DNA of 64,000 nucleotides. Origin: Limisphaerales bacterium (GTDB lineage Bacteria; Verrucomicrobiota; Verrucomicrobiia; Limisphaerales; UBA1100). Shown here piece by piece: positions 1 to 64,000 of this stretch; the stretch's first letter is position 1, and every line of letters begins with the position of its first letter. A program made the position numbers and the translations under genes. The stretch covers positions 1 through 64,000 of the forward strand of contig JACNJL010000064.1 of the NCBI GenBank assembly GCA_014382585.1, given 5' to 3'. Under the pieces are notes generated by a model. It searched no databases, was not told the DNA's origin, and worked only from the letters and a program-made list of their open reading frames with translations.

Positions 1-201
1 GAGATTTTGCAGCGGCGTATCACTTAGCCGCCGAATAGCCTCATAATCGCCCTTCCGAGCCATGGCCATTAATTCTTTGCGGGATTTGCTGTTGTAATAA
101 TCCGTAGACGAAGCGAACGGATCCGTGGGATCAAACGTCTCACACGCCATCAACGCCAACGCGCCGATTGCCATGAAACCTATTTTGAAATGCCCCCTCA
201 T
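1..201 (-). CDS. Putative lipoprotein, N-terminal part (runs off window)
   Basis: An open frame on the minus strand starts at ATG 201-199 and stays open to the window edge (67 codons). The first 20 residues form a lipoprotein signal: a basic start (MRGHFKIGF), a hydrophobic stretch, then the lipobox LMAC with Cys20 as the lipidation site. After it comes a short polar region containing [13 protein letters not shown] and then a basic helix. It is divergent from aroC, and the two starts are 111 bp apart. The function cannot be told from this fragment. It is below the length of most ORF callers here, but the lipobox and the divergent layout make it credible. A TTGAGC-16-TCAAAA pair lies 5 nt before the ATG. 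Confidence 0.6.
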
Positions 202-277
202 CACCGTTTTGATCGTGCTGTTTTCATTGCTCAACTCAAGCGAAAATCATTCACATTTCAGCGCGTTCTGCGCCGGA

Positions 278-306
278 TTGATTTTGCGACTGCTTTGTGC
301 CATCCT
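278..306 (+). promoter_or_regulatory. Candidate promoter of aroC (leaderless)
   Basis: TTGATT (278-283), 17 nt, CATCCT (301-306), then six bases to ATG 313. There is no Shine-Dalgarno sequence in between. The spacing matches the pattern seen before many genes in this window. Confidence 0.45.
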
Positions 307-312
307 CCGCGC

Positions 313-1395
313 ATGGGGAATTCTTTTGGCGAACTCTTCCGCATCACCACCTGGGGCGAAAGCCACGGCGGCGGCGTGGGCGTGGTGATCGACGGCTGCC
401 CGCCGCGGCTGGCATTGACCGAAAAAGATCTCCAACCCGACCTCGCTCGGCGTCGGCCCGGCCAATCCCGCATCACCACGCAACGGCAGGAAACGGATGC
501 CGTCCGCATTTTGTCCGGCACATTCGAGGGGAAGACGCTCGGAACCCCCATTTCGTTACTGGTGGAAAATACCGATCAACGCTCCGAGGCGTACACGGAG
601 ATGCAAACGAAATACCGCCCGAGCCACGCTGATTATACGTACGACGCCAAGTACGGCATCCGCGCTTGGCCCGGCGGCGGCCGCACCAGCGCCCGCGAAA
701 CTATCGGCCGTGTGGCCGCCGGTGCGATTGCCAAAAAGATTTTGAAAAAACAGTTCGGCGTTGAAGTGCTCGCGTGTGTTCAACAGGTGCAGAAAATTTC
801 CGCCGAAATCAATCCAGATAAATTTACGCTCAGACAAGTCGAAGCCAACATCGTCCGTTGCCCGCACAAGGCGACTGCGGAGAAAATGATTCGTCTCATC
901 GATCGCACCCGCAAAGCGGGCGACAGCGTGGGTGGCGTGCTCCTTGGCGTGGCGCGCGGCGTGCCCGTCGGTTGGGGGGAACCGGTCTTTGACCGGCTCG
1001 AGGCCGATCTTGCCAAGGCGATGCTCAGCCTGCCCGCCAGTAAAGGCTTTGAGATTGGCTCCGGCTTTGGCGGCATCGCGATGAAAGGCAGCGAGCACAA
1101 CGACCCCTTTCGAATGCGCGCGGGCAAAGTGCGCACTACCGCCAATCGTTCCGGAGGCGTGCAGGGCGGCATCAGCAATGGCGAAACCATTTACTTCCGC
1201 ACCGTCTTCAAACCCACCGCCACCATTTTGCAAAGCCAAGACACCGTGAGCACGGATGGCAAAAACGTAAAACTCAAAGCCCGCGGTCGGCACGATCCAT
1301 GCGTTCTCCCCCGCGCCGTGCCGATGGTGGAAGCGATGACGGCGTTGGTGTTAGTCGATCACGCCCTGCGCCATCGCGCGCAGAATGGGAATTGA
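313..1395 (+). CDS. aroC: Chorismate synthase
   Basis: Converts 5-enolpyruvylshikimate-3-phosphate to chorismate using reduced FMN, the last step of the shikimate pathway, in the cytosol. The 360-residue product has the usual length. It begins [21 protein letters not shown], and the GESHGGG signature lies at about residues 15-21. The central [13 protein letters not shown] block is near 120-133, the [17 protein letters not shown] block near 274-290, and the RHDPC region near 327. The frame is open further upstream, but ATG 313 is chosen because family members start with M-x-N-S-F-G. A promoter-like pair ends six bases before it. It is convergent with the aroE/prepilin peptidase pair, with 26 bp between stops. 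A second shikimate gene, aroE, is thus close by but on the other strand. Confidence 0.97.
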
Positions 1396-1421
1396 TTTTT
1401 AGACACGGCGGTGACTGTTTT

Positions 1422-2603
1422 CTAAACCGGCCCCAAGCTTTTCCACCACCATTGCCATAGCGCGTAGCCGCCGAAGATCCAGCCGACTGCGGCGAGAGCA
1501 ATGTATGGGCCGTAGGGGATGATGTTCGCCTTGTCGCGGCGCAGGAGCATCATCAGCGAACCCACCACGGCGCCCACCATCGCGCTGGCCATTAGGCCGA
1601 AGAGGGTGGCTTGCCAGCCGAGGAACGCGCCGATGGCGGCCATAAATTTCACATCGCCAAAGCCCATCGCCTCGCGCGGAATGGTGACTTCGCTGGTCAA
1701 CACTTCGAGATGCGGCACATCGGCGGCAGGAAAGTCCATTTCGCCAATGGTCAGTGTTTCCGCGTTCAGTGCCACGGCTTTGTCCCAGTAACAGACGTCC
1801 ACCAATTCCACGTGCTCAGCGTGCAGCGTCACCGTGTCGCCTTTGCGGTAAAACACATCCTCGAATGGAATCAATGTATCCTCCTCGCCCGGTTCGCCGC
1901 CGAGGCACATATAATCCGTGCAAAAAGAAACCGTCACCGGCACGTCGCTGTTGTACGTTTGTTTGCCGAACATCGCTTTGCCCAGCCGCACCACGGCGTA
2001 CACTACCGCACTGCCCACCGCCATCCCCAACACGCTGAACCATAGCGCCTGCGCGTGGCTCACCGTTTGGCCGAGAAAGACCCCGTGCAATTGCGGCAGC
2101 GCGACGGAAAAAACCACCCCCATTACCATGCCGCCTTTGGTGAGTTCATCCGGAATTATGAAGTGCTCGAAATCAATAAAGGTGGACGCGATCAATCCCG
2201 CCAACAACGTAACCAACGCCATTGAAACTCCCGCTGCAATCAGTGGATCTTTGATGGGCGCCTCGTAGCCTTGCGTAAATTGAAAATAGACCAACAACCA
2301 CGCGCCCAGAAAAGCCGCGCCGGTGAGGAACTCCACCAACACATAGCGCGCGGGAATGCGCGCTTCGCAACCGGCGCATTTGCCGCGTTGCCACAGCCAC
2401 GTGATGAGCGGCACATTTTGATACCAAGGAATCGAGTAGCCGCACTGCGGGCAATGCGAGGGCGGGTGCAGAATGCTCATCTCGCGCGGCAGGCGATGGA
2501 TGACAACGTTCAAAAAACTGCCCACAATGCAGCCGAGCACAAAAAACACCATCGAGAAGAGCGTCAATTCGCTGCCAAAAAACTGAATCAATTGGTCAGC
2601 CAT
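1422..2603 (-). CDS. Type IV prepilin peptidase with a ~100-residue insert
   Basis: Inner-membrane aspartic protease that cleaves (and in the full-length form N-methylates) prepilins and pseudopilins (PilD/GspO family). Visible are the N-terminal GSFLNVVIHRLP motif (residues 28-39), a four-cysteine motif (C51, C54, C76, C79), the first catalytic Asp in FIDFEHFIIPDE (D144) and the second in GFGDVK (D317). Several hydrophobic segments are spread over 393 residues. Family members are usually 250-290 residues. The excess is a soluble, acidic, strand-rich stretch at about 212-310, placed just before the GxGD loop. The start overlaps the aroE stop by 8 nt (ATGGCTGA), so translation is probably coupled. 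A likely substrate, the pseudopilin at 39842, lies in this window. Confidence 0.93.
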   Translation of the reverse strand: MADQLIQFFGSELTLFSMVFFVLGCIVGSFLNVVIHRLPREMSILHPPSHCPQCGYSIPWYQNVPLITWLWQRGKCAGCEARIPARYVLVEFLTGAAFLGAWLLVYFQFTQGYEAPIKDPLIAAGVSMALVTLLAGLIASTFIDFEHFIIPDELTKGGMVMGVVFSVALPQLHGVFLGQTVSHAQALWFSVLGMAVGSAVVYAVVRLGKAMFGKQTYNSDVPVTVSFCTDYMCLGGEPGEEDTLIPFEDVFYRKGDTVTLHAEHVELVDVCYWDKAVALNAETLTIGEMDFPAADVPHLEVLTSEVTIPREAMGFGDVKFMAAIGAFLGWQATLFGLMASAMVGAVVGSLMMLLRRDKANIIPYGPYIALAAVGWIFGGYALWQWWWKSLGPV

Positions 2604-3510
2604 TGACAGCCCCCTCCAACGCGGCGCGCATTATTTTTAGCGGCGCGGCTTGGCCGCTCCAAATTTCCAGCGCTTTCGCGCCCTGATGCAGCAGCATCCC
2701 GAGGCCGTTGGCCGTTTGGCAACCGGCGGCGCGCGCGGCGGCCAGCAGCGGCGTCTCGGCCGGTTGATAAATCATATCGTACACCGCGCGCGTTTTATCC
2801 AATGAAAACAGATCGGTGTCCAGCGGCAGCGCGTCGCCCGCCGCGAGCCCAAGCGAAGTGCAGTTGAGCACGAGATCCACCTTGCCGCCGGGGTAACCCA
2901 CCGAAACGGCTACTGCGGGAAAGCGCGTGCGAATTTCGTGGGCAATCGCTTCGGCCTTGCTTTCGGTGCGGTTGACGATGTGCAGTTGCCGTACACCGGT
3001 GGCCGCGATTTTCATTGCTGCCACGCGACCGGCACCGCCCGCGCCGAGCAACAGCACATTTTCCCCGCGCACTTCCATCCCCAAATCTTCACGCAAACTT
3101 TGGGTGATGCCGTCTGCATCCGTATTAAATCCGTGGCTGCGCAATTGGTGCGGCGCGGTTTCGAAATCGCGTAACGCACGCCAATCGCCGTTGACATCCT
3201 GTCCTTCAAAGAGAATCGTGTTGACCGCGCCCCATTCGCTTGCGCTTTCGTCGAGCACATCCACCATATCGAGCGCCAGCAATTTATGCGGCACGGTGAG
3301 GTTGATGCCGATGTAATGCATCGCCTGCGCGCCGGCGATCGCTTCGCGCAATTGTTCCGGCCGCACCTCGGCAGCGGCGTAACGCCAGTCGAGCCCGAGT
3401 TCCGCGATGCCCGCATTTTGCATCGCCGGCGAAGCCGAATGCCCCACGGGAAACCCATACACCGCGCAAAGACGCGTGCGGGCGGAAACAGGATGTGCGT
3501 GGCCGGACAC
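2596..3510 (-). CDS. aroE: Shikimate dehydrogenase (NADP+)
   Basis: Reduces 3-dehydroshikimate to shikimate in the cytosol. The 304-residue product shows the substrate domain (VGHSASPAMQNAG near 22-34), the catalytic lysine in NLTVPHK (K76), the paired Asp in NTDADG (D131), the Rossmann motif GAGGAGR (157-163) with NRT (NADP specificity), and the C-terminal NGLGMLLHQGA. A stretch of about 25 residues between VNT and NTDADG (near 100-126) is longer than in the Escherichia coli enzyme. The start is GTG 3510. It is supported by TACATT ending six bases upstream and TCGACC 17 bases before that. It is the first gene of a two-gene unit with the prepilin peptidase, which is an unusual pairing. Confidence 0.95.
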   Translation of the reverse strand: MSGHAHPVSARTRLCAVYGFPVGHSASPAMQNAGIAELGLDWRYAAAEVRPEQLREAIAGAQAMHYIGINLTVPHKLLALDMVDVLDESASEWGAVNTILFEGQDVNGDWRALRDFETAPHQLRSHGFNTDADGITQSLREDLGMEVRGENVLLLGAGGAGRVAAMKIAATGVRQLHIVNRTESKAEAIAHEIRTRFPAVAVSVGYPGGKVDLVLNCTSLGLAAGDALPLDTDLFSLDKTRAVYDMIYQPAETPLLAAARAAGCQTANGLGMLLHQGAKALEIWSGQAAPLKIMRAALEGAVNG

Positions 3511-3516
3511 GCGCGC

Positions 3517-3545
3517 AATGTACCGAGGCTATGTGCCGAGGTCGA
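3517..3545 (-). promoter_or_regulatory. Candidate promoter of aroE (leaderless)
   Basis: Read on the minus strand: TCGACC, 17 nt, TACATT, then six bases to GTG 3510. No Shine-Dalgarno sequence is present. Confidence 0.4.
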
Positions 3546-3557
3546 GATTGGAGTGGC

Positions 3558-3586
3558 TTGACGGCGGGGCGTTGCTTTCCCATGAT
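3558..3586 (+). promoter_or_regulatory. Candidate promoter of acs
   Basis: TTGACG (3558-3563), 17 nt, CATGAT (3581-3586), then 27 nt to the acs ATG. Unlike most promoters in this window it leaves a short untranslated leader. It lies in the 103-bp divergent gap shared with aroE. Confidence 0.4.
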
Positions 3587-3613
3587 GCGCGCCCGAAATG
3601 ATTTGTTTTTATA

Positions 3614-5554
<1,941 letters not shown>

Positions 5555-5557
5555 TTT

Positions 5558-5583
5558 TTGAACCGCCAAGCTTGGCGATTCAA
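5558..5583 (+). terminator. Hairpin after acs
   Basis: A perfect 14-bp palindrome (CGCCAAG/CTTGGCG, 5564-5577) is flanked by TTGAA and TTCAA, starting 4 nt after the acs stop. There is no U-tract, so it may be a processing or weak termination site. Confidence 0.45.
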
Positions 5584-5621
5584 TCCATTCCTCTCATTCA
5601 TACCGTGTGAATGTCTAATCC

Positions 5622-5650
5622 TTGCACCGCCTTTGCCCGCGCCCTAACTT
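5622..5650 (+). promoter_or_regulatory. Candidate promoter of the lolCE-like gene (leaderless)
   Basis: TTGCAC (5622-5627), 17 nt, TAACTT (5645-5650), then seven bases to ATG 5658. Confidence 0.45.
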
Positions 5651-5657
5651 CGCGGCG

Positions 5658-6932
5658 ATGAAATGGCTGCCCTTTGAGTTTGCGTTGGCGCTGCGGTATT
5701 TGCGGCCCAAACGCACCTCGGTTTCGTTCATCACACTCATCTCGGTGGTGGGGGTGATGTTGGGCGTGGCGGTGCTCATTATCGTTACTTCGGTTTTTTC
5801 TGGCTTCCATTTGCAACTGAAAAAATCCTTTTTCCAATTCTCAGCCGATCTCACCGTGCGTTCGATGGAAGGGCCGATTGTGGAATACGAGGCGCTCTCC
5901 GATCGCATTGGAAAAATTCCGGGCGTCACCGGCGTCTCCCCAATCATCGGCGGCAAGGTGATGATGGAGACCGATCCGGAAATCGGCGCGCCGGCATTCG
6001 ATGCGCCGGTGTTGCTGGGCGTGGATCCTGAGCGAATGAAAACCGTGAGCCAAGTGCCGGATAGTTTGGAGGCGGGCGAATTCAATCTGCGCGGAAATCG
6101 ATTGGTGATTGGCTATAACTTTGCGCGGATGGATGGCGAATTCCGATTGGGCGTGGGCGATCGGGTGCTGATCCATTCGCCCAAGATGATTCAGGAAATG
6201 CGTAAGGCCCAAAAAGCTGGCGAAGAACTGGGCATTTTTCCAGAAGAATACATCGTGGCCGGCGTGTTCGATGCCGGCCAAAAGGATCTCAACGATTTTA
6301 TCTTTTGCAGCCTCTATAACGCACAGGATTTATATGGCCTTGAGGAAGGCGCAAGCGCGTTATGGGTGGAAACCACAGACCCGCTGGAGCTCGGCCCGCA
6401 GCAGGCGGCGTTGGGGGAATTGCTTGGGGAGGGCTATCGCATCGGCACTTGGGAAGATCTCAATCCGGTGTTGCTCGCGCAGGTGCAGGTGGAGAAAATG
6501 ATCAACCAATTCCTGATGTTTTTTATCGTGGTAGTGGCGGCATTTGGCATTGCGAGTTCGTTGATTATTTTCGGTGTACAAAAAACCAAAGAGATCGGTT
6601 TGCTCAAAGCGCTCGGCGCGAGCAACGGGCAGGTGAGTTTTGTGTTTCTCATTCAAAGTGCCGTGGTGGGATTGCTCGGCACGGGGATGGGCATCGCGAT
6701 GGGATTGTTGGTGCTCAAATACCGCAACCAGTTTTTGGGATTCCTGCGCGGGCACGATGTGGAGTTGTTTCCGGAAAAACTTTATGGTTTTCGCGAACTC
6801 CCCGCCCAAGTGGTGCCGGGCGATCTCGTGGTTATTTGCGGCGTATCGATTTTAATTTGTTTACTGGCCGGATTATTGCCGGCTTGGAATGCGGCCCGTT
6901 TGCGGCCGGTGGAGGCTTTGCGCAGTGAGTGA
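5658..6932 (+). CDS. LolC/LolE-type lipoprotein-releasing ABC permease
   Basis: Membrane subunit of a MacB/LolCE-fold ABC transporter, predicted to release lipoproteins from the inner membrane. The 424-residue protein has the family layout. There is an N-terminal cytoplasmic stretch, TM1 at about 22-48 (ISVVGVMLGVAVLIIVTS), a large periplasmic domain (about 50-275), and three C-terminal TM segments near 282-303, 327-352 and 388-410. It contains the FtsX-like segment KTKEIGLLKALGAS. The next gene encodes its ATPase with an 8-nt overlap. Only one permease is present, so it may act as a homodimer, as in LolF-type systems. ATG 5658 is preferred over the upstream frame extension because the membrane-anchor start fits and a promoter-like pair ends seven bases before it. 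Confidence 0.9.
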   Translation: MKWLPFEFALALRYLRPKRTSVSFITLISVVGVMLGVAVLIIVTSVFSGFHLQLKKSFFQFSADLTVRSMEGPIVEYEALSDRIGKIPGVTGVSPIIGGKVMMETDPEIGAPAFDAPVLLGVDPERMKTVSQVPDSLEAGEFNLRGNRLVIGYNFARMDGEFRLGVGDRVLIHSPKMIQEMRKAQKAGEELGIFPEEYIVAGVFDAGQKDLNDFIFCSLYNAQDLYGLEEGASALWVETTDPLELGPQQAALGELLGEGYRIGTWEDLNPVLLAQVQVEKMINQFLMFFIVVVAAFGIASSLIIFGVQKTKEIGLLKALGASNGQVSFVFLIQSAVVGLLGTGMGIAMGLLVLKYRNQFLGFLRGHDVELFPEKLYGFRELPAQVVPGDLVVICGVSILICLLAGLLPAWNAARLRPVEALRSE

Positions 6933-7602
6933 CGCCGTCTTGAAAGCAAGTGGCGTGGGAAAAACCTACCGAATGGCAGGCCAACCCTTGACGGTGCTCA
7001 GTGGCGTTGATCTCGCGTTGGAACGCGGTGAGTTTGTGGCGCTGCAAGGGGCTAGTGGTTCAGGCAAAAGCACGCTGTTGCAATTGCTCGGCGGATTGGA
7101 CGCGCCTTCGCAAGGGGAAATTATTTTTGATGGCAGACCATTGCGGCTGCACACCGCGCAGGATGCGGCGGCATTTCGCGGGCGGCACATTGGCTTTGTG
7201 TTTCAGGCGTATCATTTGTTGCCGGATTTGGACGCGCTGGAAAACGTGTGCCTGCCTGCGCAGGTGCAGCGCGCGCCGCAGGCAAAGGCCGAGGCTCGCG
7301 CGCGGGAATTGCTCGCGGCAGTGGGGCTGTCGGATCGGATGACGCATTTGCCCACGGAACTTTCTGGCGGCGAACAGCAGCGCGTGGCCATCGCGCGGGC
7401 GTTGATGAATGAACCGGAAATTATTTTGGCCGATGAACCCACCGGCAATCTCGACACCGGCACCGAAGCGGAAATCATCGAGCTGCTCGCTCAGCTGCAT
7501 CGCGAGCGCAATCTTACGCTTTTGGTGGCTACGCACGATGACGTGGTCGCCGCCGCTGCCGAGCGCATTGTTCGGCTGAAGGATGGAAGGATTGCTGACT
7601 GA
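6925..7602 (+). CDS. lolD: LolD-type ABC transporter ATPase
   Basis: ATPase that powers the permease encoded just upstream. The 225-residue product has Walker [10 protein letters not shown] (about 41-49), Q-loop [12 protein letters not shown] typical of the MacB/LolD group, signature [15 protein letters not shown] (about 145-159), Walker [13 protein letters not shown] and the H-loop VATHDD. The start is taken as GTG 6925, which lies inside the permease stop region (8-nt overlap, GTGAGTGA). The upstream part of the open frame encodes nothing family-like. The tight overlap implies translational coupling and fixed stoichiometry with the permease. Confidence 0.92.
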
Positions 7603-7606
7603 AGGA

Positions 7607-7635
7607 TTGCCCCGCCGCGCGCGTTGCGGCACTCT
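7607..7635 (+). promoter_or_regulatory. Candidate promoter of ilvE
   Basis: TTGCCC (7607-7612), 17 nt, CACTCT (7630-7635), then ten bases to ATG 7646. Any leader would be very short. Confidence 0.3.
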
Positions 7636-7645
7636 CCGCCGACCG

Positions 7646-8515
7646 ATGAAGGTTTATATAAACGGAAAATTTGTTGATGAAGCGAAGGCGACGGTGTCGG
7701 TCTTTGACCACGGTCTGCTGTACGGCGATGGAATATTCGAGGGCATTCGCGCGTACAACGGGCGCGTGTTTCGGTTGGAGGAACACATCGACCGTCTATT
7801 TTATTCCGCCAAAGCGATTTTGATGAAGCTGCCGATGAGCCACAAGGCGCTGTGCGCGGCGGTGGTGGAAACGTGCCGCCGCAACAAAATCCGCGATGGC
7901 TACGTTCGGCTGGTCGTCACGCGCGGTGCGGGTACCCTGGGGCTGGATCCCAATCGCTGCAGCAATCCGCAGGTCATCATTATTGCCGCGAGCATTCAGC
8001 TTTATCCCAAGGCGTTTTATGATAAAGGGCTGGAAATTGTCACCGTGCCCACCACGCGCAACCACACCAACGCGGTGAACCCGGCCATTAAATCGCTGAA
8101 TTACCTCAACAACATTCTCGCCAAAATCGAGGCCAGCAATGCCGGTTGTGTCGAAGCCATTATGCTTAACTCGCAGGGTTACGTGGCCGAATGCACGGGC
8201 GACAATATTTTTATGCTCAAGGACGGCAAAATGTTCACGCCCTCGCTGGCTTCCGGCGCGTTGCACGGCATTACCCGCAAAGTGGTGATGGAATTGGCCG
8301 AAGGATTGGACATCGAGATCACCCAACCCAACCTCACCCGCTACGATTTATACAACGCCGATGAATGCTTCATCACCGGCACCGCCGCCGAAGTGGTTCC
8401 CGTGGTAAAAATCGACGGTCGAAAAATCGGCTCCGGCCGCCCCGGCAAACACACCAGAGCCTTTATGCAAGCCTACCACGCATTGACCAATGCGTCGGGA
8501 TCAGAAATTTTGTGA
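7646..8515 (+). CDS. ilvE: Branched-chain amino acid aminotransferase (class IV)
   Basis: PLP enzyme that transfers amino groups between branched-chain amino acids and 2-oxoglutarate. The 289-residue product begins MKVYINGKFVDEA and shows the class IV features: SVFDHGLLYGDGIFEGIRAYNG (about 20-41), RLVVTRG, the PLP lysine in NPAIKSLNYLNN (near residue 150), and the ECTGDNIF and FITGTAAEVVPV phosphate-binding segments. The EGIRAYNG and Y/R pattern fits branched-chain specificity better than D-alanine aminotransferase or ADC lyase, but exact specificity is inferred. ATG 7646 is used because the 21 codons upstream do not resemble the family. It is followed closely by mcsA, whose promoter-like -10 overlaps the end of this gene. 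Confidence 0.9.
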   Translation: MKVYINGKFVDEAKATVSVFDHGLLYGDGIFEGIRAYNGRVFRLEEHIDRLFYSAKAILMKLPMSHKALCAAVVETCRRNKIRDGYVRLVVTRGAGTLGLDPNRCSNPQVIIIAASIQLYPKAFYDKGLEIVTVPTTRNHTNAVNPAIKSLNYLNNILAKIEASNAGCVEAIMLNSQGYVAECTGDNIFMLKDGKMFTPSLASGALHGITRKVVMELAEGLDIEITQPNLTRYDLYNADECFITGTAAEVVPVVKIDGRKIGSGRPGKHTRAFMQAYHALTNASGSEIL

Positions 8516-8521
8516 TATATT
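8513..8521 (+). promoter_or_regulatory. Extended -10 promoter of mcsA (leaderless)
   Basis: TGA followed by TATATT (8516-8521) forms an extended -10 that ends six bases before ATG 8528. No clear -35 is seen. The same TGTGNTATATT core occurs before hpf. Confidence 0.5.
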
Positions 8522-8527
8522 AAGACA

Positions 8528-9091
8528 ATGCAATGTTGCCAACCAGATTGTGAGAACGAGGCCACGGTTCATTTGACTGAGATTGTGGATGGTCAGATGA
8601 AGAAGATTGATCTCTGCGAGGAGTGCGCCAAGGAACAGGGGGTCACCGATCCGAAAGGGTTCGCGCTGGCGGATTTGTTGCTGGGCTTGGGCGCGGCTTC
8701 GGAGATGGAATCGGGCAGTGGGGAATTGGAATGTCCGGCGTGCGGGTTTGCGCAGGCGGATTTTAAAAAGAGCGGGCGGTTGGGTTGCTCCGATTGTTAT
8801 GCGACGTTTGCGGAGCCTTTGGAGGGGATGCTCAAGCAAATGCACAAGGGCACGCAGCACGTGGGCAAGGTGCCCAAGGCGTTGCGGCAGGAAATGGATT
8901 TCACAAAACAACGGCAGCAATTGGAAAAGCAATTGAGCAAAGCCATCGAGACGGAGGACTACGAGCAGGCGGCGCAGGTGCGGGATCAGTTGCGGGGATT
9001 GGATGTGCCGCCGGAGGATCCGGTGGAACCGCTTGAGCCAAAGGCAAAAGGAGCGAAGAGCGCAAAGAGCACGAAGGGAGGAGAGGCTTAA
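8528..9091 (+). CDS. mcsA: McsA-like zinc-finger/UVR-domain activator of McsB
   Basis: Adaptor protein that, in Firmicutes, activates the protein-arginine kinase McsB. The 187-residue product carries two pairs of zinc-binding cysteine motifs: CCQPDC...CEEC near the N-terminus, and CPAC...CSDC near 68-88. It also has a UVR motif (QQLEKQLSKAIETEDYEQAA, about 129-148). The C-terminal 25 residues are a low-complexity K/A/S tail. It is the first gene of mcsA-mcsB, with the stop and the next start sharing one base (TAATG). The usual first gene of the Firmicutes operon, ctsR, is absent; ilvE lies there instead. An extended -10 promoter sits just before the start, with no ribosome-binding site. Confidence 0.9.
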   Translation: MQCCQPDCENEATVHLTEIVDGQMKKIDLCEECAKEQGVTDPKGFALADLLLGLGAASEMESGSGELECPACGFAQADFKKSGRLGCSDCYATFAEPLEGMLKQMHKGTQHVGKVPKALRQEMDFTKQRQQLEKQLSKAIETEDYEQAAQVRDQLRGLDVPPEDPVEPLEPKAKGAKSAKSTKGGEA

Positions 9092-10164
9092 TGGAATTGC
9101 GGAAATTTTTGAGCAGCACCACCGAGTTGTCCAATTGCGAAGGGCCGCAGGATCACGTGGTGCTGTCGAGCCGCGTGCGTTTGGCGCGTAACGTGACGGG
9201 GCGGCCGTTTCCGGGACGCGCGAAGAAAGCGAGTCGGGTGGAGACGTGCGAATTTATTCAGCCGGCCATCGCGGCGGCTTCGGCGATGCGCGGTGGGTTT
9301 TCGGAATCGATGAAGCCATTGCAGGCGCTGGACAAGCAACTGCTCGTGGAGCGGCATCTTATTAGTCGCGAGCACGCGGCCAAGGGCGCGGGGAGCGGGT
9401 TGGTGCTCAGCAAGGACGAGACGTTGAGCGTGATGATCAATGAAGAGGATCATTTGAGGATGCAAGCGTTGTTGCCGGGGTTGCAGGTGAAACAGGTTTG
9501 GCAAAAGATGGATCGGTTTGACACCAGCTTGGAAAAGAAACTGGATTTCGCATTCGACTCGCAACTGGGTTATCTGACCGCGTGTCCCACCAATCTTGGA
9601 ACAGGAATTCGCGTGAGCGCGATGTTGCATTTGCCGGGATTGGTGTTGACCGATCAAGTGAATCAAATTGTGCAGGCGGTCACCAAGCTGGGCCATGCGG
9701 TGCGCGGGTTGTACGGCGAAGGCACGGAGGCGCTGGGGCATTTGTTTCAGGTAAGCAACCAAATGACGCTGGGCGAAAGCGAGGCGGACATCATCGAGCG
9801 CATTCACAAAGTGGTGTTGCAAGTGATCGAGCACGAAGAAAACGCACGGCAAACTTTGCTGCGCACCAAGGCCAAGGAGTTGTATAATCACATCGGGCGC
9901 GCGTACGGCACGCTGGCGCACGCGCATATTGTGAGTAGCAAAGAGACGATGAACCAGTTGTCGTTGCTGCGGCTGGGCGTGAAGTTGGAACTGTTCCAAG
10001 GCCTCACCACGCCGTTGCTCGACGAACTGTTTTTACTCAGCCAACCGGCGCATATGCAGGAATTGGTGGGGGAAAAACTTTCCGGTGAAGAGCGTGACCT
10101 CCATCGCGCGGATCTATTGCGCAAACATTTAGGCAAAATAAAGGGCCTAAAACTGCCGGAATAA
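9091..10164 (+). CDS. mcsB: Protein-arginine kinase McsB
   Basis: Phosphorylates arginine residues of proteins, marking them for ClpCP in Firmicutes. The 357-residue product is an ATP:guanido phosphotransferase. It shows SSRVRLARN (26-34), ERHLISREH, INEEDHLRMQ, the catalytic-cysteine segment CPTNLGTG (near 165-172) and the glutamate region GLYGEGTEA. It also has the C-terminal RDxxRA motif (RDLHRA, near 334-339), which forms the phospho-arginine pocket in McsB and is absent from creatine and arginine kinases. It overlaps mcsA by one base and precedes clpC by 114 bp. All key residues recognisable by eye are present, so activity is expected. Confidence 0.95.
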   Translation: MELRKFLSSTTELSNCEGPQDHVVLSSRVRLARNVTGRPFPGRAKKASRVETCEFIQPAIAAASAMRGGFSESMKPLQALDKQLLVERHLISREHAAKGAGSGLVLSKDETLSVMINEEDHLRMQALLPGLQVKQVWQKMDRFDTSLEKKLDFAFDSQLGYLTACPTNLGTGIRVSAMLHLPGLVLTDQVNQIVQAVTKLGHAVRGLYGEGTEALGHLFQVSNQMTLGESEADIIERIHKVVLQVIEHEENARQTLLRTKAKELYNHIGRAYGTLAHAHIVSSKETMNQLSLLRLGVKLELFQGLTTPLLDELFLLSQPAHMQELVGEKLSGEERDLHRADLLRKHLGKIKGLKLPE

Positions 10165-10192
10165 TTCGTCAAATAGATTATGACACGCTGCG

Positions 10193-10217
10193 GCCCAAAA
10201 AAACGAGCCGTTTGGGC
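10193..10217 (+). other. Hairpin between mcsB and clpC
   Basis: GCCCAAA (10193-10199) and TTTGGGC (10211-10217) form a 7-bp inverted repeat with an 11-nt loop in the 114-bp gap. It could attenuate or process a shared mcsB-clpC transcript. No U-tract follows. Confidence 0.35.
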
Positions 10218-10278
10218 ATAAGTTGGCATCTGGAATGCTCGACAAAACCGACGAAAACAGTCAAAATTTACCCAGAAA

Positions 10279-12792
10279 ATGAGTGATGAAGGAATGAGCA
10301 ATTTCACGCCACGCGCCCAACAGGTGCTGGCATTGGCGCGCAAAGAGGCGGATCGTTTCAACCACAACTTTGTGGGCACCGAGCATTTATTGCTGGGGCT
10401 CATCAAGCTCGGTCAGGGCGTGGCCGTTAACGTGCTGCAAAAAATGGGGCTGGATCTCGAGACCGTGCGATTGGAAGTCGAGAAACAAGTCGGCACCGGG
10501 CCGGACCAAAAACAGGTTGGCAACATTCCGTACACGCCGCGCGTGAAAAAAGTGCTCAACCTCGCCTCCAAGGAAGCCAAACAACTCCAGCACACGTACG
10601 TGGGTACGGAGCACATTTTGCTGGGACTCCTGCGCGAAGGCGAAGGCGTGGCCGCGCGCGTGCTTAAAAATCTCGATATCGACATCGAGCAAACGCGTCA
10701 GGAAATTTTGAAGGAACTCGATCCGAACTTCGCAATGGGCGAGGAAGAAATGGACGAGGAAGGCGAAACTGCCCCAACCAAGGGCGGTGGAAAAAAAGGC
10801 AACAAGACGCCAGCGCTGCGCGCCTTTGGCCGCGACCTCACAGAGATTGCCCGCAAAGGCGAGATGGACCCGGTGATTGGCCGCTCAGACGAAATCGAGC
10901 GCGTCATTCAAATTCTCTGCCGCCGCACGAAGAACAATCCGGTGTTGCTCGGCGAAGCGGGCGTGGGTAAAACCGCCATCGTCGAAGGCCTCGCACAGGA
11001 GGTGGTGAAGGGCAACGTGCCGGAACTGTTGCGTGATCGCCGCGTCGTGACGCTCGACCTCGCCTTGATGGTGGCCGGCACCAAGTACCGCGGGCAATTT
11101 GAGGAACGCATCAAAGCGGTGATGGACGAAATTCGCCGTGCGAAGAATGTGATTTTGTTCATCGACGAGCTGCACACCATCGTGGGTGCCGGTTCTGCTG
11201 AAGGCACCATGGATGCCAGCAACATCATCAAGCCCGCGTTGAGCCGCGGCGAATTGCAATGCGTGGGTGCCACCACGCTTACCGAGTATCGCAAGTACAT
11301 CGAGAAAGATGCTGCGTTGGAACGCCGTTTCCAAAATGTAAAAGTGGAGGCGCCGTCCATCGAGGAAGCCATCGAAATTCTCAAGGGGTTGCGCATCAAA
11401 TACGAGGAACATCACAAAGCGGAGATCACCGATGAAGCGGTGGAGGCGTCCGTCAAACTTTCCGATCGCTACATCACCTCCCGTTATTTGCCGGATAAAG
11501 CGATTGATGTGATGGACGAAGCCGGTTCGCGCGCGCGCATCCAGGCGATGACGCGGCCGCCGGAAATCAAGGAACTTGAGGCCGTCATTGATGAGATCAA
11601 AACCCGCAAGGAAACGGCCATTAAAGAGCAGGATTTTGAAGGCGCAGCTTCCATGCGCGACGAAGAAAAGCACGCCAAGGAAAACCTCGAAAACACGATG
11701 GCCGAATGGAAAGCCGCCAGCGAGGAAACCAAGGTGGTCATTTCCGATGAGGACATCATGCACGTCATTTCCAAGTGGACCGGCATCCCGCTGCAACGCA
11801 TGGAGAAGGATGAAATCAAGAAGCTCCTCAGCATGGAAAAGGAGCTGGAGAAAGTGGTCATCGGTCAATCCGCCGCAGTCACTTCACTCAGCAAAGCCCT
11901 GCGCCGCTCGCGGGCGGACCTCAAGGATCCCGTGCGTCCAATCGGCGCCTTTGCCCTGATGGGTCCCACTGGCGTGGGCAAAACGCTTTTGGCAAAAACC
12001 ATTGCCGAACAACTGTTTGGCGATTCCAAGGCGCTCATTCAAATTGATATGAGCGAGTACATGGAGAAATTTGCCAGCTCGCGCCTTATTGGTTCGCCTC
12101 CCGGCTACGTCGGTTTCGAGGAAGGCGGCCAGTTGACTGAGCAAGTGCGGCGTCGGCCGTACTCGGTGGTGCTTTTTGATGAGATTGAAAAGGCCCACCC
12201 GGACGTGATGAATATGCTGCTTCAGATTTTGGAAGAAGGCAAACTCACCGATAGCCAGGGCCGCACGGTTGATTTTCGGAATACCATTATTTTGCTTACG
12301 TCCAACGTGGGCTCCGAGAGCGCAAAGAAAAGCACGGCTATCGGTTTCAATAATTCGGGGAACGAAATCGATTACGAAAAAATGCGTGAGCTGATTATGG
12401 ACGAAGCTAAAAAGGCATTCCGCCCGGAATTCTTAAATCGGTTGGATGATGTAATTGTGTTCCGCTCGTTGGTGAAAAAAGATCTCGGCAAAATCCTGGA
12501 CCTCGAACTCCACAAAGTTACTGAACGCCTTAAGGAAAAAGAAATCGAACTCGTGCTCGACAAAAAGGCGCACGATTTGCTGGTTGAAAAAGGGTATGAC
12601 CCCGAGTATGGCGCCCGGCCTATGCGGCGGGCGGTGGAGCGGTTCCTCGAGGATCCGCTGGCTGAGGAAATTTTGCGCGGAACTCTGGTTGAGGGCGACC
12701 CCATCAAAGTTTCCACCAAAAATGAAAAATTGACGTTTAAACAAAAAGCTTCCACTGAAACTGAAGAGAAAACGGTTTCTGCCGGCGACTAA
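10279..12792 (+). CDS. clpC: ClpC-type AAA+ unfoldase
   Basis: Hsp100 unfoldase that feeds substrates to ClpP. The 837-residue product has two Clp_N repeats with the GTEHLLLGL and GTEHILLGL segments, whose glutamates bind phospho-arginine in Bacillus ClpC. NBD1 has Walker A GEAGVGKT (about 225-232). A middle domain carries a UVR motif (about 433-468), and NBD2 has GPTGVGKT (about 562-569). The ClpC class is indicated by the M-domain/UVR arrangement and the mcsAB neighbours. No ClpP-binding loop was checked in detail. The start at ATG 10279 is chosen as the longest; ATG 10294 is an alternative. No clpP lies in the window. Together with mcsA and mcsB this completes a Firmicutes-like tagging and degradation cassette. 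Confidence 0.96.
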
Positions 12793-12804
12793 TCGAGCTG
12801 TGCC

Positions 12805-13614
12805 GTGGGGGCGGCAAAAACTAAAGGGGGAGAGGTGTCCACACACACCGCAGTAGGAGGAGTTTCCAGTTTCATTACCAGTATGGGGAGCATCGCATTG
12901 CTCGCCGTCGAGGTGTTTTGTTCTCTCTTGACCACCCGCCTTCACTGGGGCGAATTCATCAAGCAACTCCACTTTGTCGGTTGGAAATCCCAGGTCGTAG
13001 TTCTCACCACCGGGGCCTCTACCGGTATGGTATTTTGCGCACAAACTTTTTTCCAATTCCACAAAATGAAAATGGACAACGCCACCATGAGCGTTGTGGG
13101 CGTGGCCATGATCAGCGAGCTAGGTCCCGTTTTGGCAGGGCTTATGGTCGCCGGCCGGGTGGGCGCGGCAATCTCTGCCGAGCTGGGCACCATGCGTGTT
13201 TCTGAACAAATTGATGCTCTCCGCACGATGGCCACGCATCCGGTGGATTACCTTGTGGTGCCGCGTTTCCTTGCCACAGTCATCGCCATGCCGCTGCTTA
13301 CGGTGCTCACCTGGGGGGTGGGGATCGCTGCGGCGTATGTGCTGAGCATCACAGTGCTTGGGCTTGAAGGTGCTTACGGGCTTAACCACCTTTACTTTTT
13401 CGTGGATGAACAGCACGTTTTGATGGGCTGTATCAAAGCCATTTTCTTTGGTGGCATTATCGCGCTGGTCGGCTGTTATCGCGGCCTCAACTGCGGGGAA
13501 GGCGCTGAGGGTGTGGGCCGCGCCACCAACGAGGCGGTTGTGCAATCCTGCATCGCCATCCTCGTCAGTAATTTTTTCCTCACTTTGCTTTTGCGTATGC
13601 TGTTGTATCCATAG
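12805..13614 (+). CDS. mlaE: MlaE-family ABC lipid transport permease
   Basis: Inner-membrane permease of an MCE-type phospholipid transporter. The product of about 269 residues has the MlaE core: LTTGASTGMVFCAQ, then the long cytoplasmic and TM blocks with SELGPVLAGLMVAGRVGAAISAE, followed by EQIDAL and DYLVVPR. There are about five hydrophobic segments. The start is uncertain. GTG 12805 is the longest; GTG 12835 and ATG 12883 are in frame and would still leave the conserved core. A purine-rich GGGGGAGAG run lies just before GTG 12835. It is followed by mlaF (9 bp gap) and mlaD (4-nt overlap), forming a three-gene unit 12 bp after clpC. Confidence 0.93.
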   Translation: MGAAKTKGGEVSTHTAVGGVSSFITSMGSIALLAVEVFCSLLTTRLHWGEFIKQLHFVGWKSQVVVLTTGASTGMVFCAQTFFQFHKMKMDNATMSVVGVAMISELGPVLAGLMVAGRVGAAISAELGTMRVSEQIDALRTMATHPVDYLVVPRFLATVIAMPLLTVLTWGVGIAAAYVLSITVLGLEGAYGLNHLYFFVDEQHVLMGCIKAIFFGGIIALVGCYRGLNCGEGAEGVGRATNEAVVQSCIAILVSNFFLTLLLRMLLYP

Positions 13615-13623
13615 AAACTTCCA

Positions 13624-14373
13624 ATGATCGTAGTTCAAAACATGAGTAAAAGTTTTGGCGGCAACAATGTGTTGCGCGATATATCTTTCTCGGTGGCGGA
13701 AGGCGAGAGCCTCGCGATCATCGGCCGTAGTGGCACGGGCAAAAGCGTCTTGCTCAAACATCTGGTCGGACTACTGATGCCCGATGCCGGCACCGTGTGC
13801 ATTAAGGGTGTGGAAATTAACAATATGCCCGAACGCGAATTGCTCGATGTGCGGCGGCAGTTCGGGATGTTGTTTCAAGGCGCGGCTTTGTTTGATTCCA
13901 TGAATGTATTTGAAAATGTCGCGTTTCCACTGCGCCGCGCGGGCGGGGTGGACGAATCGGAAATTCAACAACGTGTTTCGGAAATGTTGCGTCTCGTGGA
14001 AATGCCCGGCGTGGAGGAGAAATTACTCTCGGAACTCTCGGGCGGGATGCGTAAACGCGTCGGCCTCGCGCGAGCCATCGTTCATCGGCCGGCAATTATT
14101 TTGTATGACGAACCCACCACGGGGCTGGATCCGGTGGTGTCCGACAGCATTGACCAGCTCATCTTGCGGGTGCGTGACCAATTCAACATCACGACCATTG
14201 TCATCACCCACGACATGCGCAGTGCCCGCCGTATTGGGCAGCGGATTATTTATCTGCGCGAAGGACAAGTTTATCTGGACGCCCCTGCGGATGAAGTATT
14301 CAATTCGGAGGATTTGCGGGTGAGCCGTTTTGTGAACGGTGAGGCGGATCTCAAGGAGGTGGAGTTATTATGA
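13624..14373 (+). CDS. mlaF: MlaF-family ABC transporter ATPase
   Basis: ATPase of the MCE-type lipid transporter. The 249-residue product has Walker A GRSGTGKS (near 39-46), Q-loop GMLFQGAALFDSMNVFENVAFPL, signature LSGGMRKRVGLARAI, Walker B IILYDEPTTGLDPV and H-loop ITHDM. The LSGGMRKR signature and the FDSMNVFENV segment are typical of MlaF. It sits 9 bp after mlaE and overlaps mlaD by 4 nt (ATGA), so the three subunits are likely made together. No mlaA, mlaB or mlaC is in the window. Confidence 0.95.
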   Translation: MIVVQNMSKSFGGNNVLRDISFSVAEGESLAIIGRSGTGKSVLLKHLVGLLMPDAGTVCIKGVEINNMPERELLDVRRQFGMLFQGAALFDSMNVFENVAFPLRRAGGVDESEIQQRVSEMLRLVEMPGVEEKLLSELSGGMRKRVGLARAIVHRPAIILYDEPTTGLDPVVSDSIDQLILRVRDQFNITTIVITHDMRSARRIGQRIIYLREGQVYLDAPADEVFNSEDLRVSRFVNGEADLKEVELL

Positions 14374-15542
14374 GCGCCAGCCGTTTGGAATTAAAAGTAG
14401 GGATGTTCGTCATCGTGATGCTCGGGATTGCTGCAGTGATGACGCTGCGTTTCAGTGAAACAGGCTTCGGCCTTACCAAAACGATCCCCCTCAAGCTACA
14501 ATCCGCAAGCGCGGGCAACGTGATTGTTGATGCCCCTATTCAATTGAGTGGCGTTAAAATTGGTGTAGTTGGTAAAATCACCCTCAACAACGACGGGCGC
14601 GGGGTTGTCATTCATGCAGATATTTTTGAGGAATTTTGGCATGCTTTGGACAGCAATACGCAATTTAGAATTAAAGTCACCGGCCTGATGGGCGACGAAT
14701 ACATTGCGGTCGTTCCTGGGGCTGAGAAAGGCGAGGCACTCAAGCCCGGCATGAGTCGGGATTGCGAAGCGCCTTTTGACCTCATGAGCGTCGCGCGTGA
14801 CGCACAGCATCTCATTCGCCGCGTGGATAACAGTATGCTTACGCTCGATTCCGCCATCAATCGCCTGGATCAAACCGTGCTTAGCACTGAAACGCTCACT
14901 AACCTCACCGCCGCGATTGCGGAGTTTCGAATGACCTCCGAAAGCATTCATACTTTTGCCAATAATCTCACCACCAACATTGCCCCCAACGTGGATCTCA
15001 CCGTGCAGAAATTTCACGACGCCGTGTCGCGCGTGGACACGATGCTCGCCAATAACACCAATACCCTCCAGGTGAGCCTCAACAATTTTGCGCAATTTAC
15101 AAAACGCCTTGATACTTCCGCCAGCCATTTGGAAACCCTCATCGCCACCAACGCCCCGATGGTGAGCAAAGTGTTCACCAACCTCACCGCCATTTCCGCC
15201 AGCCTCAAAATCAGCACGGAAAAATTACAGGCCACCATTTCCACCAATCAAACCAGCATCGACGTCATTGTCAAAGACGTCGCCGCCGTCACCGCCAATC
15301 TCAAAAACTTCACCCAAAACGCCGACCGCATCGTGGGCCAGCTGGAAGAGGGCAAAGGGCTCGCCGGCGGATTATTGAAAGACGACGCGTTGCGCACAGA
15401 ATTTTCCAGACTGATGACCAACCTCAATAATGCCGCCGGAAATTTTTCTATCCTGGCCAGCAACCTCAATTCCCGCGGGTTGTTATACAAACCGCCGCCC
15501 ACGAATAACCGCGCTCCACCCAAGAGTGGACGATCAAGGTGA
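14370..15542 (+). CDS. mlaD: MlaD-family MCE substrate-binding protein
   Basis: Periplasmic, membrane-anchored MCE protein that binds lipid for the MlaEF transporter. The 390-residue product has one N-terminal TM (about 10-28, VGMFVIVMLGIAAVMTLRF), then the MCE domain (about 35-118: VDAPIQLSGVKIGVVGKI, FRIKVTGLMGDEYIAVVPG). A long C-terminal part (about 130-370) is rich in Thr, Asn, Ser and Leu heptads and probably forms a helical needle or coiled coil. It is about twice the length of E. coli MlaD (183 residues), resembling the longer MCE proteins that bridge the periplasm. The last 25 residues are basic and proline-rich. It overlaps mlaF by ATGA. Confidence 0.92.
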   Translation: MSASRLELKVGMFVIVMLGIAAVMTLRFSETGFGLTKTIPLKLQSASAGNVIVDAPIQLSGVKIGVVGKITLNNDGRGVVIHADIFEEFWHALDSNTQFRIKVTGLMGDEYIAVVPGAEKGEALKPGMSRDCEAPFDLMSVARDAQHLIRRVDNSMLTLDSAINRLDQTVLSTETLTNLTAAIAEFRMTSESIHTFANNLTTNIAPNVDLTVQKFHDAVSRVDTMLANNTNTLQVSLNNFAQFTKRLDTSASHLETLIATNAPMVSKVFTNLTAISASLKISTEKLQATISTNQTSIDVIVKDVAAVTANLKNFTQNADRIVGQLEEGKGLAGGLLKDDALRTEFSRLMTNLNNAAGNFSILASNLNSRGLLYKPPPTNNRAPPKSGRSR

Positions 15543-15545
15543 CGG

Positions 15546-15770
15546 ATGGATCGCGTTACGGTGTTCACCTCGTTCAGCGGGCCCGAGGCGCAGTTGGTTT
15601 GCGCCCGGCTGCGCACCGCCGGTTTCCAAGCCACCGTCGAAGGTGAAGCGGCGGCGTTCAGTATGGAAGGGTACTCACTTGCTACCGGCGGCATTCGTGT
15701 GCAGGTTCCCGAAAACGAACGCGACGATGCGCGCGCGTTAATTAAATCGATTGAATCGGATGAACCTTAA
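15546..15770 (+). CDS. DUF2007 family small protein
   Basis: A 74-residue protein starting 3 bp after mlaD. The sequence MDRVTVFTSFSGPEAQLVC, then a GF-type turn, and the C-terminal GGIRVQVPENERDDARALI fit the DUF2007 fold ('putative signal transducing protein'), a small alpha/beta domain of unknown role. It has no signal peptide and no membrane segment. The next gene starts inside its last codons, so it is part of the mla run or of a unit with the oxidase. The family call rests on the pattern of the N-terminal strand and the terminal G-x-R-V-x-V-P motif. Confidence 0.75.
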   Translation: MDRVTVFTSFSGPEAQLVCARLRTAGFQATVEGEAAAFSMEGYSLATGGIRVQVPENERDDARALIKSIESDEP

Positions 15771-17133
15771 ATTCTGGCAACGCTTCCAAAGCAAACTCGT
15801 CCCCGGCGAACTGCGCCTCGACGAATCGGCACTCGCCGCGCATGCCGGCGATAAATGGTTTGCCACCGGCACACCCGAAGCCGTGGCTCTGCCGCGGAGT
15901 GCCAAAAGTGTCAGCGCCATTTTGCGCTTCGCTCATCGGCATGAAATTCCTGTGACCCCGCGCGGCGCGGGCTACGGTTACGTGGGCGGTTGCGTGCCGA
16001 TGCGCGGCGGCATTGTGCTGAGCACCGCGCGAATGCGGCGCATTCGGGAAATTAACGAACACGATTTTGTAGCCGTCATTCAGCCGGGCGTCATCACCGC
16101 TGATTTGCAAAACAAGGCCGAGGCGAAAGGGCTGTATTATCCGCCCGACCCCGCCAGTCGCGCGGACTGCAGTCTCGGTGGCAACATTGCCACCAACGCC
16201 GGTGGGCCGCGCAGTCTGAAATACGGTGTCACGTCCGACTACGTCCTTGGTCTGCAATTCGCGCTGCCCGATGGCACGCTCGTGCGCGTGGGCGGGCGCG
16301 CGCACAAAAACAAAACCGGCTTTGACTTTTCGCATTTCTTCACCGGTACCGAAGGATTGCTCGGCATTGTCACCGAGGCCACGCTGAAACTGTTGCCGTT
16401 GCCACCCTTTCGCGCCGCGTTATCCGTTGGGCTCGGCTCGATGCGCGCCGCCACGCGCGGCATTGCGGCGGTCTTCAAGGCAGGGTATTTGCCCAGCGCG
16501 TTGGAGGTGGCCGATGAATTTACACTGCGCGCCGCCACAAAACGCACCGGCAGTGATCGCTTCAACGGCTGCCGCGCGCATCTTATTATTGAGCTGGATG
16601 GACAGGAAAAAAGCGTGCGCTCCGAGCTGCGCGATTTGAAAAAACTGATGGCCCCGCTCAAGCCGCGTTTTATTGACGCCGCGTTGGGCGCGGAAAAGGT
16701 CGAGGCCATTTGGCAACTGCGCCGAGAGTTTTCGTATTCACTGCGCGACACGGGTTTGGTGAAATTAAATGAAGACATCGTCGTCCCGCGCGGTAAATTG
16801 GAGGAACTCTTTGCCTTCGCCGCGCGTTTGCAGAAAAAACACGCGATGCCCATCGCCTGTTTTGGCCACGCCGGGGATGGGAACATTCACGTGAACGTGA
16901 TGGTGGACGAATCAAAGCCCGGGCACGCCCGCCGACGCGATGCGGCGTTGGATGAGCTATTCCGGTGGGTGCTCAAACACGATGGCGTGATCACCGGCGA
17001 ACACGGCATCGGCCTTGCCAAAAAACGATGGTGGCCATTGGCCGCCCCCGCCGAAGTGCGCCGCTTGCACCAAACTATAAAAGACGCCCTCGATCCAAAA
17101 GGCATTATGAATCCGGGGAAGTTTTTGAGTTAA
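15760..17133 (+). CDS. GlcD-like FAD-linked oxidase
   Basis: FAD-dependent dehydrogenase of the glycolate oxidase subunit D / D-lactate dehydrogenase group. The 457-residue product has the FAD_binding_4 domain (PRSAKSVSAILRFA, TPRGAGYGYVGGCVPMRGG, ADCSLGGNIATNAGG; about 40-160) and the C-terminal FAD-oxidase domain with HAGDGNIHVN and GEHGIGLAKK. It lacks the iron-sulfur C-terminal half found in some fused enzymes, and no glcE or glcF is next to it. The substrate is therefore a 2-hydroxy acid that I cannot name. ATG 15760 overlaps the DUF2007 gene by 11 nt. The upstream TTG at 15751 is a possible but weaker start. Confidence 0.88.
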   Translation: MNLKFWQRFQSKLVPGELRLDESALAAHAGDKWFATGTPEAVALPRSAKSVSAILRFAHRHEIPVTPRGAGYGYVGGCVPMRGGIVLSTARMRRIREINEHDFVAVIQPGVITADLQNKAEAKGLYYPPDPASRADCSLGGNIATNAGGPRSLKYGVTSDYVLGLQFALPDGTLVRVGGRAHKNKTGFDFSHFFTGTEGLLGIVTEATLKLLPLPPFRAALSVGLGSMRAATRGIAAVFKAGYLPSALEVADEFTLRAATKRTGSDRFNGCRAHLIIELDGQEKSVRSELRDLKKLMAPLKPRFIDAALGAEKVEAIWQLRREFSYSLRDTGLVKLNEDIVVPRGKLEELFAFAARLQKKHAMPIACFGHAGDGNIHVNVMVDESKPGHARRRDAALDELFRWVLKHDGVITGEHGIGLAKKRWWPLAAPAEVRRLHQTIKDALDPKGIMNPGKFLS

Positions 17134-17191
17134 CACAGATATTCACGATGCACAGGATTGAATCCTAGATTTCCTAAATATCATTGTTCAA

Positions 17192-17434
17192 TCAAGGCCG
17201 TGCGAGGCACACGCTGAGTTCGCGGCCTTCAAATTCCTGTCCATTGAGCGTTTCCACTGCGTTGGCTGCGGCGGTGTCATCGCCCATCGTGATGAAGCCG
17301 CAGCCTTGTGAGCGATCGGTTTCGCTTTGGCGGACGTGATGGACTTCGGCTACTTCGCCGGCGGTGGCGAAATGTTCGGCGAGTGCTTCGTCAGTAACTT
17401 TGAAGGGCAGGTTGCCCACGTACAAAATGGCCAT
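17192..17434 (-). CDS. Small RNA-recognition-motif (RRM) protein
   Basis: An 80-residue single-RRM protein. RNP2 (ILYVGNL, residues 3-9) and RNP1 (QGCGFITM, about 43-50) are both present with the beta-alpha-beta spacing, ending in the ELSVCLARP strand. Such short RRM proteins are common in cyanobacteria and PVC bacteria and are thought to act as RNA chaperones, often in the cold. The exact role is unknown. It lies between the GlcD-like gene (convergent) and rsmI (same strand, 47 bp upstream). RNP1 lacks one of the usual aromatic residues (C in place of Y/F), which may weaken RNA stacking. A TTGCGC-17-TTCCCT pair ends six bases before its ATG. Confidence 0.92.
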   Translation of the reverse strand: MAILYVGNLPFKVTDEALAEHFATAGEVAEVHHVRQSETDRSQGCGFITMGDDTAAANAVETLNGQEFEGRELSVCLARP

Positions 17435-17440
17435 AGCGGG

Positions 17441-17469
17441 AGGGAACCACGATGCGCCCGCGCGCGCAA
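17441..17469 (-). promoter_or_regulatory. Candidate promoter of the RRM gene (leaderless)
   Basis: Minus strand: TTGCGC, 17 nt, TTCCCT, six bases, ATG 17434. The -10 is weak; the call rests on the recurrent spacing. Confidence 0.3.
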
Positions 17470-17481
17470 GCTCAAGCCAAC

Positions 17482-18174
17482 TTAAGTGGCACGTTGTACG
17501 AGCGCCACAAATTCCCCTTTGGGTTTGCGTTCGGTGTAATGGGCCAGCAATTCGGCGGGTGTGCCGCGCAGGAATTCTTCAAACTTTTTGGTCAACTCCC
17601 GTGCCAACACCACTTGGGATTCGGGCCAAAGGCCATCGAGTTCGCCCATAAATTTTACCACGCGATGGGGCGATTCATAAAAACAAAGCGTGCCGGGCAC
17701 TTCCCCAAGCGCTTCCAATTGTCGCAAACGCGCGCCGCTTTTGTGCGGGAGGAAACCCACGAAATGAAACTCGGCTGTTGCCAATCCGCTCGCAGGAAGT
17801 GCCGTCGCCAACGCGCACGGGCCCGGCACGGGTTCCACGCGATATCCGGCGGCGAGCACGGCGCGCACGATGCGTTCACCCGGATCGCTGATGCCCGGCG
17901 TGCCGGCGTCGCTCACCATCGCGATGGTTTCGCCGCGTCCCAAACGCTCGAGCAATTCGCCGGAGCGTTTGGCTTCATTGAATTTATGGCAACTCAGCGT
18001 GGGCCGATCGATGTCGTGCGCGCGCATCAATTGCCGTGCACGGCGGGTATCTTCCGCGGCCACGATGGTGCACTCGCGCAAGGTGCGCAGCGCGCGCAGG
18101 GTGATGTCCTCGAGGTTGCCGATTGGCGTGGCCACGAGGTACAGAGTGCCGGGCTGGAGTGGCGCGGGAGGCAT
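17482..18174 (-). CDS. rsmI: 16S rRNA 2'-O-ribose C1402 methyltransferase RsmI
   Basis: SAM-dependent tetrapyrrole-methylase-fold enzyme that modifies 16S rRNA C1402. The 230-residue product has GTLYLVATPIGNLEDITLRA near the start, EDTRRARQLM, VSDAGTPGISDPG, the PVPGPCALATALPASGL motif and FYESPHR. The open frame extends 56 codons upstream, but family members start a few residues before the TLYLVATPIGN segment. ATG 18174 (MPPAPLQPG) is therefore used, and a TTGCGC-17-GTTTCC pair ends six bases before it. It is divergent from the small membrane protein gene at 18260. Confidence 0.95.
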   Translation of the reverse strand: MPPAPLQPGTLYLVATPIGNLEDITLRALRTLRECTIVAAEDTRRARQLMRAHDIDRPTLSCHKFNEAKRSGELLERLGRGETIAMVSDAGTPGISDPGERIVRAVLAAGYRVEPVPGPCALATALPASGLATAEFHFVGFLPHKSGARLRQLEALGEVPGTLCFYESPHRVVKFMGELDGLWPESQVVLARELTKKFEEFLRGTPAELLAHYTERKPKGEFVALVQRAT

Positions 18175-18180
18175 GGCGGA

Positions 18181-18209
18181 GGAAACCACGCCGCCCGCCT
18201 TGCGCGCAA
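18181..18209 (-). promoter_or_regulatory. Candidate promoter of rsmI (leaderless)
   Basis: Minus strand: TTGCGC, 17 nt, GTTTCC, six bases, ATG 18174. The -10 is poor; spacing is the main argument. Confidence 0.3.
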
Positions 18210-18259
18210 CCAGATTCGCATTGCATTTTTGCAGAGTGGGATTAGTCTTTCGCTCTCCC

Positions 18260-18463
18260 ATGACGCCCCCGGATAACGCGCCTGAATCACTACCCACGTA
18301 TCGTTGGCCGTATTTTTTGGGGGCCTTGGTGCTACTGGGCATTGTGATTGGGATTATGTGGACGCTTTGGAGTATCCGAATGACTACTGATCAACGGAAA
18401 GAACGGGAAGGGTTGGATGACTTCGGCCATCCTAAAGTACAAACCAATAAAGTGGCGCAGTAA
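18260..18463 (+). CDS. Small single-pass membrane protein
   Basis: A 67-residue ORF starting at ATG 18260 (MTPPDNAPESLPTYRWPYF). It has one hydrophobic segment (about 19-40, FLGALVLLGIVIGIMWTLWSI) and a charged C-terminal tail (TTDQRKEREGLDDFGHPK). The first 15 residues are proline-rich. I do not recognise a family. It resembles short proteins of respiratory or envelope complexes only in layout. It is immediately upstream of, and 16 bp from, the FGE-like lipoprotein gene on the same strand, so the two may be co-transcribed. The open frame runs further upstream, but that part is antisense to rsmI. Confidence 0.6.
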   Translation: MTPPDNAPESLPTYRWPYFLGALVLLGIVIGIMWTLWSIRMTTDQRKEREGLDDFGHPKVQTNKVAQ

Positions 18464-18479
18464 ATGGTGCCGTAGAGCA

Positions 18480-19571
18480 ATGAAACTGATTTTATTTATT
18501 TCGCTGGCAATATCGATTGTCGGTTGCAAACCGGGCGAAGAGAGCGGCGGATCGGCTGCACCTGAAAATTCTTCCGGTAAGAAAAATTTTTCTACCACCG
18601 GCATGGTATGGATTCCATCGGGCACATTCAAAATGGGCTGGGCGGATGGGCCCACCGATGAGGCTCCGGTGCACCGGGTAAAACTCGATGGGTTTTGGAT
18701 GGGTGTGCATGAGGTGACTAATGATGAGTTTGCTAAATTTGTCGCTGCCACAAAATATGTGACCCTCGCCGAGGAAGAGCCCACGGCGGAGAATCTTGGC
18801 ATTACGCCGGAAGAATTTGCCAATATTCCCAAGGATAAAATTGTGGCTGGATCAATAGTGTTCACGCCGCCGGCGCAAGAAATTCCAGTAAATATGCTCA
18901 AACAGCACAACATGTGGAGCGTGTGGTGGCGTCATGTGGGAGGCACAAATTGGCGGCATCCCGAGGGGCCGGATTCTGATATTTCCGGGCGCGGCAATCA
19001 TCCGGTCGTGCATGTCAGTTGGGATGATGCCCACGCTTATTGTGCGTGGCTTACCGATGCCAGCGGCGTGAAACATCGGCTGCCCTCTGAAGCGGAATGG
19101 GAATACGCTGCGCGCGGTGGGCTTGAGGGTAAAGAATATGTGTGGGGTGATGAACAGCAGCCCGACGGCAATCCTCACGCCAATATTTGGCAAGGCCGTT
19201 TTCCACGGGAAAACACAAAAGTGGATGGGTTTTATGGCACAGCCCCGGTGGGCACGTTTCCCGCTAATGGCTATGGCCTGCATGATGTGGCTGGGAATGT
19301 TTGGGAGTGGTGCGCGGATTGGTACGCGCCAACATATTACAGCCAGAGTCCGGTGAAAAATCCTGGCGGCCCGTTGCAGCAGGATAGTTTTGATCCTAAT
19401 GACGGGCGTAATCGGATTCCGAAACGTATTCAGCGGGGTGGTTCGTTTTTGTGCACGGATCTTTATTGTGGCGCATTCCGTCCTTCACGGCGGATGAAAA
19501 ACACGCCGGATTCCGGTTCTCAACATTCGGGGTTTCGCGTGGTGGCCGATGGGCCTGCGCCGACCCAATAA
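18480..19571 (+). CDS. Exported formylglycine-generating enzyme (FGE) lipoprotein
   Basis: SUMF1/FGE family enzyme, predicted to oxidise the CxPSR cysteine of sulfatases to formylglycine. The 363-residue product starts with a lipoprotein signal (MKLILFISLAISIVGC, Cys16 lipidated) and a short Ser/Gly linker. The FGE domain spans about 40-360: MVWIPSGTFKMG, HPVVHVSWDDAHAYCAW, LPSEAEWEYAARGG, GLHDVAGNVWEWCADWY. The two copper-binding cysteines of true FGEs are conserved in the SFLCTDLYC segment (C325, C330), followed by NTPDS and GFRV. Many FGE-like paralogs lack this pair, so catalysis is plausible. It is convergent with the sulfatase at 19626-21158, with 54 bp between stops. ATG 18480 is chosen because the signal peptide begins there. 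Confidence 0.9.
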   Translation: MKLILFISLAISIVGCKPGEESGGSAAPENSSGKKNFSTTGMVWIPSGTFKMGWADGPTDEAPVHRVKLDGFWMGVHEVTNDEFAKFVAATKYVTLAEEEPTAENLGITPEEFANIPKDKIVAGSIVFTPPAQEIPVNMLKQHNMWSVWWRHVGGTNWRHPEGPDSDISGRGNHPVVHVSWDDAHAYCAWLTDASGVKHRLPSEAEWEYAARGGLEGKEYVWGDEQQPDGNPHANIWQGRFPRENTKVDGFYGTAPVGTFPANGYGLHDVAGNVWEWCADWYAPTYYSQSPVKNPGGPLQQDSFDPNDGRNRIPKRIQRGGSFLCTDLYCGAFRPSRRMKNTPDSGSQHSGFRVVADGPAPTQ

Positions 19572-19625
19572 AAAACCGCCCGGCCTTTCAGCCAAACGGT
19601 GTGTGATATCGATCTTGCCAAGCAG

Positions 19626-21158
19626 CTAACGCTGGGCAGATTTTTCGGGTGCCGCACGGAGCGGCCAATAGGTTGATTTCACCCGGGCGACGGCCAAATG
19701 AGCTTCAATTTGTTTGATCACATCGGGGTGCTGCGCGGCTACGTTGCGCGTTTCACCTTTGTCGGTTTTTAGGTTGTACAGTTCCAGCGGTTTGCCTGGC
19801 GTAGTGCGCACGGCTTTCCAGTCGCCTTGACGGACGGCCTGTTGGGAGCCGGTTTCGTGAACTTCCCAGTATAGAAATTCGTGTTGTTGTTTTTGCGGCA
19901 ACCCGATGAGCGTGGGCATCAGTGAAATGCCGTCGGTTTCGCGTGGTGCGGGCAGTTTGGCTACCTGGAGCAGGGTGGGGAGCATATCCCAAAAGGCAAA
20001 GGGCTGGTCGGTTACGGTGCCGGCTTTTACTTTGCCTTTCCATTTTACAATCATCGGGACGCGGATGCCGCCTTCGTAAAGGCTGCGCTTGATGCCTCGG
20101 AAGGGGCCGGCGCCGCGGAAGAATTTCGGGTCGTTTCCGCCTTCCATGTGCGGGCCGTTGTCGCTGGTGAACAGGACGAGGGTATCTTCTTCGATATCAT
20201 ATTCGCGCAGCTTGGCGAGGATTTGACCGATCGCCTGGTCCATTCGGGTGATCATCGCGGCTTTGTTGCGTTCCGGCCGTGGCCAGCGTTCGCCGGCGTA
20301 GGGGAACGCATTGTTGGGCACTTCCATTCCGTTCCGGGTTTTTTGCGCGAGCGCATTATTCGCGTGTGGCGCGGTGTAAGAAACGTACATGAAAAAGGGT
20401 TTGTATTTGCTTTCCGGAGCGGGCTTGTAAATGCGGATGGCGTTCAATGCCATTTTGGTGATGATGTCGGTGCTGTATTTAATGCGGCGCCCGCCCGCGT
20501 TTGCGTGGATGGGGACATCGCCGTTGAATTGGTTGATGCCGCCGATACCCGGTGCGTATCGCCAGAGGAAGGTTGGGTAATAATTGTTGGCGTGTAGTTG
20601 GTCGGAGAAGCCCGCCCAGTGGCGGAAGCCTTTGCGGAAAGGTTCGCCGGTGGTGCCTTTTTCGCCGAGGTTCCATTTGCCGAGCGCGATAGTCTCGTAG
20701 TTGGCGGCCATCAGGATTTGCGGGATGGTGATGTCGATGGCGCGCAGGGGGACGCGGCGATTGCCCCGGATGTATGCGTGGCCGGTGTGTTTGCCGGTGA
20801 AGAGCGAGCCGCGCGAGGCGTCGCCAATGGAGCTGCCGGCGTAGGCTTGGGTGAAGCGCATGCCCTCTGCCGCCATCCGGTCGAGGTAAGGCGTTTTGAT
20901 CACCGGTTGGCCGTAGCTGCCGAGTTCACCCCAGCCGAGGTCATCGGCCATGATCAAAATAATATTGGGCGAGCTGGGCCCTTTGCGTTTTTGCGACTGC
21001 ACGCCGAGGGGTATTTTGGGTGCGTTGGGTTTGGGCGTGCCCAGTGTGGGGCGTGGCACAGGAATGCGCACGGGCTGCGGTGTGGGTTGAGCCCAAACGG
21101 GCGCAGTTACGGCAAACAAGCAAGCAAACGCAATGCTGTTGCGAATCAATTTCTCCAT
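19626..21158 (-). CDS. Secreted sulfatase-family protein lacking the formylglycine cysteine
   Basis: Type I sulfatase fold, 510 residues, with signal peptide MEKLIRNSIAFACLFAVTAPVWA and a proline-rich linker. Present are the metal-site DD in IMADDLGWG, GxR-type basic residues, FFMYVSYTAPH, FTSDNGPH, and the lysine segment GIKRSLYEGGIRVP. The nucleophile motif, usually C/S-x-P-S-R after AYAGSxx, reads SSIGDASR. Gly112 (codon 20825-20823) stands where the cysteine should be. The GKWHLG histidine is also changed (GKWNLG, Asn163). It may be a non-catalytic binder or use a different chemistry. ATG 21158 is clear from the signal peptide and a strong Shine-Dalgarno sequence (GAGGAGGG) upstream. That site sets it apart from most genes here. 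Confidence 0.93.
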   Translation of the reverse strand: MEKLIRNSIAFACLFAVTAPVWAQPTPQPVRIPVPRPTLGTPKPNAPKIPLGVQSQKRKGPSSPNIILIMADDLGWGELGSYGQPVIKTPYLDRMAAEGMRFTQAYAGSSIGDASRGSLFTGKHTGHAYIRGNRRVPLRAIDITIPQILMAANYETIALGKWNLGEKGTTGEPFRKGFRHWAGFSDQLHANNYYPTFLWRYAPGIGGINQFNGDVPIHANAGGRRIKYSTDIITKMALNAIRIYKPAPESKYKPFFMYVSYTAPHANNALAQKTRNGMEVPNNAFPYAGERWPRPERNKAAMITRMDQAIGQILAKLREYDIEEDTLVLFTSDNGPHMEGGNDPKFFRGAGPFRGIKRSLYEGGIRVPMIVKWKGKVKAGTVTDQPFAFWDMLPTLLQVAKLPAPRETDGISLMPTLIGLPQKQQHEFLYWEVHETGSQQAVRQGDWKAVRTTPGKPLELYNLKTDKGETRNVAAQHPDVIKQIEAHLAVARVKSTYWPLRAAPEKSAQR

Positions 21159-21223
21159 ATTTTTTTTCCCTCCTCGAGTTGCTGGAATCAGCAATTAGGA
21201 AAAGTGTAAATAAATCAGGCCGT

Positions 21224-21247
21224 TTGTGAATAATTATTTATTCACAA
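21224..21247. promoter_or_regulatory. AT-rich perfect palindrome, candidate operator
   Basis: TTGTGAATAA (21224-21233) and its exact reverse complement TTATTCACAA (21238-21247) are separated by TTAT. It lies 65 bp upstream of the sulfatase start and 10 bp after the larA-like stop, both on the minus strand. No T-tract supports termination in either direction. A second small inverted repeat (TTGCTG/CAGCAA, about 21178-21193) lies closer to the sulfatase. Confidence 0.5.
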
Positions 21248-21257
21248 TGGTCGTCAC

Positions 21258-22523
21258 TCATTCCGCCAAATATGGAATTGTCAACGGCCCTTGTGGCAGC
21301 ACGGCCACGCGGGCTTCGGGCCCGTGGCGTTCGAGTTCTGAAGCGACCATTGCGCTGATGTCTTCGCAGGGTGTGAGGTGAGCGGCGCGCAGCGTTTCGG
21401 CGGAGAGCGAACTATGCACGCGCACATCGGCGTTGCGCTGGATAAGCGCTTGAATTTGCGCCTGCCATTGTTCGGGTTTTGTAAAACCCGGCGTGGCTAA
21501 CAAGCTCAACACTTCTTCGGGACTGCGCGCGGTGCGCAGGAGTTGATCCATTGGGCTGTGCTCGGGCACGCCTTCTCGGCATTCGCAGGTGAGAATGAGC
21601 GTGCCGCCGTCTTTCAAAATGCGCGCTCCGGCACTCATGCCTTTCACGCCCTGATACAAATTCAGATCCAACGGATAACCGCTGTTGGTGGTCACCACCA
21701 CGTCGAAAGGTTTTTCCACCGGTTGCATCGCGGTGCGCCCCACAAATTCGCAGCCTCTTTTGTGCGCCTCGATGAGGTTGCCGGCAAAGATGTTAGTGAT
21801 TTGGCGCTGCTCGTTGAGCGTGACGTTTAGTAAAAAATTCGGGCCGGTGCGTTGGGCGATGGCGAGCATTTCTTCCCAAATCGGGTTGCCATACGTGACG
21901 CCAAACGTGCTTTTAGGATTGCTGATGTGGCTTGCGCCGTGATTGCTCATCACCGTTTCCAATGCCGCCACGCCGGGCATGATGCCCTTGGGGCCGCCGC
22001 TGTAGCCGGCGAAAAAGTGTGGTTCAATGAAGCCCGTGACGATGCGCAGATCCGCCTCCACCGCGTGCCGATGGATGAGCGCGGGCGTGCCATCGTGGGT
22101 GGTGCCCAGCGCGATGTGGGCATCGGGGTTGTTCGGCTCGGCGTTGACCACGCGGTAATGATTGACCACTTCGCGCGTAAGCATTTGCTCCATCTCCGCA
22201 CGCGAATTGGGTCGGTGCGTGCCCAGTTGATTGAGTAACAAAATGTTTTCGCGCGGCACGTGGGCCAAGTGTTCCAGCAACCACGGGATGATGCGTTCGT
22301 TGGGCGTGGCGCGGGTGAGGTCGGTGAAGAGAATACAGATTTTGGTGTCGGCTTTGATTAACTGCTTGAGCGGGCGCTCGCCGATGGGGTTTTCCAGCGC
22401 GGCCAACAGCGAGGCGCGTTCATCAGGCAACCCTTCGCGCGGGGTGGGGGCGATGACCGTCGTGCGGTCGTCCGGGCATTCAATGGGCAATTGCCCTTCG
22501 CCGTATGCGAGTTGGATTTCCAT
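21258..22523 (-). CDS. LarA-like nickel-pincer racemase (DUF2088)
   Basis: Lactate racemase homologue: enzymes of this family racemise or epimerise 2-hydroxy acids using a nickel-pincer nucleotide. The 421-residue length is typical. Visible family features are FTDLTRATP, LGTHRPN (histidine near the active site), HFFAGYSGGPKGIMPG (lysine that binds the cofactor), SNHGASH, GNPIWEEM, and the Tyr-Gln-x-x-Lys of NLYQGVKGM. ATG 22523 (MEIQLAYG) is chosen by length and by a TTGGCC-17-CATACT pair eight bases upstream; the frame is open beyond it. No larB, larC or larE is near, so the cofactor genes must lie elsewhere. The true substrate is unknown; other 2-hydroxy acids are possible. Confidence 0.88.
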   Translation of the reverse strand: MEIQLAYGEGQLPIECPDDRTTVIAPTPREGLPDERASLLAALENPIGERPLKQLIKADTKICILFTDLTRATPNERIIPWLLEHLAHVPRENILLLNQLGTHRPNSRAEMEQMLTREVVNHYRVVNAEPNNPDAHIALGTTHDGTPALIHRHAVEADLRIVTGFIEPHFFAGYSGGPKGIMPGVAALETVMSNHGASHISNPKSTFGVTYGNPIWEEMLAIAQRTGPNFLLNVTLNEQRQITNIFAGNLIEAHKRGCEFVGRTAMQPVEKPFDVVVTTNSGYPLDLNLYQGVKGMSAGARILKDGGTLILTCECREGVPEHSPMDQLLRTARSPEEVLSLLATPGFTKPEQWQAQIQALIQRNADVRVHSSLSAETLRAAHLTPCEDISAMVASELERHGPEARVAVLPQGPLTIPYLAE

Positions 22524-22531
22524 CCGCACGC

Positions 22532-22560
22532 AGTATGCCGTCGGCGCCGCACGGGGCCAA
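22532..22560 (-). promoter_or_regulatory. Candidate promoter of the larA-like gene
   Basis: Minus strand: TTGGCC, 17 nt, CATACT, eight bases, ATG 22523. Confidence 0.4.
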
Positions 22561-22574
22561 GGCAAATGCGGTGC

Positions 22575-22602
22575 TTGAACAATTCGATATTTTTCGTATG
22601 CT
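22575..22602 (+). promoter_or_regulatory. Candidate promoter of the M48 peptidase gene (leaderless)
   Basis: TTGAAC (22575-22580), 16 nt, TATGCT (22597-22602), six bases, ATG 22609. It shares the 85-bp divergent gap with the larA-like promoter. Confidence 0.5.
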
Positions 22603-22608
22603 CCGGCA

Positions 22609-23643
22609 ATGAGGTTGTGGAAACACATAAAGCGTTTGAGCTTGGCCGTGTTGATGGCGGGGTTGACTGCTTGCACGACAGTTCCGGAGACCGGCCGTTC
22701 ACAGCTCAATCTGATTTCCCCCTCGATGGAACGCGGGATGGGGCGTGATGCGTTTAACAATTTGAAAGGAAGCACGCCGCTGAGCAGCGATCAAAACGCC
22801 ACTGCGATATTGCAGCGCGTGGGCAATCGCATTGCCGCCGTGGCGAATTTGCCCAAGGCGCAGTGGGAGTTTGTGCTTTTCGAAAACAGCCAGGCAAACG
22901 CCTTTTGTTTGCCCGGTGGCAAGGTGGGCGTGTACTCGGGGATGTTGCAAATCACGCAAACCGAGGCCGGACTCGCCACGGTGCTCGCGCACGAGGTGGC
23001 ACACGCGGTGGCGCATCACGGGGCCGAACGCATCAGCCGTGTGCTTGTGGTGCAGGGGGTGGGGATGGCGTTGATTTCACAATTTACCAAAATGAATGCC
23101 GCCGGTAAAAATGCGTTGATGATTGCCTACGGTCTCGGCACCACGCTCGGCACCGAGCTGCCGCACAGTCGGCTGCAGGAAAGCGAGGCCGACCGTATCG
23201 GGCTGATTTATATGGCCCGGGCGGGATATGATCCGGCGGAGGCGGTTAAATTCTGGGAACGTTTCGCCGAATACAATCGCGCCCAAGGTGGCAGCCGCAT
23301 GCCGTGGTTTCTGCGCACCCATCCGCTGGATGAACAACGCATCGAAGATCTTAAACGCCTCCTGCCCGAAGCCCAACTCGAATACCGTCCGCGGGGAAAA
23401 GAAGATTCGCCCACCCCGACGCCAACTTTGCCAAAAGAAATTTCCAAAACCATCACTCTCATCCATCCCAAAACCGGTGAGCGAAAAATCATTCCGTGGA
23501 AATCCGGGATGACCATTTACACCGCCCGCCGCAAAGCCGGCATTCGCCCCACCGGACTGCCTCAACTCACCCGCGCCGGAAAACTACGCCCCGCCAACCC
23601 CGCCACCGCTCTTCAGCCGGGGGATGTGATCCGCTGGAAATAG
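22609..23643 (+). CDS. M48 family metalloprotease lipoprotein
   Basis: Zinc peptidase related to BepA/LoiP, expected to act in the periplasm on outer-membrane proteins. The 344-residue product has a lipoprotein signal (LMAGLTAC, Cys22), then the M48 domain with HEVAH (128-132) and the third ligand glutamate in the ESEAD motif (near 192). The C-terminal stretch of about 85 residues after a Pro/Thr linker (SPTPTPTLPKE) looks like a small beta-grasp or SLBB-type domain (TIYTARRKAGI...LQPGDVIRWK). That is unusual, since BepA carries TPR repeats instead. The linked domain may bind a glycan or partner, which is inference. It is divergent from the larA-like gene. Confidence 0.9.
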   Translation: MRLWKHIKRLSLAVLMAGLTACTTVPETGRSQLNLISPSMERGMGRDAFNNLKGSTPLSSDQNATAILQRVGNRIAAVANLPKAQWEFVLFENSQANAFCLPGGKVGVYSGMLQITQTEAGLATVLAHEVAHAVAHHGAERISRVLVVQGVGMALISQFTKMNAAGKNALMIAYGLGTTLGTELPHSRLQESEADRIGLIYMARAGYDPAEAVKFWERFAEYNRAQGGSRMPWFLRTHPLDEQRIEDLKRLLPEAQLEYRPRGKEDSPTPTPTLPKEISKTITLIHPKTGERKIIPWKSGMTIYTARRKAGIRPTGLPQLTRAGKLRPANPATALQPGDVIRWK

Positions 23644-23650
23644 GTGGGGC

Positions 23651-23679
23651 TTGTCATCGTGCGGGCGAATCCCTAGCCT
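23651..23679 (+). promoter_or_regulatory. Candidate promoter of the Nramp-like gene (leaderless)
   Basis: TTGTCA (23651-23656), 17 nt, TAGCCT (23674-23679), six bases, ATG 23686. Confidence 0.45.
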
Positions 23680-23685
23680 CCCGCT

Positions 23686-25347
23686 ATGTCTTCGGACGGC
23701 CCACAAGACGCGCCAAAGGACTGGCGTGGCATTTCCAAACACCTCGGTCCCGGCCTCATCATCACCGCCTGTATTGTCGGCTCTGGCGAATTGATTGCCA
23801 CGCCCAAGGTGGGGGCTGAATACGGCTTCAGCCTGCTGTGGTTCATTATTGCCGGTTGCATGATCAAGGTGCTGGTGCAGGTGGAGCTGGGCCGCTTTGC
23901 CATCTCCAAGGGCATGACCACGCTGGAAGCGTTGGATACCGTTCCGGGGCCGCGGTTCATTGTCTCTTGGGTGGTGTGGTGTTGGTTGCTGATGTTTGTG
24001 GGGATTTTGTTTCAACTCGGAGGAATTGTCGGGAGTGTCGGGAAAGTGGTGATGGAGTTGGGCTGGGTTTCTGAGCTGGGAACTCACGGTGCGAGTATTA
24101 TTGCGGTTGTGGTTTCGGGGGGGACCATTGCGATTCTTGCTTCCGGTAAGTACAAGCCGGTGGAAATTTTTTCGACGATCATGGTGGTATTTTTCACCTT
24201 CGCCACGTTGTTTGCTTTGATCAGTTTGCAAACGTCCGAAGGGATGAAAGAATTTTCCATCTCTTGGGCTGATATCAAGGAGGGATTGAAGTTCCAGTTG
24301 CCGGGCGATTTTTCGACGGCTTTTGCGGCGTTCGGAATCATCGGGGTCGGGGCCTCAGAGCTGATCTATTACCCGTATTGGTGTCTGGAAAAGGGGTACG
24401 CAAAAAATGTGGGGACCGCCAATCCCACGACAGTTTGGTATGAACGCGCAAAGGGATGGTTGCGGATCATGCGGGTGGATGCATGGTTGTCGATGGTCGT
24501 GTATACCGGCGCGACGGTGGCTTTCTTTTTGTTGGGGTCAGCGTTGCTGCATCGCGCTGAAATGCCTGAGCAAAAAATGGAAAAATTCCGTGAAGCCCAG
24601 ATGCCCGCTTTGGTGTCCGCGGTGGATCAATCACCTTCAGCGGAGGTGAAAGGACACTTCGATAAGGCGCGCGCAGCTATGAACACATCCACCGTGTTTG
24701 GGGTGGACATGTCGGATGCGCAGCGTCTTGACCATATCAAAGCGCAGATCGCGGTTGCGACCGGTCATTTGGACAAGTTGATCGCCGCTGAGATAAAGCG
24801 GGACAAGGAGTCGGAAATGATTGAGCCGATGGAAAAGGCGGTGGCGGATCTGAAGGTCGCCGCCGTGGGGGTGAGTGATGATAGTATGATCAAGGATTTG
24901 TCCCAGATGTATCGTCCGCTAGGGAAAGCCGGATTAACGATTTTTTTGGTGGGCGCGTTTGTGGTTTTATTTTCAACCATGGTGACGGCCTCCGCGTCCA
25001 ACGCCCGATTGCTGGCGGATGGGCTCGTGCTATTCAGGCGCATTGAGAAACCTTCAACCGAGGAAGCGAGAGCAAAACTTCTTTCTAAATGTTGCATCGC
25101 GATTCCGGTTGCTTGTGCGTTGATGTTCATCTTTGTGCCGAAACCGGTGACTCTCGTTCTGGTGGGGGGCGTGGCGCAGGCATTGATGCTGCCGTTATTA
25201 GCCATCGCAGCACTCTATTTCCGTTACAAACAAACGGATAAACCGCTTCAGCCGGGGGCGATCTGGACAGTTTTCCTTTGGATTTCCGCGGTGGCGATGG
25301 CGAGTGTGGGATTGTTTCAGTTATATCAAAAAATTACTAGTGGATGA
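23686..25347 (+). CDS. Nramp-related transporter with altered metal motif
   Basis: Polytopic membrane protein of the Nramp (natural resistance-associated macrophage protein) superfamily, 553 residues with about 11 hydrophobic segments. The first TM reads GPGLIITACIVGSGELIAT (21-39). The metal-binding DPGN of canonical Nramps is replaced by GSGE (32-35), and no MPH motif is seen in the TM6 region (GASELIYYPYWC). A soluble charged insert of about 110 residues (near 290-400), rich in Lys, Glu and Ala, is predicted helical and interrupts the membrane domain. Canonical MntH is about 410 residues. The GSGE variant is, to my knowledge, common in PVC 'Nramp' annotations, and its substrate is unknown. 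A weak hairpin (GGCGGA/TCCGCC, 25375-25399) follows. Confidence 0.82.
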   Translation: MSSDGPQDAPKDWRGISKHLGPGLIITACIVGSGELIATPKVGAEYGFSLLWFIIAGCMIKVLVQVELGRFAISKGMTTLEALDTVPGPRFIVSWVVWCWLLMFVGILFQLGGIVGSVGKVVMELGWVSELGTHGASIIAVVVSGGTIAILASGKYKPVEIFSTIMVVFFTFATLFALISLQTSEGMKEFSISWADIKEGLKFQLPGDFSTAFAAFGIIGVGASELIYYPYWCLEKGYAKNVGTANPTTVWYERAKGWLRIMRVDAWLSMVVYTGATVAFFLLGSALLHRAEMPEQKMEKFREAQMPALVSAVDQSPSAEVKGHFDKARAAMNTSTVFGVDMSDAQRLDHIKAQIAVATGHLDKLIAAEIKRDKESEMIEPMEKAVADLKVAAVGVSDDSMIKDLSQMYRPLGKAGLTIFLVGAFVVLFSTMVTASASNARLLADGLVLFRRIEKPSTEEARAKLLSKCCIAIPVACALMFIFVPKPVTLVLVGGVAQALMLPLLAIAALYFRYKQTDKPLQPGAIWTVFLWISAVAMASVGLFQLYQKITSG

Positions 25348-25414
25348 GCCGTCCTCGCTTTTCCTTTGCCAAACGGCGGAAGATTGAAGAGGCTCCGCCC
25401 TGCTTTTTATTACG

Positions 25415-26230
25415 ATGAGTTTGCCAAATGTAAAAATGACCGAGGGCATCCACGTGATGCATTTGTTTTATCGCGTGGATCGCATGGCGTGGGATGAATT
25501 GTCACCGAGCGAAAGCGAGGCCGCGCGCGAACGACTCGAAGCCCTCTGTGCCGCCAACAACGACGCCTCGCATCCGCTGTTGCGCTGCTACACCAACGTG
25601 AGCGGTAAGGCCGATTTTGCGTTTTGGCTGTTCCACGAGGATCTCGCGCAGCTCGCGCAAATGCATCGCGACCTCGAAGCGTGTTTTCCGGCGGGCAGTA
25701 TCGATTTGGTTTACAGCTACTTCAGCGTGACGGAATTGACGGAATATCAACCCACTGAAGACGACCTCAAAGCCCGCGCCCAACGGGAGTTCAAACTCGC
25801 CGAAGGCACGCCGGAGTTTGATGCCAAAATGGAAGAGCTGATGGCGTGGAAAGTGGATTACGAAAAATTCCGGCTCTATCCCGAGATGCCTGACTGGGAG
25901 GTGATGTGTTTTTATCCCATGCTCAAAAAACGGCAGGGCGAGGACAACTGGTACAGTCTCGATTTCGACACGCGCAAAAAACTAATGCGCACCCACGCCA
26001 TCACCGGCCGCAAATACGCCGGCCGCATCAGCCAGCTCATCACCGGCAGCACTGGCCTCGACGACTGGGAATGGGGCGTCACGCTGATGGCGAAGGAAGT
26101 GGCCTCGGTAAAAGACATCGTCCACGAAATGCGCAAAGACGAAGTCACCGCCCGCTACGGCGAGTTCGGCCCGTTTTACATTAATCTCCGTCTTGAGCCG
26201 CCCGCGTTATGGGCGCATTTGGGGTTGTAG
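25415..26230 (+). CDS. hemQ: Coproheme decarboxylase (HemQ, chlorite dismutase-like)
   Basis: Converts coproheme to haem b in the coproporphyrin-dependent pathway, in the cytosol. The 271-residue protein has the duplicated ferredoxin-like fold of the chlorite dismutase family. The proximal histidine lies in LMRTHAITGRKYAG (His near 193), followed by QLITGSTGLDDWEWGVTL with the conserved acidic-aromatic segment. Canonical chlorite dismutases have a distal arginine; I could not place one here with certainty, so HemQ is preferred. It ends inside the region upstream of hisS. No other haem gene is in the window. Confidence 0.88.
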   Translation: MSLPNVKMTEGIHVMHLFYRVDRMAWDELSPSESEAARERLEALCAANNDASHPLLRCYTNVSGKADFAFWLFHEDLAQLAQMHRDLEACFPAGSIDLVYSYFSVTELTEYQPTEDDLKARAQREFKLAEGTPEFDAKMEELMAWKVDYEKFRLYPEMPDWEVMCFYPMLKKRQGEDNWYSLDFDTRKKLMRTHAITGRKYAGRISQLITGSTGLDDWEWGVTLMAKEVASVKDIVHEMRKDEVTARYGEFGPFYINLRLEPPALWAHLGL

Positions 26231-26254
26231 ATTTGAACCGCCCCGCTTCCGCGC

Positions 26255-26283
26255 TTGACCATCGTCGCTGCCGGTTGTTTTCT
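26255..26283 (+). promoter_or_regulatory. Candidate promoter of hisS (leaderless)
   Basis: TTGACC (26255-26260), 17 nt, TTTTCT (26278-26283), six bases, GTG 26290. It supports the GTG over the upstream ATG 26209. Confidence 0.45.
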
Positions 26284-26289
26284 CCCCAC

Positions 26290-27555
26290 GTGGACCGACT
26301 ACCCGGATTTCGTGATTTTTATCCTGAACCCTTGCCCGACGGCGAGGTGTGGAGTGCCAATCTGCGCAAACATATTTTTGACGCGTGGCACGAGATCGCC
26401 GAATTCTACGCGTTCCAACCCTACGACGGGCCACCGCTCGAACCACTGAGCCTGTTCACCGCCAAGAGCGGCCAAGAAATCGTCGGCCAACTTTATAACT
26501 TTGAAGACAAAGGTGAACGCGCCGTGGCCCTTCGTCCGGAGATGACCCCCACCGTGGCGCGGATGGTCGCCGCCCGCGAGCGGCATTACAAGAAGCCCAT
26601 CAAATGGTATTCCATTCCGCAACTCTTCCGCTATGAACGCCAGCAAAAAGGCCGGCTGCGCGAGCACTTCCAGTTTAATGCCGACATCTTTGGCGAAGCT
26701 AATCCCGCCGCCGATGCGGAGCTCATCGCAATGCTCATCGATTTACTGCGGGCATTCGAACTCACCGCCGAAGACTTTGTCATTCGCCTCAGCAGCCGCA
26801 ACGCGTGGCAGGATTTTTTCAATCAAAACGGCGGCGACAAATCAAAGGCGTACGATTTTTATCAAGCCGTCGATAAACTCGAACGCACTGCGCCCGAAGA
26901 AAGCGAAAAGAAATTCCGAGCCCTCGGGTTCACGCTCGAGCAAGTTCGCAATTTCATCACCGCCGGCGAGCCCACTGAAGAACTCCAAGCCGTGCTCGAC
27001 AATCTCGCCGCGCGCGGGATGAGCGGTTTTGTGAAAATCGATTACAACGTCATCCGAGGGCTCGCTTATTACACCGGCGTTGTCTACGAGGCCTTCGATC
27101 GCAAAGGCGAATTCCGCGCCATCGCCGGTGGCGGCCGGTACGATCAATTGGTAAGCCTCGTTTCAAAGGGCAAAAAAGATATCCCCGCCGCCGGCTTTGC
27201 GATGGGCGATGTGGTGTTGGTGGAGTTGCTGAAAGAACGGGGGTTGATGCCGGAACTCCAAGGCAACATCGAAGTCTATGCTCTGATTGAGGATGAAACT
27301 AAACGTCCCGCCACCCTGTCGATCATCCAGATGCTGCGGGAGGAAGGATGGAGTGTGGACTATCCGTTCGCACCGATTAAGCCGGACAAGCAAATCAAAC
27401 GCGCCCTCGAAATTGGAGCCGAATTTACAGTCCGAATTGAGGATGATAAGTTCGCCGTATTGAAAAATTTTGAAACAAAACAAGAGGAAAAAATTCCCTT
27501 TGGAGAACTGGAGGAGCGAATGATTCAAATCATTTGCGCCGACAAATTGGAGTAG
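26290..27555 (+). CDS. hisS: Histidyl-tRNA synthetase
   Basis: Charges tRNA-His. The 421-residue product has class II motif 1 near the N-terminus (RLPGFRDFYPE, 3-13), ALRPEMTPTVARM, motif 2 (QLFRYERQQKGRLREHFQFNAD), the histidine-A motif RGLAYYTG, motif 3 GGGRYDQL (about 280-287), and a C-terminal anticodon domain. The open frame reaches ATG 26209 inside hemQ, but the added 27 residues have no family resemblance. GTG 26290 places the conserved RLPGFRDFYPE motif at the usual distance from the start and has a promoter-like pair six bases upstream. HisZ is an alternative, but the intact RGLxYYTG and GGGRYD motifs favour the synthetase. Confidence 0.92.
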   Translation: MDRLPGFRDFYPEPLPDGEVWSANLRKHIFDAWHEIAEFYAFQPYDGPPLEPLSLFTAKSGQEIVGQLYNFEDKGERAVALRPEMTPTVARMVAARERHYKKPIKWYSIPQLFRYERQQKGRLREHFQFNADIFGEANPAADAELIAMLIDLLRAFELTAEDFVIRLSSRNAWQDFFNQNGGDKSKAYDFYQAVDKLERTAPEESEKKFRALGFTLEQVRNFITAGEPTEELQAVLDNLAARGMSGFVKIDYNVIRGLAYYTGVVYEAFDRKGEFRAIAGGGRYDQLVSLVSKGKKDIPAAGFAMGDVVLVELLKERGLMPELQGNIEVYALIEDETKRPATLSIIQMLREEGWSVDYPFAPIKPDKQIKRALEIGAEFTVRIEDDKFAVLKNFETKQEEKIPFGELEERMIQIICADKLE

Positions 27556-27562
27556 CCAACCC

Positions 27563-29092
27563 ATGCGCGACCTATATATCGGCATCGACAGCGGCACTCA
27601 ATCCACCAAGGCATTGGTGGTTGATGCCAAAAATGGCAACGTGCTCGGCAGCGCTCAACGGGCCTATGGGCTGATTTCCGGATTGTCCGCAGGCGCGAAG
27701 GAACAGCATCCCGAGACATGGAAACGCGCTACGGCGGCCACGATCAAAGCCGCACTCAGACAAGCCAAAGCCAGCGCGGCCGAAGTGAAGGGGATCGGCG
27801 TCAGCGGCCAACAGCACGGCTTTGTGCCACTCGATAAAACGGGCAAAGTGATTCGCCCTGCCAAACTTTGGTGCGATACCGCCACCACCGCTGAGTGCGA
27901 GGCCATCACTCAAAAACTCGGTGGCCTAAAAAAAACCATCCGTCGTATCGGGAACGCGATGTTGCCGGGATTCACCGCGCCAAAGATAGCGTGGCTGAAA
28001 AAAAATGAACCCAAAAATTACCAACGCCTCGCCACGGTTTTGTTGCCGCACGATTACCTGAATTTTTGGCTCACCGGAAACGCCGTGATGGAATACGGCG
28101 ACGCCAGCGGCACAGCGTTGCTCGATGTTAAACACCGCAAGTGGTCAGCCGCCGCCATCAAAGCAATCGACCCCGCATTGGCAGACAAACTGCCTCCGCT
28201 CATCTCCAGCGATCAACCCGTCGGGAATCTTTCCGCCGCAACTGCCAAATCACTTGGCCTTTCCACGGGCACCCTCGTGAGCGCCGGCGGCGGCGACAAT
28301 ATGATGGGCGCGATCGGCACCGGCAATACACGGTCGGGAATCGTCACTGCAAGTTTTGGAACGAGTGGAACGATTTATGCGTGCGCGGCAAAACCGGTGA
28401 TCGATCCCAAAGGCGAGATCGCCGCGTTCTGCGATTCTACCAATCGTTGGCTGCCGTTGCTTTGCACGATGAACGTCACCGTGGCCACCGAGATGGTGCG
28501 AAACCATTACAGCCTTTCGCACGTGCAATATGAAAAAGCGGCCGCCAAAGTTCGTGCCGGAAGCGATGGCCTCATTCTGTTGCCCTACCTCGAAGGTGAG
28601 CGCACGCCGAATGTGCCGGACGGCACGGGTGTGTGGTTTGGCATCAATCCGCGCACAAACAGCACTGGCCATTTTGCGCGCGCGGCGATGGAGGGTGTTA
28701 CGCTCGGGATGAATTTCGGATTGCTCCGCCTGGCCGCGCTCGGGGTGAAACCTAAACAAATCCGAGCCACCGGAGGCGGGGCGCAATCCAAACTCTGGCG
28801 GCAAATCATGGCTGACATTTTTAACACGGAAGTGGTCACACTCGCCGTCAGCGAGGGTGCGGCGTACGGCGCAGCCCTCCAAGCCATGTGGTGCGTGGCC
28901 CAAAATAGCGGTGAAAAAGTTCTGATAAATGACCTTTCGGATCAATTTGTGAAACTAAACTCGCGCCAAACGCTTCAGCCTAATAAAGCAAATGTTGCTG
29001 TTTATCGGCAAATACAAGCGATTCAAGGCGGATTATCCATGGATCTTCGCACCGCATTTTCCGGTCACCGCCGCTTTTTGAATTGTGTATAA
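27563..29092 (+). CDS. xylB: Xylulokinase (FGGY family)
   Basis: Phosphorylates D-xylulose at C5, feeding the pentose phosphate pathway. The 509-residue product has the FGGY N-terminal phosphate loop (YIGIDSGTQSTKALVV, 5-20), the substrate segment GVSGQQHGFVPLD with the catalytic aspartate at its end, AKLWCDT, the hinge region TASFGTSGTIYA, and the C-terminal RATGGGAQSKLWRQIMADIFN. The GQQHG motif points to xylulokinase rather than glycerol or gluconate kinase. It lies 7 bp after hisS with a GGAG about ten bases before the start. No xylose isomerase or xylose transporter is near, so the physiological sugar is inferred. Confidence 0.93.
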   Translation: MRDLYIGIDSGTQSTKALVVDAKNGNVLGSAQRAYGLISGLSAGAKEQHPETWKRATAATIKAALRQAKASAAEVKGIGVSGQQHGFVPLDKTGKVIRPAKLWCDTATTAECEAITQKLGGLKKTIRRIGNAMLPGFTAPKIAWLKKNEPKNYQRLATVLLPHDYLNFWLTGNAVMEYGDASGTALLDVKHRKWSAAAIKAIDPALADKLPPLISSDQPVGNLSAATAKSLGLSTGTLVSAGGGDNMMGAIGTGNTRSGIVTASFGTSGTIYACAAKPVIDPKGEIAAFCDSTNRWLPLLCTMNVTVATEMVRNHYSLSHVQYEKAAAKVRAGSDGLILLPYLEGERTPNVPDGTGVWFGINPRTNSTGHFARAAMEGVTLGMNFGLLRLAALGVKPKQIRATGGGAQSKLWRQIMADIFNTEVVTLAVSEGAAYGAALQAMWCVAQNSGEKVLINDLSDQFVKLNSRQTLQPNKANVAVYRQIQAIQGGLSMDLRTAFSGHRRFLNCV

Positions 29093-29149
29093 CTTGTGAG
29101 TAAATGGGTGGCCAGTGTTAATAAGTGGACATCTTTTTCCTTCGATTCA

Positions 29150-29178
29150 TTGGCAGAACCCAGAATGTGTGGTATATT
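29150..29178 (+). promoter_or_regulatory. Promoter of hpf (extended -10, near-leaderless)
   Basis: TTGGCA (29150-29155), 17 nt ending in TGG, TATATT (29173-29178), eight bases, ATG 29187. It is the best sigma-70-like site in the window. The stretch TTGGCAGAACC...AATGTGTGG recurs at 39750. Confidence 0.65.
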
Positions 29179-29186
29179 AACCTCAT

Positions 29187-29540
29187 ATGAAGTTAGTCCT
29201 GTCTACTCATAAAGTTACCCTTACCGATGGTCTCAAAGATCATGTTCGCATGTGTATCGAGAAACTTGATCATCAGGAAACGCATGCGCTTGCAGCGTTC
29301 GTGAATCTCGAGCGCGATCATAAAGGTCACCCCGACAAGCGATACACGTGCACGATGAAGGTGGCCTTACCCGGCCAGAATCTAATCGCTCGTGATGCCG
29401 AAGATGACTTGTACGCAGCCATTGATCTAGTTACCAAAAAGGTGCAGGCGCAACTGCGCAAACGGCACAGTAAGTTCAAGGCCCGCAATCATAAACAGGC
29501 GGCTCAAATAAAGAGCGGACTGCAAGCGGTGGCCGCTTGA
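29187..29540 (+). CDS. hpf: Ribosome hibernation promoting factor (short HPF/RaiA type)
   Basis: Binds the 30S subunit in stationary phase and blocks the mRNA/tRNA channel. The 117-residue product has the beta-alpha-beta-beta-beta-alpha layout: STHKVTLTDGLKDHVRMCIEKL, then a core strand region (CTMKVALPGQNLIARDAEDDLYAAIDLVTKKVQAQLRKRH) that matches the S30AE family. It has a basic C-terminal tail and lacks the C-terminal dimerisation domain of long HPF. A strong extended -10 promoter lies just before the ATG, so the mRNA is probably leaderless or nearly so. The preceding gap is 94 bp. Confidence 0.93.
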   Translation: MKLVLSTHKVTLTDGLKDHVRMCIEKLDHQETHALAAFVNLERDHKGHPDKRYTCTMKVALPGQNLIARDAEDDLYAAIDLVTKKVQAQLRKRHSKFKARNHKQAAQIKSGLQAVAA

Positions 29541-29546
29541 CATAGG

Positions 29547-29576
29547 TTGACCGCGACGCGGGTTCCCCGTTAGCGT
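29547..29576 (+). promoter_or_regulatory. Candidate promoter of the amidohydrolase-bio run (leaderless)
   Basis: TTGACC (29547-29552), 18 nt, TAGCGT (29571-29576), five bases, GTG 29582. The -35 to start distance (29 nt) equals that of most other sites here. Confidence 0.45.
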
Positions 29577-29581
29577 GGCGC

Positions 29582-30805
29582 GTGCTCTTGCGCGCGCGTA
29601 TTGTTATTCCCGTTTCCCAACCGCCCATTGCGGATGGCTTTGTGCGCCTGGATGGCAACCGCATAACCGCCGTGGGCAAATGGGCGGAGGCGGAAAATAA
29701 AAATGAGGCGGAAGATTTAGGCGAGGTGATTTTATTGCCCGGATTAGTCAACGCTCATTGTCATCTTGACTACACCGATTTCGTCGGCGCCATTCCCGCG
29801 CCGCGTTCCTTCACCGATTGGATCAATGCCATCGTCGATCTCAAAGCGGATGTGAATGACGCCGCCCACCGCGAATCGTGGTTGAATGGCGCAGCTCAAT
29901 GTTTGTGCTACGGGACCACCACGCTGGGCAACATCGAGACACGACCTGATTTGCTGCCAGATTTGTGGGCGGCCACGCCCTTACGAATGATTTCGTTTTT
30001 GGAGTTGATTGTCATCCGCACCCAAAGCGATGCGCAGCAAGCCGTGACTGATGCGACGGGCTGGGTCGCCAACCACAAACCGCCGCGCGGGCACGTGGGA
30101 TTGTCACCGCACGCGCCGTACACCACCAAACCGGATTTACTCGAAGCGTGTGCCTCAACGGGCTTGCCGCTGGCGATGCACTTGGCGGAATCGGCCGAGG
30201 AAGACGAAATGTTTCGCCAAGGCAAGGGCGCGCTTTACGAACGCCTTGCCGCCGTGGGGCGCGTGATGGCCGATTGCGGGGTGGGCTCACCCACCGCGCA
30301 CGCGCAACGCTATGGATTGTTGAGCAAAAACCTTCTTGCCGTTCACGGGAATTATTTGGATGACGACGACATTCGATTGCTTGCGGAAAACCAAGTGAGT
30401 CTTATTCATTGTCCGCGCAGTCATAATTACTTTGGGCACGCGCCATTCCGAGCCGAGGCATTGCGCACGGCGGGCGTGAATCTCTGTCTCAGCACTGATA
30501 GCCTTGCCACAATGCGCGATGGTGTTGCGGAGTTGAGTCTCTTCGACGAACTGCGCGCCTATCGCGAAGCCTTTCCTGATTCAGAATTGGAAACCCTTTT
30601 ACAGCGCGTCACCGTGAACCCCGCCCGCGCGCTGGGAATGGCCGGACAAGTGGGCGAATTGGCGGCGGGTGCATTCGCGGACTTGATTGCTTTGCCGTTC
30701 AATGACTCGATTGAGTCTGCGTGCGAAGCGATCTTGAACCATACCGGCCCTGCGCGGTTGGTCATGCTTGATGGAGAGTGGGAGGTTAAGAGTACAGATG
30801 ACTGA
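29582..30805 (+). CDS. Amidohydrolase-family deaminase
   Basis: Metal-dependent hydrolase of the cytosine deaminase / S-adenosylhomocysteine deaminase-like group. The 407-residue protein has the metal ligands H59 and H61 in NAHCHLD, the SPHAPYT and MHLAES histidines, LLAVHGNYL, HCPRSH and the catalytic STDS aspartate. The exact substrate is not evident. Aminodeoxyfutalosine deaminase (futalosine menaquinone pathway) or an 8-oxoguanine/thioadenosine-type deaminase are options. It starts at GTG 29582 and overlaps bioF by 8 nt (ATGACTGA). Its placement as first gene before bioF-bioA is unusual and no biotin role is known for this family. Confidence 0.8.
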   Translation: MLLRARIVIPVSQPPIADGFVRLDGNRITAVGKWAEAENKNEAEDLGEVILLPGLVNAHCHLDYTDFVGAIPAPRSFTDWINAIVDLKADVNDAAHRESWLNGAAQCLCYGTTTLGNIETRPDLLPDLWAATPLRMISFLELIVIRTQSDAQQAVTDATGWVANHKPPRGHVGLSPHAPYTTKPDLLEACASTGLPLAMHLAESAEEDEMFRQGKGALYERLAAVGRVMADCGVGSPTAHAQRYGLLSKNLLAVHGNYLDDDDIRLLAENQVSLIHCPRSHNYFGHAPFRAEALRTAGVNLCLSTDSLATMRDGVAELSLFDELRAYREAFPDSELETLLQRVTVNPARALGMAGQVGELAAGAFADLIALPFNDSIESACEAILNHTGPARLVMLDGEWEVKSTDD

Positions 30806-31979
30806 TCAATTTCAGGAAAAAATAGCGGGTGAGTTGGCCGGGATTGATTCGGGCGACTTGCGCCGCACCGTACGCGAAGTGGCTTCGACGCAGGGGGCGC
30901 GGATTCGGTTCGGGGCGCGCGAGGTGTTGAATTTTTCATCGAATGACTATTTGGGACTGGCCAATCATTCGGCATTGAAAAAGGCCGCCGTGGCGGCGAT
31001 TGAAACATTTGGCGCGGGTGCGGGGGCAGCGAGGCTCATTAGTGGATCGCAGTCACCGCATCACGAATTGGAAAGTGCGTTGGCGGATTTTAAAGGGACT
31101 GAAGACGCGCTGGCGTTTTCTTCCGGCTACGCCGCCGCGCTCGGCACCATCCCGGCGTTGGTTGGCGCGGGTGATGTGGTGGTGGTCGATAAACTTGTGC
31201 ACGCGAGTTTGGTGGATGCAGCGAAACTTTCAGCGGCGAAACTGCGCGTGTGCAAACACAACGACCTTGCCGACCTCGCACGCATTCTCGAATGGGCGGC
31301 GGAGCAGGGCGGGCGCACGTTGGTGGTGGCTGAAAGTGTTTATTCAATGGATGGCGACCTCGCGCCGTTGCTGAATTTGGTGGAATTGAAACAGCAACAC
31401 GGCGCGTGGTTGATGCTCGATGAAGCGCACGCGACGGGATTGTACGGCGAAGGGCGGCGCGGCGTGGCGGAGGAATTCGGCGTGGGCGATCGCGTGGAAA
31501 TTCAAATGGGCACACTCGGTAAAGCGCTCGGCGCGGCGGGCGGTTATATTTGTGGCTCAAATGAGTTGATTGAATTGCTGCGTCATCGGGCGCGGAGTTT
31601 TGTGTTTTCCACTGCACCGATGCCCGCACAGGCGGCGGCGGCGCGGGCGGGGATCGAAGTGGTGCAATCAGCGGAAGGTGAAGAGCGCCGGACGCGTTTG
31701 TGGAGTTTGGTGGATGAATTAAAAAACGGTCTCATCGCGCGCGGTTGGAAATTGCCCGTGGTGCAAAGCGCGATCTTGCCGCTGATGATCGGCGTCGAAG
31801 CCGAGGCGGTGGCGTTGTCGGAACGGTTGTTGGAAGCGGGCGTGTTTGTGCCGGCCATTCGTTATCCGACCGTGGCCAAAGGCGAAGCGCGGTTGCGGGT
31901 TACAGTGAGCGCGGCGCATTCGCCCGAGGACATCAAAACATTATTGGAGACTTTAGGTGAAAGCAAAAGCGATGCATAA
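30798..31979 (+). CDS. bioF: 8-amino-7-oxononanoate synthase (BioF-like)
   Basis: PLP-dependent alpha-oxoamine synthase that condenses pimeloyl-thioester with L-alanine in biotin synthesis. The 393-residue product shows LNFSSNDYLGLANH, the GSGG-like GAGAARLISGS, DEAHATGLYGEGRRG, and the PLP lysine in TLGKALGAAGG (K242). The start ATG 30798 lies within the preceding stop (8-nt overlap). The next gene encodes BioA, supporting BioF over other alpha-oxoamine synthases (KBL, serine palmitoyltransferase). No bioB, bioD or bioC is in the window. Confidence 0.93.
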   Translation: MTDQFQEKIAGELAGIDSGDLRRTVREVASTQGARIRFGAREVLNFSSNDYLGLANHSALKKAAVAAIETFGAGAGAARLISGSQSPHHELESALADFKGTEDALAFSSGYAAALGTIPALVGAGDVVVVDKLVHASLVDAAKLSAAKLRVCKHNDLADLARILEWAAEQGGRTLVVAESVYSMDGDLAPLLNLVELKQQHGAWLMLDEAHATGLYGEGRRGVAEEFGVGDRVEIQMGTLGKALGAAGGYICGSNELIELLRHRARSFVFSTAPMPAQAAAARAGIEVVQSAEGEERRTRLWSLVDELKNGLIARGWKLPVVQSAILPLMIGVEAEAVALSERLLEAGVFVPAIRYPTVAKGEARLRVTVSAAHSPEDIKTLLETLGESKSDA

Positions 31980-33399
31980 ACTGGCGCGGTTGGACCAAAA
32001 ATTTGTGTGGCATCCGTTCACGCAAATGCGCGATTGGGCCAAGCGCGAGCCCATCGTGTTGGCAAGCGGAAAGGGGGCGGTACTGGAAGATGTGCGCGGC
32101 AAAAAATATCTCGATGCAAACTCCAGTATTTGGACGAATCTGCACGGGCATAATCATCCGAAGCTCAACGCGGCGTTGCAGCGGCAGTTGAAAAAAGTGG
32201 CGCACACTTCGGCGCTGGGATTTGCCAATGAACCGGCGGCGTTGTTGGCGGAGCGGTTGCTGAAGGTAGGGCGCGCTGTCCCAGCGCGCCGCAATGCAAC
32301 CGGAATCGCAGGAGCTTCCTCCTCCCGGAAAGGGTTGGCGAAAGTTTTCTTCTCGGACGATGGCTCCACCGCGTTGGAGGTGGCCTTGAAGATGTCGTAT
32401 GAATTTACGCGTCGCACGGGGCGTTCGCGTGCGCCGAAGTTTCTTTCGCTGCAAGGGGCGTATCACGGTGACACGGTGGGGGCGGTGAGTGTGGGGCACA
32501 TTGATTTATTTCATAAAGCGTACGGCGGATTGCTTTTCAAAAGTGATCAAGTGATGTCGCCGTATTGTTATCGGTGCCCGTTTAATCGAGCCAAACCGGA
32601 ACGGGCGGATGCGCGGGTCACTCGCAAATGCAACTGGGAATGCGTGGGTAAAGCGGAGGCGAAATTGAAGCGACGGAAGTACGCAGCCTTGGTGGTGGAG
32701 CCGCTCGTGCAAGGGGCGGCGGGAATGATCGCGCATCCGGAAGGTTGGCTGAAACGCGTGGGCAAAGCGGTGCGCGCGAGTGGGGCGCAGTTGATCGCCG
32801 ATGAGGTGATGACGGGGTTTGGCCGAACGGGGTCGATGTTCGCCTGCCACAAGGAAACGGTGACGCCGGATTTCTTGTGTGTGGCGAAGGGGCTGACGGG
32901 CGGGTATTTGCCGATGGCGGCGACGTTGACGACGCAGAATGTGTTCGATGCGTTTCTCGGCGAGTACGAGGAGTTCAAAACTTTTTTTCACGGGCACAGT
33001 TATACGGGCAACCAATTGGGCGCAGCGGCGGCGTTGGCGAGTTTGGAAATTTTGCAGGGGGCGGAATCCAAAAAGAAACGGCGCGCGCTGGAGAAAAATT
33101 TGCGTGATGAATTGCAAACGCTGTGGCCGCTTGCGGCGGTGGGGGATGTCCGGCAGGAAGGCTTGGTGGCGGGCGTGGAGTTGGTGGCGGATTGGCGAAC
33201 GCGCAAGGCATTTCCGCTGAAGGCGCAAGCGGGCATTCGTGTGTGCGAGGCGATGGCGCGGCGCGGGGTGTTGACGCGGCCGATTGGAAATGTGATTCCG
33301 CTGTTGCCGCCATATTGCACGACGGCGGTGCAGTTGCGTAAAATGGTGCGGGCGTTGCGGGAAGCGATTGTGGAGGTGTTGGGCGGGGCGAAAGTTTAA
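31972..33399 (+). CDS. bioA: Adenosylmethionine-8-amino-7-oxononanoate aminotransferase
   Basis: PLP aminotransferase making 7,8-diaminononanoate for biotin. The 475-residue product has WHPFTQM, DANSSIWTNLHGHNHP, VFFSDDGSTALEVALKM, QGAYHGDT, the DEVMTGFGRTG block and the PLP lysine in CVAKGLTGG (K306). A stretch of about 24 residues (near 98-122) between RLLKV and LAKVFF has no counterpart in the family and is encoded by a REP-like hairpin element (32266-32331), kept in frame. ATG 31972 gives an 8-nt overlap with bioF (ATGCATAA). GTG 31957 is an alternative. The stop overlaps the convergent symporter stop (TTAA). Confidence 0.95.
   Translation: MHKLARLDQKFVWHPFTQMRDWAKREPIVLASGKGAVLEDVRGKKYLDANSSIWTNLHGHNHPKLNAALQRQLKKVAHTSALGFANEPAALLAERLLKVGRAVPARRNATGIAGASSSRKGLAKVFFSDDGSTALEVALKMSYEFTRRTGRSRAPKFLSLQGAYHGDTVGAVSVGHIDLFHKAYGGLLFKSDQVMSPYCYRCPFNRAKPERADARVTRKCNWECVGKAEAKLKRRKYAALVVEPLVQGAAGMIAHPEGWLKRVGKAVRASGAQLIADEVMTGFGRTGSMFACHKETVTPDFLCVAKGLTGGYLPMAATLTTQNVFDAFLGEYEEFKTFFHGHSYTGNQLGAAAALASLEILQGAESKKKRRALEKNLRDELQTLWPLAAVGDVRQEGLVAGVELVADWRTRKAFPLKAQAGIRVCEAMARRGVLTRPIGNVIPLLPPYCTTAVQLRKMVRALREAIVEVLGGAKV
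32266..32331 (+). repeat. REP-like palindromic element inside bioA
   Basis: GGCGCGCTG (32270-32278), TCC, CAGCGCGCC (32282-32290) is a perfect 9-bp stem with a 3-nt loop. About 20 bp downstream AGGAG/CTCCT (32310-32323) forms a second small hairpin. The paired-hairpin layout resembles dispersed intergenic palindromes of this phylum, here translated in frame. Confidence 0.65.
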
Positions 33400-35300
33400 T
33401 CGCCCGGCGTGCGGATGCGTTCGACTAATTCCTGAACTTCATCCGGGGGTGGACCGGAGGTTTTTGAAACGGCAAAGGCGACGGCGAAGTTAACGGCTGC
33501 ACCCACTGCGCCAAAGGCATTTGGGGTGATGCCGAAGAACCAATTTTCTTTCAAGTCACCCAAGAACGAAGTGCCGGGGATGAACATAATTCCTTTGTGT
33601 TGGAAGACGTAGAGCAAGGTGACGCCGATGCCGGCGATCATTCCGGCGATTGCGCCTTGGCGGTTCATGCGCTTTGAAAAGATGCCCATCATCAGGACGG
33701 GGAAAATGGATGAGGCGGCGAGGCCAAAGGCGATAGCGACCGTGCCGGCGGCGAAGTCAGGCGGGTTGAGGCCGAAATAACCGGCCATCAAAATCGCACC
33801 GACCATCGCGATGCGGCTGGCTTTGAGTTCTTCTTTTTCGGTGATGTTCGGCCGCATAATTCCCTTCAGCAAATCGTGTGAAATGGCGGAGGCGATGGCG
33901 AGCAAGAGTCCGGCGGCGGTGGAAAGGGCGGCGGCCAAACCACCGGCGACGACGAGGGCAATCACCCAGCCGGGGAGCTTGGCGATTTCGGGGTTGGCGA
34001 GCACGATGATGTCTTTGTCGACCTTCACCATTTCGTTTCCCTGCCAGCCGTGTTGGGCGAAAGAGGTTTTGGCGTGTTTGGTTTTAGCGGCAGCAATTTG
34101 TTTTTCAGCTGCGACGATGGCGGCTTGAGTTTCGGCAATGAGCGTGGCCGCGTTTTGATCTTTTGAAGATTCAGCTGTGGCGAGTTGGGCTTGAGCTTTT
34201 TCGAGGGCAAAATGCGCTTCACCCAATCCGCTTGGGTCGCTGTAATATTGGATGCGGCCGTCTTGGTTCCAATCGCGAAACTCAAGGAGGCCGGTTTTTT
34301 CCCAGTTCCTGAACCACTCGGGGCGTTTCTCATATTTAAGGTTGCCTTCGAGTGCGCCGACTTTTCCGGTTTGGATTGTTTGAGTGAGATTAAGGCGCGC
34401 CATCGCGGCGACGGCGGGGGCGGTGGTGTAAAGGATGGCAATGAAGATGAGCGCGTAACCCGCGGAGAGGCGGGCGTCTTTGACTTTGGGCACAGTGAAA
34501 AATCGGATGATGACGTGCGGCAAACCGGCGGTGCCGATCATCAGCGAAAGGGTGTACGCAAACATATTCAGTTTACTGCCCATCACGTCGGTGGTGAATT
34601 GGTTGAAGCCGAGGTCTTGGATGACGGTGTCGAGTTTGGCCAAGAGCGGCGTGCCGTCAACATCGCCGCCGAGGCCGAATTGGGGGATGGGGTTTCCGGT
34701 CAATTGAAGTGAGATGAAAATTGCGGGGACGGTGTACGCGAAAATCAGCACAACGTACTGGACGATTTGGGTGTAGGTGATGCCTTTCATGCCGCCGAGC
34801 ACGGCGTAAAAAAAGACGATGCCCATTCCGACGAAGAGGCCGGTGTTGTAATCGGTTTCGAGAAAGCGCGAGAAGACGACGCCGACGCCTTTCATTTGGC
34901 CGATGACGTAAGTGACCGAAACGAGGATGAGGCAGACGACAGCCACCACGCGGGCGGTTTTGGAATAAAAGCGTTCGCCGATGAATTCCGGCACGGTGAA
35001 TTTGCCGTACTTGCGAAGGTAAGGCGCGAGCAATAACGCGAGCAAAACGTAGCCGCCGGTCCATCCCATCAGAAACACCGAACCGCCGTAGCCGGAAAAG
35101 GCGATGAGCCCGGCCATTGAAAGAAAGGACGCGGCGCTCATCCAATCGGCCGCGGTGGCCATTCCGTTGGCGAGCGGACTCACGCCGCCGCCGGCCACAT
35201 AAAATTCGCTGGTGGATTTCGCACGGCTCCAAATCGCGATGCCGATGTACAGCGCGAACGTGATGCCGACGATGAGGTAAGTCCAGGTTTTGACGTCCAT
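33396..35300 (-). CDS. Sodium:solute symporter, VC_2705/ActP-like, large subunit
   Basis: Sodium-coupled organic-anion symporter of the SSS family with 13 or so TM segments over 634 residues. The family start (TSEFYVAGGGVSPLANGMATAADWMSAASFLSMAG) lies near 30-64. The region about 320-440 is a soluble insert with a GNLKYEKRPEWFRNW block and an Ala/Glu/Lys-rich coiled-coil stretch (EKAQAQLATAES...AAIVAAEKQIAAAK). It is paired with the DUF4212 small subunit encoded directly upstream (start codon touching the preceding stop). The pairing is typical of the VC_2704/VC_2705 type; acetate or a similar acid is the likely substrate, which would suit acs at 3614. The last residues are DEVQELVERIRTPGD. 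Confidence 0.93.
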   Translation of the reverse strand: MDVKTWTYLIVGITFALYIGIAIWSRAKSTSEFYVAGGGVSPLANGMATAADWMSAASFLSMAGLIAFSGYGGSVFLMGWTGGYVLLALLLAPYLRKYGKFTVPEFIGERFYSKTARVVAVVCLILVSVTYVIGQMKGVGVVFSRFLETDYNTGLFVGMGIVFFYAVLGGMKGITYTQIVQYVVLIFAYTVPAIFISLQLTGNPIPQFGLGGDVDGTPLLAKLDTVIQDLGFNQFTTDVMGSKLNMFAYTLSLMIGTAGLPHVIIRFFTVPKVKDARLSAGYALIFIAILYTTAPAVAAMARLNLTQTIQTGKVGALEGNLKYEKRPEWFRNWEKTGLLEFRDWNQDGRIQYYSDPSGLGEAHFALEKAQAQLATAESSKDQNAATLIAETQAAIVAAEKQIAAAKTKHAKTSFAQHGWQGNEMVKVDKDIIVLANPEIAKLPGWVIALVVAGGLAAALSTAAGLLLAIASAISHDLLKGIMRPNITEKEELKASRIAMVGAILMAGYFGLNPPDFAAGTVAIAFGLAASSIFPVLMMGIFSKRMNRQGAIAGMIAGIGVTLLYVFQHKGIMFIPGTSFLGDLKENWFFGITPNAFGAVGAAVNFAVAFAVSKTSGPPPDEVQELVERIRTPGD

Positions 35301-35606
35301 TTAGGCGTCCTCCTTTTTGTCGGAGGCGGGCTTGTCCTCTTTGTCGAAACCGTATTTTTTGTCCAACTTGTTCATCAGGCGGACGTACACAAAAATGAGT
35401 GCGACGAAGACGTAGATGGAGCCCTGCTGCGCCATCCAAAAGCCGAGTTGAAATCCGCCGAGCGAAATTGTGTTGAGCTCATCAACAAATAAAATGCCGC
35501 AGCCGTAGGAGACGGTGAACCACACGGCCAACAGCCAAGCCATGATGCGGAGGTTTTCCCGCCAATAATCGCGGCGGCGTTGTTGAGAGGATTCAGGATC
35601 GGGCAT
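35301..35606 (-). CDS. DUF4212 small subunit of the sodium:solute symporter
   Basis: A 101-residue protein with two hydrophobic segments (about 21-43, IMAWLLAVWFTVSYGCGILFV; and about 52-78, with FWMAQQGSIYVFVALIFVYV) and a charged C-terminal tail (KYGFDKEDKPASDKKEDA). The RxxYWRENLRI start and the GFWMAQQGS motif fit DUF4212 (VC_2704 type). These proteins accompany the large symporter subunit. ATG 35606 is used because the frame beyond it is antisense to miaB. It is divergent from miaB, and the starts are 117 bp apart. Confidence 0.92.
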   Translation of the reverse strand: MPDPESSQQRRRDYWRENLRIMAWLLAVWFTVSYGCGILFVDELNTISLGGFQLGFWMAQQGSIYVFVALIFVYVRLMNKLDKKYGFDKEDKPASDKKEDA

Positions 35607-35723
35607 AGCGCATCGACGAACGTTGCGGGGTTGTAGCAGAGCTTCCCAACGGAGGCAACGGGAAACAGGGTGTGTTTGCTCTTTCCAAACTTGTGCGACT
35701 GGCGTACCGTCCGCCGTCCGGAA

Positions 35724-37082
35724 ATGCCGAGTGTTTTCATCAAAACTTACGGGTGCCAAATGAATGAGCGCGACAGCGAGGCGGTCGCCGCGCAGCTCGT
35801 GGCCAAGGGCTATGCCGTCGCGCCGGACGAGGAAGCCGCCGATGTGATTTTGCTCAACACCTGCAGTGTGCGCGATGCAGCTGAGCAAAAGGCGATTAAC
35901 AAAATGCAAACGCTTATCGGCCAGTCGCGAAAACGTCATCCCGATGCGGTGCTTGGGTTTATGGGCTGCATGGCGCAAAGCCGCGGTCAGGAATTGATTG
36001 ATCAACTGCCCGATGTCGATCTTGTCCTCGGTACGCAAAAATTTCATCGCGCCGGCGAATACCTTGATGACCTCCTCGCCGGCCGCCGCGCCCGTGTGGT
36101 GGACACCGCTGAAGAAACCGGCAGCGAAGCCACCATCCGCGAGCATCTTTCATTGGGCGCGGGCGAGAGTAAGGCGATCACCGCCTTTGTCAGCATCATG
36201 CAGGGCTGCAATCAGTTTTGCACATTTTGCATTGTGCCTTACACACGAGGCCGAGAACGCTGCCGCAGTATCAAGGAGATCGTCGCGGAATGCCGTGAGT
36301 TGGTGGCGGGCGGCGTGCGGGAAATCACTTTGCTCGGCCAAATCGTCAACAGCTACGGCAAACGCGAGATCGGCGTGCGCGATGGCAAAAGTGCCTTCGT
36401 GCAACTCATCGAAGCCGTACACGAAATCGATGGGCTCGAACGGATTCGCTTTACCTCGCCGCATCCCAAAGGCTACGGCGATGATTTGGTGGAATCGTAC
36501 ATACGTCTTCCCAAGCTTGTGGAGAACGCGCATCTCCCCGTGCAAAGCGGCAGCAATCGAATGCTCAAGCTGATGCATCGCGGCTACACCCGCGAGCGGT
36601 TTGTGGAGTTGGTGGGTAAACTGCGTGCTGCCGATTCAGAAATGGGAATCGGCACCGACATCATTGTCGGTTTCCCTGGCGAAACAGAAGCGGATTTCGA
36701 TGAGACGCTGAGTCTGTGTGCCGAAGTGGAGTTCGATAACGCGTTTCTTTTTAAGTACAGCAAACGCCGCGACACGCCGGCGGCGGCGATGCCGGATCAA
36801 TTGCCCGAATCGGTCATCGAGGAACGCCACGCGCGCTTGCTCGAGGCGGTGGACGAGATTCGCGTGCGCAAGTTGAACGAATACATTGGCCGCCAAATGG
36901 AAATTTTGGTGGAAGGCCCAAGTCGCCGCAACATGACGCGTCTCCAGGGTCGCACGCGGTGTAATAAAATTGTGGTGTTCGAGGGGGGTGAACGTTTCAT
37001 CGGCCAAGTGATCGATGTGCAAATCGCCGATGCCAGCAAAACGACTTTGTACGGCGATCCCGCCATTTTAAATTTGAACTGA
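35724..37082 (+). CDS. miaB: tRNA-2-methylthio-N6-dimethylallyladenosine synthase MiaB
   Basis: Radical-SAM enzyme that adds a methylthio group to i6A37 of tRNA. The 452-residue product has the N-terminal UPF0004 domain with three cluster cysteines (YGCQMN with C11; LLNTCSVRD; FMGCMAQS), the radical-SAM CxxxCxxC in GCNQFCTFC (about 161-169), and a C-terminal TRAM domain. ATG 35724 (MPSVFIKTYGCQMNERD) fits the family start; the frame upstream is antisense to DUF4212. It is followed 1 bp later by a membrane-protein gene. The MiaB versus MtaB/RimO distinction rests on the CQMN motif and is strong. Confidence 0.95.
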   Translation: MPSVFIKTYGCQMNERDSEAVAAQLVAKGYAVAPDEEAADVILLNTCSVRDAAEQKAINKMQTLIGQSRKRHPDAVLGFMGCMAQSRGQELIDQLPDVDLVLGTQKFHRAGEYLDDLLAGRRARVVDTAEETGSEATIREHLSLGAGESKAITAFVSIMQGCNQFCTFCIVPYTRGRERCRSIKEIVAECRELVAGGVREITLLGQIVNSYGKREIGVRDGKSAFVQLIEAVHEIDGLERIRFTSPHPKGYGDDLVESYIRLPKLVENAHLPVQSGSNRMLKLMHRGYTRERFVELVGKLRAADSEMGIGTDIIVGFPGETEADFDETLSLCAEVEFDNAFLFKYSKRRDTPAAAMPDQLPESVIEERHARLLEAVDEIRVRKLNEYIGRQMEILVEGPSRRNMTRLQGRTRCNKIVVFEGGERFIGQVIDVQIADASKTTLYGDPAILNLN

Positions 37083-37083
37083 T

Positions 37084-37635
37084 ATGCCTGAAATTTCTCT
37101 CGCCAATTTGTCGCTCGCGCTGGGTGCGCTGATGGTGCTGACGGCTGCCGTGGGTTTGGCTAAGCCGAAAGGTTCGATGGACTGGATCAATCAATTCCCA
37201 CGCAACGAAACGGCCGGCTGGACGCTAATGCTCGCAGGGATGGCGTGGTTTCTTTGGGTCCTCAGCGACGAGACGCTGGCCGACTTCGAAAAATTTCGCA
37301 CGCACTTTCAGGTCTTCATTGTCGCCACCGGCGTGGGCTCGTGTTTTTTTCTGAAAGACTTTCTCGCCGTGCGCGGCTTGGCGGTGGTGTTCCTGATGCT
37401 CGCCAAACTCATCGTGGACGCGGCTCGTTGGCATCCAAGCGATTGGCGGCTTGTGCTCGTGGTCCTCGCCTACGCGTTGGTAGTGAAGGCGATGTGGTTT
37501 ACCGTGGCTCCGTGGCGGATGCGGGACATTATTGATTGGGCAACCGTCAGCGAACGGCGGTTCAAAATGATGTGCAGCGTGCGGTTGGTGTTTGCAGTGC
37601 TGTTGATGGTTCTGGGTTTGACGGTTTTTAAGTGA
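37084..37635 (+). CDS. Uncharacterised multi-pass membrane protein
   Basis: A 183-residue protein with five likely TM segments: about 8-25, 45-60, 73-92 (VFIVATGVGSCFFLKDFLA), 100-118 and 122-140, and a final one near 162-180. The stretch PKGSMDWINQFPRN between TM1 and TM2 may be a conserved loop. No signal peptide is separate from TM1 and I recognise no family. It starts one base after miaB, so they are probably co-transcribed, and a rho-independent terminator follows the stop. Confidence 0.7.
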   Translation: MPEISLANLSLALGALMVLTAAVGLAKPKGSMDWINQFPRNETAGWTLMLAGMAWFLWVLSDETLADFEKFRTHFQVFIVATGVGSCFFLKDFLAVRGLAVVFLMLAKLIVDAARWHPSDWRLVLVVLAYALVVKAMWFTVAPWRMRDIIDWATVSERRFKMMCSVRLVFAVLLMVLGLTVFK

Positions 37636-37636
37636 A

Positions 37637-37667
37637 CAAAAAAAGCCGCCCTTGCGGACGGCTTTTT
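37637..37667. terminator. Bidirectional rho-independent terminator
   Basis: AGCCGCCC (37644-37651), loop TTGC, GGACGGCT (37656-37663) followed by a T-run; a run of A precedes it. It separates the convergent membrane-protein gene and the charged-repeat gene and can serve both. Confidence 0.85.
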
Positions 37668-37686
37668 CAAGGGGATGGAGATTTGC

Positions 37687-38748
37687 CTAGCGGCGTTTCT
37701 CCAAATGTTTTTGAATTTCACGCAGGGCGTTTCGCATTTCATTCAATTCGCGGCGCAATTGATTGATATCGCCATTGCCTTCGTCCTCGCCGTGCTCGTG
37801 TTCGTGACGCTCGTGGCGGTGGCCGGGTTCTTGGCGATCCTCACGCGCTTCGCGGGCGTGACCTTCGCGTTCGCCTTGATTCATCCGTCGGGCGTGGGCG
37901 GCCAGTTCTTCGGCCCAATCACGCATTCCGGCGGCTTGTAGATGTTCGATGGCTGCGCCGATGTGTTTCATGCGGGCTTCGTTGCCGCCTTCGCGTTCGC
38001 GCTCGCCGTGTTCGCGGCGTTCGGCCATTTCCGCTTTCACGTGGCGGAGCAATTTTTCAGCTTCTTCGTGTTTGCCTTGTTTGCGCAGTTCATTGATTTT
38101 GCGTTCGGCTTGTTCGAGGAACTCGTGAACTTTGTGGTCATTTTCCCGCTCGGTCTTTTCGCGTTCGCGGCGTTCGCCTTGGCCGCGGAATTTGGCAATG
38201 GCGTCTTGCACGCGCTTGAGTACGTGGGCGGCTTCTTCTTTTTTACCGGCTTTGCGTAGCTCGGCGATACGGCGTTCTTGTTGGTTGACCCATTTGCCAA
38301 ACTCTTCGTTGTCGCCGCCATGATTGTGAGGGTGTTCGCGATGCGCGTGTTCGTCGTGGTCGCCCCGGTTGCGATGAGCCATTGCTTTGCGATGTTCGGC
38401 TAATTCTGTGCGGGTGCGTTTGGCGAGGGCTTCGGCTTGGTCAGGCTTGCCTTGCTTGCGTAGGGTGTTGATTTGCTTTTCGCGTTGCTCGAGCCATGCT
38501 TCGAGTTCGTGGGCTTGACCGTCGCGCTCGCGGTCACGGGCACGCTCGCCGTCGCGGGGTTTGTCACGTTCGCCTTCGCGGGGTTTGTCGCCTTCGCGGG
38601 GTTTGTCACGTTCGCCTTCGCGGGGTTTGTCGCCTTCGCGGGGTTTGTCGCCGTCGCGGCGTTTGTCGTCGTCGAAGGACCGTGCGGTCCAAGTGAAACA
38701 CACGCCTGCAATCAACAGCGTGGCCATTAGGGGAATTAATTTCTTCAT
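37687..38748 (-). CDS. Secreted, highly charged tandem-repeat / coiled-coil protein
   Basis: A 353-residue protein with a signal peptide ([22 protein letters not shown]) and then an extremely charged body rich in Glu, Arg, Lys, His and Ala. Residues 26-78 hold degenerate repeats of DKPREG and [14 protein letters not shown]. Beyond that come several helical Glu/Arg-rich units of about 45 residues with a [23 protein letters not shown]-type core (repeated near 82-120, 150-185, 208-245, 260-295). These look like tandem helical hairpins. The C-terminal part is His-rich ([12 protein letters not shown]). No known family is apparent. The repeated K/R-x-G-K-x-(D/E)-(E/Q)-A core is reminiscent of TPR-like hairpins. 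Metal or polyanion binding is possible through the His-rich part. Confidence 0.7.
38556..38668. repeat. 42-bp tandem repeat encoding [14 protein letters not shown]
   Basis: Two near-identical 42-nt units (14 codons) followed by a degenerate third (DKPRDGER) lie within the N-terminal part of the charged protein gene. Shorter 18-nt DKPREG units occur inside each. Confidence 0.75.
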
Positions 38749-38826
38749 AGGAATGTTTTTGTTTGAGGGTTAGCTTGGCTTTAGGCTAGCGGCATTCCGA
38801 CGTTTGTCCAGTGGGAAACTTTGTTT

Positions 38827-39735
38827 ATGACAACCCTCTTAAACGTGCCCAAACGTATCCTCGTAGTGCGGGGCGGGGCGATTGGCGATTTTGTGTTGAC
38901 GCTGCCGGTGTTGGCAGCTTTGCGCGCGGCACATCCGCAGGCGAACGTGGCGGTATTGGGGGCGCGGGAGTGTGGTGAATTGGCTGTGACGGGGGGCTTG
39001 GCGGATGAATCGCGTTCCCTGGAAGCCCGCGAATGGGCCGGTTTTTTCGTAGAAAATGGCGATTGCGATGCGGGGGCTCGCCAATGGTTGGCAGGATTTG
39101 ATTGGGTGATTTCTTTTTTGCACGACCCGGAAGGAGTTTTTGAACTTAACATTTGTGCTGCGAGTGGCGCGCGGTTTTTGAGGGGCTGTCATCGGCCGGC
39201 GGATGGGATGGGGGAACCGGCGGCGAACGTGTTGTTGCGGGCGTTGGAACCAGTGGGGATTTCGGGGGCGAGCGCGGTGGCGCGGCTGGGGCTTTCAGCT
39301 GTTGATGAAAAGCAAAATGTGCTGGCGGTGCATCCGGGCAGTGGCAGTGCGGCCAAAAATTGGCCGGAAGAAAACTGGGCGGTTTTTCTTTCGAAGTGGC
39401 TGACTCAAAATGATGCGGATTTATTGTTGGTTGGCGGGGAAGCGGAAGCCGAGCGGTTGGCGCAATTGAGTGCGAGGCTTCCTCGTGAACGCCATCGTGT
39501 TTTGCTGCACGCGCCTTTGGTGGAGGTGGCTCGTGCGTTGAGTGGGTGTCGTGCGTTTCTGGGGCACGACTCGGGCATCACGCATTTGGCGGCGGCGGTG
39601 GGGTTGCCGGGTGTTGTGTTGTGGGCGGAGACGGATGCGGTGGTGTGGCGACCGCCGAGTGATGCGATGAATTTGTTGCAGCAACCCATCGCGACAGATG
39701 CAGTGTTGCGGGCGGTGACAACTTTTTTCAAATAA
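38827..39735 (+). CDS. Family 9 (heptosyltransferase-like) glycosyltransferase
   Basis: GT-B glycosyltransferase resembling LPS heptosyltransferases (WaaC/WaaF/RfaF). The 302-residue product has the N-terminal ILVVRGGAIGDFVLTLPVL (near 11-29), LAVHPGSGSAAKNWPEENW in the middle, and the C-terminal GHDSGITHLAAAVGLPGVVLW donor-binding segment. It is shorter than WaaC (about 320) but complete. The acceptor is unknown; envelope polysaccharide or lipid A core is likely. ATG 38827 is preferred over the TTG two codons earlier. It is a single gene between the charged-repeat protein (divergent) and a pseudopilin. Confidence 0.87.
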   Translation: MTTLLNVPKRILVVRGGAIGDFVLTLPVLAALRAAHPQANVAVLGARECGELAVTGGLADESRSLEAREWAGFFVENGDCDAGARQWLAGFDWVISFLHDPEGVFELNICAASGARFLRGCHRPADGMGEPAANVLLRALEPVGISGASAVARLGLSAVDEKQNVLAVHPGSGSAAKNWPEENWAVFLSKWLTQNDADLLLVGGEAEAERLAQLSARLPRERHRVLLHAPLVEVARALSGCRAFLGHDSGITHLAAAVGLPGVVLWAETDAVVWRPPSDAMNLLQQPIATDAVLRAVTTFFK

Positions 39736-39749
39736 GTATATTCCGCCTA

Positions 39750-39777
39750 TTGACAGAACCAAAATGTGTGGCACGTT
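39750..39777 (+). promoter_or_regulatory. Promoter-like motif shared with hpf
   Basis: TTGACAGAACC, AAAATGTGTGG, then CACGTT resemble the hpf promoter (TTGGCAGAACC...AATGTGTGG...TATATT) with a one-base deletion. It lies 65 bp before the pseudopilin start and its -10 is poor. Confidence 0.35.
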
Positions 39778-39841
39778 GTAGTAGGCGATGAAGCTGCGCT
39801 GACACAGCGGTGCGGTCGAGCCGGTTGGAGTTTTTTTGGGT

Positions 39842-41050
39842 ATGAAGACTAACCAGCGTATCTCAACAAAAGTGACCGTCCGTTTTTCCTGTCCCCGCCG
39901 TTTGCGTTTTTTGCATCGTGCGGGGTTTACTTTGACGGAACTATTGGTGGTCATTGGAATTATCGGCGTGTTGGCGTCGATCCTTTTCGTGGCAATTGGC
40001 CGGGCGCAAATCAAGGGACACGGGGTTTTCAGCCGGAACAATCTCAAGCAACTCAGCACAGGTTACATCGGGCACGATGTGGAGTTGGGCGAATTCATGC
40101 CGCACGCGAAGGTGGCGGAGGGGACTTGGGTGGAAACGCTGACGCGCCGTGAGGGCTATGAACAGGAGGTGTTTCATAGTCCGGCGTGTTCACCGAATCA
40201 GAATATCAGCTCGGGGCATTCGAAGATGGCGTGGCGCACGACCAGCCCGGAGAGTACTTACGAGCACTTGACCCGTGTCTGACCCTCCGTTTCTTGGCAG
40301 TCTGCCAAGCGCATTGCGGAAGGTCGCGGCGGCAAGTTAGTGACCATTGAGGATGATGCAGAATGGGATCGGTTTGCGGAAGCGGCCAAGCATTTTCCGG
40401 CGCGACTCTCGTGGGTGGGGGTGGTGAATGAAAACGAATCGGGTGCGGTAGGCGGGGGCCAATGGATATGGAAAGAGCAGGGCAACCCGGAGTGCGAGCA
40501 GGAATATTTTGCCTTGGGCGAATACGAGGATGCGGCGAAACAGCAGGGCGAATATTTCGGCGCGATGGTGCCGAATCGTCAGCCGGAAAAAAACAAAGAA
40601 GGGGTGTATCTAAAACAAAATATTTTCAGCATGCCGAGTTTTGATTGGAAAGTGACGGGAATGATCGTGGAGTATCAAAAAAACTTAAGCAGCACGTACA
40701 CGCTCAATGGCTGGGCGGTGTCGGACCATTTGCGCATGAAGAACGGGGTGCCCAACCATTTTTACCGCGGAATGGAAGAGGGCGGCAGTGAAGCGCCTTT
40801 GTTCAGTGAAGGTACTGGGCCGGTGGTGATGCCAATGGAATCCAATCAGCCGGCGAAGGATTTGGAATACGGCGGGCAAACGGGGCAGGGGCTTTCGCGG
40901 TTGTGCATTGACCGCTATCACAGCGGCGCCAACAACGTGGCCTATATGGATGGCAGTGTGGATGCCGTGAAGCTGGCTGAATTGTGGAAACTGAAGTGGC
41001 ACAAACAATGGCAAGCTCCGAACCGTCTGCCGAATGTTGACGGGAAATAA
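39842..41050 (+). pseudogene. Pseudopilin with C-type-lectin-like insert, split by one in-frame TGA
   Basis: Reads as one gene of 403 codons with a single stop at 40280-40282. The N-terminal part has the prepilin signature GFTLTELLVVIGIIGVLASIL (Glu at +5, residues about 30-50), a substrate for the peptidase at 1422. The part after the TGA, in the same frame, begins PSVSWQSAKRIAEGRGGKLV, matching the start of a C-type-lectin-like domain (SW..A...A...GG.L.T), then WVGV, W-W and about 200 residues ending in HSGANNVAYMDG, the H-x9-DG motif of PVC pseudopilins. The stop could be CGA to TGA. ATG 39842 has GGAG about 12 bases upstream. Domain homology on both sides argues for one gene. Confidence 0.75.
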
Positions 41051-41051
41051 G

Positions 41052-41783
41052 ATGAGTATTTATATCGCCAAAGAGGGAAAGAATTGGGGGCCTTATGAGT
41101 CCAAGCAAGTGAGTGTGTTGGTGGAGCGCGGTTCGTTTGCGGATAATGATTGGGCATGGATTGAGGGCGAGGCGGATTGGATGCCAGTGAGTGAAGTGCT
41201 GAAGGAATGGGAGGCGGCCGAGACGGCGTATCGGGAATTAGAATTTCAGAAAGAGGTGGCGAAATTGGCGGAGGAGACTCCTTCGCGCAATAAGATGGAG
41301 GTGCAGGAAGCACAGAAGGAGGAACCCACGCAGCCGGCTGCCAAACCGCGACGCACTTCGTGGTGGAATCGCCACTTTTTCTTTTTCGCGTTTGGCTTGG
41401 GCACGGTGGGGTTAATTGCTTTACTCGTGCTGCGTCCGCCGGCGGTGGCGGAATACAATTTGCTGCAAACGCGTGAGGGACTCGCGTTTGAGCCAAATAA
41501 GAGTGAGCCTTTTGACGGAAATGCCGTTTCCCACCATCCTAATGGACAGATGATGTTCAAAGCGGCTTATCGCGATGGGAAGCAACACGGCGAGATGGTT
41601 TCGTTTTTTGCTGATGGCCAAAAACAAAGCGAAGGGACGCTGGTTGACGGGCAATTTCACGGAAAAGTCATCTATTATCATCCAAACGGCGAGGTGCAGA
41701 GCCATTATGTCTATCAAAATGGCGAGGCTATCAGCCGGAAAAACTGGGATGCGGTGGGAAATATGGTCAATCGCGGCCAATAA
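41052..41783 (+). CDS. GYF_2 / TM / MORN-repeat protein
   Basis: A 243-residue membrane protein. The N-terminal half has a GYF_2-type domain (IYIAKEGKNWGPYESKQV, about 3-20, to ADWMPVSEVL near 50), a charged linker, one TM (about 105-127, FFFFAFGLGTVGLIALLVL), and a C-terminal domain of MORN_2-type repeats (HHPNGQMMFKAAYRDGKQHGE; SFFADGQKQSEGTLVDGQFHG; YYHPNGEVQSHYVYQNGE). It starts one base after the pseudopilin stop, so the two are probably a unit. GYF_2 domains suggest protein-protein contacts and MORN repeats suggest membrane or surface binding. No catalytic function is apparent. ATG 41052 is used; an upstream in-frame ATG lies inside the pseudopilin. Confidence 0.8.
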   Translation: MSIYIAKEGKNWGPYESKQVSVLVERGSFADNDWAWIEGEADWMPVSEVLKEWEAAETAYRELEFQKEVAKLAEETPSRNKMEVQEAQKEEPTQPAAKPRRTSWWNRHFFFFAFGLGTVGLIALLVLRPPAVAEYNLLQTREGLAFEPNKSEPFDGNAVSHHPNGQMMFKAAYRDGKQHGEMVSFFADGQKQSEGTLVDGQFHGKVIYYHPNGEVQSHYVYQNGEAISRKNWDAVGNMVNRGQ

Positions 41784-41827
41784 AACCCTCGCAACCCGAA
41801 ATTCCTTCACTTTTTGAGAGAAATCGC

Positions 41828-41856
41828 TTGCCACATAATAGGGGTGTTCATACACT
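41828..41856 (+). promoter_or_regulatory. Promoter of rpmI-rplT
   Basis: TTGCCA (41828-41833), 17 nt, TACACT (41851-41856), then a 34-nt leader with an AGAAGGAA Shine-Dalgarno sequence before ATG 41891. It contrasts with the leaderless pattern elsewhere. Confidence 0.5.
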
Positions 41857-41890
41857 GCGCGCCCATTTTGAGGGGAACAGAAGGAATTTC

Positions 41891-42100
41891 ATGCCAAATA
41901 AAGTAGTCAATAAAACGCGGAAAGCAGTCGCCAAGCGGTTCAAAGTCACCGCCAGTGGTAAAGTGAAGCGTAACCGCCAAGGCAAGCGCCACCTGTTGTC
42001 ATCGAAAAACGCTAAACGTCGGCGCCGTCTTCGCACCGCCACCTATGTGGAGAAGGATGATATGCGCCGCATCACCGAGAGTCTTCCGTTTAGCCACTAA
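41891..42100 (+). CDS. rpmI: 50S ribosomal protein L35
   Basis: A 69-residue ribosomal protein (MPNKVVNKTRKAVAKRFKV, then TASGKVKRNRQGKRHLL and RRLRTATYVEKDDM). It is basic throughout, as expected for L35. It is followed by rplT 29 bp downstream. The usual infC start of this operon is not seen upstream; instead a MORN protein gene precedes it. A promoter-like pair and a Shine-Dalgarno sequence support ATG 41891. Confidence 0.96.
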   Translation: MPNKVVNKTRKAVAKRFKVTASGKVKRNRQGKRHLLSSKNAKRRRRLRTATYVEKDDMRRITESLPFSH

Positions 42101-42129
42101 CCCCACCCAGTTTTTCAGGAGAATTTACC

Positions 42130-42498
42130 ATGCGCACCACCAACGGACCCGCCTCACGTCAACGCCGCAAACGCTGGTTGAAAGCCGCCAAAGGCTTTCG
42201 AATGCGCCGCAGCAAACTTTACCGCTACGCCAAAGACGCGCTCGACCACGGTCGGCAGTACGCCTATCGCGATCGCAAAAACAAGAAGCGCACCTTCCGC
42301 GGCCTGTGGAACGTGCGCATCAATGCCGCCTGCCGCGCAAACGAGATGACGTACAGCCGCTTCATCGAAGGCCTTAAAGCTGCCGAAGTGGAGGTCAACC
42401 GTAAGGTGCTGGCGGATATCGCCGCGCAGGACGAAGCAGCGTTTACCGAGCTGGTCAAGGTCGCCCAAGGCGCCTTGGAAGCGAAGGCCGCCAAGTAG
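42130..42498 (+). CDS. rplT: 50S ribosomal protein L20
   Basis: A 122-residue protein with the L20 start (MRTTNGPASRQRRKRWLKAAKGF), RRSKLYRYAKDAL, YAYRDRKNKKRTFRGLWNVRINAACR and LADIAAQDEAAFTELVK. It binds 23S rRNA and, in other bacteria, represses its own operon by binding the mRNA leader; no such structure was examined here. A clear rho-independent terminator follows (42515-42546), so pheS-pheT appears to be expressed separately. Confidence 0.97.
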   Translation: MRTTNGPASRQRRKRWLKAAKGFRMRRSKLYRYAKDALDHGRQYAYRDRKNKKRTFRGLWNVRINAACRANEMTYSRFIEGLKAAEVEVNRKVLADIAAQDEAAFTELVKVAQGALEAKAAK

Positions 42499-42514
42499 AC
42501 GGTACACTTTCAAG

Positions 42515-42546
42515 ACGGGCGACCAATTCAAGGTCGCCCGTTTTTT
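42515..42546 (+). terminator. Rho-independent terminator after rplT
   Basis: ACGGGCGACC (42515-42524), seven-base loop, GGTCGCCCGT (42532-42541) and a run of T. It is a perfect 10-bp stem between rplT and pheS. Confidence 0.92.
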
Positions 42547-42587
42547 GTTTATAGCCGCAAGCGTCTCCACTACATTCCCCGCACAAG

Positions 42588-43592
42588 ATGTCATTGCTTG
42601 ATGAAATCGAACCATTGAAGGCTGAGGCTTTGGCGGAGCTAAACGCCGCCACCGACCAAGCCGCGCTCGACCAAGCCAAGGGCATCTGGCTTGGTCCGCA
42701 AGGCCGTTTCACAGGCCTCATGAAACAGATGGGCTCGCTCAGCAAAGAAGAGCGCCCGCTCGCGGGGAAATCCGTTAACGCCGCCAAAGGCGAACTCGAG
42801 GCTGCTCTGCAAACCGCCCGCGATCGCATCGAGTTAGCCGCCGCCGCACCCATCGAACCCACGGATTTCACCGCGCCCGGACGCCATCGCGCACTCGGCA
42901 AGCTGCATCCGCTCACGCAAGTGACTGAGGATATCGTCAAGAGCTTTCGCAAACTCGGTTTCGCCGTCGCCGATGGCCCCGAGGTGGAAGACGAGTATCA
43001 TTGCTTCGATGCCCTCAACACCCCCGCCGATCATCCCGCCCGTGACGCGCAGGATACTTTTTATGTGGCCACCGATGGCCGGCCACTCCTTCGCACTCAC
43101 ACATCCAGCGTGCAAATCCGTGTGATGAAGGAACAGAAACCGCCCGTGCGAATCATCGTGCCCGGCCGCGTGTATCGCCGGGACACCGCCGACGCGACGC
43201 ACAACCCCACCTTCCACCAAGTCGAAGGATTGTACATCGACAAAAACGTCACCGTCGCCGACCTCAAAGGCACGGTCGAATTTGTCTTCCGCGATTTGAT
43301 GGGGCCAAAAACTCAAATCCGTTTTCGCCCGCACTATTTTAGTTACACCGAGCCCAGTTTCGAAATTGATTTCGCCAACTCACTCACCCGCAAGATGGGC
43401 AAAGACTGGCTCGAAATCGCCGGCTGCGGAATGGTGCACCCGGCGGTCTTGGAGGAAGTCGACCTCGACCCCGAAGAATGGACCGGCTGGGCCTTCGGCT
43501 TCGGCATCGAACGCATCGCCATGCTTCGCTATGGCATCAACGACATTCGCCTCTTTTACGAAAACGACCTGCGGTTTCTCCGCCAATTTTAG
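42588..43592 (+). CDS. pheS: Phenylalanyl-tRNA synthetase alpha subunit
   Basis: Catalytic subunit of the heterotetrameric PheRS. The 334-residue product has the N-terminal coiled-coil arm (about 1-80), motif 2 VYRRDTADATHNPTFHQVEGL (about 203-223) and motif 3 GWAFGFGIERIAML (about 303-316). Specificity residues lie in RPHYFSYTEPSFEID. It is followed 5 bp later by pheT. A possible promoter (TTTATA-17-TACATT) ends 11 nt before the ATG. Confidence 0.97.
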   Translation: MSLLDEIEPLKAEALAELNAATDQAALDQAKGIWLGPQGRFTGLMKQMGSLSKEERPLAGKSVNAAKGELEAALQTARDRIELAAAAPIEPTDFTAPGRHRALGKLHPLTQVTEDIVKSFRKLGFAVADGPEVEDEYHCFDALNTPADHPARDAQDTFYVATDGRPLLRTHTSSVQIRVMKEQKPPVRIIVPGRVYRRDTADATHNPTFHQVEGLYIDKNVTVADLKGTVEFVFRDLMGPKTQIRFRPHYFSYTEPSFEIDFANSLTRKMGKDWLEIAGCGMVHPAVLEEVDLDPEEWTGWAFGFGIERIAMLRYGINDIRLFYENDLRFLRQF

Positions 43593-43597
43593 AGCAC

Positions 43598-46003
43598 ATG
43601 AAGGTTACTTATAATTGGCTCAAAGAATACGTCGATTTTGAATGGTCGGCGGAAGAACTCGCTGAGCGGATCACGATGCTCGGCGTGGAGGTCGAAGGCA
43701 TTGAAGAAACAGGCGGCGCGTTTGATGGAATTGTGGTGGGGCAAGTGGTCGTGCGCGACAAGCATCCCAACGCTGATAAATTGACGCTCTGCAAAGTGAC
43801 CGATGGCAAAAGCGAACTGCAAATAGTTTGCGGTGCCACAAACTTTCAAGCGGGAGACAAAGTGGCATTGGCGCAGGTCGGCACGTCAATGCCGGTTGAA
43901 GCGGGCGAAAAACCCTTCGTGCTCAAAGAGGGGAAAATCCGTGGCGAATTGTCGCAGGGGATGATGTGTTCCGGTCGCGAACTAAAACTTAACGACGACC
44001 ACGAAGGCATTTTGATTTTGCCGGCCACCGCCCAACTGGGCCAGCCCTATGCCGAACACCTCGGCCGTGCGGGGAAGGATGTGGTTTTTGATTTGGAAGT
44101 GACGCCCAACCGCCCCGACCTCAACGGCGTCATCGGCCTCGCACGCGAGATTGCCGCGCTTACCGGCAACCCGCTGAAGCGCCCGGAAATCCCACTCAAC
44201 GTCTCGAATGAAAAAGCCGATAACCTGGTGGCGGTCCAAATCAATGATTCCGATCTTTGCCCGCGATACAACGCGCGTGTGATTCGCGGTGTGAAAATTG
44301 GCCCGAGCCCCGATTGGCTCCGCGCTCGGCTGGAAAGCATCGGCATTCGCCCCATCAGCAATGTGGTGGATGTCACCAATTTCGTGATGATGGAAACCGG
44401 CCAACCGCTGCACGCCTTTGATTTGCATTTGCTTGCTAAGGTCGACGGCAAACCCACCGTCGTCGTGCGCCGCGCCAATGCTGGCGAAAAATTCACCACG
44501 CTCGATGAAGCTGAGCACGAGTTGCGCGCCGACAACCTCCTCATTGCCGATCCCGAAAAAGGCATCGCGCTGGCCGGCGTAATGGGCGGGATGAACACGG
44601 AAATCAACGACACCACGCAGGATGTGCTGTTGGAAACGGCGTATTTCAATCCGCAAAATATCCGCGCCACCTCGAAAGCCACCAAATTGCAAACTGATGC
44701 GAGTTACCGTTTCGAGCGCGGCGCGGACCTCGGCGTCACCGACTGGGCCAGCCAACGCGCCGCTCAGTTAATCGCCGAAACCGCTGGCGGCACTGTGGCC
44801 GAGGGCGCGGTAGATGAATTTCCGATCAAGCCTGAACCGGTTGAAATCAAATTACGCCACGCGCGCACCGACGCGTTGCTGGGCATCACCATTGAGCCTT
44901 CGAAAGCGGTCGGGTATTTGGAAGGGCTCGGTTTGGAAACAGTTTCGAGCGATGACGATGCCGCGATCTTCCGCATACCCACGTGGCGTGTGGATTTGAA
45001 ACGCGAGGTGGATCTCATCGAGGAAGTGTGCCGTGTGCACGGTGTGGATGAGATTCCTGCAACGCTGCCGATGGGGTGTCGTGGCGAAAATGAATTTGAT
45101 GCCACGCAAGATGCGATTGCCGAAACACGCGGCATCCTCGCCGGTCTTGGCCTTAATGAAGCCCAAGGCCAATCGCTCATTAGTGACACCGCTGCACAGC
45201 TGGCCTCCAGTGACATCGTGGAATTGGAGTATCCACTCTCCAGTGATATGAACGTCTTGCGGCCGAGTTTGTTGCCGGGCTTGCTCGATTCGCTTCGCAA
45301 TAACTTGACGCGACAAAACCACGATGTGGCGTTATTCGAAATTGGCCGTGTGTTTGCACCGAATCAACCCGAGCATCGGACGCTTGCGCTGTTGCTCACC
45401 GGCAAGCGCCACGCCGCCTTTTGGCGGGGCGAAGATGACAAGATCGACGCGATGGATTTGAAAGGCGCGGTGGAAGCGCTGCTCGATAATCTTGGCGTGT
45501 TTGGCGTGCAATACGAACGGCGCACAGAAGCTACGGCGTTGTTTCTTGAATCGGCTGAATTGAGAATGGGCAACAATGTCATCGGTCAAATGGGGCAGCT
45601 ACTGCCGCCGCTGGGTAAAAAATACGAAGCACGCGATGCCGTTTTTCTTGCCGAGTTGAATCTCGATATGTTGCTCCAACGCCGTACCACCAATAAATCT
45701 TTCAAATCGCTGCCGCAATTCCCCGCGAGCGAACGCGATGTGGCAATGCTTGTGTCCGATTTTGTGACGCATTCCGACGTGCTCGCCGTTGTGAAAAAAA
45801 CCAAGCCCGCTAATCTTGTTGACACGCAACTCTTCGATGTCTTCCGGGGAAAAAACGTGCCCGATGGTCAAAAGAGCCTCGCCTATTCATTCACCTATCG
45901 CAACGCGGAGAAGACTCTCACCGACAAAGACGTCAACAGCGCCCACGATTCATTGGTGATGGCGTTCAAATCCACGCTCGGCGCCACCATTCGCGACAAC
46001 TAA
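43598..46003 (+). CDS. pheT: Phenylalanyl-tRNA synthetase beta subunit
   Basis: The 801-residue partner of PheS. It has the EMAP/tRNA-binding OB domain (about 40-155: VGQVVVRDKHPNADKLTLCKV), the B3/B4 editing domain, the B5 domain (RHARTDALLGI) and the C-terminal FDX-ACB domain (QFPASERDVAMLVSD, FDVFRG, FTYRNAEKTLTD). ATG 43598 is used (MKVTYNWLKEYVDFEW, the family start); the open frame reaches further into pheS. The pheS-pheT gap of 5 bp suggests translational coupling. Confidence 0.97.
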   Translation: MKVTYNWLKEYVDFEWSAEELAERITMLGVEVEGIEETGGAFDGIVVGQVVVRDKHPNADKLTLCKVTDGKSELQIVCGATNFQAGDKVALAQVGTSMPVEAGEKPFVLKEGKIRGELSQGMMCSGRELKLNDDHEGILILPATAQLGQPYAEHLGRAGKDVVFDLEVTPNRPDLNGVIGLAREIAALTGNPLKRPEIPLNVSNEKADNLVAVQINDSDLCPRYNARVIRGVKIGPSPDWLRARLESIGIRPISNVVDVTNFVMMETGQPLHAFDLHLLAKVDGKPTVVVRRANAGEKFTTLDEAEHELRADNLLIADPEKGIALAGVMGGMNTEINDTTQDVLLETAYFNPQNIRATSKATKLQTDASYRFERGADLGVTDWASQRAAQLIAETAGGTVAEGAVDEFPIKPEPVEIKLRHARTDALLGITIEPSKAVGYLEGLGLETVSSDDDAAIFRIPTWRVDLKREVDLIEEVCRVHGVDEIPATLPMGCRGENEFDATQDAIAETRGILAGLGLNEAQGQSLISDTAAQLASSDIVELEYPLSSDMNVLRPSLLPGLLDSLRNNLTRQNHDVALFEIGRVFAPNQPEHRTLALLLTGKRHAAFWRGEDDKIDAMDLKGAVEALLDNLGVFGVQYERRTEATALFLESAELRMGNNVIGQMGQLLPPLGKKYEARDAVFLAELNLDMLLQRRTTNKSFKSLPQFPASERDVAMLVSDFVTHSDVLAVVKKTKPANLVDTQLFDVFRGKNVPDGQKSLAYSFTYRNAEKTLTDKDVNSAHDSLVMAFKSTLGATIRDN

Positions 46004-46080
46004 TTTGCGTACTGTAAACACCGCGCGGTTTTGTAATCGATACCACTTTTGAAAACGTAGATTCAGCTTAAGTTTGATTC

Positions 46081-46209
46081 ATGGAAGCGTGACAAATCAT
46101 CTTGAGCGTCATGGCCGGCGTGGGCCTCAGTGAGGCATGCGGGTTTAACATTTTCATCCCGCTGCTGGTTATCGCCGGCATTGGCGCGGCGCAGTGCTGG
46201 CTGTGGTGA
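46081..46209 (+). pseudogene. DUF4126-like N-terminal remnant
   Basis: ATG GAA GCG is followed by TGA, then an open run: QIILSV, AGVGLSEACGFNIFIPLL, VIAGIGAAQ, ending in a stop at 46207-46209. The AGxGLxxACGFxxFxPLL pattern is the N-terminal signature of DUF4126 membrane proteins, which are about 190 residues long. Only about 40 codons survive here, with one stop in the middle of the start region. No continuation was found downstream. It is likely a relic rather than an expressed small protein. Confidence 0.5.
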
Positions 46210-46342
46210 TTCCAATTTTGGTTTTTTATTAATGGTATTTTTCGTCAGTTTTTTGATTTGGAAGAGACCGTTCAAATTCTACCGTAACTAGCGTGCTCGC
46301 AAAGATTGCCTGCGCGAACCGCCTTTACCTGCCGCTTCCTGA

Positions 46343-46370
46343 TTGACCCCGCCTCCTCATCGGTTAGCAT
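46343..46370 (+). promoter_or_regulatory. Candidate promoter of the first PQQ-like gene (leaderless)
   Basis: TTGACC (46343-46348), 16 nt, TAGCAT (46365-46370), six bases, ATG 46377. Confidence 0.5.
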
Positions 46371-46376
46371 TGCGCC

Positions 46377-47639
46377 ATGTACCTGATTCGAATGATTGGC
46401 GCGTTGGCACTTTTAGCCTCTACTCTCCGCGCGGATAATTGGCCGGCTTGGCGCGGACCATTGGGCACGGGGGTTTGTGCGGAGAAAAATTTCCCCACGA
46501 AGTGGGCGGTGAAGCAAAACACCAAGTGGCGCGTGCCGTTGCCGGAGCGCGGGAATTCGTCGCCGGTGGTGTGGGGTCATCAGGTTTTTATTACGCAAGC
46601 CATCGAGGCGCAGGGGCTGCGGCAATTGATTTGTTTTGATCGCCGCACGGGCCGGCAGCTTTGGAAATCAGAGGTGGAATACAAAGTGAAGGAGCCGACG
46701 CATCGGACGAATCCCTTCTGTTCCGCTTCGCCGGTGACCGATGGCAAGCACGTGATCGTGTCGCACGCTTCGGCGGGATTATTCTGCTACGATATGAAGG
46801 GGAAACAATTGTGGAGCCGCGACCTCGGCGAGCAGCATCACGTGTGGGGTAATGCGGCTTCGCCGGTGATTCATGGCGATTTGTGCATCCTTAACTTTGG
46901 CCCCGGCGAGCGGACGTTTTTGGTTGCGGTGAGTTTGAAAGACGGCTCGACCGTTTGGCAGCACGATGAACCCGGAGGCAGTTCGGGCATTCCAATTGAA
47001 GGCGGCGCGCGCGGCAAATGGGTGGGCTCGTGGACGACTCCAATTTTAATGAACGCCAAAAGCGGGCCGCAGTTGGTTATGAGTTATCCCAATCGCGTGG
47101 CGGCGTTTGATCCGCTAAAGGGGCGCGAGCTGTGGACTTGCGCGGGGCTTAATCCATTGATTTATACTTCACCGATTTATGGGAACGGCATCGTGGTGGC
47201 GATGGGCGGGTTTCGCGGTACGGCGATGGGCGTGCGTGCCGGTGGCATGGGCGACGTGACAAAAACCCACCAACTCTGGACGCGTCCACGCGAAAAGCAA
47301 CGCATCGGTTCCGGGGTATTGGTGAACGGCCACATTTATATTTTGAACGAAGACGGCGTGGCCCAGTGCATCGAGGCGCGCAAGGGCAAAGAGGTGTGGG
47401 CCGAGCGCCTGCGCGGCCCTGGCGGGAACGGAAAATCATGGTCATCGATGGTGGCGGCGGGCGATAAGCTTTACGCCATCAATCAATCAGGTGATGCGTT
47501 CATTCTGCGCGCCGCACCGCGATATCAGTTGTTGGCGGTGAATTCGTTAGGCGAAATGACGCAGTCGTCGATGGCGTTTTCCAATGGCGAAATATTCATT
47601 CGCACTTACAAAAGCCTTTGGTGCATTAGCGGCGAGTAA
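46377..47639 (+). CDS. Secreted PQQ-like beta-propeller protein (paralog 1)
   Basis: A 420-residue protein with a signal peptide (MYLIRMIGALALLASTLRA) directly followed by DNWPAWRGPLGTG, the WPxWRGP start typical of PVC PQQ-like propellers. The propeller repeats include RRTGRQLWKSEV, DMKGKQLWSRDL, LKDGSTVWQHDE, PLKGRELWTCAG and EARKGKEVWAERL (the G-x-x-x-W PQQ-repeat pattern). No dehydrogenase catalytic residue or Cys-Cys pair is evident, so it probably binds partners rather than PQQ, like BamB; function unknown. It lies 35 bp before a paralog (47675), and a third (55155) is 8 kb away. Confidence 0.88.
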   Translation: MYLIRMIGALALLASTLRADNWPAWRGPLGTGVCAEKNFPTKWAVKQNTKWRVPLPERGNSSPVVWGHQVFITQAIEAQGLRQLICFDRRTGRQLWKSEVEYKVKEPTHRTNPFCSASPVTDGKHVIVSHASAGLFCYDMKGKQLWSRDLGEQHHVWGNAASPVIHGDLCILNFGPGERTFLVAVSLKDGSTVWQHDEPGGSSGIPIEGGARGKWVGSWTTPILMNAKSGPQLVMSYPNRVAAFDPLKGRELWTCAGLNPLIYTSPIYGNGIVVAMGGFRGTAMGVRAGGMGDVTKTHQLWTRPREKQRIGSGVLVNGHIYILNEDGVAQCIEARKGKEVWAERLRGPGGNGKSWSSMVAAGDKLYAINQSGDAFILRAAPRYQLLAVNSLGEMTQSSMAFSNGEIFIRTYKSLWCISGE

Positions 47640-47674
47640 TTCCGAATCGATTTGATTAATATCCGAAATTAATA

Positions 47675-49012
47675 ATGGGCATTCTGAAATCACTTTTGGT
47701 TGTCACGATAGTTGGCAATGCCGGCGCGGCGGACAATTGGCCACAGTTTCGCGGGCCTGATGCGATGGGTGTGGCCGAGCACGCGGATTTGCCGGATCGT
47801 TGGAGCGCTACGGAAAATGTCGTTTGGAAACAGGACGTTCCCGGCCGCGGATGGTCCTCGCCGGTGGTGTGGGGCAAGCGGGTATTTCTCACCACGGTGG
47901 TTACCGAGGGCAAGGCTTGGGAGGCACGCAAGGGTTTATATTTCGGTGGCGAACGGTTTAAGCCGCCGACGGGCAAACATCATTGGAAAGTGATTTGCCT
48001 GAGCCTTGAGACCGGCAAAGTGGATTGGGAGCAAACCGTGCACTCGGGCACCCCGCAGAGCAGCATCCACATCAAAAACAGCTACGCCTCCGAGACGCCA
48101 ATCACTGATGGCGAGCGCGTGTACGCCTACTTTGGAAATCAGGGTCTCTATTGTTATACGGTGGGTGGAGAATTTTTGTGGAAACAAGAATGGCCCGCGG
48201 TCAAGACGCGTTTCGGCTGGGGGCTCGCCGCCTCGCCGGTGTTGCATCAGGGGCGTTTGTACATTGTGAACGACAACGAGCAGCAATCTTTTCTCGTGGC
48301 ATTGGATGCAAAAACCGGCCGGGAAATTTGGAAAGTAAAACGCGAGGGAGAGAAGAGCAACTGGTCCACGCCGTTTATTTGGAAAAATGAATTGCGCACG
48401 GAAATTATCACGCCGGGTTCGCACAAAAATCGGGCGTACAATCTGGACGGCAAGTTGCTGTATCAGTTCAGCGGGAATTCCTCCATCACCATCGCCACGC
48501 CGTATGCGAAGTTTGGTTTGTTGTACGTAACTTCAGGCTACGTGGGCGATCGCCGGAAGCCGGTGTTCGCTATCCGCCCCGGGGCAAGAGGCGACATTTC
48601 ACTCAAATCCGATGAGGACAGCAACCAGTACGTCGCCTGGTGCCAGCGCCGCGGCGGGCCGTACAATCCTTCCACAATTGTGTACGGCGATCTTATGTAC
48701 GTTCTGTTAGATCGTGGGCTTGTTGCCTGTTACGAGGCCAGCACCGGCAAGCATGTTTTCGGGCCCGAACGGGTAGTGCCCCGGAGCGGGGCCTTCACCA
48801 GCTCGCCTTGGGCATATAGCGGCAAAATCTTTTTCCTCGATGAAAGCGGCGCAACCTATGTGTTGAAAGCCGGTCGCGAATTCAAACTGCTCCGCGCCAA
48901 TAGGTTGAATCCCAAAGAGGATATGTGCATGGCCACTCCGGCACTTGTGGGGGGCAAGCTACTGATTCGCACGGATGCGCGGGTTTATTGCTTCAGCAAT
49001 TCCAAAAAGTAG
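47675..49012 (+). CDS. Secreted PQQ-like beta-propeller protein (paralog 2)
   Basis: A 445-residue protein beginning with MGILKSLLVVTIVGNAGAADNWPQFRGPDAMG: a signal peptide, then the WPQFRGP start. Repeats include SLETGKVDWEQTV, TVGGEFLWKQEW, DAKTGREIWKVKR and EASTGKHVFGPERV. It has the same build as paralog 1 and probably arose by duplication, although the two are divergent. It ends with RVYCFSNSKK. A short gap of 35 bp separates it from paralog 1, so they may form one transcript. Confidence 0.87.
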   Translation: MGILKSLLVVTIVGNAGAADNWPQFRGPDAMGVAEHADLPDRWSATENVVWKQDVPGRGWSSPVVWGKRVFLTTVVTEGKAWEARKGLYFGGERFKPPTGKHHWKVICLSLETGKVDWEQTVHSGTPQSSIHIKNSYASETPITDGERVYAYFGNQGLYCYTVGGEFLWKQEWPAVKTRFGWGLAASPVLHQGRLYIVNDNEQQSFLVALDAKTGREIWKVKREGEKSNWSTPFIWKNELRTEIITPGSHKNRAYNLDGKLLYQFSGNSSITIATPYAKFGLLYVTSGYVGDRRKPVFAIRPGARGDISLKSDEDSNQYVAWCQRRGGPYNPSTIVYGDLMYVLLDRGLVACYEASTGKHVFGPERVVPRSGAFTSSPWAYSGKIFFLDESGATYVLKAGREFKLLRANRLNPKEDMCMATPALVGGKLLIRTDARVYCFSNSKK

Positions 49013-49217
49013 GCGCGTTTATTCCTCGAGCACATACAGGCCGGTCCATTCATCATTTTTTTAACGGGTTAGTGGGGGCGTTACCGGCCGCTGGAGAGTT
49101 CAGGTTCATAATCTGATGCTGACCCGTGAAACACTCGCGGCGTGGGTTTTTATCGTTTGATTGAATAAACACTAGGAAACGCATCTCTCAACTGGCAGCA
49201 TTGCAAAGAATTCATTG
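49013..49217. other. 205-bp gap before the esterase gene
   Basis: Contains a T-run (about 49050-49057) and a TTGAAT at 49161. I found no convincing promoter spacing or gene. A short minus-strand coding-like fragment here is listed under rejected items. Confidence 0.4.
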
Positions 49218-51272
49218 ATGAAAAAATTTTTCCTCTCACCAAGAATCGGAGCGATTGTGCTTTGTGTTTTTCAATTCACAATTCTTCAATCTGTCTGGGC
49301 CGCGTTGCTCAATACCCCCGGCGACAAAATATTCGCGGCGTACTTCAAGCACCAAACGGATCAAATTGCTTCACGATCACTTTCGAAAATCAAAACAATC
49401 GAAGATTGGAACGCACAGAAAAAAACGTATCGCCAACAGATGCATGAAATGCTGGGGTTAGATCCGATGCCTCCGCGGACGCCACTGAAAGCCACGGTCA
49501 CCGGTAAACTGCACCATAAGGAATTTGAAATTTGGAAGGTGCACTTTCAATCCAAGCCAGGTCTTTACGTCACCGCCAATCTGTATGTGCCCAACGGCAT
49601 CAAGGATCCTGCACCGACGATTCTTTATGTGTGCGGTCATGGGCGTGTGAAAAAGAATGGGGTGAGCTACGGCAACAAGGTGCATTATCAGCACCATGGC
49701 GTTTGGTTCGCGCGCAATGGGTTTGTGTGTTTGGTGATCGACACGCTGCAGCTTGGGGAGATTGAGGGCATCCATCACGGCACTTACAATCACGATATGT
49801 GGTGGTGGAATTCGCGCGGCTATTCCTCCGCCGCCGTGGAGGCGTGGAATTGCATTCGCGCGCTGGATTATTTGGAAACGCTAAACTTTGTAGACAAAAA
49901 CCGTTTCGGCGTCACCGGTCGCAGCGGCGGCGGTGCGTATAGTTGGTGGGTTTCTGTGCTCGACGAACGCATCAAAGCTTCCGCGCCGGTAGCCGGCATT
50001 GCGGATTTGAAAAATCACGTGTACGCAGGGTTTCCCAACAGCGGCCGCCTAGCCCACGGCGTGGTGGAGGGGCATTGTGACTGCATGTTTCATGTGAACA
50101 CATTTCGCTGGGATTTCCCTCAAGTGGCTGCGCTTGTCGCCCCGCGTCCGTTGTTGATCCTCAACACCGATGATGACCGCATTTTTCCGCTCGATGGCGT
50201 GACGCGGGTGTTTAATGGCGCCCGCAAAATTTACGACCTCCACGGTGCGCGAGACAAGCTCGGGCTGGTCATCATCCCCGGCGGACACAGCGACACGCAA
50301 CCATTGCGCGTGCCGGCGTTTAACTGGTTCAACAAACATTTGAAAGGCAAAGAATCGCCGATTACTATTACTGCGGAGAAGCTTTTTGAGCCGGAGCAAT
50401 TGCGGGTTTTCAAAAAACTACCTGCCGATGAAATCAACACAAAGATTCAAGACAGCTTCATCGGCGTGGCCAGTGGAAAGGAGCGGCTTAAGCCGGATAA
50501 AGCTTTGGCTCAATTACGCGCCAAGACATTTCGCGGTTGGCCTTCTGAATCCGGAAATTTGAATCTCAAAAAAGCCTTTGACTTGAATCACAAGGGAGTG
50601 CGTTTTGCGGCTTACGATTTTGACAGTCAGGACAAGATTCGACTGCGCATGTATGTGGCCCATCACGCGGGATTAAAAAATCTGTCTACCGTCCACGTCG
50701 AGGTTTTGGGTGAGGAGAACTGGCGTAATTATTTGAAGCTGGGGCGCCCCGCCTTTGCTGGAGTTTGGGCTGAGGAATTAAAACTGGCTGGGATCAAGGC
50801 GGATGCACCCGTCACTGCCAAGATGGGGCAGGCGCTGGAACAGCAGCTCAACCACATCCGCAAACAATCCGAAGTGGTTTACATTACGTTTATGCCGCGT
50901 GGCGTTGGCTTGACCACGTTGAGCGCCGACGAGCGCCACATCACTCAAACGCGTCGCCGCTTTATGCTGCTCGGGCAAACGCTGGCGGGTATGCAGGTTT
51001 GGGATGTTCGACGGTGTCTCCAAGCGGTTCAGGCGCTGCCGGGTTTTGAGCGTTCGCGAACCGAACTATGGGGCAAAGGAAACATGGCCAGTGTGGTGAC
51101 GCTCGCCTCATTGTACGAACCGTTCATCGGCCGGCTCAATCTCAGCGAATATCCGAAAGATGATAAAGTGCAGCCCGATTACTTGAATATTTCACGCATC
51201 GCCACGCCCAAGCAAATTCTGGGGCTCGCCGCGCTGCGGTCTTCGGTGCATTTGCTGGATAAGAAAAAGTGA
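49218..51272 (+). CDS. Secreted alpha/beta hydrolase (acetyl-xylan-esterase-like) with extra C-terminal domain
   Basis: A 684-residue protein with a signal peptide (MKKFFLSPRIGAIVLCVFQFTILQSVWA). The alpha/beta-hydrolase core (about 80-380) has the nucleophile serine in TGRSGGGAY (near 235), the acid in NTDDDRIFP (near 316) and the histidine in GGHSDTQ (near 355). It resembles AXE1/family-7 carbohydrate esterases. The core is preceded by an N-terminal helical part and followed by about 290 residues of a second domain (about 395-684) of unclear kind, containing VYITFMPRGVGLTT. That domain looks like a partial second hydrolase fold. ATG 49218 is used; TTG 49215 is in frame. It is divergent in layout from nothing close upstream and convergent with 51273. 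Confidence 0.8.
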   Translation: MKKFFLSPRIGAIVLCVFQFTILQSVWAALLNTPGDKIFAAYFKHQTDQIASRSLSKIKTIEDWNAQKKTYRQQMHEMLGLDPMPPRTPLKATVTGKLHHKEFEIWKVHFQSKPGLYVTANLYVPNGIKDPAPTILYVCGHGRVKKNGVSYGNKVHYQHHGVWFARNGFVCLVIDTLQLGEIEGIHHGTYNHDMWWWNSRGYSSAAVEAWNCIRALDYLETLNFVDKNRFGVTGRSGGGAYSWWVSVLDERIKASAPVAGIADLKNHVYAGFPNSGRLAHGVVEGHCDCMFHVNTFRWDFPQVAALVAPRPLLILNTDDDRIFPLDGVTRVFNGARKIYDLHGARDKLGLVIIPGGHSDTQPLRVPAFNWFNKHLKGKESPITITAEKLFEPEQLRVFKKLPADEINTKIQDSFIGVASGKERLKPDKALAQLRAKTFRGWPSESGNLNLKKAFDLNHKGVRFAAYDFDSQDKIRLRMYVAHHAGLKNLSTVHVEVLGEENWRNYLKLGRPAFAGVWAEELKLAGIKADAPVTAKMGQALEQQLNHIRKQSEVVYITFMPRGVGLTTLSADERHITQTRRRFMLLGQTLAGMQVWDVRRCLQAVQALPGFERSRTELWGKGNMASVVTLASLYEPFIGRLNLSEYPKDDKVQPDYLNISRIATPKQILGLAALRSSVHLLDKKK

Positions 51273-52691
51273 TCAGCGGATCGCTCCGCGTGCGGCTTTT
51301 CCCGGAAAAACATTTTTCTGGAACGCCCCGTTTTTCACCACCGGCACTCCGTGGATGAGGGTGTATTTGATCCCGCTGGAATGTTTCGCAGCGTCAGTGA
51401 AGGTGGCGTTGTCGATGATTTTTGAGGCATCGAAAATAATGATGTCTGCGTCGGCCCCAATTTGCAGTCGCCCTTTTTTCTTAAACGCAGGCGCGCATCG
51501 TTCCAACCGTTGCGCGGGCCACAGCGAACATTTTTTTAGCGCGAGCATGAGTGGTAAATCGTTATTTTCGCGGACGTATTTGCCAAGAATGCGTGAAAAG
51601 CAGCCGGCATTTCGCGGATGCCCCATAAATCCGTCGCTGGCAATCAACGTGTTCGGGCTCGCCACCACTTTTCGCACGAGGCTTTCCGGGTTGGCATGCA
51701 CGATGACTTTGCCGCCTTGTTTGCGATATTTTTCAAATGATTCTTTGGTGAGCCGTTCACCGGTCGCGACCCATTGTAAATTGTTGTAGGTGATTTTTGT
51801 GCGGTCACGCCAGCCCGGGTCGAAGATGGCTGACTTGATATCGGTCATGCCCGCCGTGTAGGGGTAAACTTCACACGACACATCGAGCCCGCGTTTCTGT
51901 GCGGCGGCAATCATTTCAATGAGTGCAGGGGTGGTGAGATTGCCGGTGCTTTGAATGTGCACAATGTGACCGGGTGCACCGCTAATGGCAGAGAGTGCGA
52001 TGACCTCGTGCACGGCGGTGTAAATATTTAATCCGGTCGCCAATCCTTTGCTGCGCATATGGACGTGGCAAGAGGCGTTGAATTTTGCTGCGACGCGAAA
52101 GATTTCGAGTGCCTCCCATTGGGTGGCCTCGGGCGTGTATTGCAGGCCGAACCCGACCGCCAATGCGCCTCGTCGGAGGCCGTGCTCGATTTTCTTTTTG
52201 ATGGTGGCCAGTTGTTCCGGGGTGGCACGCTGTTTTGCCCCGCGTGAATTGGCCGGCGGCAGAAACGCCGGTTGGTCACCCATCACGCTGATGCGCGTGG
52301 GGATGTGGCCGATGCTGACGCCAAAGTTGATGGGGGTTTTGCCTTTGCGTCGCTGGTACCAAAGGTCGACATCTGCCGTGCCGACTTCCAGCTCGAGTGC
52401 GGTTGTCACCCCGTCCATGGCTTTGTACGGATAATCTTCCGCGGTTTGGCCGTGTTGGTGGAGGTCGATAAATCCGGGTGCGACCACGAGGCCTTTGGCG
52501 TTGATGACGGTCTTGCCCTTGAGCGGGGTTTTGGAAATAGATTTTATGGTGCCGGCGGTGATGCCGATGTGACGGATGGCGTCAAGTTCAGTGGCGGGGT
52601 CTAACACGCGGCCGTTGGCGATGACGGTATCGAAGGGTTGCGCGGCGGTCGTGGTCAAGATCGCGAGGAACAGTGGGAGCCAAGTTTTCAT
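51273..52691 (-). CDS. D-aminoacylase-like secreted amidohydrolase
   Basis: A 472-residue metal-dependent hydrolase with a signal peptide (MKTWLPLFLAILTTTAA). It has the H-x-H metal pair in DLHQHG (near 77-79), CHVHM and IVHIQSTG histidines, and the SDGFMGHPRNAG block with the catalytic aspartate. The GVTT segment continues ALELEVG instead of the VVxGNCG of true N-acyl-D-amino-acid deacylases, so the Cys metal ligand (Cys96 in Alcaligenes D-aminoacylase) is missing. The substrate is therefore uncertain. It is the last gene of a three-gene minus-strand unit, overlapping the aldolase gene by 4 nt (ATGA). Confidence 0.82.
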   Translation of the reverse strand: MKTWLPLFLAILTTTAAQPFDTVIANGRVLDPATELDAIRHIGITAGTIKSISKTPLKGKTVINAKGLVVAPGFIDLHQHGQTAEDYPYKAMDGVTTALELEVGTADVDLWYQRRKGKTPINFGVSIGHIPTRISVMGDQPAFLPPANSRGAKQRATPEQLATIKKKIEHGLRRGALAVGFGLQYTPEATQWEALEIFRVAAKFNASCHVHMRSKGLATGLNIYTAVHEVIALSAISGAPGHIVHIQSTGNLTTPALIEMIAAAQKRGLDVSCEVYPYTAGMTDIKSAIFDPGWRDRTKITYNNLQWVATGERLTKESFEKYRKQGGKVIVHANPESLVRKVVASPNTLIASDGFMGHPRNAGCFSRILGKYVRENNDLPLMLALKKCSLWPAQRLERCAPAFKKKGRLQIGADADIIIFDASKIIDNATFTDAAKHSSGIKYTLIHGVPVVKNGAFQKNVFPGKAARGAIR

Positions 52692-53449
52692 TGTTTCGCT
52701 TCATCCAAAAAGTTTGTCACGGCGGTGGTCATGATTGCTTCGAAGGGGACGGTGATAAAACGCGCCCCTTTGTCGCGCCATTGGCGGGCGCCTTCGCTGT
52801 TGTAAATCATGAGTCCGAGGATTTTGCCTGCGGCGAGGGTAGTTTCGGCGATTTTGTCCATCGCGGCCTGAACGTCGGGGTGGGGGATGTTGCCGGGGTG
52901 GCCGAGTGAATTGGCAAGGTCGTTGGGGCCGATGAAGATGACGTCCACATCGTCGGCCTTTACGATTTCATCCAGATTATCGAGCCCCTCGGTGGTCTCG
53001 ATTTGGGCGATAACCAAGGTTTCGGCGTTGGCTTTTTTAACATAATCGCCGAGCGGGCCGGTGCGGCCGAAGTCGGCAGCACGGATGCCGGCGAGGCCGC
53101 GTTGGCCGCGCGGCTGGTACTTGATGGACTGCACGGCGCGCTCGGCGTCGGCGGCGGTGTTTACGAAAGGGATCAGTGCGCCCTGCACGCCGGTGTCCAT
53201 GAAGCGCAAAATGATGGACTGCTCGTTGGTTGTGGCGCGGGCGATGGGCGTCACGCCGTGCAGTTCGCAGGCGCGGCATTGGTCCTCAACGTCGCGCGGC
53301 TGCAGCGTGCCGTGTTCGCCGTCGAGTACGAGAAAATCCCAGCCGAGGTAGCCCTGCAGTTCGATGAGGCTGTTGTCTGGCGTGCGGAAGAACGCGCCAT
53401 AAACCGTTTCGCCATTGTTGAGTTTTTGTTTGGTGGTGTTGGTTTGCAT
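52688..53449 (-). CDS. HpcH/HpaI-family aldolase
   Basis: Class II pyruvate aldolase, about the usual length (253 residues). Motifs: FLVLDGEHGTLQPRDV (near 38-53), the divalent-metal glutamate and aspartate in IAQIETTEGLDNLDEI and VDVIFIGPNDLANSLGHPG. It probably cleaves a 2-oxo-4-hydroxy acid to pyruvate and an aldehyde, or a related sugar-acid derivative; the precise substrate is not visible. It sits between GntP (start-stop adjacent, no gap) and the amidohydrolase (4-nt overlap). This is a compact cassette: permease, aldolase and hydrolase. Confidence 0.9.
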   Translation of the reverse strand: MQTNTTKQKLNNGETVYGAFFRTPDNSLIELQGYLGWDFLVLDGEHGTLQPRDVEDQCRACELHGVTPIARATTNEQSIILRFMDTGVQGALIPFVNTAADAERAVQSIKYQPRGQRGLAGIRAADFGRTGPLGDYVKKANAETLVIAQIETTEGLDNLDEIVKADDVDVIFIGPNDLANSLGHPGNIPHPDVQAAMDKIAETTLAAGKILGLMIYNSEGARQWRDKGARFITVPFEAIMTTAVTNFLDEAKQ

Positions 53450-55015
53450 TTAATTCATTGGAATTAGTTTTGCGGCGACCATGGTTACGATGATGCCTGT
53501 AATCCCCATAATGGTCGCCATCGGTGTAAGGACTTTCAAGGTTTCCTTTTCGGTCATGCCGCTCATTTTGCTAATGACCCAAAAGCCGCTGTCATTCATC
53601 CACGGTAACGGCTTGGAGCCGCAGCCGATGGCCACGGCGAGGTAAACGGGATGATACGATAGCACGTCAAGGTCGGTCACAAGGCTGCCGACGATCGCCA
53701 CTCCTGTGAACATCGCCACGGTGGCCGAACCTTGGGCTGCGCGGATGATGGCGGTGACAACAAACGCCAGTGGCAGCAGTCCAAAATCGAGGGGTTCGCT
53801 GCCCATCATGCCGCTGATGTACGGGCCGATGCCTGATTGTTGTAGCATCGCTCCGAAGGCTCCGCCGGCGCAGCAAATGAGAATGATGAGGCCGCCCTCG
53901 AGCATTGCCTGTTGTACGTGGTCGGCGAGGGCTTGGCGGTCTTTCAGGCGTGTCGCGGCGAGGAGCATCGCCAAACCCGCGGCGATGGTGAGAGCGATAT
54001 TTTTGTCACCCAACAGGTTGAGGATTGGGTGGAGGGTTTGTGTAGGATCCAGTCCACTTTTGTAAATGGTCACCCCGCTGATGAGCAGCACGGGCAATAG
54101 GATTGGGATTAGCGAGAGTGCGAGAGAGGGAAGTTCAGAAATATTGCGGTTGGACAGTTCCTCGAGTTTTTTCATGGCCTCGGGCGTCTCGCGGAGCGGT
54201 ACCTCCATGCGGCGGTTGATCCATTGTGCATACAACAGGCCGGCTACACTGCAAAAAATACCGACCGCCATGCCGGTGAGAATCATGGTGCCAATGTTGA
54301 CACCCAGTTCTTCCGCAACGAAGAGTGGCCCCGGAGTGGGTGGCACCAATGAATGAGTCATCGTGCCGCCGGCGACGAGAGCGACTACGAGGAGTACGTA
54401 GTTTTTTTTCATTTTAAGCCAAGTGGCTTTCACCAAGGGAATGGCCAATAGAAAAAGACTGTCGAAGAATACGGGGATTCCTAGCAGAAAAGCGCTGGCA
54501 CAAAAGGCCACCGGTGCATTCCGGATTCCCACCAGTGAAAGTGCCCCGCGCACAATGCGTTCAGCGGCACCACTGGCCAGCAGGCAGCGGCCGATCACGC
54601 ACGCCATAGCGATGAGAATGCCAATTTTACCGCAGGTGGTTCCGAAGGCGGTGGTGATGCGTTCCAGAGTGTTTTGCTTTGCCTGTGTGGCGGCTTTCTT
54701 GTGCGCAACGGTTTTGAATTCTGCGGATTCCGTTTTGATTTTGCCACGAACGGCCTCGCGAATTTCCGCTTCGTCAAATGGTTGGCCCAATTTCTTGAGG
54801 GCGATGATTTCAGTAATGACGCGTGCCTTGACTTCTTTGCGGAATTCATCGCCTTCGTATTTTGCCGCTAAAGATTTCTCGATGTACTCAGATGAAGTTA
54901 ATCCGCCGACCACAAATGCCCCGAGGATGAGCGAGAGAAACGGATGCAGTCGGAGCCAAAGGATGCCGCCGAGGACGATGGCGAGGCCGAGGGCGAGTAG
55001 TAGCAGCGGATTCAC
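53450..55015 (-). CDS. GntP-family gluconate/organic-acid permease
   Basis: Polytopic transporter of the GntP (gluconate:H+ symporter) family, 521 residues with about 12-14 hydrophobic segments. Family features are HPFLSLILGAFVVGG, GKIGILIAMACVIGRCLL, FFDSLFLLAIPL, HSLVPPTPGPL and GSATVAMFTGVAIVG. A charged helical insert of about 75 residues (near 45-120, including KEVKARVITEIIALKK and ESAEFKTVAHKKAATQAKQ) lies between the first two TM blocks; typical GntP proteins lack it. GTG 55015 is chosen over the track TTG 55075 because the extra N-terminus is not family-like and overlaps a repeat, and because TTGGGT-17-TACCCT ends six bases before it. Confidence 0.88.
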   Translation of the reverse strand: MNPLLLLALGLAIVLGGILWLRLHPFLSLILGAFVVGGLTSSEYIEKSLAAKYEGDEFRKEVKARVITEIIALKKLGQPFDEAEIREAVRGKIKTESAEFKTVAHKKAATQAKQNTLERITTAFGTTCGKIGILIAMACVIGRCLLASGAAERIVRGALSLVGIRNAPVAFCASAFLLGIPVFFDSLFLLAIPLVKATWLKMKKNYVLLVVALVAGGTMTHSLVPPTPGPLFVAEELGVNIGTMILTGMAVGIFCSVAGLLYAQWINRRMEVPLRETPEAMKKLEELSNRNISELPSLALSLIPILLPVLLISGVTIYKSGLDPTQTLHPILNLLGDKNIALTIAAGLAMLLAATRLKDRQALADHVQQAMLEGGLIILICCAGGAFGAMLQQSGIGPYISGMMGSEPLDFGLLPLAFVVTAIIRAAQGSATVAMFTGVAIVGSLVTDLDVLSYHPVYLAVAIGCGSKPLPWMNDSGFWVISKMSGMTEKETLKVLTPMATIMGITGIIVTMVAAKLIPMN

Positions 55016-55021
55016 GGGGGG

Positions 55022-55050
55022 AGGGTAATTGTTCAATGACCAAAACCCAA
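55022..55050 (-). promoter_or_regulatory. Candidate promoter of the gntP-aldolase-amidohydrolase unit
   Basis: Minus strand: TTGGGT, 17 nt, TACCCT, six bases, GTG 55015. The -35 lies at the edge of a dispersed repeat. Confidence 0.45.
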
Positions 55051-55076
55051 GCTCCAAGGAATGACCAAAACCCAAT
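55047..55076. repeat. Dispersed intergenic repeat, copy A
   Basis: A 30-nt stretch built on CCAAG, CCAAGGA, GACCAA and CCCA matches 56737-56766 at 25 of 30 positions. Just downstream, ATTGGTCATTGG (about 55102-55113) is a partial inverted copy, so the element may fold. It lies in the divergent gap between gntP and the third PQQ-like gene. Confidence 0.6.
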
Positions 55077-55116
55077 TCGGTGTGTTTGTTGTGGCTTGTC
55101 GATTGGTCATTGGAAA

Positions 55117-55145
55117 TTGAATTTTATTGTATTCTGCGGTAGTCC
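55117..55145 (+). promoter_or_regulatory. Candidate promoter of the third PQQ-like gene
   Basis: TTGAAT (55117-55122), 17 nt, TAGTCC (55140-55145), nine bases, ATG 55155. Confidence 0.35.
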
Positions 55146-55154
55146 AACCCCGTC

Positions 55155-56708
55155 ATGAAACGCATATCAATTCTATCCTTGTTCGTTGCCTTTACCGTTG
55201 CCGCAGACTGGCCGCAATGGCGTGGGCCGAACCGCAATGGCGTGGTGGCCGATGGCGTGCCGTTGCTCGATGCTTTCCCGAAGGAGGGGTTGAGGCGGCT
55301 TTGGGTGAGTGAGTTTATCCCGAGCGATGACGATGGCGGACACGGCAGCGTGGTGGTGGCGGGCCAGCGGGTATACTTGGCGCTGGTGTGGCATACGGAT
55401 GTGCCGACGCAGACACGGGCCATCGATGACTTGGTGTTGCGTAAGCTGGGTAATCGCGGGGTGTCCATTCTGGGCGACAAACTGGTGGCAAAAATGGAAT
55501 TGGACCGGATGGGGCTCAGCCCGCGTCTGCGAGGAGAGAAGTTGACGGAGTGGAGTGACAAATGGGTGTCGGAGAATTTAAATAAGGAACAACAGGAGAT
55601 GCTGGGGAGTTGGGTTGCCAGTCGATTCAAAAAGGGAAAGTCGGCGGTTCCCATCAAGGATTTTCAGAAGTTGGCCACGATGCGCGAGCATCGGTTCCCG
55701 GATGATGCAGCGTTTAAAAAATGGCTGGGTGAACAGGAATTCAGCGATGCGGTGAAGACACAAGTGGTGAACACCGTGCCGGCTACACGCAAGGTGGCAC
55801 AGGACGTGGTGATTTGTTTGGACGCCATCTCGGGCAAGACGCTTTGGAAGACAGAGATGCCGGGCGAGCCAACGGGCAGGCGGTCGTCGAGCACGCCGTG
55901 TGTGGCCGATGGGCGGGTTTATGCCATGGGCGGGCGGCAGGCGCTTTGCGTGGATGCGGCCACGGGCAAGCCGGTGTGGTCGGCGGTGTTGCCCGGCAGG
56001 AATGTGGCATCATCATTTTTGATCGCGGAAGGGAAAGCATTCGTGATGGCGGGGCGGCTGGTCGCGCTGGATGCGGGTTCCGGTAAGGTGGCGTGGGAAA
56101 GCGATGATGCGCGGGGCGGAAATTCGTCGCCGGTATATTGGGAGAATGATGGCAAATCATTTTTAATTGTGAACGCGGGCCGGGAAGTGGTTTGCCTGAA
56201 CCCCGCCGACGGCAAGCTAGTGTGGCGGGTGAAGGGCGGGGGCGACTCCACGCCAGTGGTCGATGGAAATCGAATGGCGGTTTACAGCCACGACAAAAAA
56301 ATCGGGCTGGCCGGTTACAGCATTTCCGCAATGGGTGCCAAAATGCTCTGGAACATTCCAATCGAGGCGCGGCGAACACAGTCCACGCCGATGATTTACG
56401 ATGGCCATGTTTACCTCGCCGGCGGTGACACGCAAATGTGTGTGGAGATGGAAACCGGCAAGATGAAGTGGAAGGAGAAACGGCTGAGCAACATCTCCTC
56501 GCCTTTCATCGCTGACGGTCGGCTGTTTACTTTTGAGAAAAAAGGGAGCGAGCTGGTGATGTTGCGCGCCGACCCGTTGGCGCACTACGAAATCGGCAAG
56601 GCACGCGTGCGCGCCATGTGGTGCCCATCGCCGGTGCTCAGCCGCGGGAAATTGTTTTTGCGAATGGACAATGGAGTGGCCTGTTTTGATTTGAAGGCGG
56701 GGAAATGA
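55155..56708 (+). CDS. Secreted PQQ-like beta-propeller protein (paralog 3)
   Basis: A 517-residue protein with a short signal peptide (MKRISILSLFVAFTVA) followed by ADWPQWRGPNRNG. An insertion of about 120 residues between the first and second blades (about 90-210) is charged and helical (RKLGNRGVSILGDKLVAKME, LNKEQQEMLGSWVAS). Repeats include AISGKTLWKTEM, AATGKPVWSAVL, AGSGKVAWESDD and PADGKLVWRVKG. Otherwise it resembles paralogs 1 and 2. It is monocistronic between divergent gntP and convergent dapL and is flanked by two copies of a dispersed repeat. Confidence 0.86.
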   Translation: MKRISILSLFVAFTVAADWPQWRGPNRNGVVADGVPLLDAFPKEGLRRLWVSEFIPSDDDGGHGSVVVAGQRVYLALVWHTDVPTQTRAIDDLVLRKLGNRGVSILGDKLVAKMELDRMGLSPRLRGEKLTEWSDKWVSENLNKEQQEMLGSWVASRFKKGKSAVPIKDFQKLATMREHRFPDDAAFKKWLGEQEFSDAVKTQVVNTVPATRKVAQDVVICLDAISGKTLWKTEMPGEPTGRRSSSTPCVADGRVYAMGGRQALCVDAATGKPVWSAVLPGRNVASSFLIAEGKAFVMAGRLVALDAGSGKVAWESDDARGGNSSPVYWENDGKSFLIVNAGREVVCLNPADGKLVWRVKGGGDSTPVVDGNRMAVYSHDKKIGLAGYSISAMGAKMLWNIPIEARRTQSTPMIYDGHVYLAGGDTQMCVEMETGKMKWKEKRLSNISSPFIADGRLFTFEKKGSELVMLRADPLAHYEIGKARVRAMWCPSPVLSRGKLFLRMDNGVACFDLKAGK

Positions 56709-56736
56709 CTGGTTCCAAATAAGCAATTCTCAATAG

Positions 56737-56766
56737 CCAAGTCCCAAGGAACGACCAATACCCAGT
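56737..56766. repeat. Dispersed intergenic repeat, copy B
   Basis: Matches copy A (55047-55076) at 25 of 30 positions. A TGATGGGTCATTC stretch (about 56788-56800) may be a degenerate inverted arm. It lies between the PQQ-like gene and dapL stops. Confidence 0.6.
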
Positions 56767-56800
56767 GGACATTTGGGGTTTCCTTAGTGATGGGTCATTC

Positions 56801-58039
56801 TCACCACGCCATCGCCCCAATCCGCTCCGCAACCTCTTCTGCATTCGCGCGGCTGTTGAAGGCGCTGATGCGGAAGTAGCCTTCGCCGGCGTTGCCAAAG
56901 CCGGCGCCGGGAGTGATGACCACGGCCGCTTCGTTGAGGACGCGGTCGAAGATGTCCCAGCTTGGGATGGTGTTGGGGGTCTTGAGCCAAATGTACGGGG
57001 CGTTAGTGCCACCGAAAACTTCGAGGCCCGCAGCGATGGCAGCTTCGCGGAGGATTTTGGCGTTGCCCATATAATGTGTGATGAGTTCCTGCACTTGGGT
57101 TTTGCCCGCATCACTGTATACAGCGGCGGCGGCCTTTTGGACGGGGTAACTGGTGCCGTTGAATTTTGTCGCCGTACGGCGCGACCACAAGCTGTGCAAA
57201 CTGTGGGCGTTACCATTGGAATCTGTGCCCGTCAATTCCTTGGGGATCACAGTGAAGGCGCAGCGGGTGCCGGTGAAGCCGGCGTTTTTGGAGAAGCTGC
57301 GAAACTCAATGGCACAGTTGCGTGCGCCGGCGATTTCATAAATCGAATGCGGGATGTCGCCGTCTTGGATGAACGCTTCGTACGCGGCATCGTATAAAAT
57401 TAGTGCATCGTTTTCCTGTGCGTACGCCACCCAAGCGGCGAGTTGCTCGCGCGTGGCGGTGGCGCCGGTGGGGTTGTTGGGGTAGCACAGATAAATAATG
57501 TCCGCCTTTTCATCGGGGGTGGCGGGCACAAAATTATTTTCCGCAGTGCACGGGAGATAAATAATTTTGCCGTATTGGCCCGCGCCATCGGCGTCATCGG
57601 TGTGGCCGGCCATTACGTTGGTATCAAGGTACACGGGGTAAACGGGGTCGGTGATGGCGATGCGGTTTTGGTGGCCGAGAATGTCGAGGATGTTCGCGGT
57701 GTCGCACTTGGCACCGTCGGACACAAAAATTTCATCGGCGGCCACCTTGACGCCGCGCGCTTGAAAGTCGTTATCCGAAATCGATTCGCGCAAAAAATCA
57801 TAACCGTGTTCCGGACCGTAGCCTTTGAACGTTGCGCGATCGGCCATCTCATCCACCGCCGCGTGCAGCGCCTCGGTGCAAGCGGGCGGCAGCGCCTCGG
57901 TCACATCGCCAATGCCGCAGCGAATGAGCCGCGCGGCAGCCACAGGGTTGGCCTCAGTAAATTCCTTCACGCGGCGGCCGATCTCGGGAAAGAGATAGCC
58001 CGCCTGTAGCTTTAAATAATGCTCGTTGATGTATGCCAT
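56801..58039 (-). CDS. dapL: LL-diaminopimelate aminotransferase
   Basis: PLP aminotransferase that converts tetrahydrodipicolinate directly to LL-diaminopimelate in lysine and peptidoglycan synthesis. The 412-residue length matches. It has the family start ([16 protein letters not shown], 5-20), [35 protein letters not shown], and the PLP lysine in [14 protein letters not shown] (K251). DapL is known from plants, chlamydiae and PVC relatives, which supports the phylum guess. A TTGATT-17-TAACGT pair ends 11 nt before the start. It is convergent with the PQQ-like gene. Confidence 0.96.
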
Positions 58040-58050
58040 TGGAGGGCGGG

Positions 58051-58079
58051 ACGTTAGCGGAACCGGTCTGCCAAATCAA
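58051..58079 (-). promoter_or_regulatory. Candidate promoter of dapL
   Basis: Minus strand: TTGATT, 17 nt, TAACGT, eleven bases, ATG 58039. Confidence 0.35.
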
Positions 58080-58092
58080 GAGGCACTGAGAA

Positions 58093-61000
58093 TTATTTCG
58101 CCATCAAAAATGCAAACAAGTCGCGCACCTGCTGGGGCGTGAGGGTGTCGAGCAAACCTTCGGGCATCAGGGAGACCGGCATTGCCTGGAGGTCTTTGAT
58201 TTCCTTGCGGGGGAGGGTGATGGAGTTTTGAGCGAGGTCGCGCAGGACGATGAATTTGGGCGCGGTTTGGGCAATGAATCCGGTGAGGCGCTGATTGTCT
58301 TTGGTGACCACGTTGAATCCGGCGTACTCCTCACGAATGCCGAGGCTGGGATCAACCACGGCGGGGATGAGGAAACCGGGATTGTTCAGCTGATAGGCAT
58401 CGAGGCTGGGGCCGATGTTGCCTCCTTGGCCGCGCAAGCGATGGCACGCGGCACAGGCGATTGCAAAAACCAGTTTGCCCGCCTCGGCGTCGCCTTGATT
58501 TTCGGCAATGAGCGCGGCGACGGACTGCATCCGCTGCTGCTTGGCTTCGGTGCTTTGGCGCAATTGGCCCCAATGTTTTTTGACGAGCGCGGCGATGGTT
58601 TTTTGTTTGTGGCTTTGCATCGCCAACACCGTGGCGGGGCGGACGTCTTCGCGTTTGATTTTGCCCGCGTCGATAGCAGTGATAAATTCCAACGACCAAT
58701 TCGCGCGGCTACTTAGAATATTCTGGGCGGACTCGCGTTCACGTTGGGGCATTTCTGCATAACGCGCGAGCAACACCGTGCCCACGGAATCATGTTCAAA
58801 ACGCTGCAACGCGGTCATCAACTCGATGCGGCGGCTGCTGGTTTTTTCTGTCTTGAATTGGGAGAGCAGCAGATCCAGCGCGCTGTCACTGCGGCGCTCG
58901 GAAAGAAGCTTTGTCAACGCGCGCCGTTCGCTGGCGGAGGTCTTCGGGTTTTTCACCAGCGCAATGGCTTCGCCCATCGCCTCGGGAAGCCCCAATCGTG
59001 TGGCGAGGCTGATGAGCGTGGGCGTGTGTTTGCTGGCGTTCCACAATTTACTGGTCTCGGCCAACAACGCCTTGGGCGGGTTTTGCACCGAATTGCCGCG
59101 TAGTCCTTCCTCCATTCCGACGGCGAATTTGGTGCGATCGGCGGCGGTGGGGGCGAGGGCGAGCAGGCGGGCAGCAGTTTTTAGATTGGCCGATGTGGGC
59201 TCGGCAGTGAAGCGTTGGCCGAGGCGCTTGATCAAGTGCGTTTGCGTCATCGGTGCTGCCCAAATGGATTTGTCGGTGAGCAACCGGGTCAGATCCCCGC
59301 TGCCGCTGACGGCTTTGTTTTCGAGGGCCCACCAAATGAGCAGCGGGATGTGTTTGTCATTCACATCTTCATTGCGGTGAATAAGCGCGGCGAGGATTGG
59401 GAAACTATCCTTGGCGACCCAGCGTTTGCAGGAGGCCGCGAGGCAACTGCGGACTTCGGCGTGGGTTTCGGTTTTAGCCAGCGCGATGAGTTTGGCGCGG
59501 AGCGTGGGCGTCATCGTGTGGCTGTCGCCCAACAGACGGATGGTCCAAAATCGAACGAAGGGATTCGCGTGGGTGAGTGTTTTTTCGGCGAACTTGGGGG
59601 TGAAGCCGCCGCTATGGTTGATGGCCCAGAAAATTTCGAGGGCGCCTTGGCCTTTGAAGTTCATGAACTCCCGAGTGAGATCGGGGACAATCGAGGCATT
59701 GCGACGGTCGGCGATCAATCGCTGCGCGGTTTGCCGGTGCCATTTGTTCGGATGCCCAAGTAGGTTGAGTAGTTCGGTGGTAGAGAGTTTGCTGTAGTCA
59801 AAAGGTTTGCTGGGCTTGGCGTCTTTGGCGTGCATCCGATAAATGCGACCGCTGCTTTTATGCCAGGTGTCGCGCGGATCGAGATGGCTTAAACGGCTAT
59901 CGTACCAATCGGCGAAGTACACGGCCCCATCCGGCCCCGCCTTGGTGTCGACAATGCGAAACCAACGATCCTCAGTGGTAACCATCGGCGGGGTATCGAC
60001 GGTGCGGAAGGTAGAGTTATCCGGATACAACCGGCTAGCCTGCACGCGATTCACCAACGACATGCCGGAGATGATGTTGCCCTCGTACCCGGGCAGGGCG
60101 CCGCCTTCGTAAACAATCATCGATTGCGGAAACCGCTTCGTGTAGCCCTCGTGCGCCATGTGTTTGTAAAACCCAAACGCATGCGGGTTGATCAGCGGCC
60201 CGTGTTTGGCCCAGCCTTTGATGTAGCAACCCCCTTGCACGTAGTGGACGCCGCGGGTGTTGCCGTAGTTGGTGCCGGAGAGCGTTCGGCCATTGCGATC
60301 AAAATCGAGGCAATACGTATTGCCGCCACCCTCAGCAAAAACTTCAAAACGTTTGGTCGGCGGATGATAGCGCCAAATCGCTTGGCCGAGAAATTTGATG
60401 CCCTGAATCTCTGCGGTGCAAGTGCTGCCGTGCGCGCCGTAAATCCAGCCGTCCGGTCCCCACCGTAGGCTGTTCGCGCCGGAGTGAGTGTCCTCCAAAC
60501 CAAAGCCGGTGAGGTGCACCGTGGGGTCGCCATCAGGAATGTCGTCGCCATTTTTGTCCGGATAATAAAGCAGATACGGCGGCATCAACACCCACGCGCC
60601 GCCGCGACCGGTGATGACGCTGCGCGCCATATTCAAGCCGTCGAGGAAGGTTTTGTGTTTGTCGAAAACACCATCGCCGTTGGTGTCCTCGTGAATGGTG
60701 ATTTTGTCTTTGCCACGAAAATGATTGGGCGGCGGCGGCGGTACTTTGTCGTACACCGCGCGCAGGTACTTATCGTATTCCAAAATTTTGATGCCCGCCG
60801 GAAAGGGGTATTGCAAATACTGCGTCACCCACATCCGCCCGCGTTCGTCGAAATACATATTGAGCGGCTGCGCCACCGCCGGTTCATGCGCCACTACCTG
60901 CATCGCCAGCCCCTCGGCCATCTTCAGTTTCTTGATGCCCTCGGCGGGAGTAGAAGGCATCGACCCATCCGTCAACGCCCCGCGGCCCTTAAAATTCTCG

Positions 61001-61101
61001 ACAAACGGCTTCAGCGAATCGCCGAACTTTTCCTTCGGCTTATCCGCCGCAACTAAAAAAATGGAAATCGTGAGCAGGTAAACAACAATCAATCCGCGCA
61101 T
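58093..61101 (-). CDS. PVC-type membrane-bound dehydrogenase with HEAT-like repeats and cytochrome c domain
   Basis: A 1002-residue secreted protein of the family described in PVC genomes as membrane-bound dehydrogenase with a C-terminal haem domain. A signal peptide is at the start (MRGLIVVYLLTISIFLVAA). The N-terminal half (about 40-480) is a glucose-dehydrogenase-like propeller (WVTQYLQYPFPAGIKILE, DTNGDGVFDKHKTF, LRWGPDGWIYGAHGST, EGNIISGMSLVNRVQASRLYP, GPDGAVYFADWYD). The middle (about 490-860) is helical HEAT-type repeat. The C-terminal part has a CAACH haem site (about 881-885) and a region typical of the PVC-specific Cys-x-x-Cys-His domain. Substrate unknown, probably a sugar alcohol or similar. 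A TTGCTC-16-CACACT pair ends six bases before ATG 61101. Confidence 0.92.
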   Translation of the reverse strand: MRGLIVVYLLTISIFLVAADKPKEKFGDSLKPFVENFKGRGALTDGSMPSTPAEGIKKLKMAEGLAMQVVAHEPAVAQPLNMYFDERGRMWVTQYLQYPFPAGIKILEYDKYLRAVYDKVPPPPPNHFRGKDKITIHEDTNGDGVFDKHKTFLDGLNMARSVITGRGGAWVLMPPYLLYYPDKNGDDIPDGDPTVHLTGFGLEDTHSGANSLRWGPDGWIYGAHGSTCTAEIQGIKFLGQAIWRYHPPTKRFEVFAEGGGNTYCLDFDRNGRTLSGTNYGNTRGVHYVQGGCYIKGWAKHGPLINPHAFGFYKHMAHEGYTKRFPQSMIVYEGGALPGYEGNIISGMSLVNRVQASRLYPDNSTFRTVDTPPMVTTEDRWFRIVDTKAGPDGAVYFADWYDSRLSHLDPRDTWHKSSGRIYRMHAKDAKPSKPFDYSKLSTTELLNLLGHPNKWHRQTAQRLIADRRNASIVPDLTREFMNFKGQGALEIFWAINHSGGFTPKFAEKTLTHANPFVRFWTIRLLGDSHTMTPTLRAKLIALAKTETHAEVRSCLAASCKRWVAKDSFPILAALIHRNEDVNDKHIPLLIWWALENKAVSGSGDLTRLLTDKSIWAAPMTQTHLIKRLGQRFTAEPTSANLKTAARLLALAPTAADRTKFAVGMEEGLRGNSVQNPPKALLAETSKLWNASKHTPTLISLATRLGLPEAMGEAIALVKNPKTSASERRALTKLLSERRSDSALDLLLSQFKTEKTSSRRIELMTALQRFEHDSVGTVLLARYAEMPQRERESAQNILSSRANWSLEFITAIDAGKIKREDVRPATVLAMQSHKQKTIAALVKKHWGQLRQSTEAKQQRMQSVAALIAENQGDAEAGKLVFAIACAACHRLRGQGGNIGPSLDAYQLNNPGFLIPAVVDPSLGIREEYAGFNVVTKDNQRLTGFIAQTAPKFIVLRDLAQNSITLPRKEIKDLQAMPVSLMPEGLLDTLTPQQVRDLFAFLMAK

Positions 61102-61107
61102 CTGCCG

Positions 61108-61135
61108 AGTGTGACCTGTGGGCGGCGAGGAGCAA
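61108..61135 (-). promoter_or_regulatory. Candidate promoter of the PVC dehydrogenase (leaderless)
   Basis: Minus strand: TTGCTC, 16 nt, CACACT, six bases, ATG 61101. Confidence 0.4.
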
Positions 61136-61143
61136 GTTCCAAT

Positions 61144-61189
61144 CTCTGTGCCTCTGTGATGGATTGTTTTTTACCCCAGAGGCACAGAG
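61144..61189. repeat. 13-bp inverted repeat between dehydrogenase and nupC
   Basis: CTCTGTGCCTCTG (61144-61156) and its exact reverse complement CAGAGGCACAGAG (61177-61189) are separated by 20 bp that include a T-run. It lies 3 bp after the nupC stop (minus strand) and may act in termination or be a dispersed repeat. Confidence 0.65.
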
Positions 61190-61191
61190 GT

Positions 61192-62430
61192 TTAAATAAA
61201 CAAGCCGGCAATGCAGGCATTGATATAACTGACGAGGATGCCGCCGGCCATGGCGCGCAGGCCGAGACTGGCGAGGTCTTTGCGGCGTTCGGGGGCGAGG
61301 GAGCCGATGCCGCCGATTTGGATGGCGATGCTGGCGAAGTTTGCAAAGCCGCAAATGGCAAAGGTGCCGATGGCAAAGCTGCGGGGGGCGAGGGTGTCTT
61401 TGAGTGCGGTGAGATCAAGGTAGCCGATGAATTCGGTGAACACGATTCGTTTGCCGAAGGCTTGGCCGACTTCGACGCAGTCGGCCCACGGCACGCCCAT
61501 CAGGAATGCGAAGGGGGCGTTGAGCCAGCCGAGCAGCATGTCGATGGTGACGGGGTTGGCGACGCCGGCCCATTGCTGGGGTTGGGTGAGGAGATAATTA
61601 AAGAGCGCGATGGCGGCGGTGAATCCAATGAGCATCGCGAGCACGTTGAGCGTGAGCTTCATCCCGTCGCTGGCGCCCTGGCACATGGCGTCGAGGGCGT
61701 TTGTGGTTTCGGGCTTCACATCACTCTTGGCGCCATCGGCGGTTTCGCTTTTTTCAGTTTCGGGCAAAAGGATTTTGGAAACATACAGCGCGGTGGGCGC
61801 GGCCATAAAGGATGCGGTGAGCAGATGGCCGGCCTCCACGCCCATTCCGGCGTAGATGGCAAACACGCCGCCGGCGATGGTGGCCATGCCGCCGATCATC
61901 ATGGTCATGATTTCACTGCGGGTCATGCCGGGCAGATAAGGCTTAATGACGAGTGGCGCTTCGGTTTGGCCCATAAAAACATTGGCGGCGCTACAGAGGC
62001 TTTCGCTGCCGCTGGTGCGCATAATGCGCTGCATCACCCACGCCATGCCCTGCACGATTTTTTGCAAAATGCGGAGGTGATAAAGGAGGCTGGAAATGAC
62101 GGCGACGAGAATGATGGTGCCGCAAATGGTGACGCCCAGCACGAGGGCGCTCGGCTCGTTGAAAGTTTCCTGCATCAACTGGTTTTCGGAGAGCGCACCG
62201 AATACGAGGTGCGTGCCTTCGCGGGCAAAGGCGAGAATGTTCTGGGCGGTTTGGTCGGCGACTTTATAGACCCAATCGCCAAAAACAGTTTTGGGAATCA
62301 GAACAGCGGCGATGGTGATTTGCAGTCCCATTCCGGCGATCACCGTGCGCCACGGGAATTTGTCGCGTTTCATCGAGATCGCCCACGCAAGCGCGATGAA
62401 AGCCACGAGGCCGATTAAGCTCATCAGCAT
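61192..62430 (-). CDS. Concentrative nucleoside transporter (NupC/CNT family)
   Basis: Cation-coupled nucleoside importer, 412 residues with about nine to ten TM segments. It has the CNT motifs GQTEAPLVIKPYL (near 165-177), GGMATIAGGVFAIYAGMG, the conserved ICGFANFASIAIQIGGIG near the C-terminus, and SYINACIAGLF. An insert of about 30 residues (ETEKSETADGAKSDVKPE) with charge lies in the cytoplasmic loop before the last TM group. ATG 62430 (MLMSLIGLVAFIALAW) is preferred to ATG 62454 because it fits CNT N-termini and keeps the TTGCCC-18-TACCAA-5 spacing. Confidence 0.9.
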   Translation of the reverse strand: MLMSLIGLVAFIALAWAISMKRDKFPWRTVIAGMGLQITIAAVLIPKTVFGDWVYKVADQTAQNILAFAREGTHLVFGALSENQLMQETFNEPSALVLGVTICGTIILVAVISSLLYHLRILQKIVQGMAWVMQRIMRTSGSESLCSAANVFMGQTEAPLVIKPYLPGMTRSEIMTMMIGGMATIAGGVFAIYAGMGVEAGHLLTASFMAAPTALYVSKILLPETEKSETADGAKSDVKPETTNALDAMCQGASDGMKLTLNVLAMLIGFTAAIALFNYLLTQPQQWAGVANPVTIDMLLGWLNAPFAFLMGVPWADCVEVGQAFGKRIVFTEFIGYLDLTALKDTLAPRSFAIGTFAICGFANFASIAIQIGGIGSLAPERRKDLASLGLRAMAGGILVSYINACIAGLFI

Positions 62431-62435
62431 AGGCG

Positions 62436-62465
62436 TTGGTACACCGCAAGGCATGGGCGGGGCAA
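62436..62465 (-). promoter_or_regulatory. Candidate promoter of nupC (leaderless)
   Basis: Minus strand: TTGCCC, 18 nt, TACCAA, five bases, ATG 62430. Confidence 0.35.
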
Positions 62466-62473
62466 GGATGGAG

Positions 62474-62519
62474 AATTCACAGGATGGGCGGGAAATTCAG
62501 GATGGTTTTTTATCCTGAA
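62474..62519. repeat. Intergenic hairpin and direct repeat after the DUF368 gene
   Basis: TTCAGGAT (62496-62503) and ATCCTGAA (62512-62519) form an 8-bp stem with a loop GG followed by six T. ATTCACAGGATG just upstream is a partial direct copy. A related ACAGGATTGAATCCT palindrome occurs near 17152-17168. Confidence 0.5.
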
Positions 62520-62537
62520 CATCGTGGAAACCCGTGT

Positions 62538-63482
62538 TCATTTCTTGGTTTCTTTGTCCCCGGCAATCTTGTCGAGCAAGAGCACTAAGCCTGCGCCGGC
62601 GAGCATTAATAAGAGGGCGAGGAGAAAGGGTTTGTCCGCAGCGGGCAATTGCCAAGTGTAGCCGGTCACCACGGTCTTTCCGCTGACTATTTTTTCCAAT
62701 GTAAATTTCCAGGGCCAAATGACTCCGAGTGAGCCGATCACAAATCCGGTGAGCACGGCGAGGGTTGCGGCTTTGAATTTGTCGAGGATGTACGACAGCA
62801 CACGCGCAAAGCCAAGCAATCCCACCGCGCAACCGGCGGCGAACGGTAGTAGTACGGGCAGCGAGCTGTCGAAATCGCGTACGTTGCTGGTGGCCTTGAG
62901 AATGAGTCCGTAGTTGCCCATTAAGATGAGAATAAATGAACCGGAGATGCCCGGCAAAATCATGCTGCACATCGCCACCACACCGCACAGAAATAAATAA
63001 GACGGCGCGGGATTTTGCACGAGGGGTTTCACCAGCAAAATCGCCGCCGCGCCGGCGATGCCCGCGAGCAGTGCGAGGATCGCGGGCGGATTCCATTTAG
63101 GGACTTGTCGGCCGACAAGAACAATGGAGGCCAGAATGAGTCCGAAGAAAAACGCCATCGTTTGCGTTTCGTGATTGGCTAGCAATTGTTCCAGTACGTT
63201 CGCGAAAGTAAACACACTGGCCGCCACGCCAAGGCCCACGGCGCAGGCGAACGGGCCATTAAGGTGATCAAACCATTTGCGAAACTCACCCGCGCCCAAA
63301 AGTTTCACAGCCTTCCAGCCGATCGATTTCAGTGTGCCGATGAGGTCGGCGTAGATGCCGGTGATGAGCGCGATGGTGCCGCCGGAGACGCCGGGGATGA
63401 CGTTGGCAGTGCCCATTGCAGCGCCTTTGAAAACGAGCCCGACGAAGCGCGTGAGAGTCATTGGGTTTTTCTTGGATTCCAT
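62538..63482 (-). CDS. DUF368 membrane protein (PopT-like undecaprenyl-phosphate transporter)
   Basis: A 314-residue polytopic protein with about eight hydrophobic segments. The DUF368 motifs are clear: KGAAMGTANVIPGVSGGTIA (19-38) and the repeat MILPGISGSFILILMGNYG (near 174-192). DUF368 proteins were recently shown to recycle the lipid carrier undecaprenyl phosphate across the inner membrane in some bacteria (PopT); assignment here is by family. It lies between nupC (56 bp or more downstream) and partial alr (15 bp upstream), both of the same strand. The link to cell-wall synthesis fits an alr neighbour. Confidence 0.9.
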   Translation of the reverse strand: MESKKNPMTLTRFVGLVFKGAAMGTANVIPGVSGGTIALITGIYADLIGTLKSIGWKAVKLLGAGEFRKWFDHLNGPFACAVGLGVAASVFTFANVLEQLLANHETQTMAFFFGLILASIVLVGRQVPKWNPPAILALLAGIAGAAAILLVKPLVQNPAPSYLFLCGVVAMCSMILPGISGSFILILMGNYGLILKATSNVRDFDSSLPVLLPFAAGCAVGLLGFARVLSYILDKFKAATLAVLTGFVIGSLGVIWPWKFTLEKIVSGKTVVTGYTWQLPAADKPFLLALLLMLAGAGLVLLLDKIAGDKETKK

Positions 63483-63497
63483 TTCAAATTATTCGGT

Positions 63498-64000
63498 TCA
63501 AGCCGCCTGTCCGCCGCGGTACACGCGCGGCACGCGATAGGCGATGCCGGTGAGCACTTCCAACGGGATTGTTCCCGCCCAGTCGGCGAGTTGGTGCGCG
63601 GTGATTTCCTGTTTGCCTTGGCGACCGATGAGCACCGCTTCATCGCCGGGCTTGGCGGTTTTTATTTTTGAAACATCAACCAGCATTTGATCCATTGTCA
63701 CGCGGCCGAGCACGGGGCAGAGTTTGCCGCCCACTAAAACGTTCGCGTTGCCCGCCACGCTGCAAAGATAGCCATCACCATAACCCATCGTGAGCGTGGC
63801 CACGCGCATTTTTTGCGGCGCGACGAAGCTGCGGCCGTAGCTGAGCGGTGTGCCTTTGGCGATTTCTTTGACAAGGCTCACACGGCATTTCCACGCAAGC
63901 GCGGGGCGGAGGTTGCGTTTCATGGTTGCCGTTACGCGGCGCCGACCATGGGGCAGCACGCCATAAACGAGCAGGCCCGGCCGCGTGAGATTGTAAATAG
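63498..64000 (-). CDS. alr: Alanine racemase, C-terminal part (runs off window)
   Basis: PLP racemase that makes D-alanine for peptidoglycan. The visible C-terminal 167 codons start in frame with IYNLTRPGLLVYGVLPHG (the RPG-x-x-x-YG motif). They contain the second catalytic tyrosine in TMGYGDGY, the GRVTMDQMLVDV motif and the C-terminal TGIAYRVPRVY. The frame is open to the window edge, so the PLP lysine lies outside. The DUF368 gene follows 15 bp downstream, and they may form a cell-wall unit. Confidence 0.95.
   Translation of the reverse strand, partial: IYNLTRPGLLVYGVLPHGRRRVTATMKRNLRPALAWKCRVSLVKEIAKGTPLSYGRSFVAPQKMRVATLTMGYGDGYLCSVAGNANVLVGGKLCPVLGRVTMDQMLVDVSKIKTAKPGDEAVLIGRQGKQEITAHQLADWAGTIPLEVLTGIAYRVPRVYRGGQAA

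Follow-up and report, generated by a model that had tools for sequence, protein, structure and literature searches.

S1_20 sulfatases and the formylglycine nucleophile

The closest solved relatives of the protein described here are BT1622 (7an1, 7oqd) and BT1636 (7ana, 7anb), two 3-O-sulfo-Gal/GalNAc sulfatases of the S1_20 subfamily from Bacteroides thetaiotaomicron. We take 7an1 to be BT1622, and 7ana and 7anb to be BT1636. The structure 7oqd is that of BT1622, and both proteins are active S1_20 sulfatases (PMC13383068). Sugar recognition in S1_20 involves a His that reads the axial O4 of galactose (PMC10154612).

Formylglycine can only be made where a Cys or Ser occupies the nucleophile position (PMC10154612, PMC5066984). 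Of the 4,058 S1 sequences in SulfAtlas, 78.9% have Cys here and 21.1% have Ser. The same resource notes nine putatively inactive S1 sequences from Lentisphaerae and Planctomycetes, in which the charged residue of the motif is lost. In choline sulfatase, replacing the Cys with Ala lowers kcat/KM from 4.8e3 to the order of 2e-3, a drop of some six orders of magnitude (PMC5870055). The nucleophile of alkaline phosphatase destabilises the ground state, so that anions bind orders of magnitude more tightly once Ser102 is replaced with Gly (PMC3699461).

A sulfatase homologue without the nucleophile

The window, a stretch of 64,000 nucleotides from a Limisphaerales bacterium (contig JACNJL010000064.1, positions 1 to 64,000), encodes a sulfatase homologue in which Gly occupies the formylglycine position (Table 1). 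The reading frame, start, signal-like N-terminus, stop, Gly112 codon and Asn163 are all as the sequence-only reading had described them. Translation starts at the ATG at 21158, with a good ribosome-binding site, GAGGAGGG, directly upstream. Residues 64-400 match PF00884 (E 2.4e-52; 178.6 bits against a cut-off of 25), and the C-terminal domain matches SGSH_C (E 4e-16).

BT1622 and BT1636 are the best solved matches by sequence (E 8e-100 and 2e-86, the next being 2e-54) and by fold (Z 50.6 and 49.4). The predicted structure has a pLDDT of 87, with 402 residues at 90 or above and low values for residues 1-60, and its closest solved fold is 7an1 (2.0 Å over 423 residues). By prediction, the fold is thus intact. 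Closeness to characterised S1_20 enzymes would place the protein in this subfamily.

Table 1. Features of the sulfatase homologue and its surroundings (positions in the window).
Feature	Position	Strand	Basis or remark
CDS, 510 aa, putatively secreted S1_20-like sulfatase homologue without the formylglycine Cys	19626..21158	-	PF00884, SGSH_C, modelled fold
Signal-peptide-like N-terminus (MEKLIRNSIAFACLFAVTAPVWAQ), Sec-like, without lipobox	21087..21158	-	sequence reading
D72-D73, calcium ligands, kept	20940..20945	-	invariant in 79 aligned orthologues
G112 (GGC) at the formylglycine Cys position	20823..20825	-	motif G-D-A-S-R
D113-A114, where CxPSR has x-Pro	20817..20822	-	clade/orthologue alignment
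S115-R116, kept	20811..20816	-	alignment
K161 (Lys of GKW), kept	20676..20678	-	invariant, aligned orthologues
N163 in GKWNLG; His in most S1 sulfatases, Gly/Ala/Ser in own subgroup	20670..20672	-	
N191, column of the His in BT1636, BT1622 and 60 of 61 Cys-bearing orthologues	20586..20588	-	alignment
H265 (general-acid His), kept	20364..20366	-	clade alignment
D333-N334, calcium ligands, kept	20157..20162	-	invariant, aligned orthologues
K357 (general-acid Lys), kept	20088..20090	-	invariant, aligned orthologues
Terminator-like hairpin and T tract 3' of the sulfatase gene	19575..19600	-	such sites no commoner in the region than in shuffles
Formylglycine-generating enzyme (FGE), catalytic C346 and C351, convergent to the sulfatase gene	18417..19571	+	PF03781, E 9.7e-80
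larA-type racemase	21258..22775	-	member of conserved order
M48 metalloprotease	22609..23643	+	member of conserved order

The genome (3.7 Mb) holds 117 PF00884 matches, corresponding to about 110 sulfatases. In a census based on fetched stretches of the genome, 120 aligned open reading frames carried the Cys, some of them counted twice where loci overlap, and one did not, making this gene the only exception among sulfatases with the motif covered. Many of the 117 matches cluster on a few contigs (C30, C36, C48 and C50 of this genome, G000), which suggests large sulfated-polysaccharide loci.

Extent and origin of the Cys loss

Searches with the protein covered close relatives of the genome, the family and order, a sample of the phylum and 84,980 species genomes. 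The sequence-only reading had proposed looking for a clade with a common motif, and such a clade exists: 20 sequences without the Cys, from 18 of the 20 genomes of the window's family (all 10 of those of good quality) and from a second family, form a group with a support of 100/99 in the maximum-likelihood tree. On this tree, the distribution of the Cys-less state requires three changes, compared with 21 in shuffles. The motif is GDASR throughout the genus (seven genomes), GNASR, GCASR or DSASR elsewhere in the family, and DSASR in the second family. Gly or Asp occupies the nucleophile position in every member, so that none fits the S1 motif C/S-x-P/A-x-R, while 61 orthologues keep CxPSR.

When the tree was rooted with 63 further homologues, the clade nested within Cys-bearing enzymes. 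Two long-branch Cys-less sequences, L196 (STPSR) and L188 (GVPSR), group with the clade at 0.944 to give a Cys-less group of 22 members. A copy with 94% identity lies on JAPKDK010000148.1 (Verrucomicrobiota bacterium ANT-88), and no close orthologue of the clade was found elsewhere in the phylum in a non-exhaustive sample of 388 genomes. A class-wide search with a degenerate DNA pattern for the Cys-less motifs gave similar forward and backward (control) counts, the pattern being far too loose.

Several sequences show other states of this site. L188 (4899-6191) and L196 (4837-6123; also with Gln for H265) may mark intermediate stages. L178 (3071-4402; GAPSR), from another family of the order, represents a separate change of Cys to Gly, and since it retains both the Pro and His191, this loss is apparently recent. 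The GCASR motif of L043 (codons GGC TGC GCC TCA AGG) has a Cys one position past the nucleophile site, where its spacing to the Arg is wrong for formylglycine formation.

The gene has also stayed at its locus. Clade members retain the order FGE(+)-sulfatase(-)-larA(-)-M48(+), except that larA was not found at this position in some genomes of one genus. It recurs around the Cys-bearing orthologues L168 and L195 of another family, and in part around L164, L170 and L172. This common order indicates that no recent duplicate is involved and, as read from the alignments and gene order, the gene is the orthologue by vertical descent, its Cys having been lost in situ. A recent paralogue under relaxed constraint was considered and ruled out by the same synteny.

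The neighbouring FGE has human FGE as its best solved match (E 4.7e-74), with the Cys pair aligned, and both catalytic Cys are retained in every neighbour copy in the clade. Of the genome's five PF03781 proteins, it alone has the catalytic pair. It presumably serves the other ~110 sulfatases. Its translation probably starts at 18480 (MKLILFISLAISIVGC), which would give a lipoprotein signal and place maturation at the envelope. On the other side, the listed larA frame runs into the divergent M48 gene. Its family matches do not begin before residue 86, which probably puts the real start some 80 codons into the frame.

Selection on the Cys-less lineage

Loss of a catalytic residue can be the first step of decay, and a distant homologue (L075, FTRSL) does look degenerate. 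However, decay or an assembly or sequencing error is an extremely improbable account of the gene in the window and is refuted by the conservation data: 20 sequences from two families have full-length frames, and dN/dS within the genus is 0.084, compared with 0.150 for the FGE gene and 0.126 for larA alongside. Error in particular was rejected, as the seven genus genomes all read GDASR with silent variants in their codons (GGC/GGA for Gly112, GAC/GAT for the Asp). The impression that the gene is not decayed is thus borne out, both by this dN/dS and by its presence in nearly all genomes of the family.

The clade keeps 70 of the 92 positions that are at least 97% conserved in Cys-bearing orthologues. 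Those lost together include C112 (16 Gly, 4 Asp), P114 (Ala in all 20 members, Pro in 61/61 Cys-bearing orthologues), V111, T110 and H191 (16 Asn, 4 Asp). At column 191, His is present in 60 of the 61 Cys-bearing orthologues and in none of the 22-member Cys-less group, which has Asn, Asp, Glu or Gln. Residue-level mapping of the pocket, from the alignment and a review (PMC10154612), suggests that this column holds the His that reads the axial O4 of galactose in S1_20, a hallmark of the subfamily that the clade would then lack.

The ligands of the metal and of the sulfate group show the opposite pattern. The calcium ligands of S1 sulfatases (Asp, Asp, Asp, Asn) are present as D72, D73, D333 and N334, and the Arg, Lys, His and Lys of the sulfate site as R116, K161, H265 and K357. 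As first noted for the metal pairs and other active-site residues, these are kept, and the clade shows no change at any of the eight in a tree of 3.3 substitutions per site with 36% of sites unchanged. The chance of this at the average rate is about 3e-4, a figure that is only illustrative because pocket residues are slow sites already.

Asn163 is a different case. Its description as an Asn in place of an active-site His holds for the S1 family overall but not for the protein's own subgroup, where the His is never present: column 163 is Gly in 53, Ala in 5 and Ser in 3 of the 61 Cys-bearing orthologues, and BT1622 and BT1636 read GKWA and GKWG. A second lost catalytic residue at this position is thereby ruled out. 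As GKWG and GKWA are usual in active S1_20 relatives, GKWN is no anomaly, and only the Cys loss is unusual.

What might the pocket do?

The need for Cys or Ser in formylglycine formation excludes the canonical mechanism for the Gly112 protein. It had been suggested that another nucleophile, such as the nearby serines, might take over. S115 is indeed invariant in the clade, but it is equally conserved in Cys-bearing orthologues, and the model starts a helix at residue 112, which would put S115 about one turn in. Positions 109 and 110, just before the site, vary within the clade (Ser, Ala, Pro, Thr), and 113 is Asp, Asn, Ser or Cys. With no conserved Ser specific to the clade, a relocated protein nucleophile, whether S115 or a serine before residue 112, is very unlikely, and this part of the earlier suggestion did not hold.

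Instead, we favour, with a little more than even confidence, a pseudosulfatase: a vertical descendant of an ordinary S1_20-like formylglycine sulfatase that lost its nucleophile and kept the fold, the calcium site and a sulfate-ester pocket, without turnover. An essential catalytic residue has gone while the predicted fold and selection remain, as expected of a pseudoenzyme. A carbohydrate-sulfate binder, one of the functions first proposed, fits best because the eight calcium and sulfate ligands are unchanged across the clade. The protein would be exported and use the former S subsite to bind Ca2+ and a sulfate ester. Its sugar subsite would be remodelled, and the sugar is probably other than the galacto-configured ligand of S1_20. 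Useful turnover would be absent, as formylglycine cannot form, and the pocket may hold its anion more tightly than before, as in alkaline phosphatase S102G. The protein may serve to capture, present or sense sulfated glycans, with the ~110 other sulfatases doing the cutting.

Pocket conservation would also be expected if the pocket were used for a new chemistry, and a pure binder has no obvious need for H265 and K357, which are thought to protonate the leaving group. One alternative is that the protein still hydrolyses a sulfate or phosphate ester, but with no nucleophile of its own. Here, a Ca2+-bound water or hydroxide would fill the space of formylglycine. Residue 112 or 113 (Asp, Asn, Ser or Cys) and D333 would orient it, and the leaving group would be protonated by H265 and K357. 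The remaining catalytic residues are all unchanged, this acid pair among them, and in every case residues 112-113 supply one or more polar side chains (D113, N113, D112-S113 or C113). However, with residue 112 alternating between Gly and Asp and four different residues occurring at 113, the clade conserves no defined catalytic group; column 191 was remodelled along with the Cys; and a related sulfatase loses nearly all activity when its nucleophile is mutated (PMC5870055). Residual hydrolysis of this kind is therefore unlikely. More doubtful still is a natural S1 lineage in which metal-bound water does the work of formylglycine and maturation by FGE is not needed. To our knowledge, no described S1 sulfatase works in this way.

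The conserved pocket also bears on a protein-protein role, in which the protein would pair with, inhibit or scaffold an active sulfatase or envelope protein and keep its pocket for the fold only. Some S1 enzymes are oligomeric, such as choline sulfatase (PMC5870055), the genome offers about 110 possible partners, and the calcium ligands could serve stability. Under such a role, R116, K161, H265 and K357 should drift more freely, yet they show no change in 20 sequences. No partner is indicated either, as FGE, larA and M48 are equally placed beside Cys-bearing orthologues. We regard this as an improbable alternative to the binder.

Relation to known systems

The clade is best classed as a pseudoenzyme of a known family rather than a new kind of protein. 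In the open literature (subscription papers and preprints being outside the scope), no described natural pseudosulfatase or Cys-less S1 clade was found. This matters in practice, since counts of sulfatase genes are used to estimate sulfated-glycan degradation, with PF00884 matches taken as enzymes. Here, in the sulfatase-rich phylum Verrucomicrobiota, a conserved vertical lineage cannot make formylglycine and yet is strongly selected. One orthologous locus also provides a natural before-and-after series, from Cys, to Ser or Gly, to Gly or Asp, which allows one to ask what a sulfatase pocket does without its nucleophile.

Where the protein has Gly112 and Asn191, BT1622 and BT1636 have Ser (with assays made on the S75C and S77C variants; PMC13383068) and His, respectively. 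Within the same order, orthologues that carry the Cys (e.g. L051, L053, L168 and L195) are 50-57% identical and share its calcium and sulfate residues and, in several cases, its locus order. These read CAPSR, GKWG and His191, whereas the protein has GDASR, GKWN and Asn191. PF00884 proteins with Thr or TxNxE, which their authors reject as sulfatases, likewise lack Cys or Ser at the nucleophile position (PMC5066984); these belong to other branches, while the Gly/Asp change described here lies inside a sulfatase subfamily. The protein also resembles alkaline phosphatase S102G, where the nucleophile of an enzyme from the same superfamily was changed to Gly, the rest of the site was kept and the anion was bound far more tightly (PMC3699461). 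That protein is a laboratory mutant with two Zn ions and phosphate, whereas this is a natural lineage, presumably with one Ca2+ and a sulfate ester. The clade offers a natural test of what was found in the laboratory, where an enzyme of this superfamily became a tight anion binder once its nucleophile was removed.
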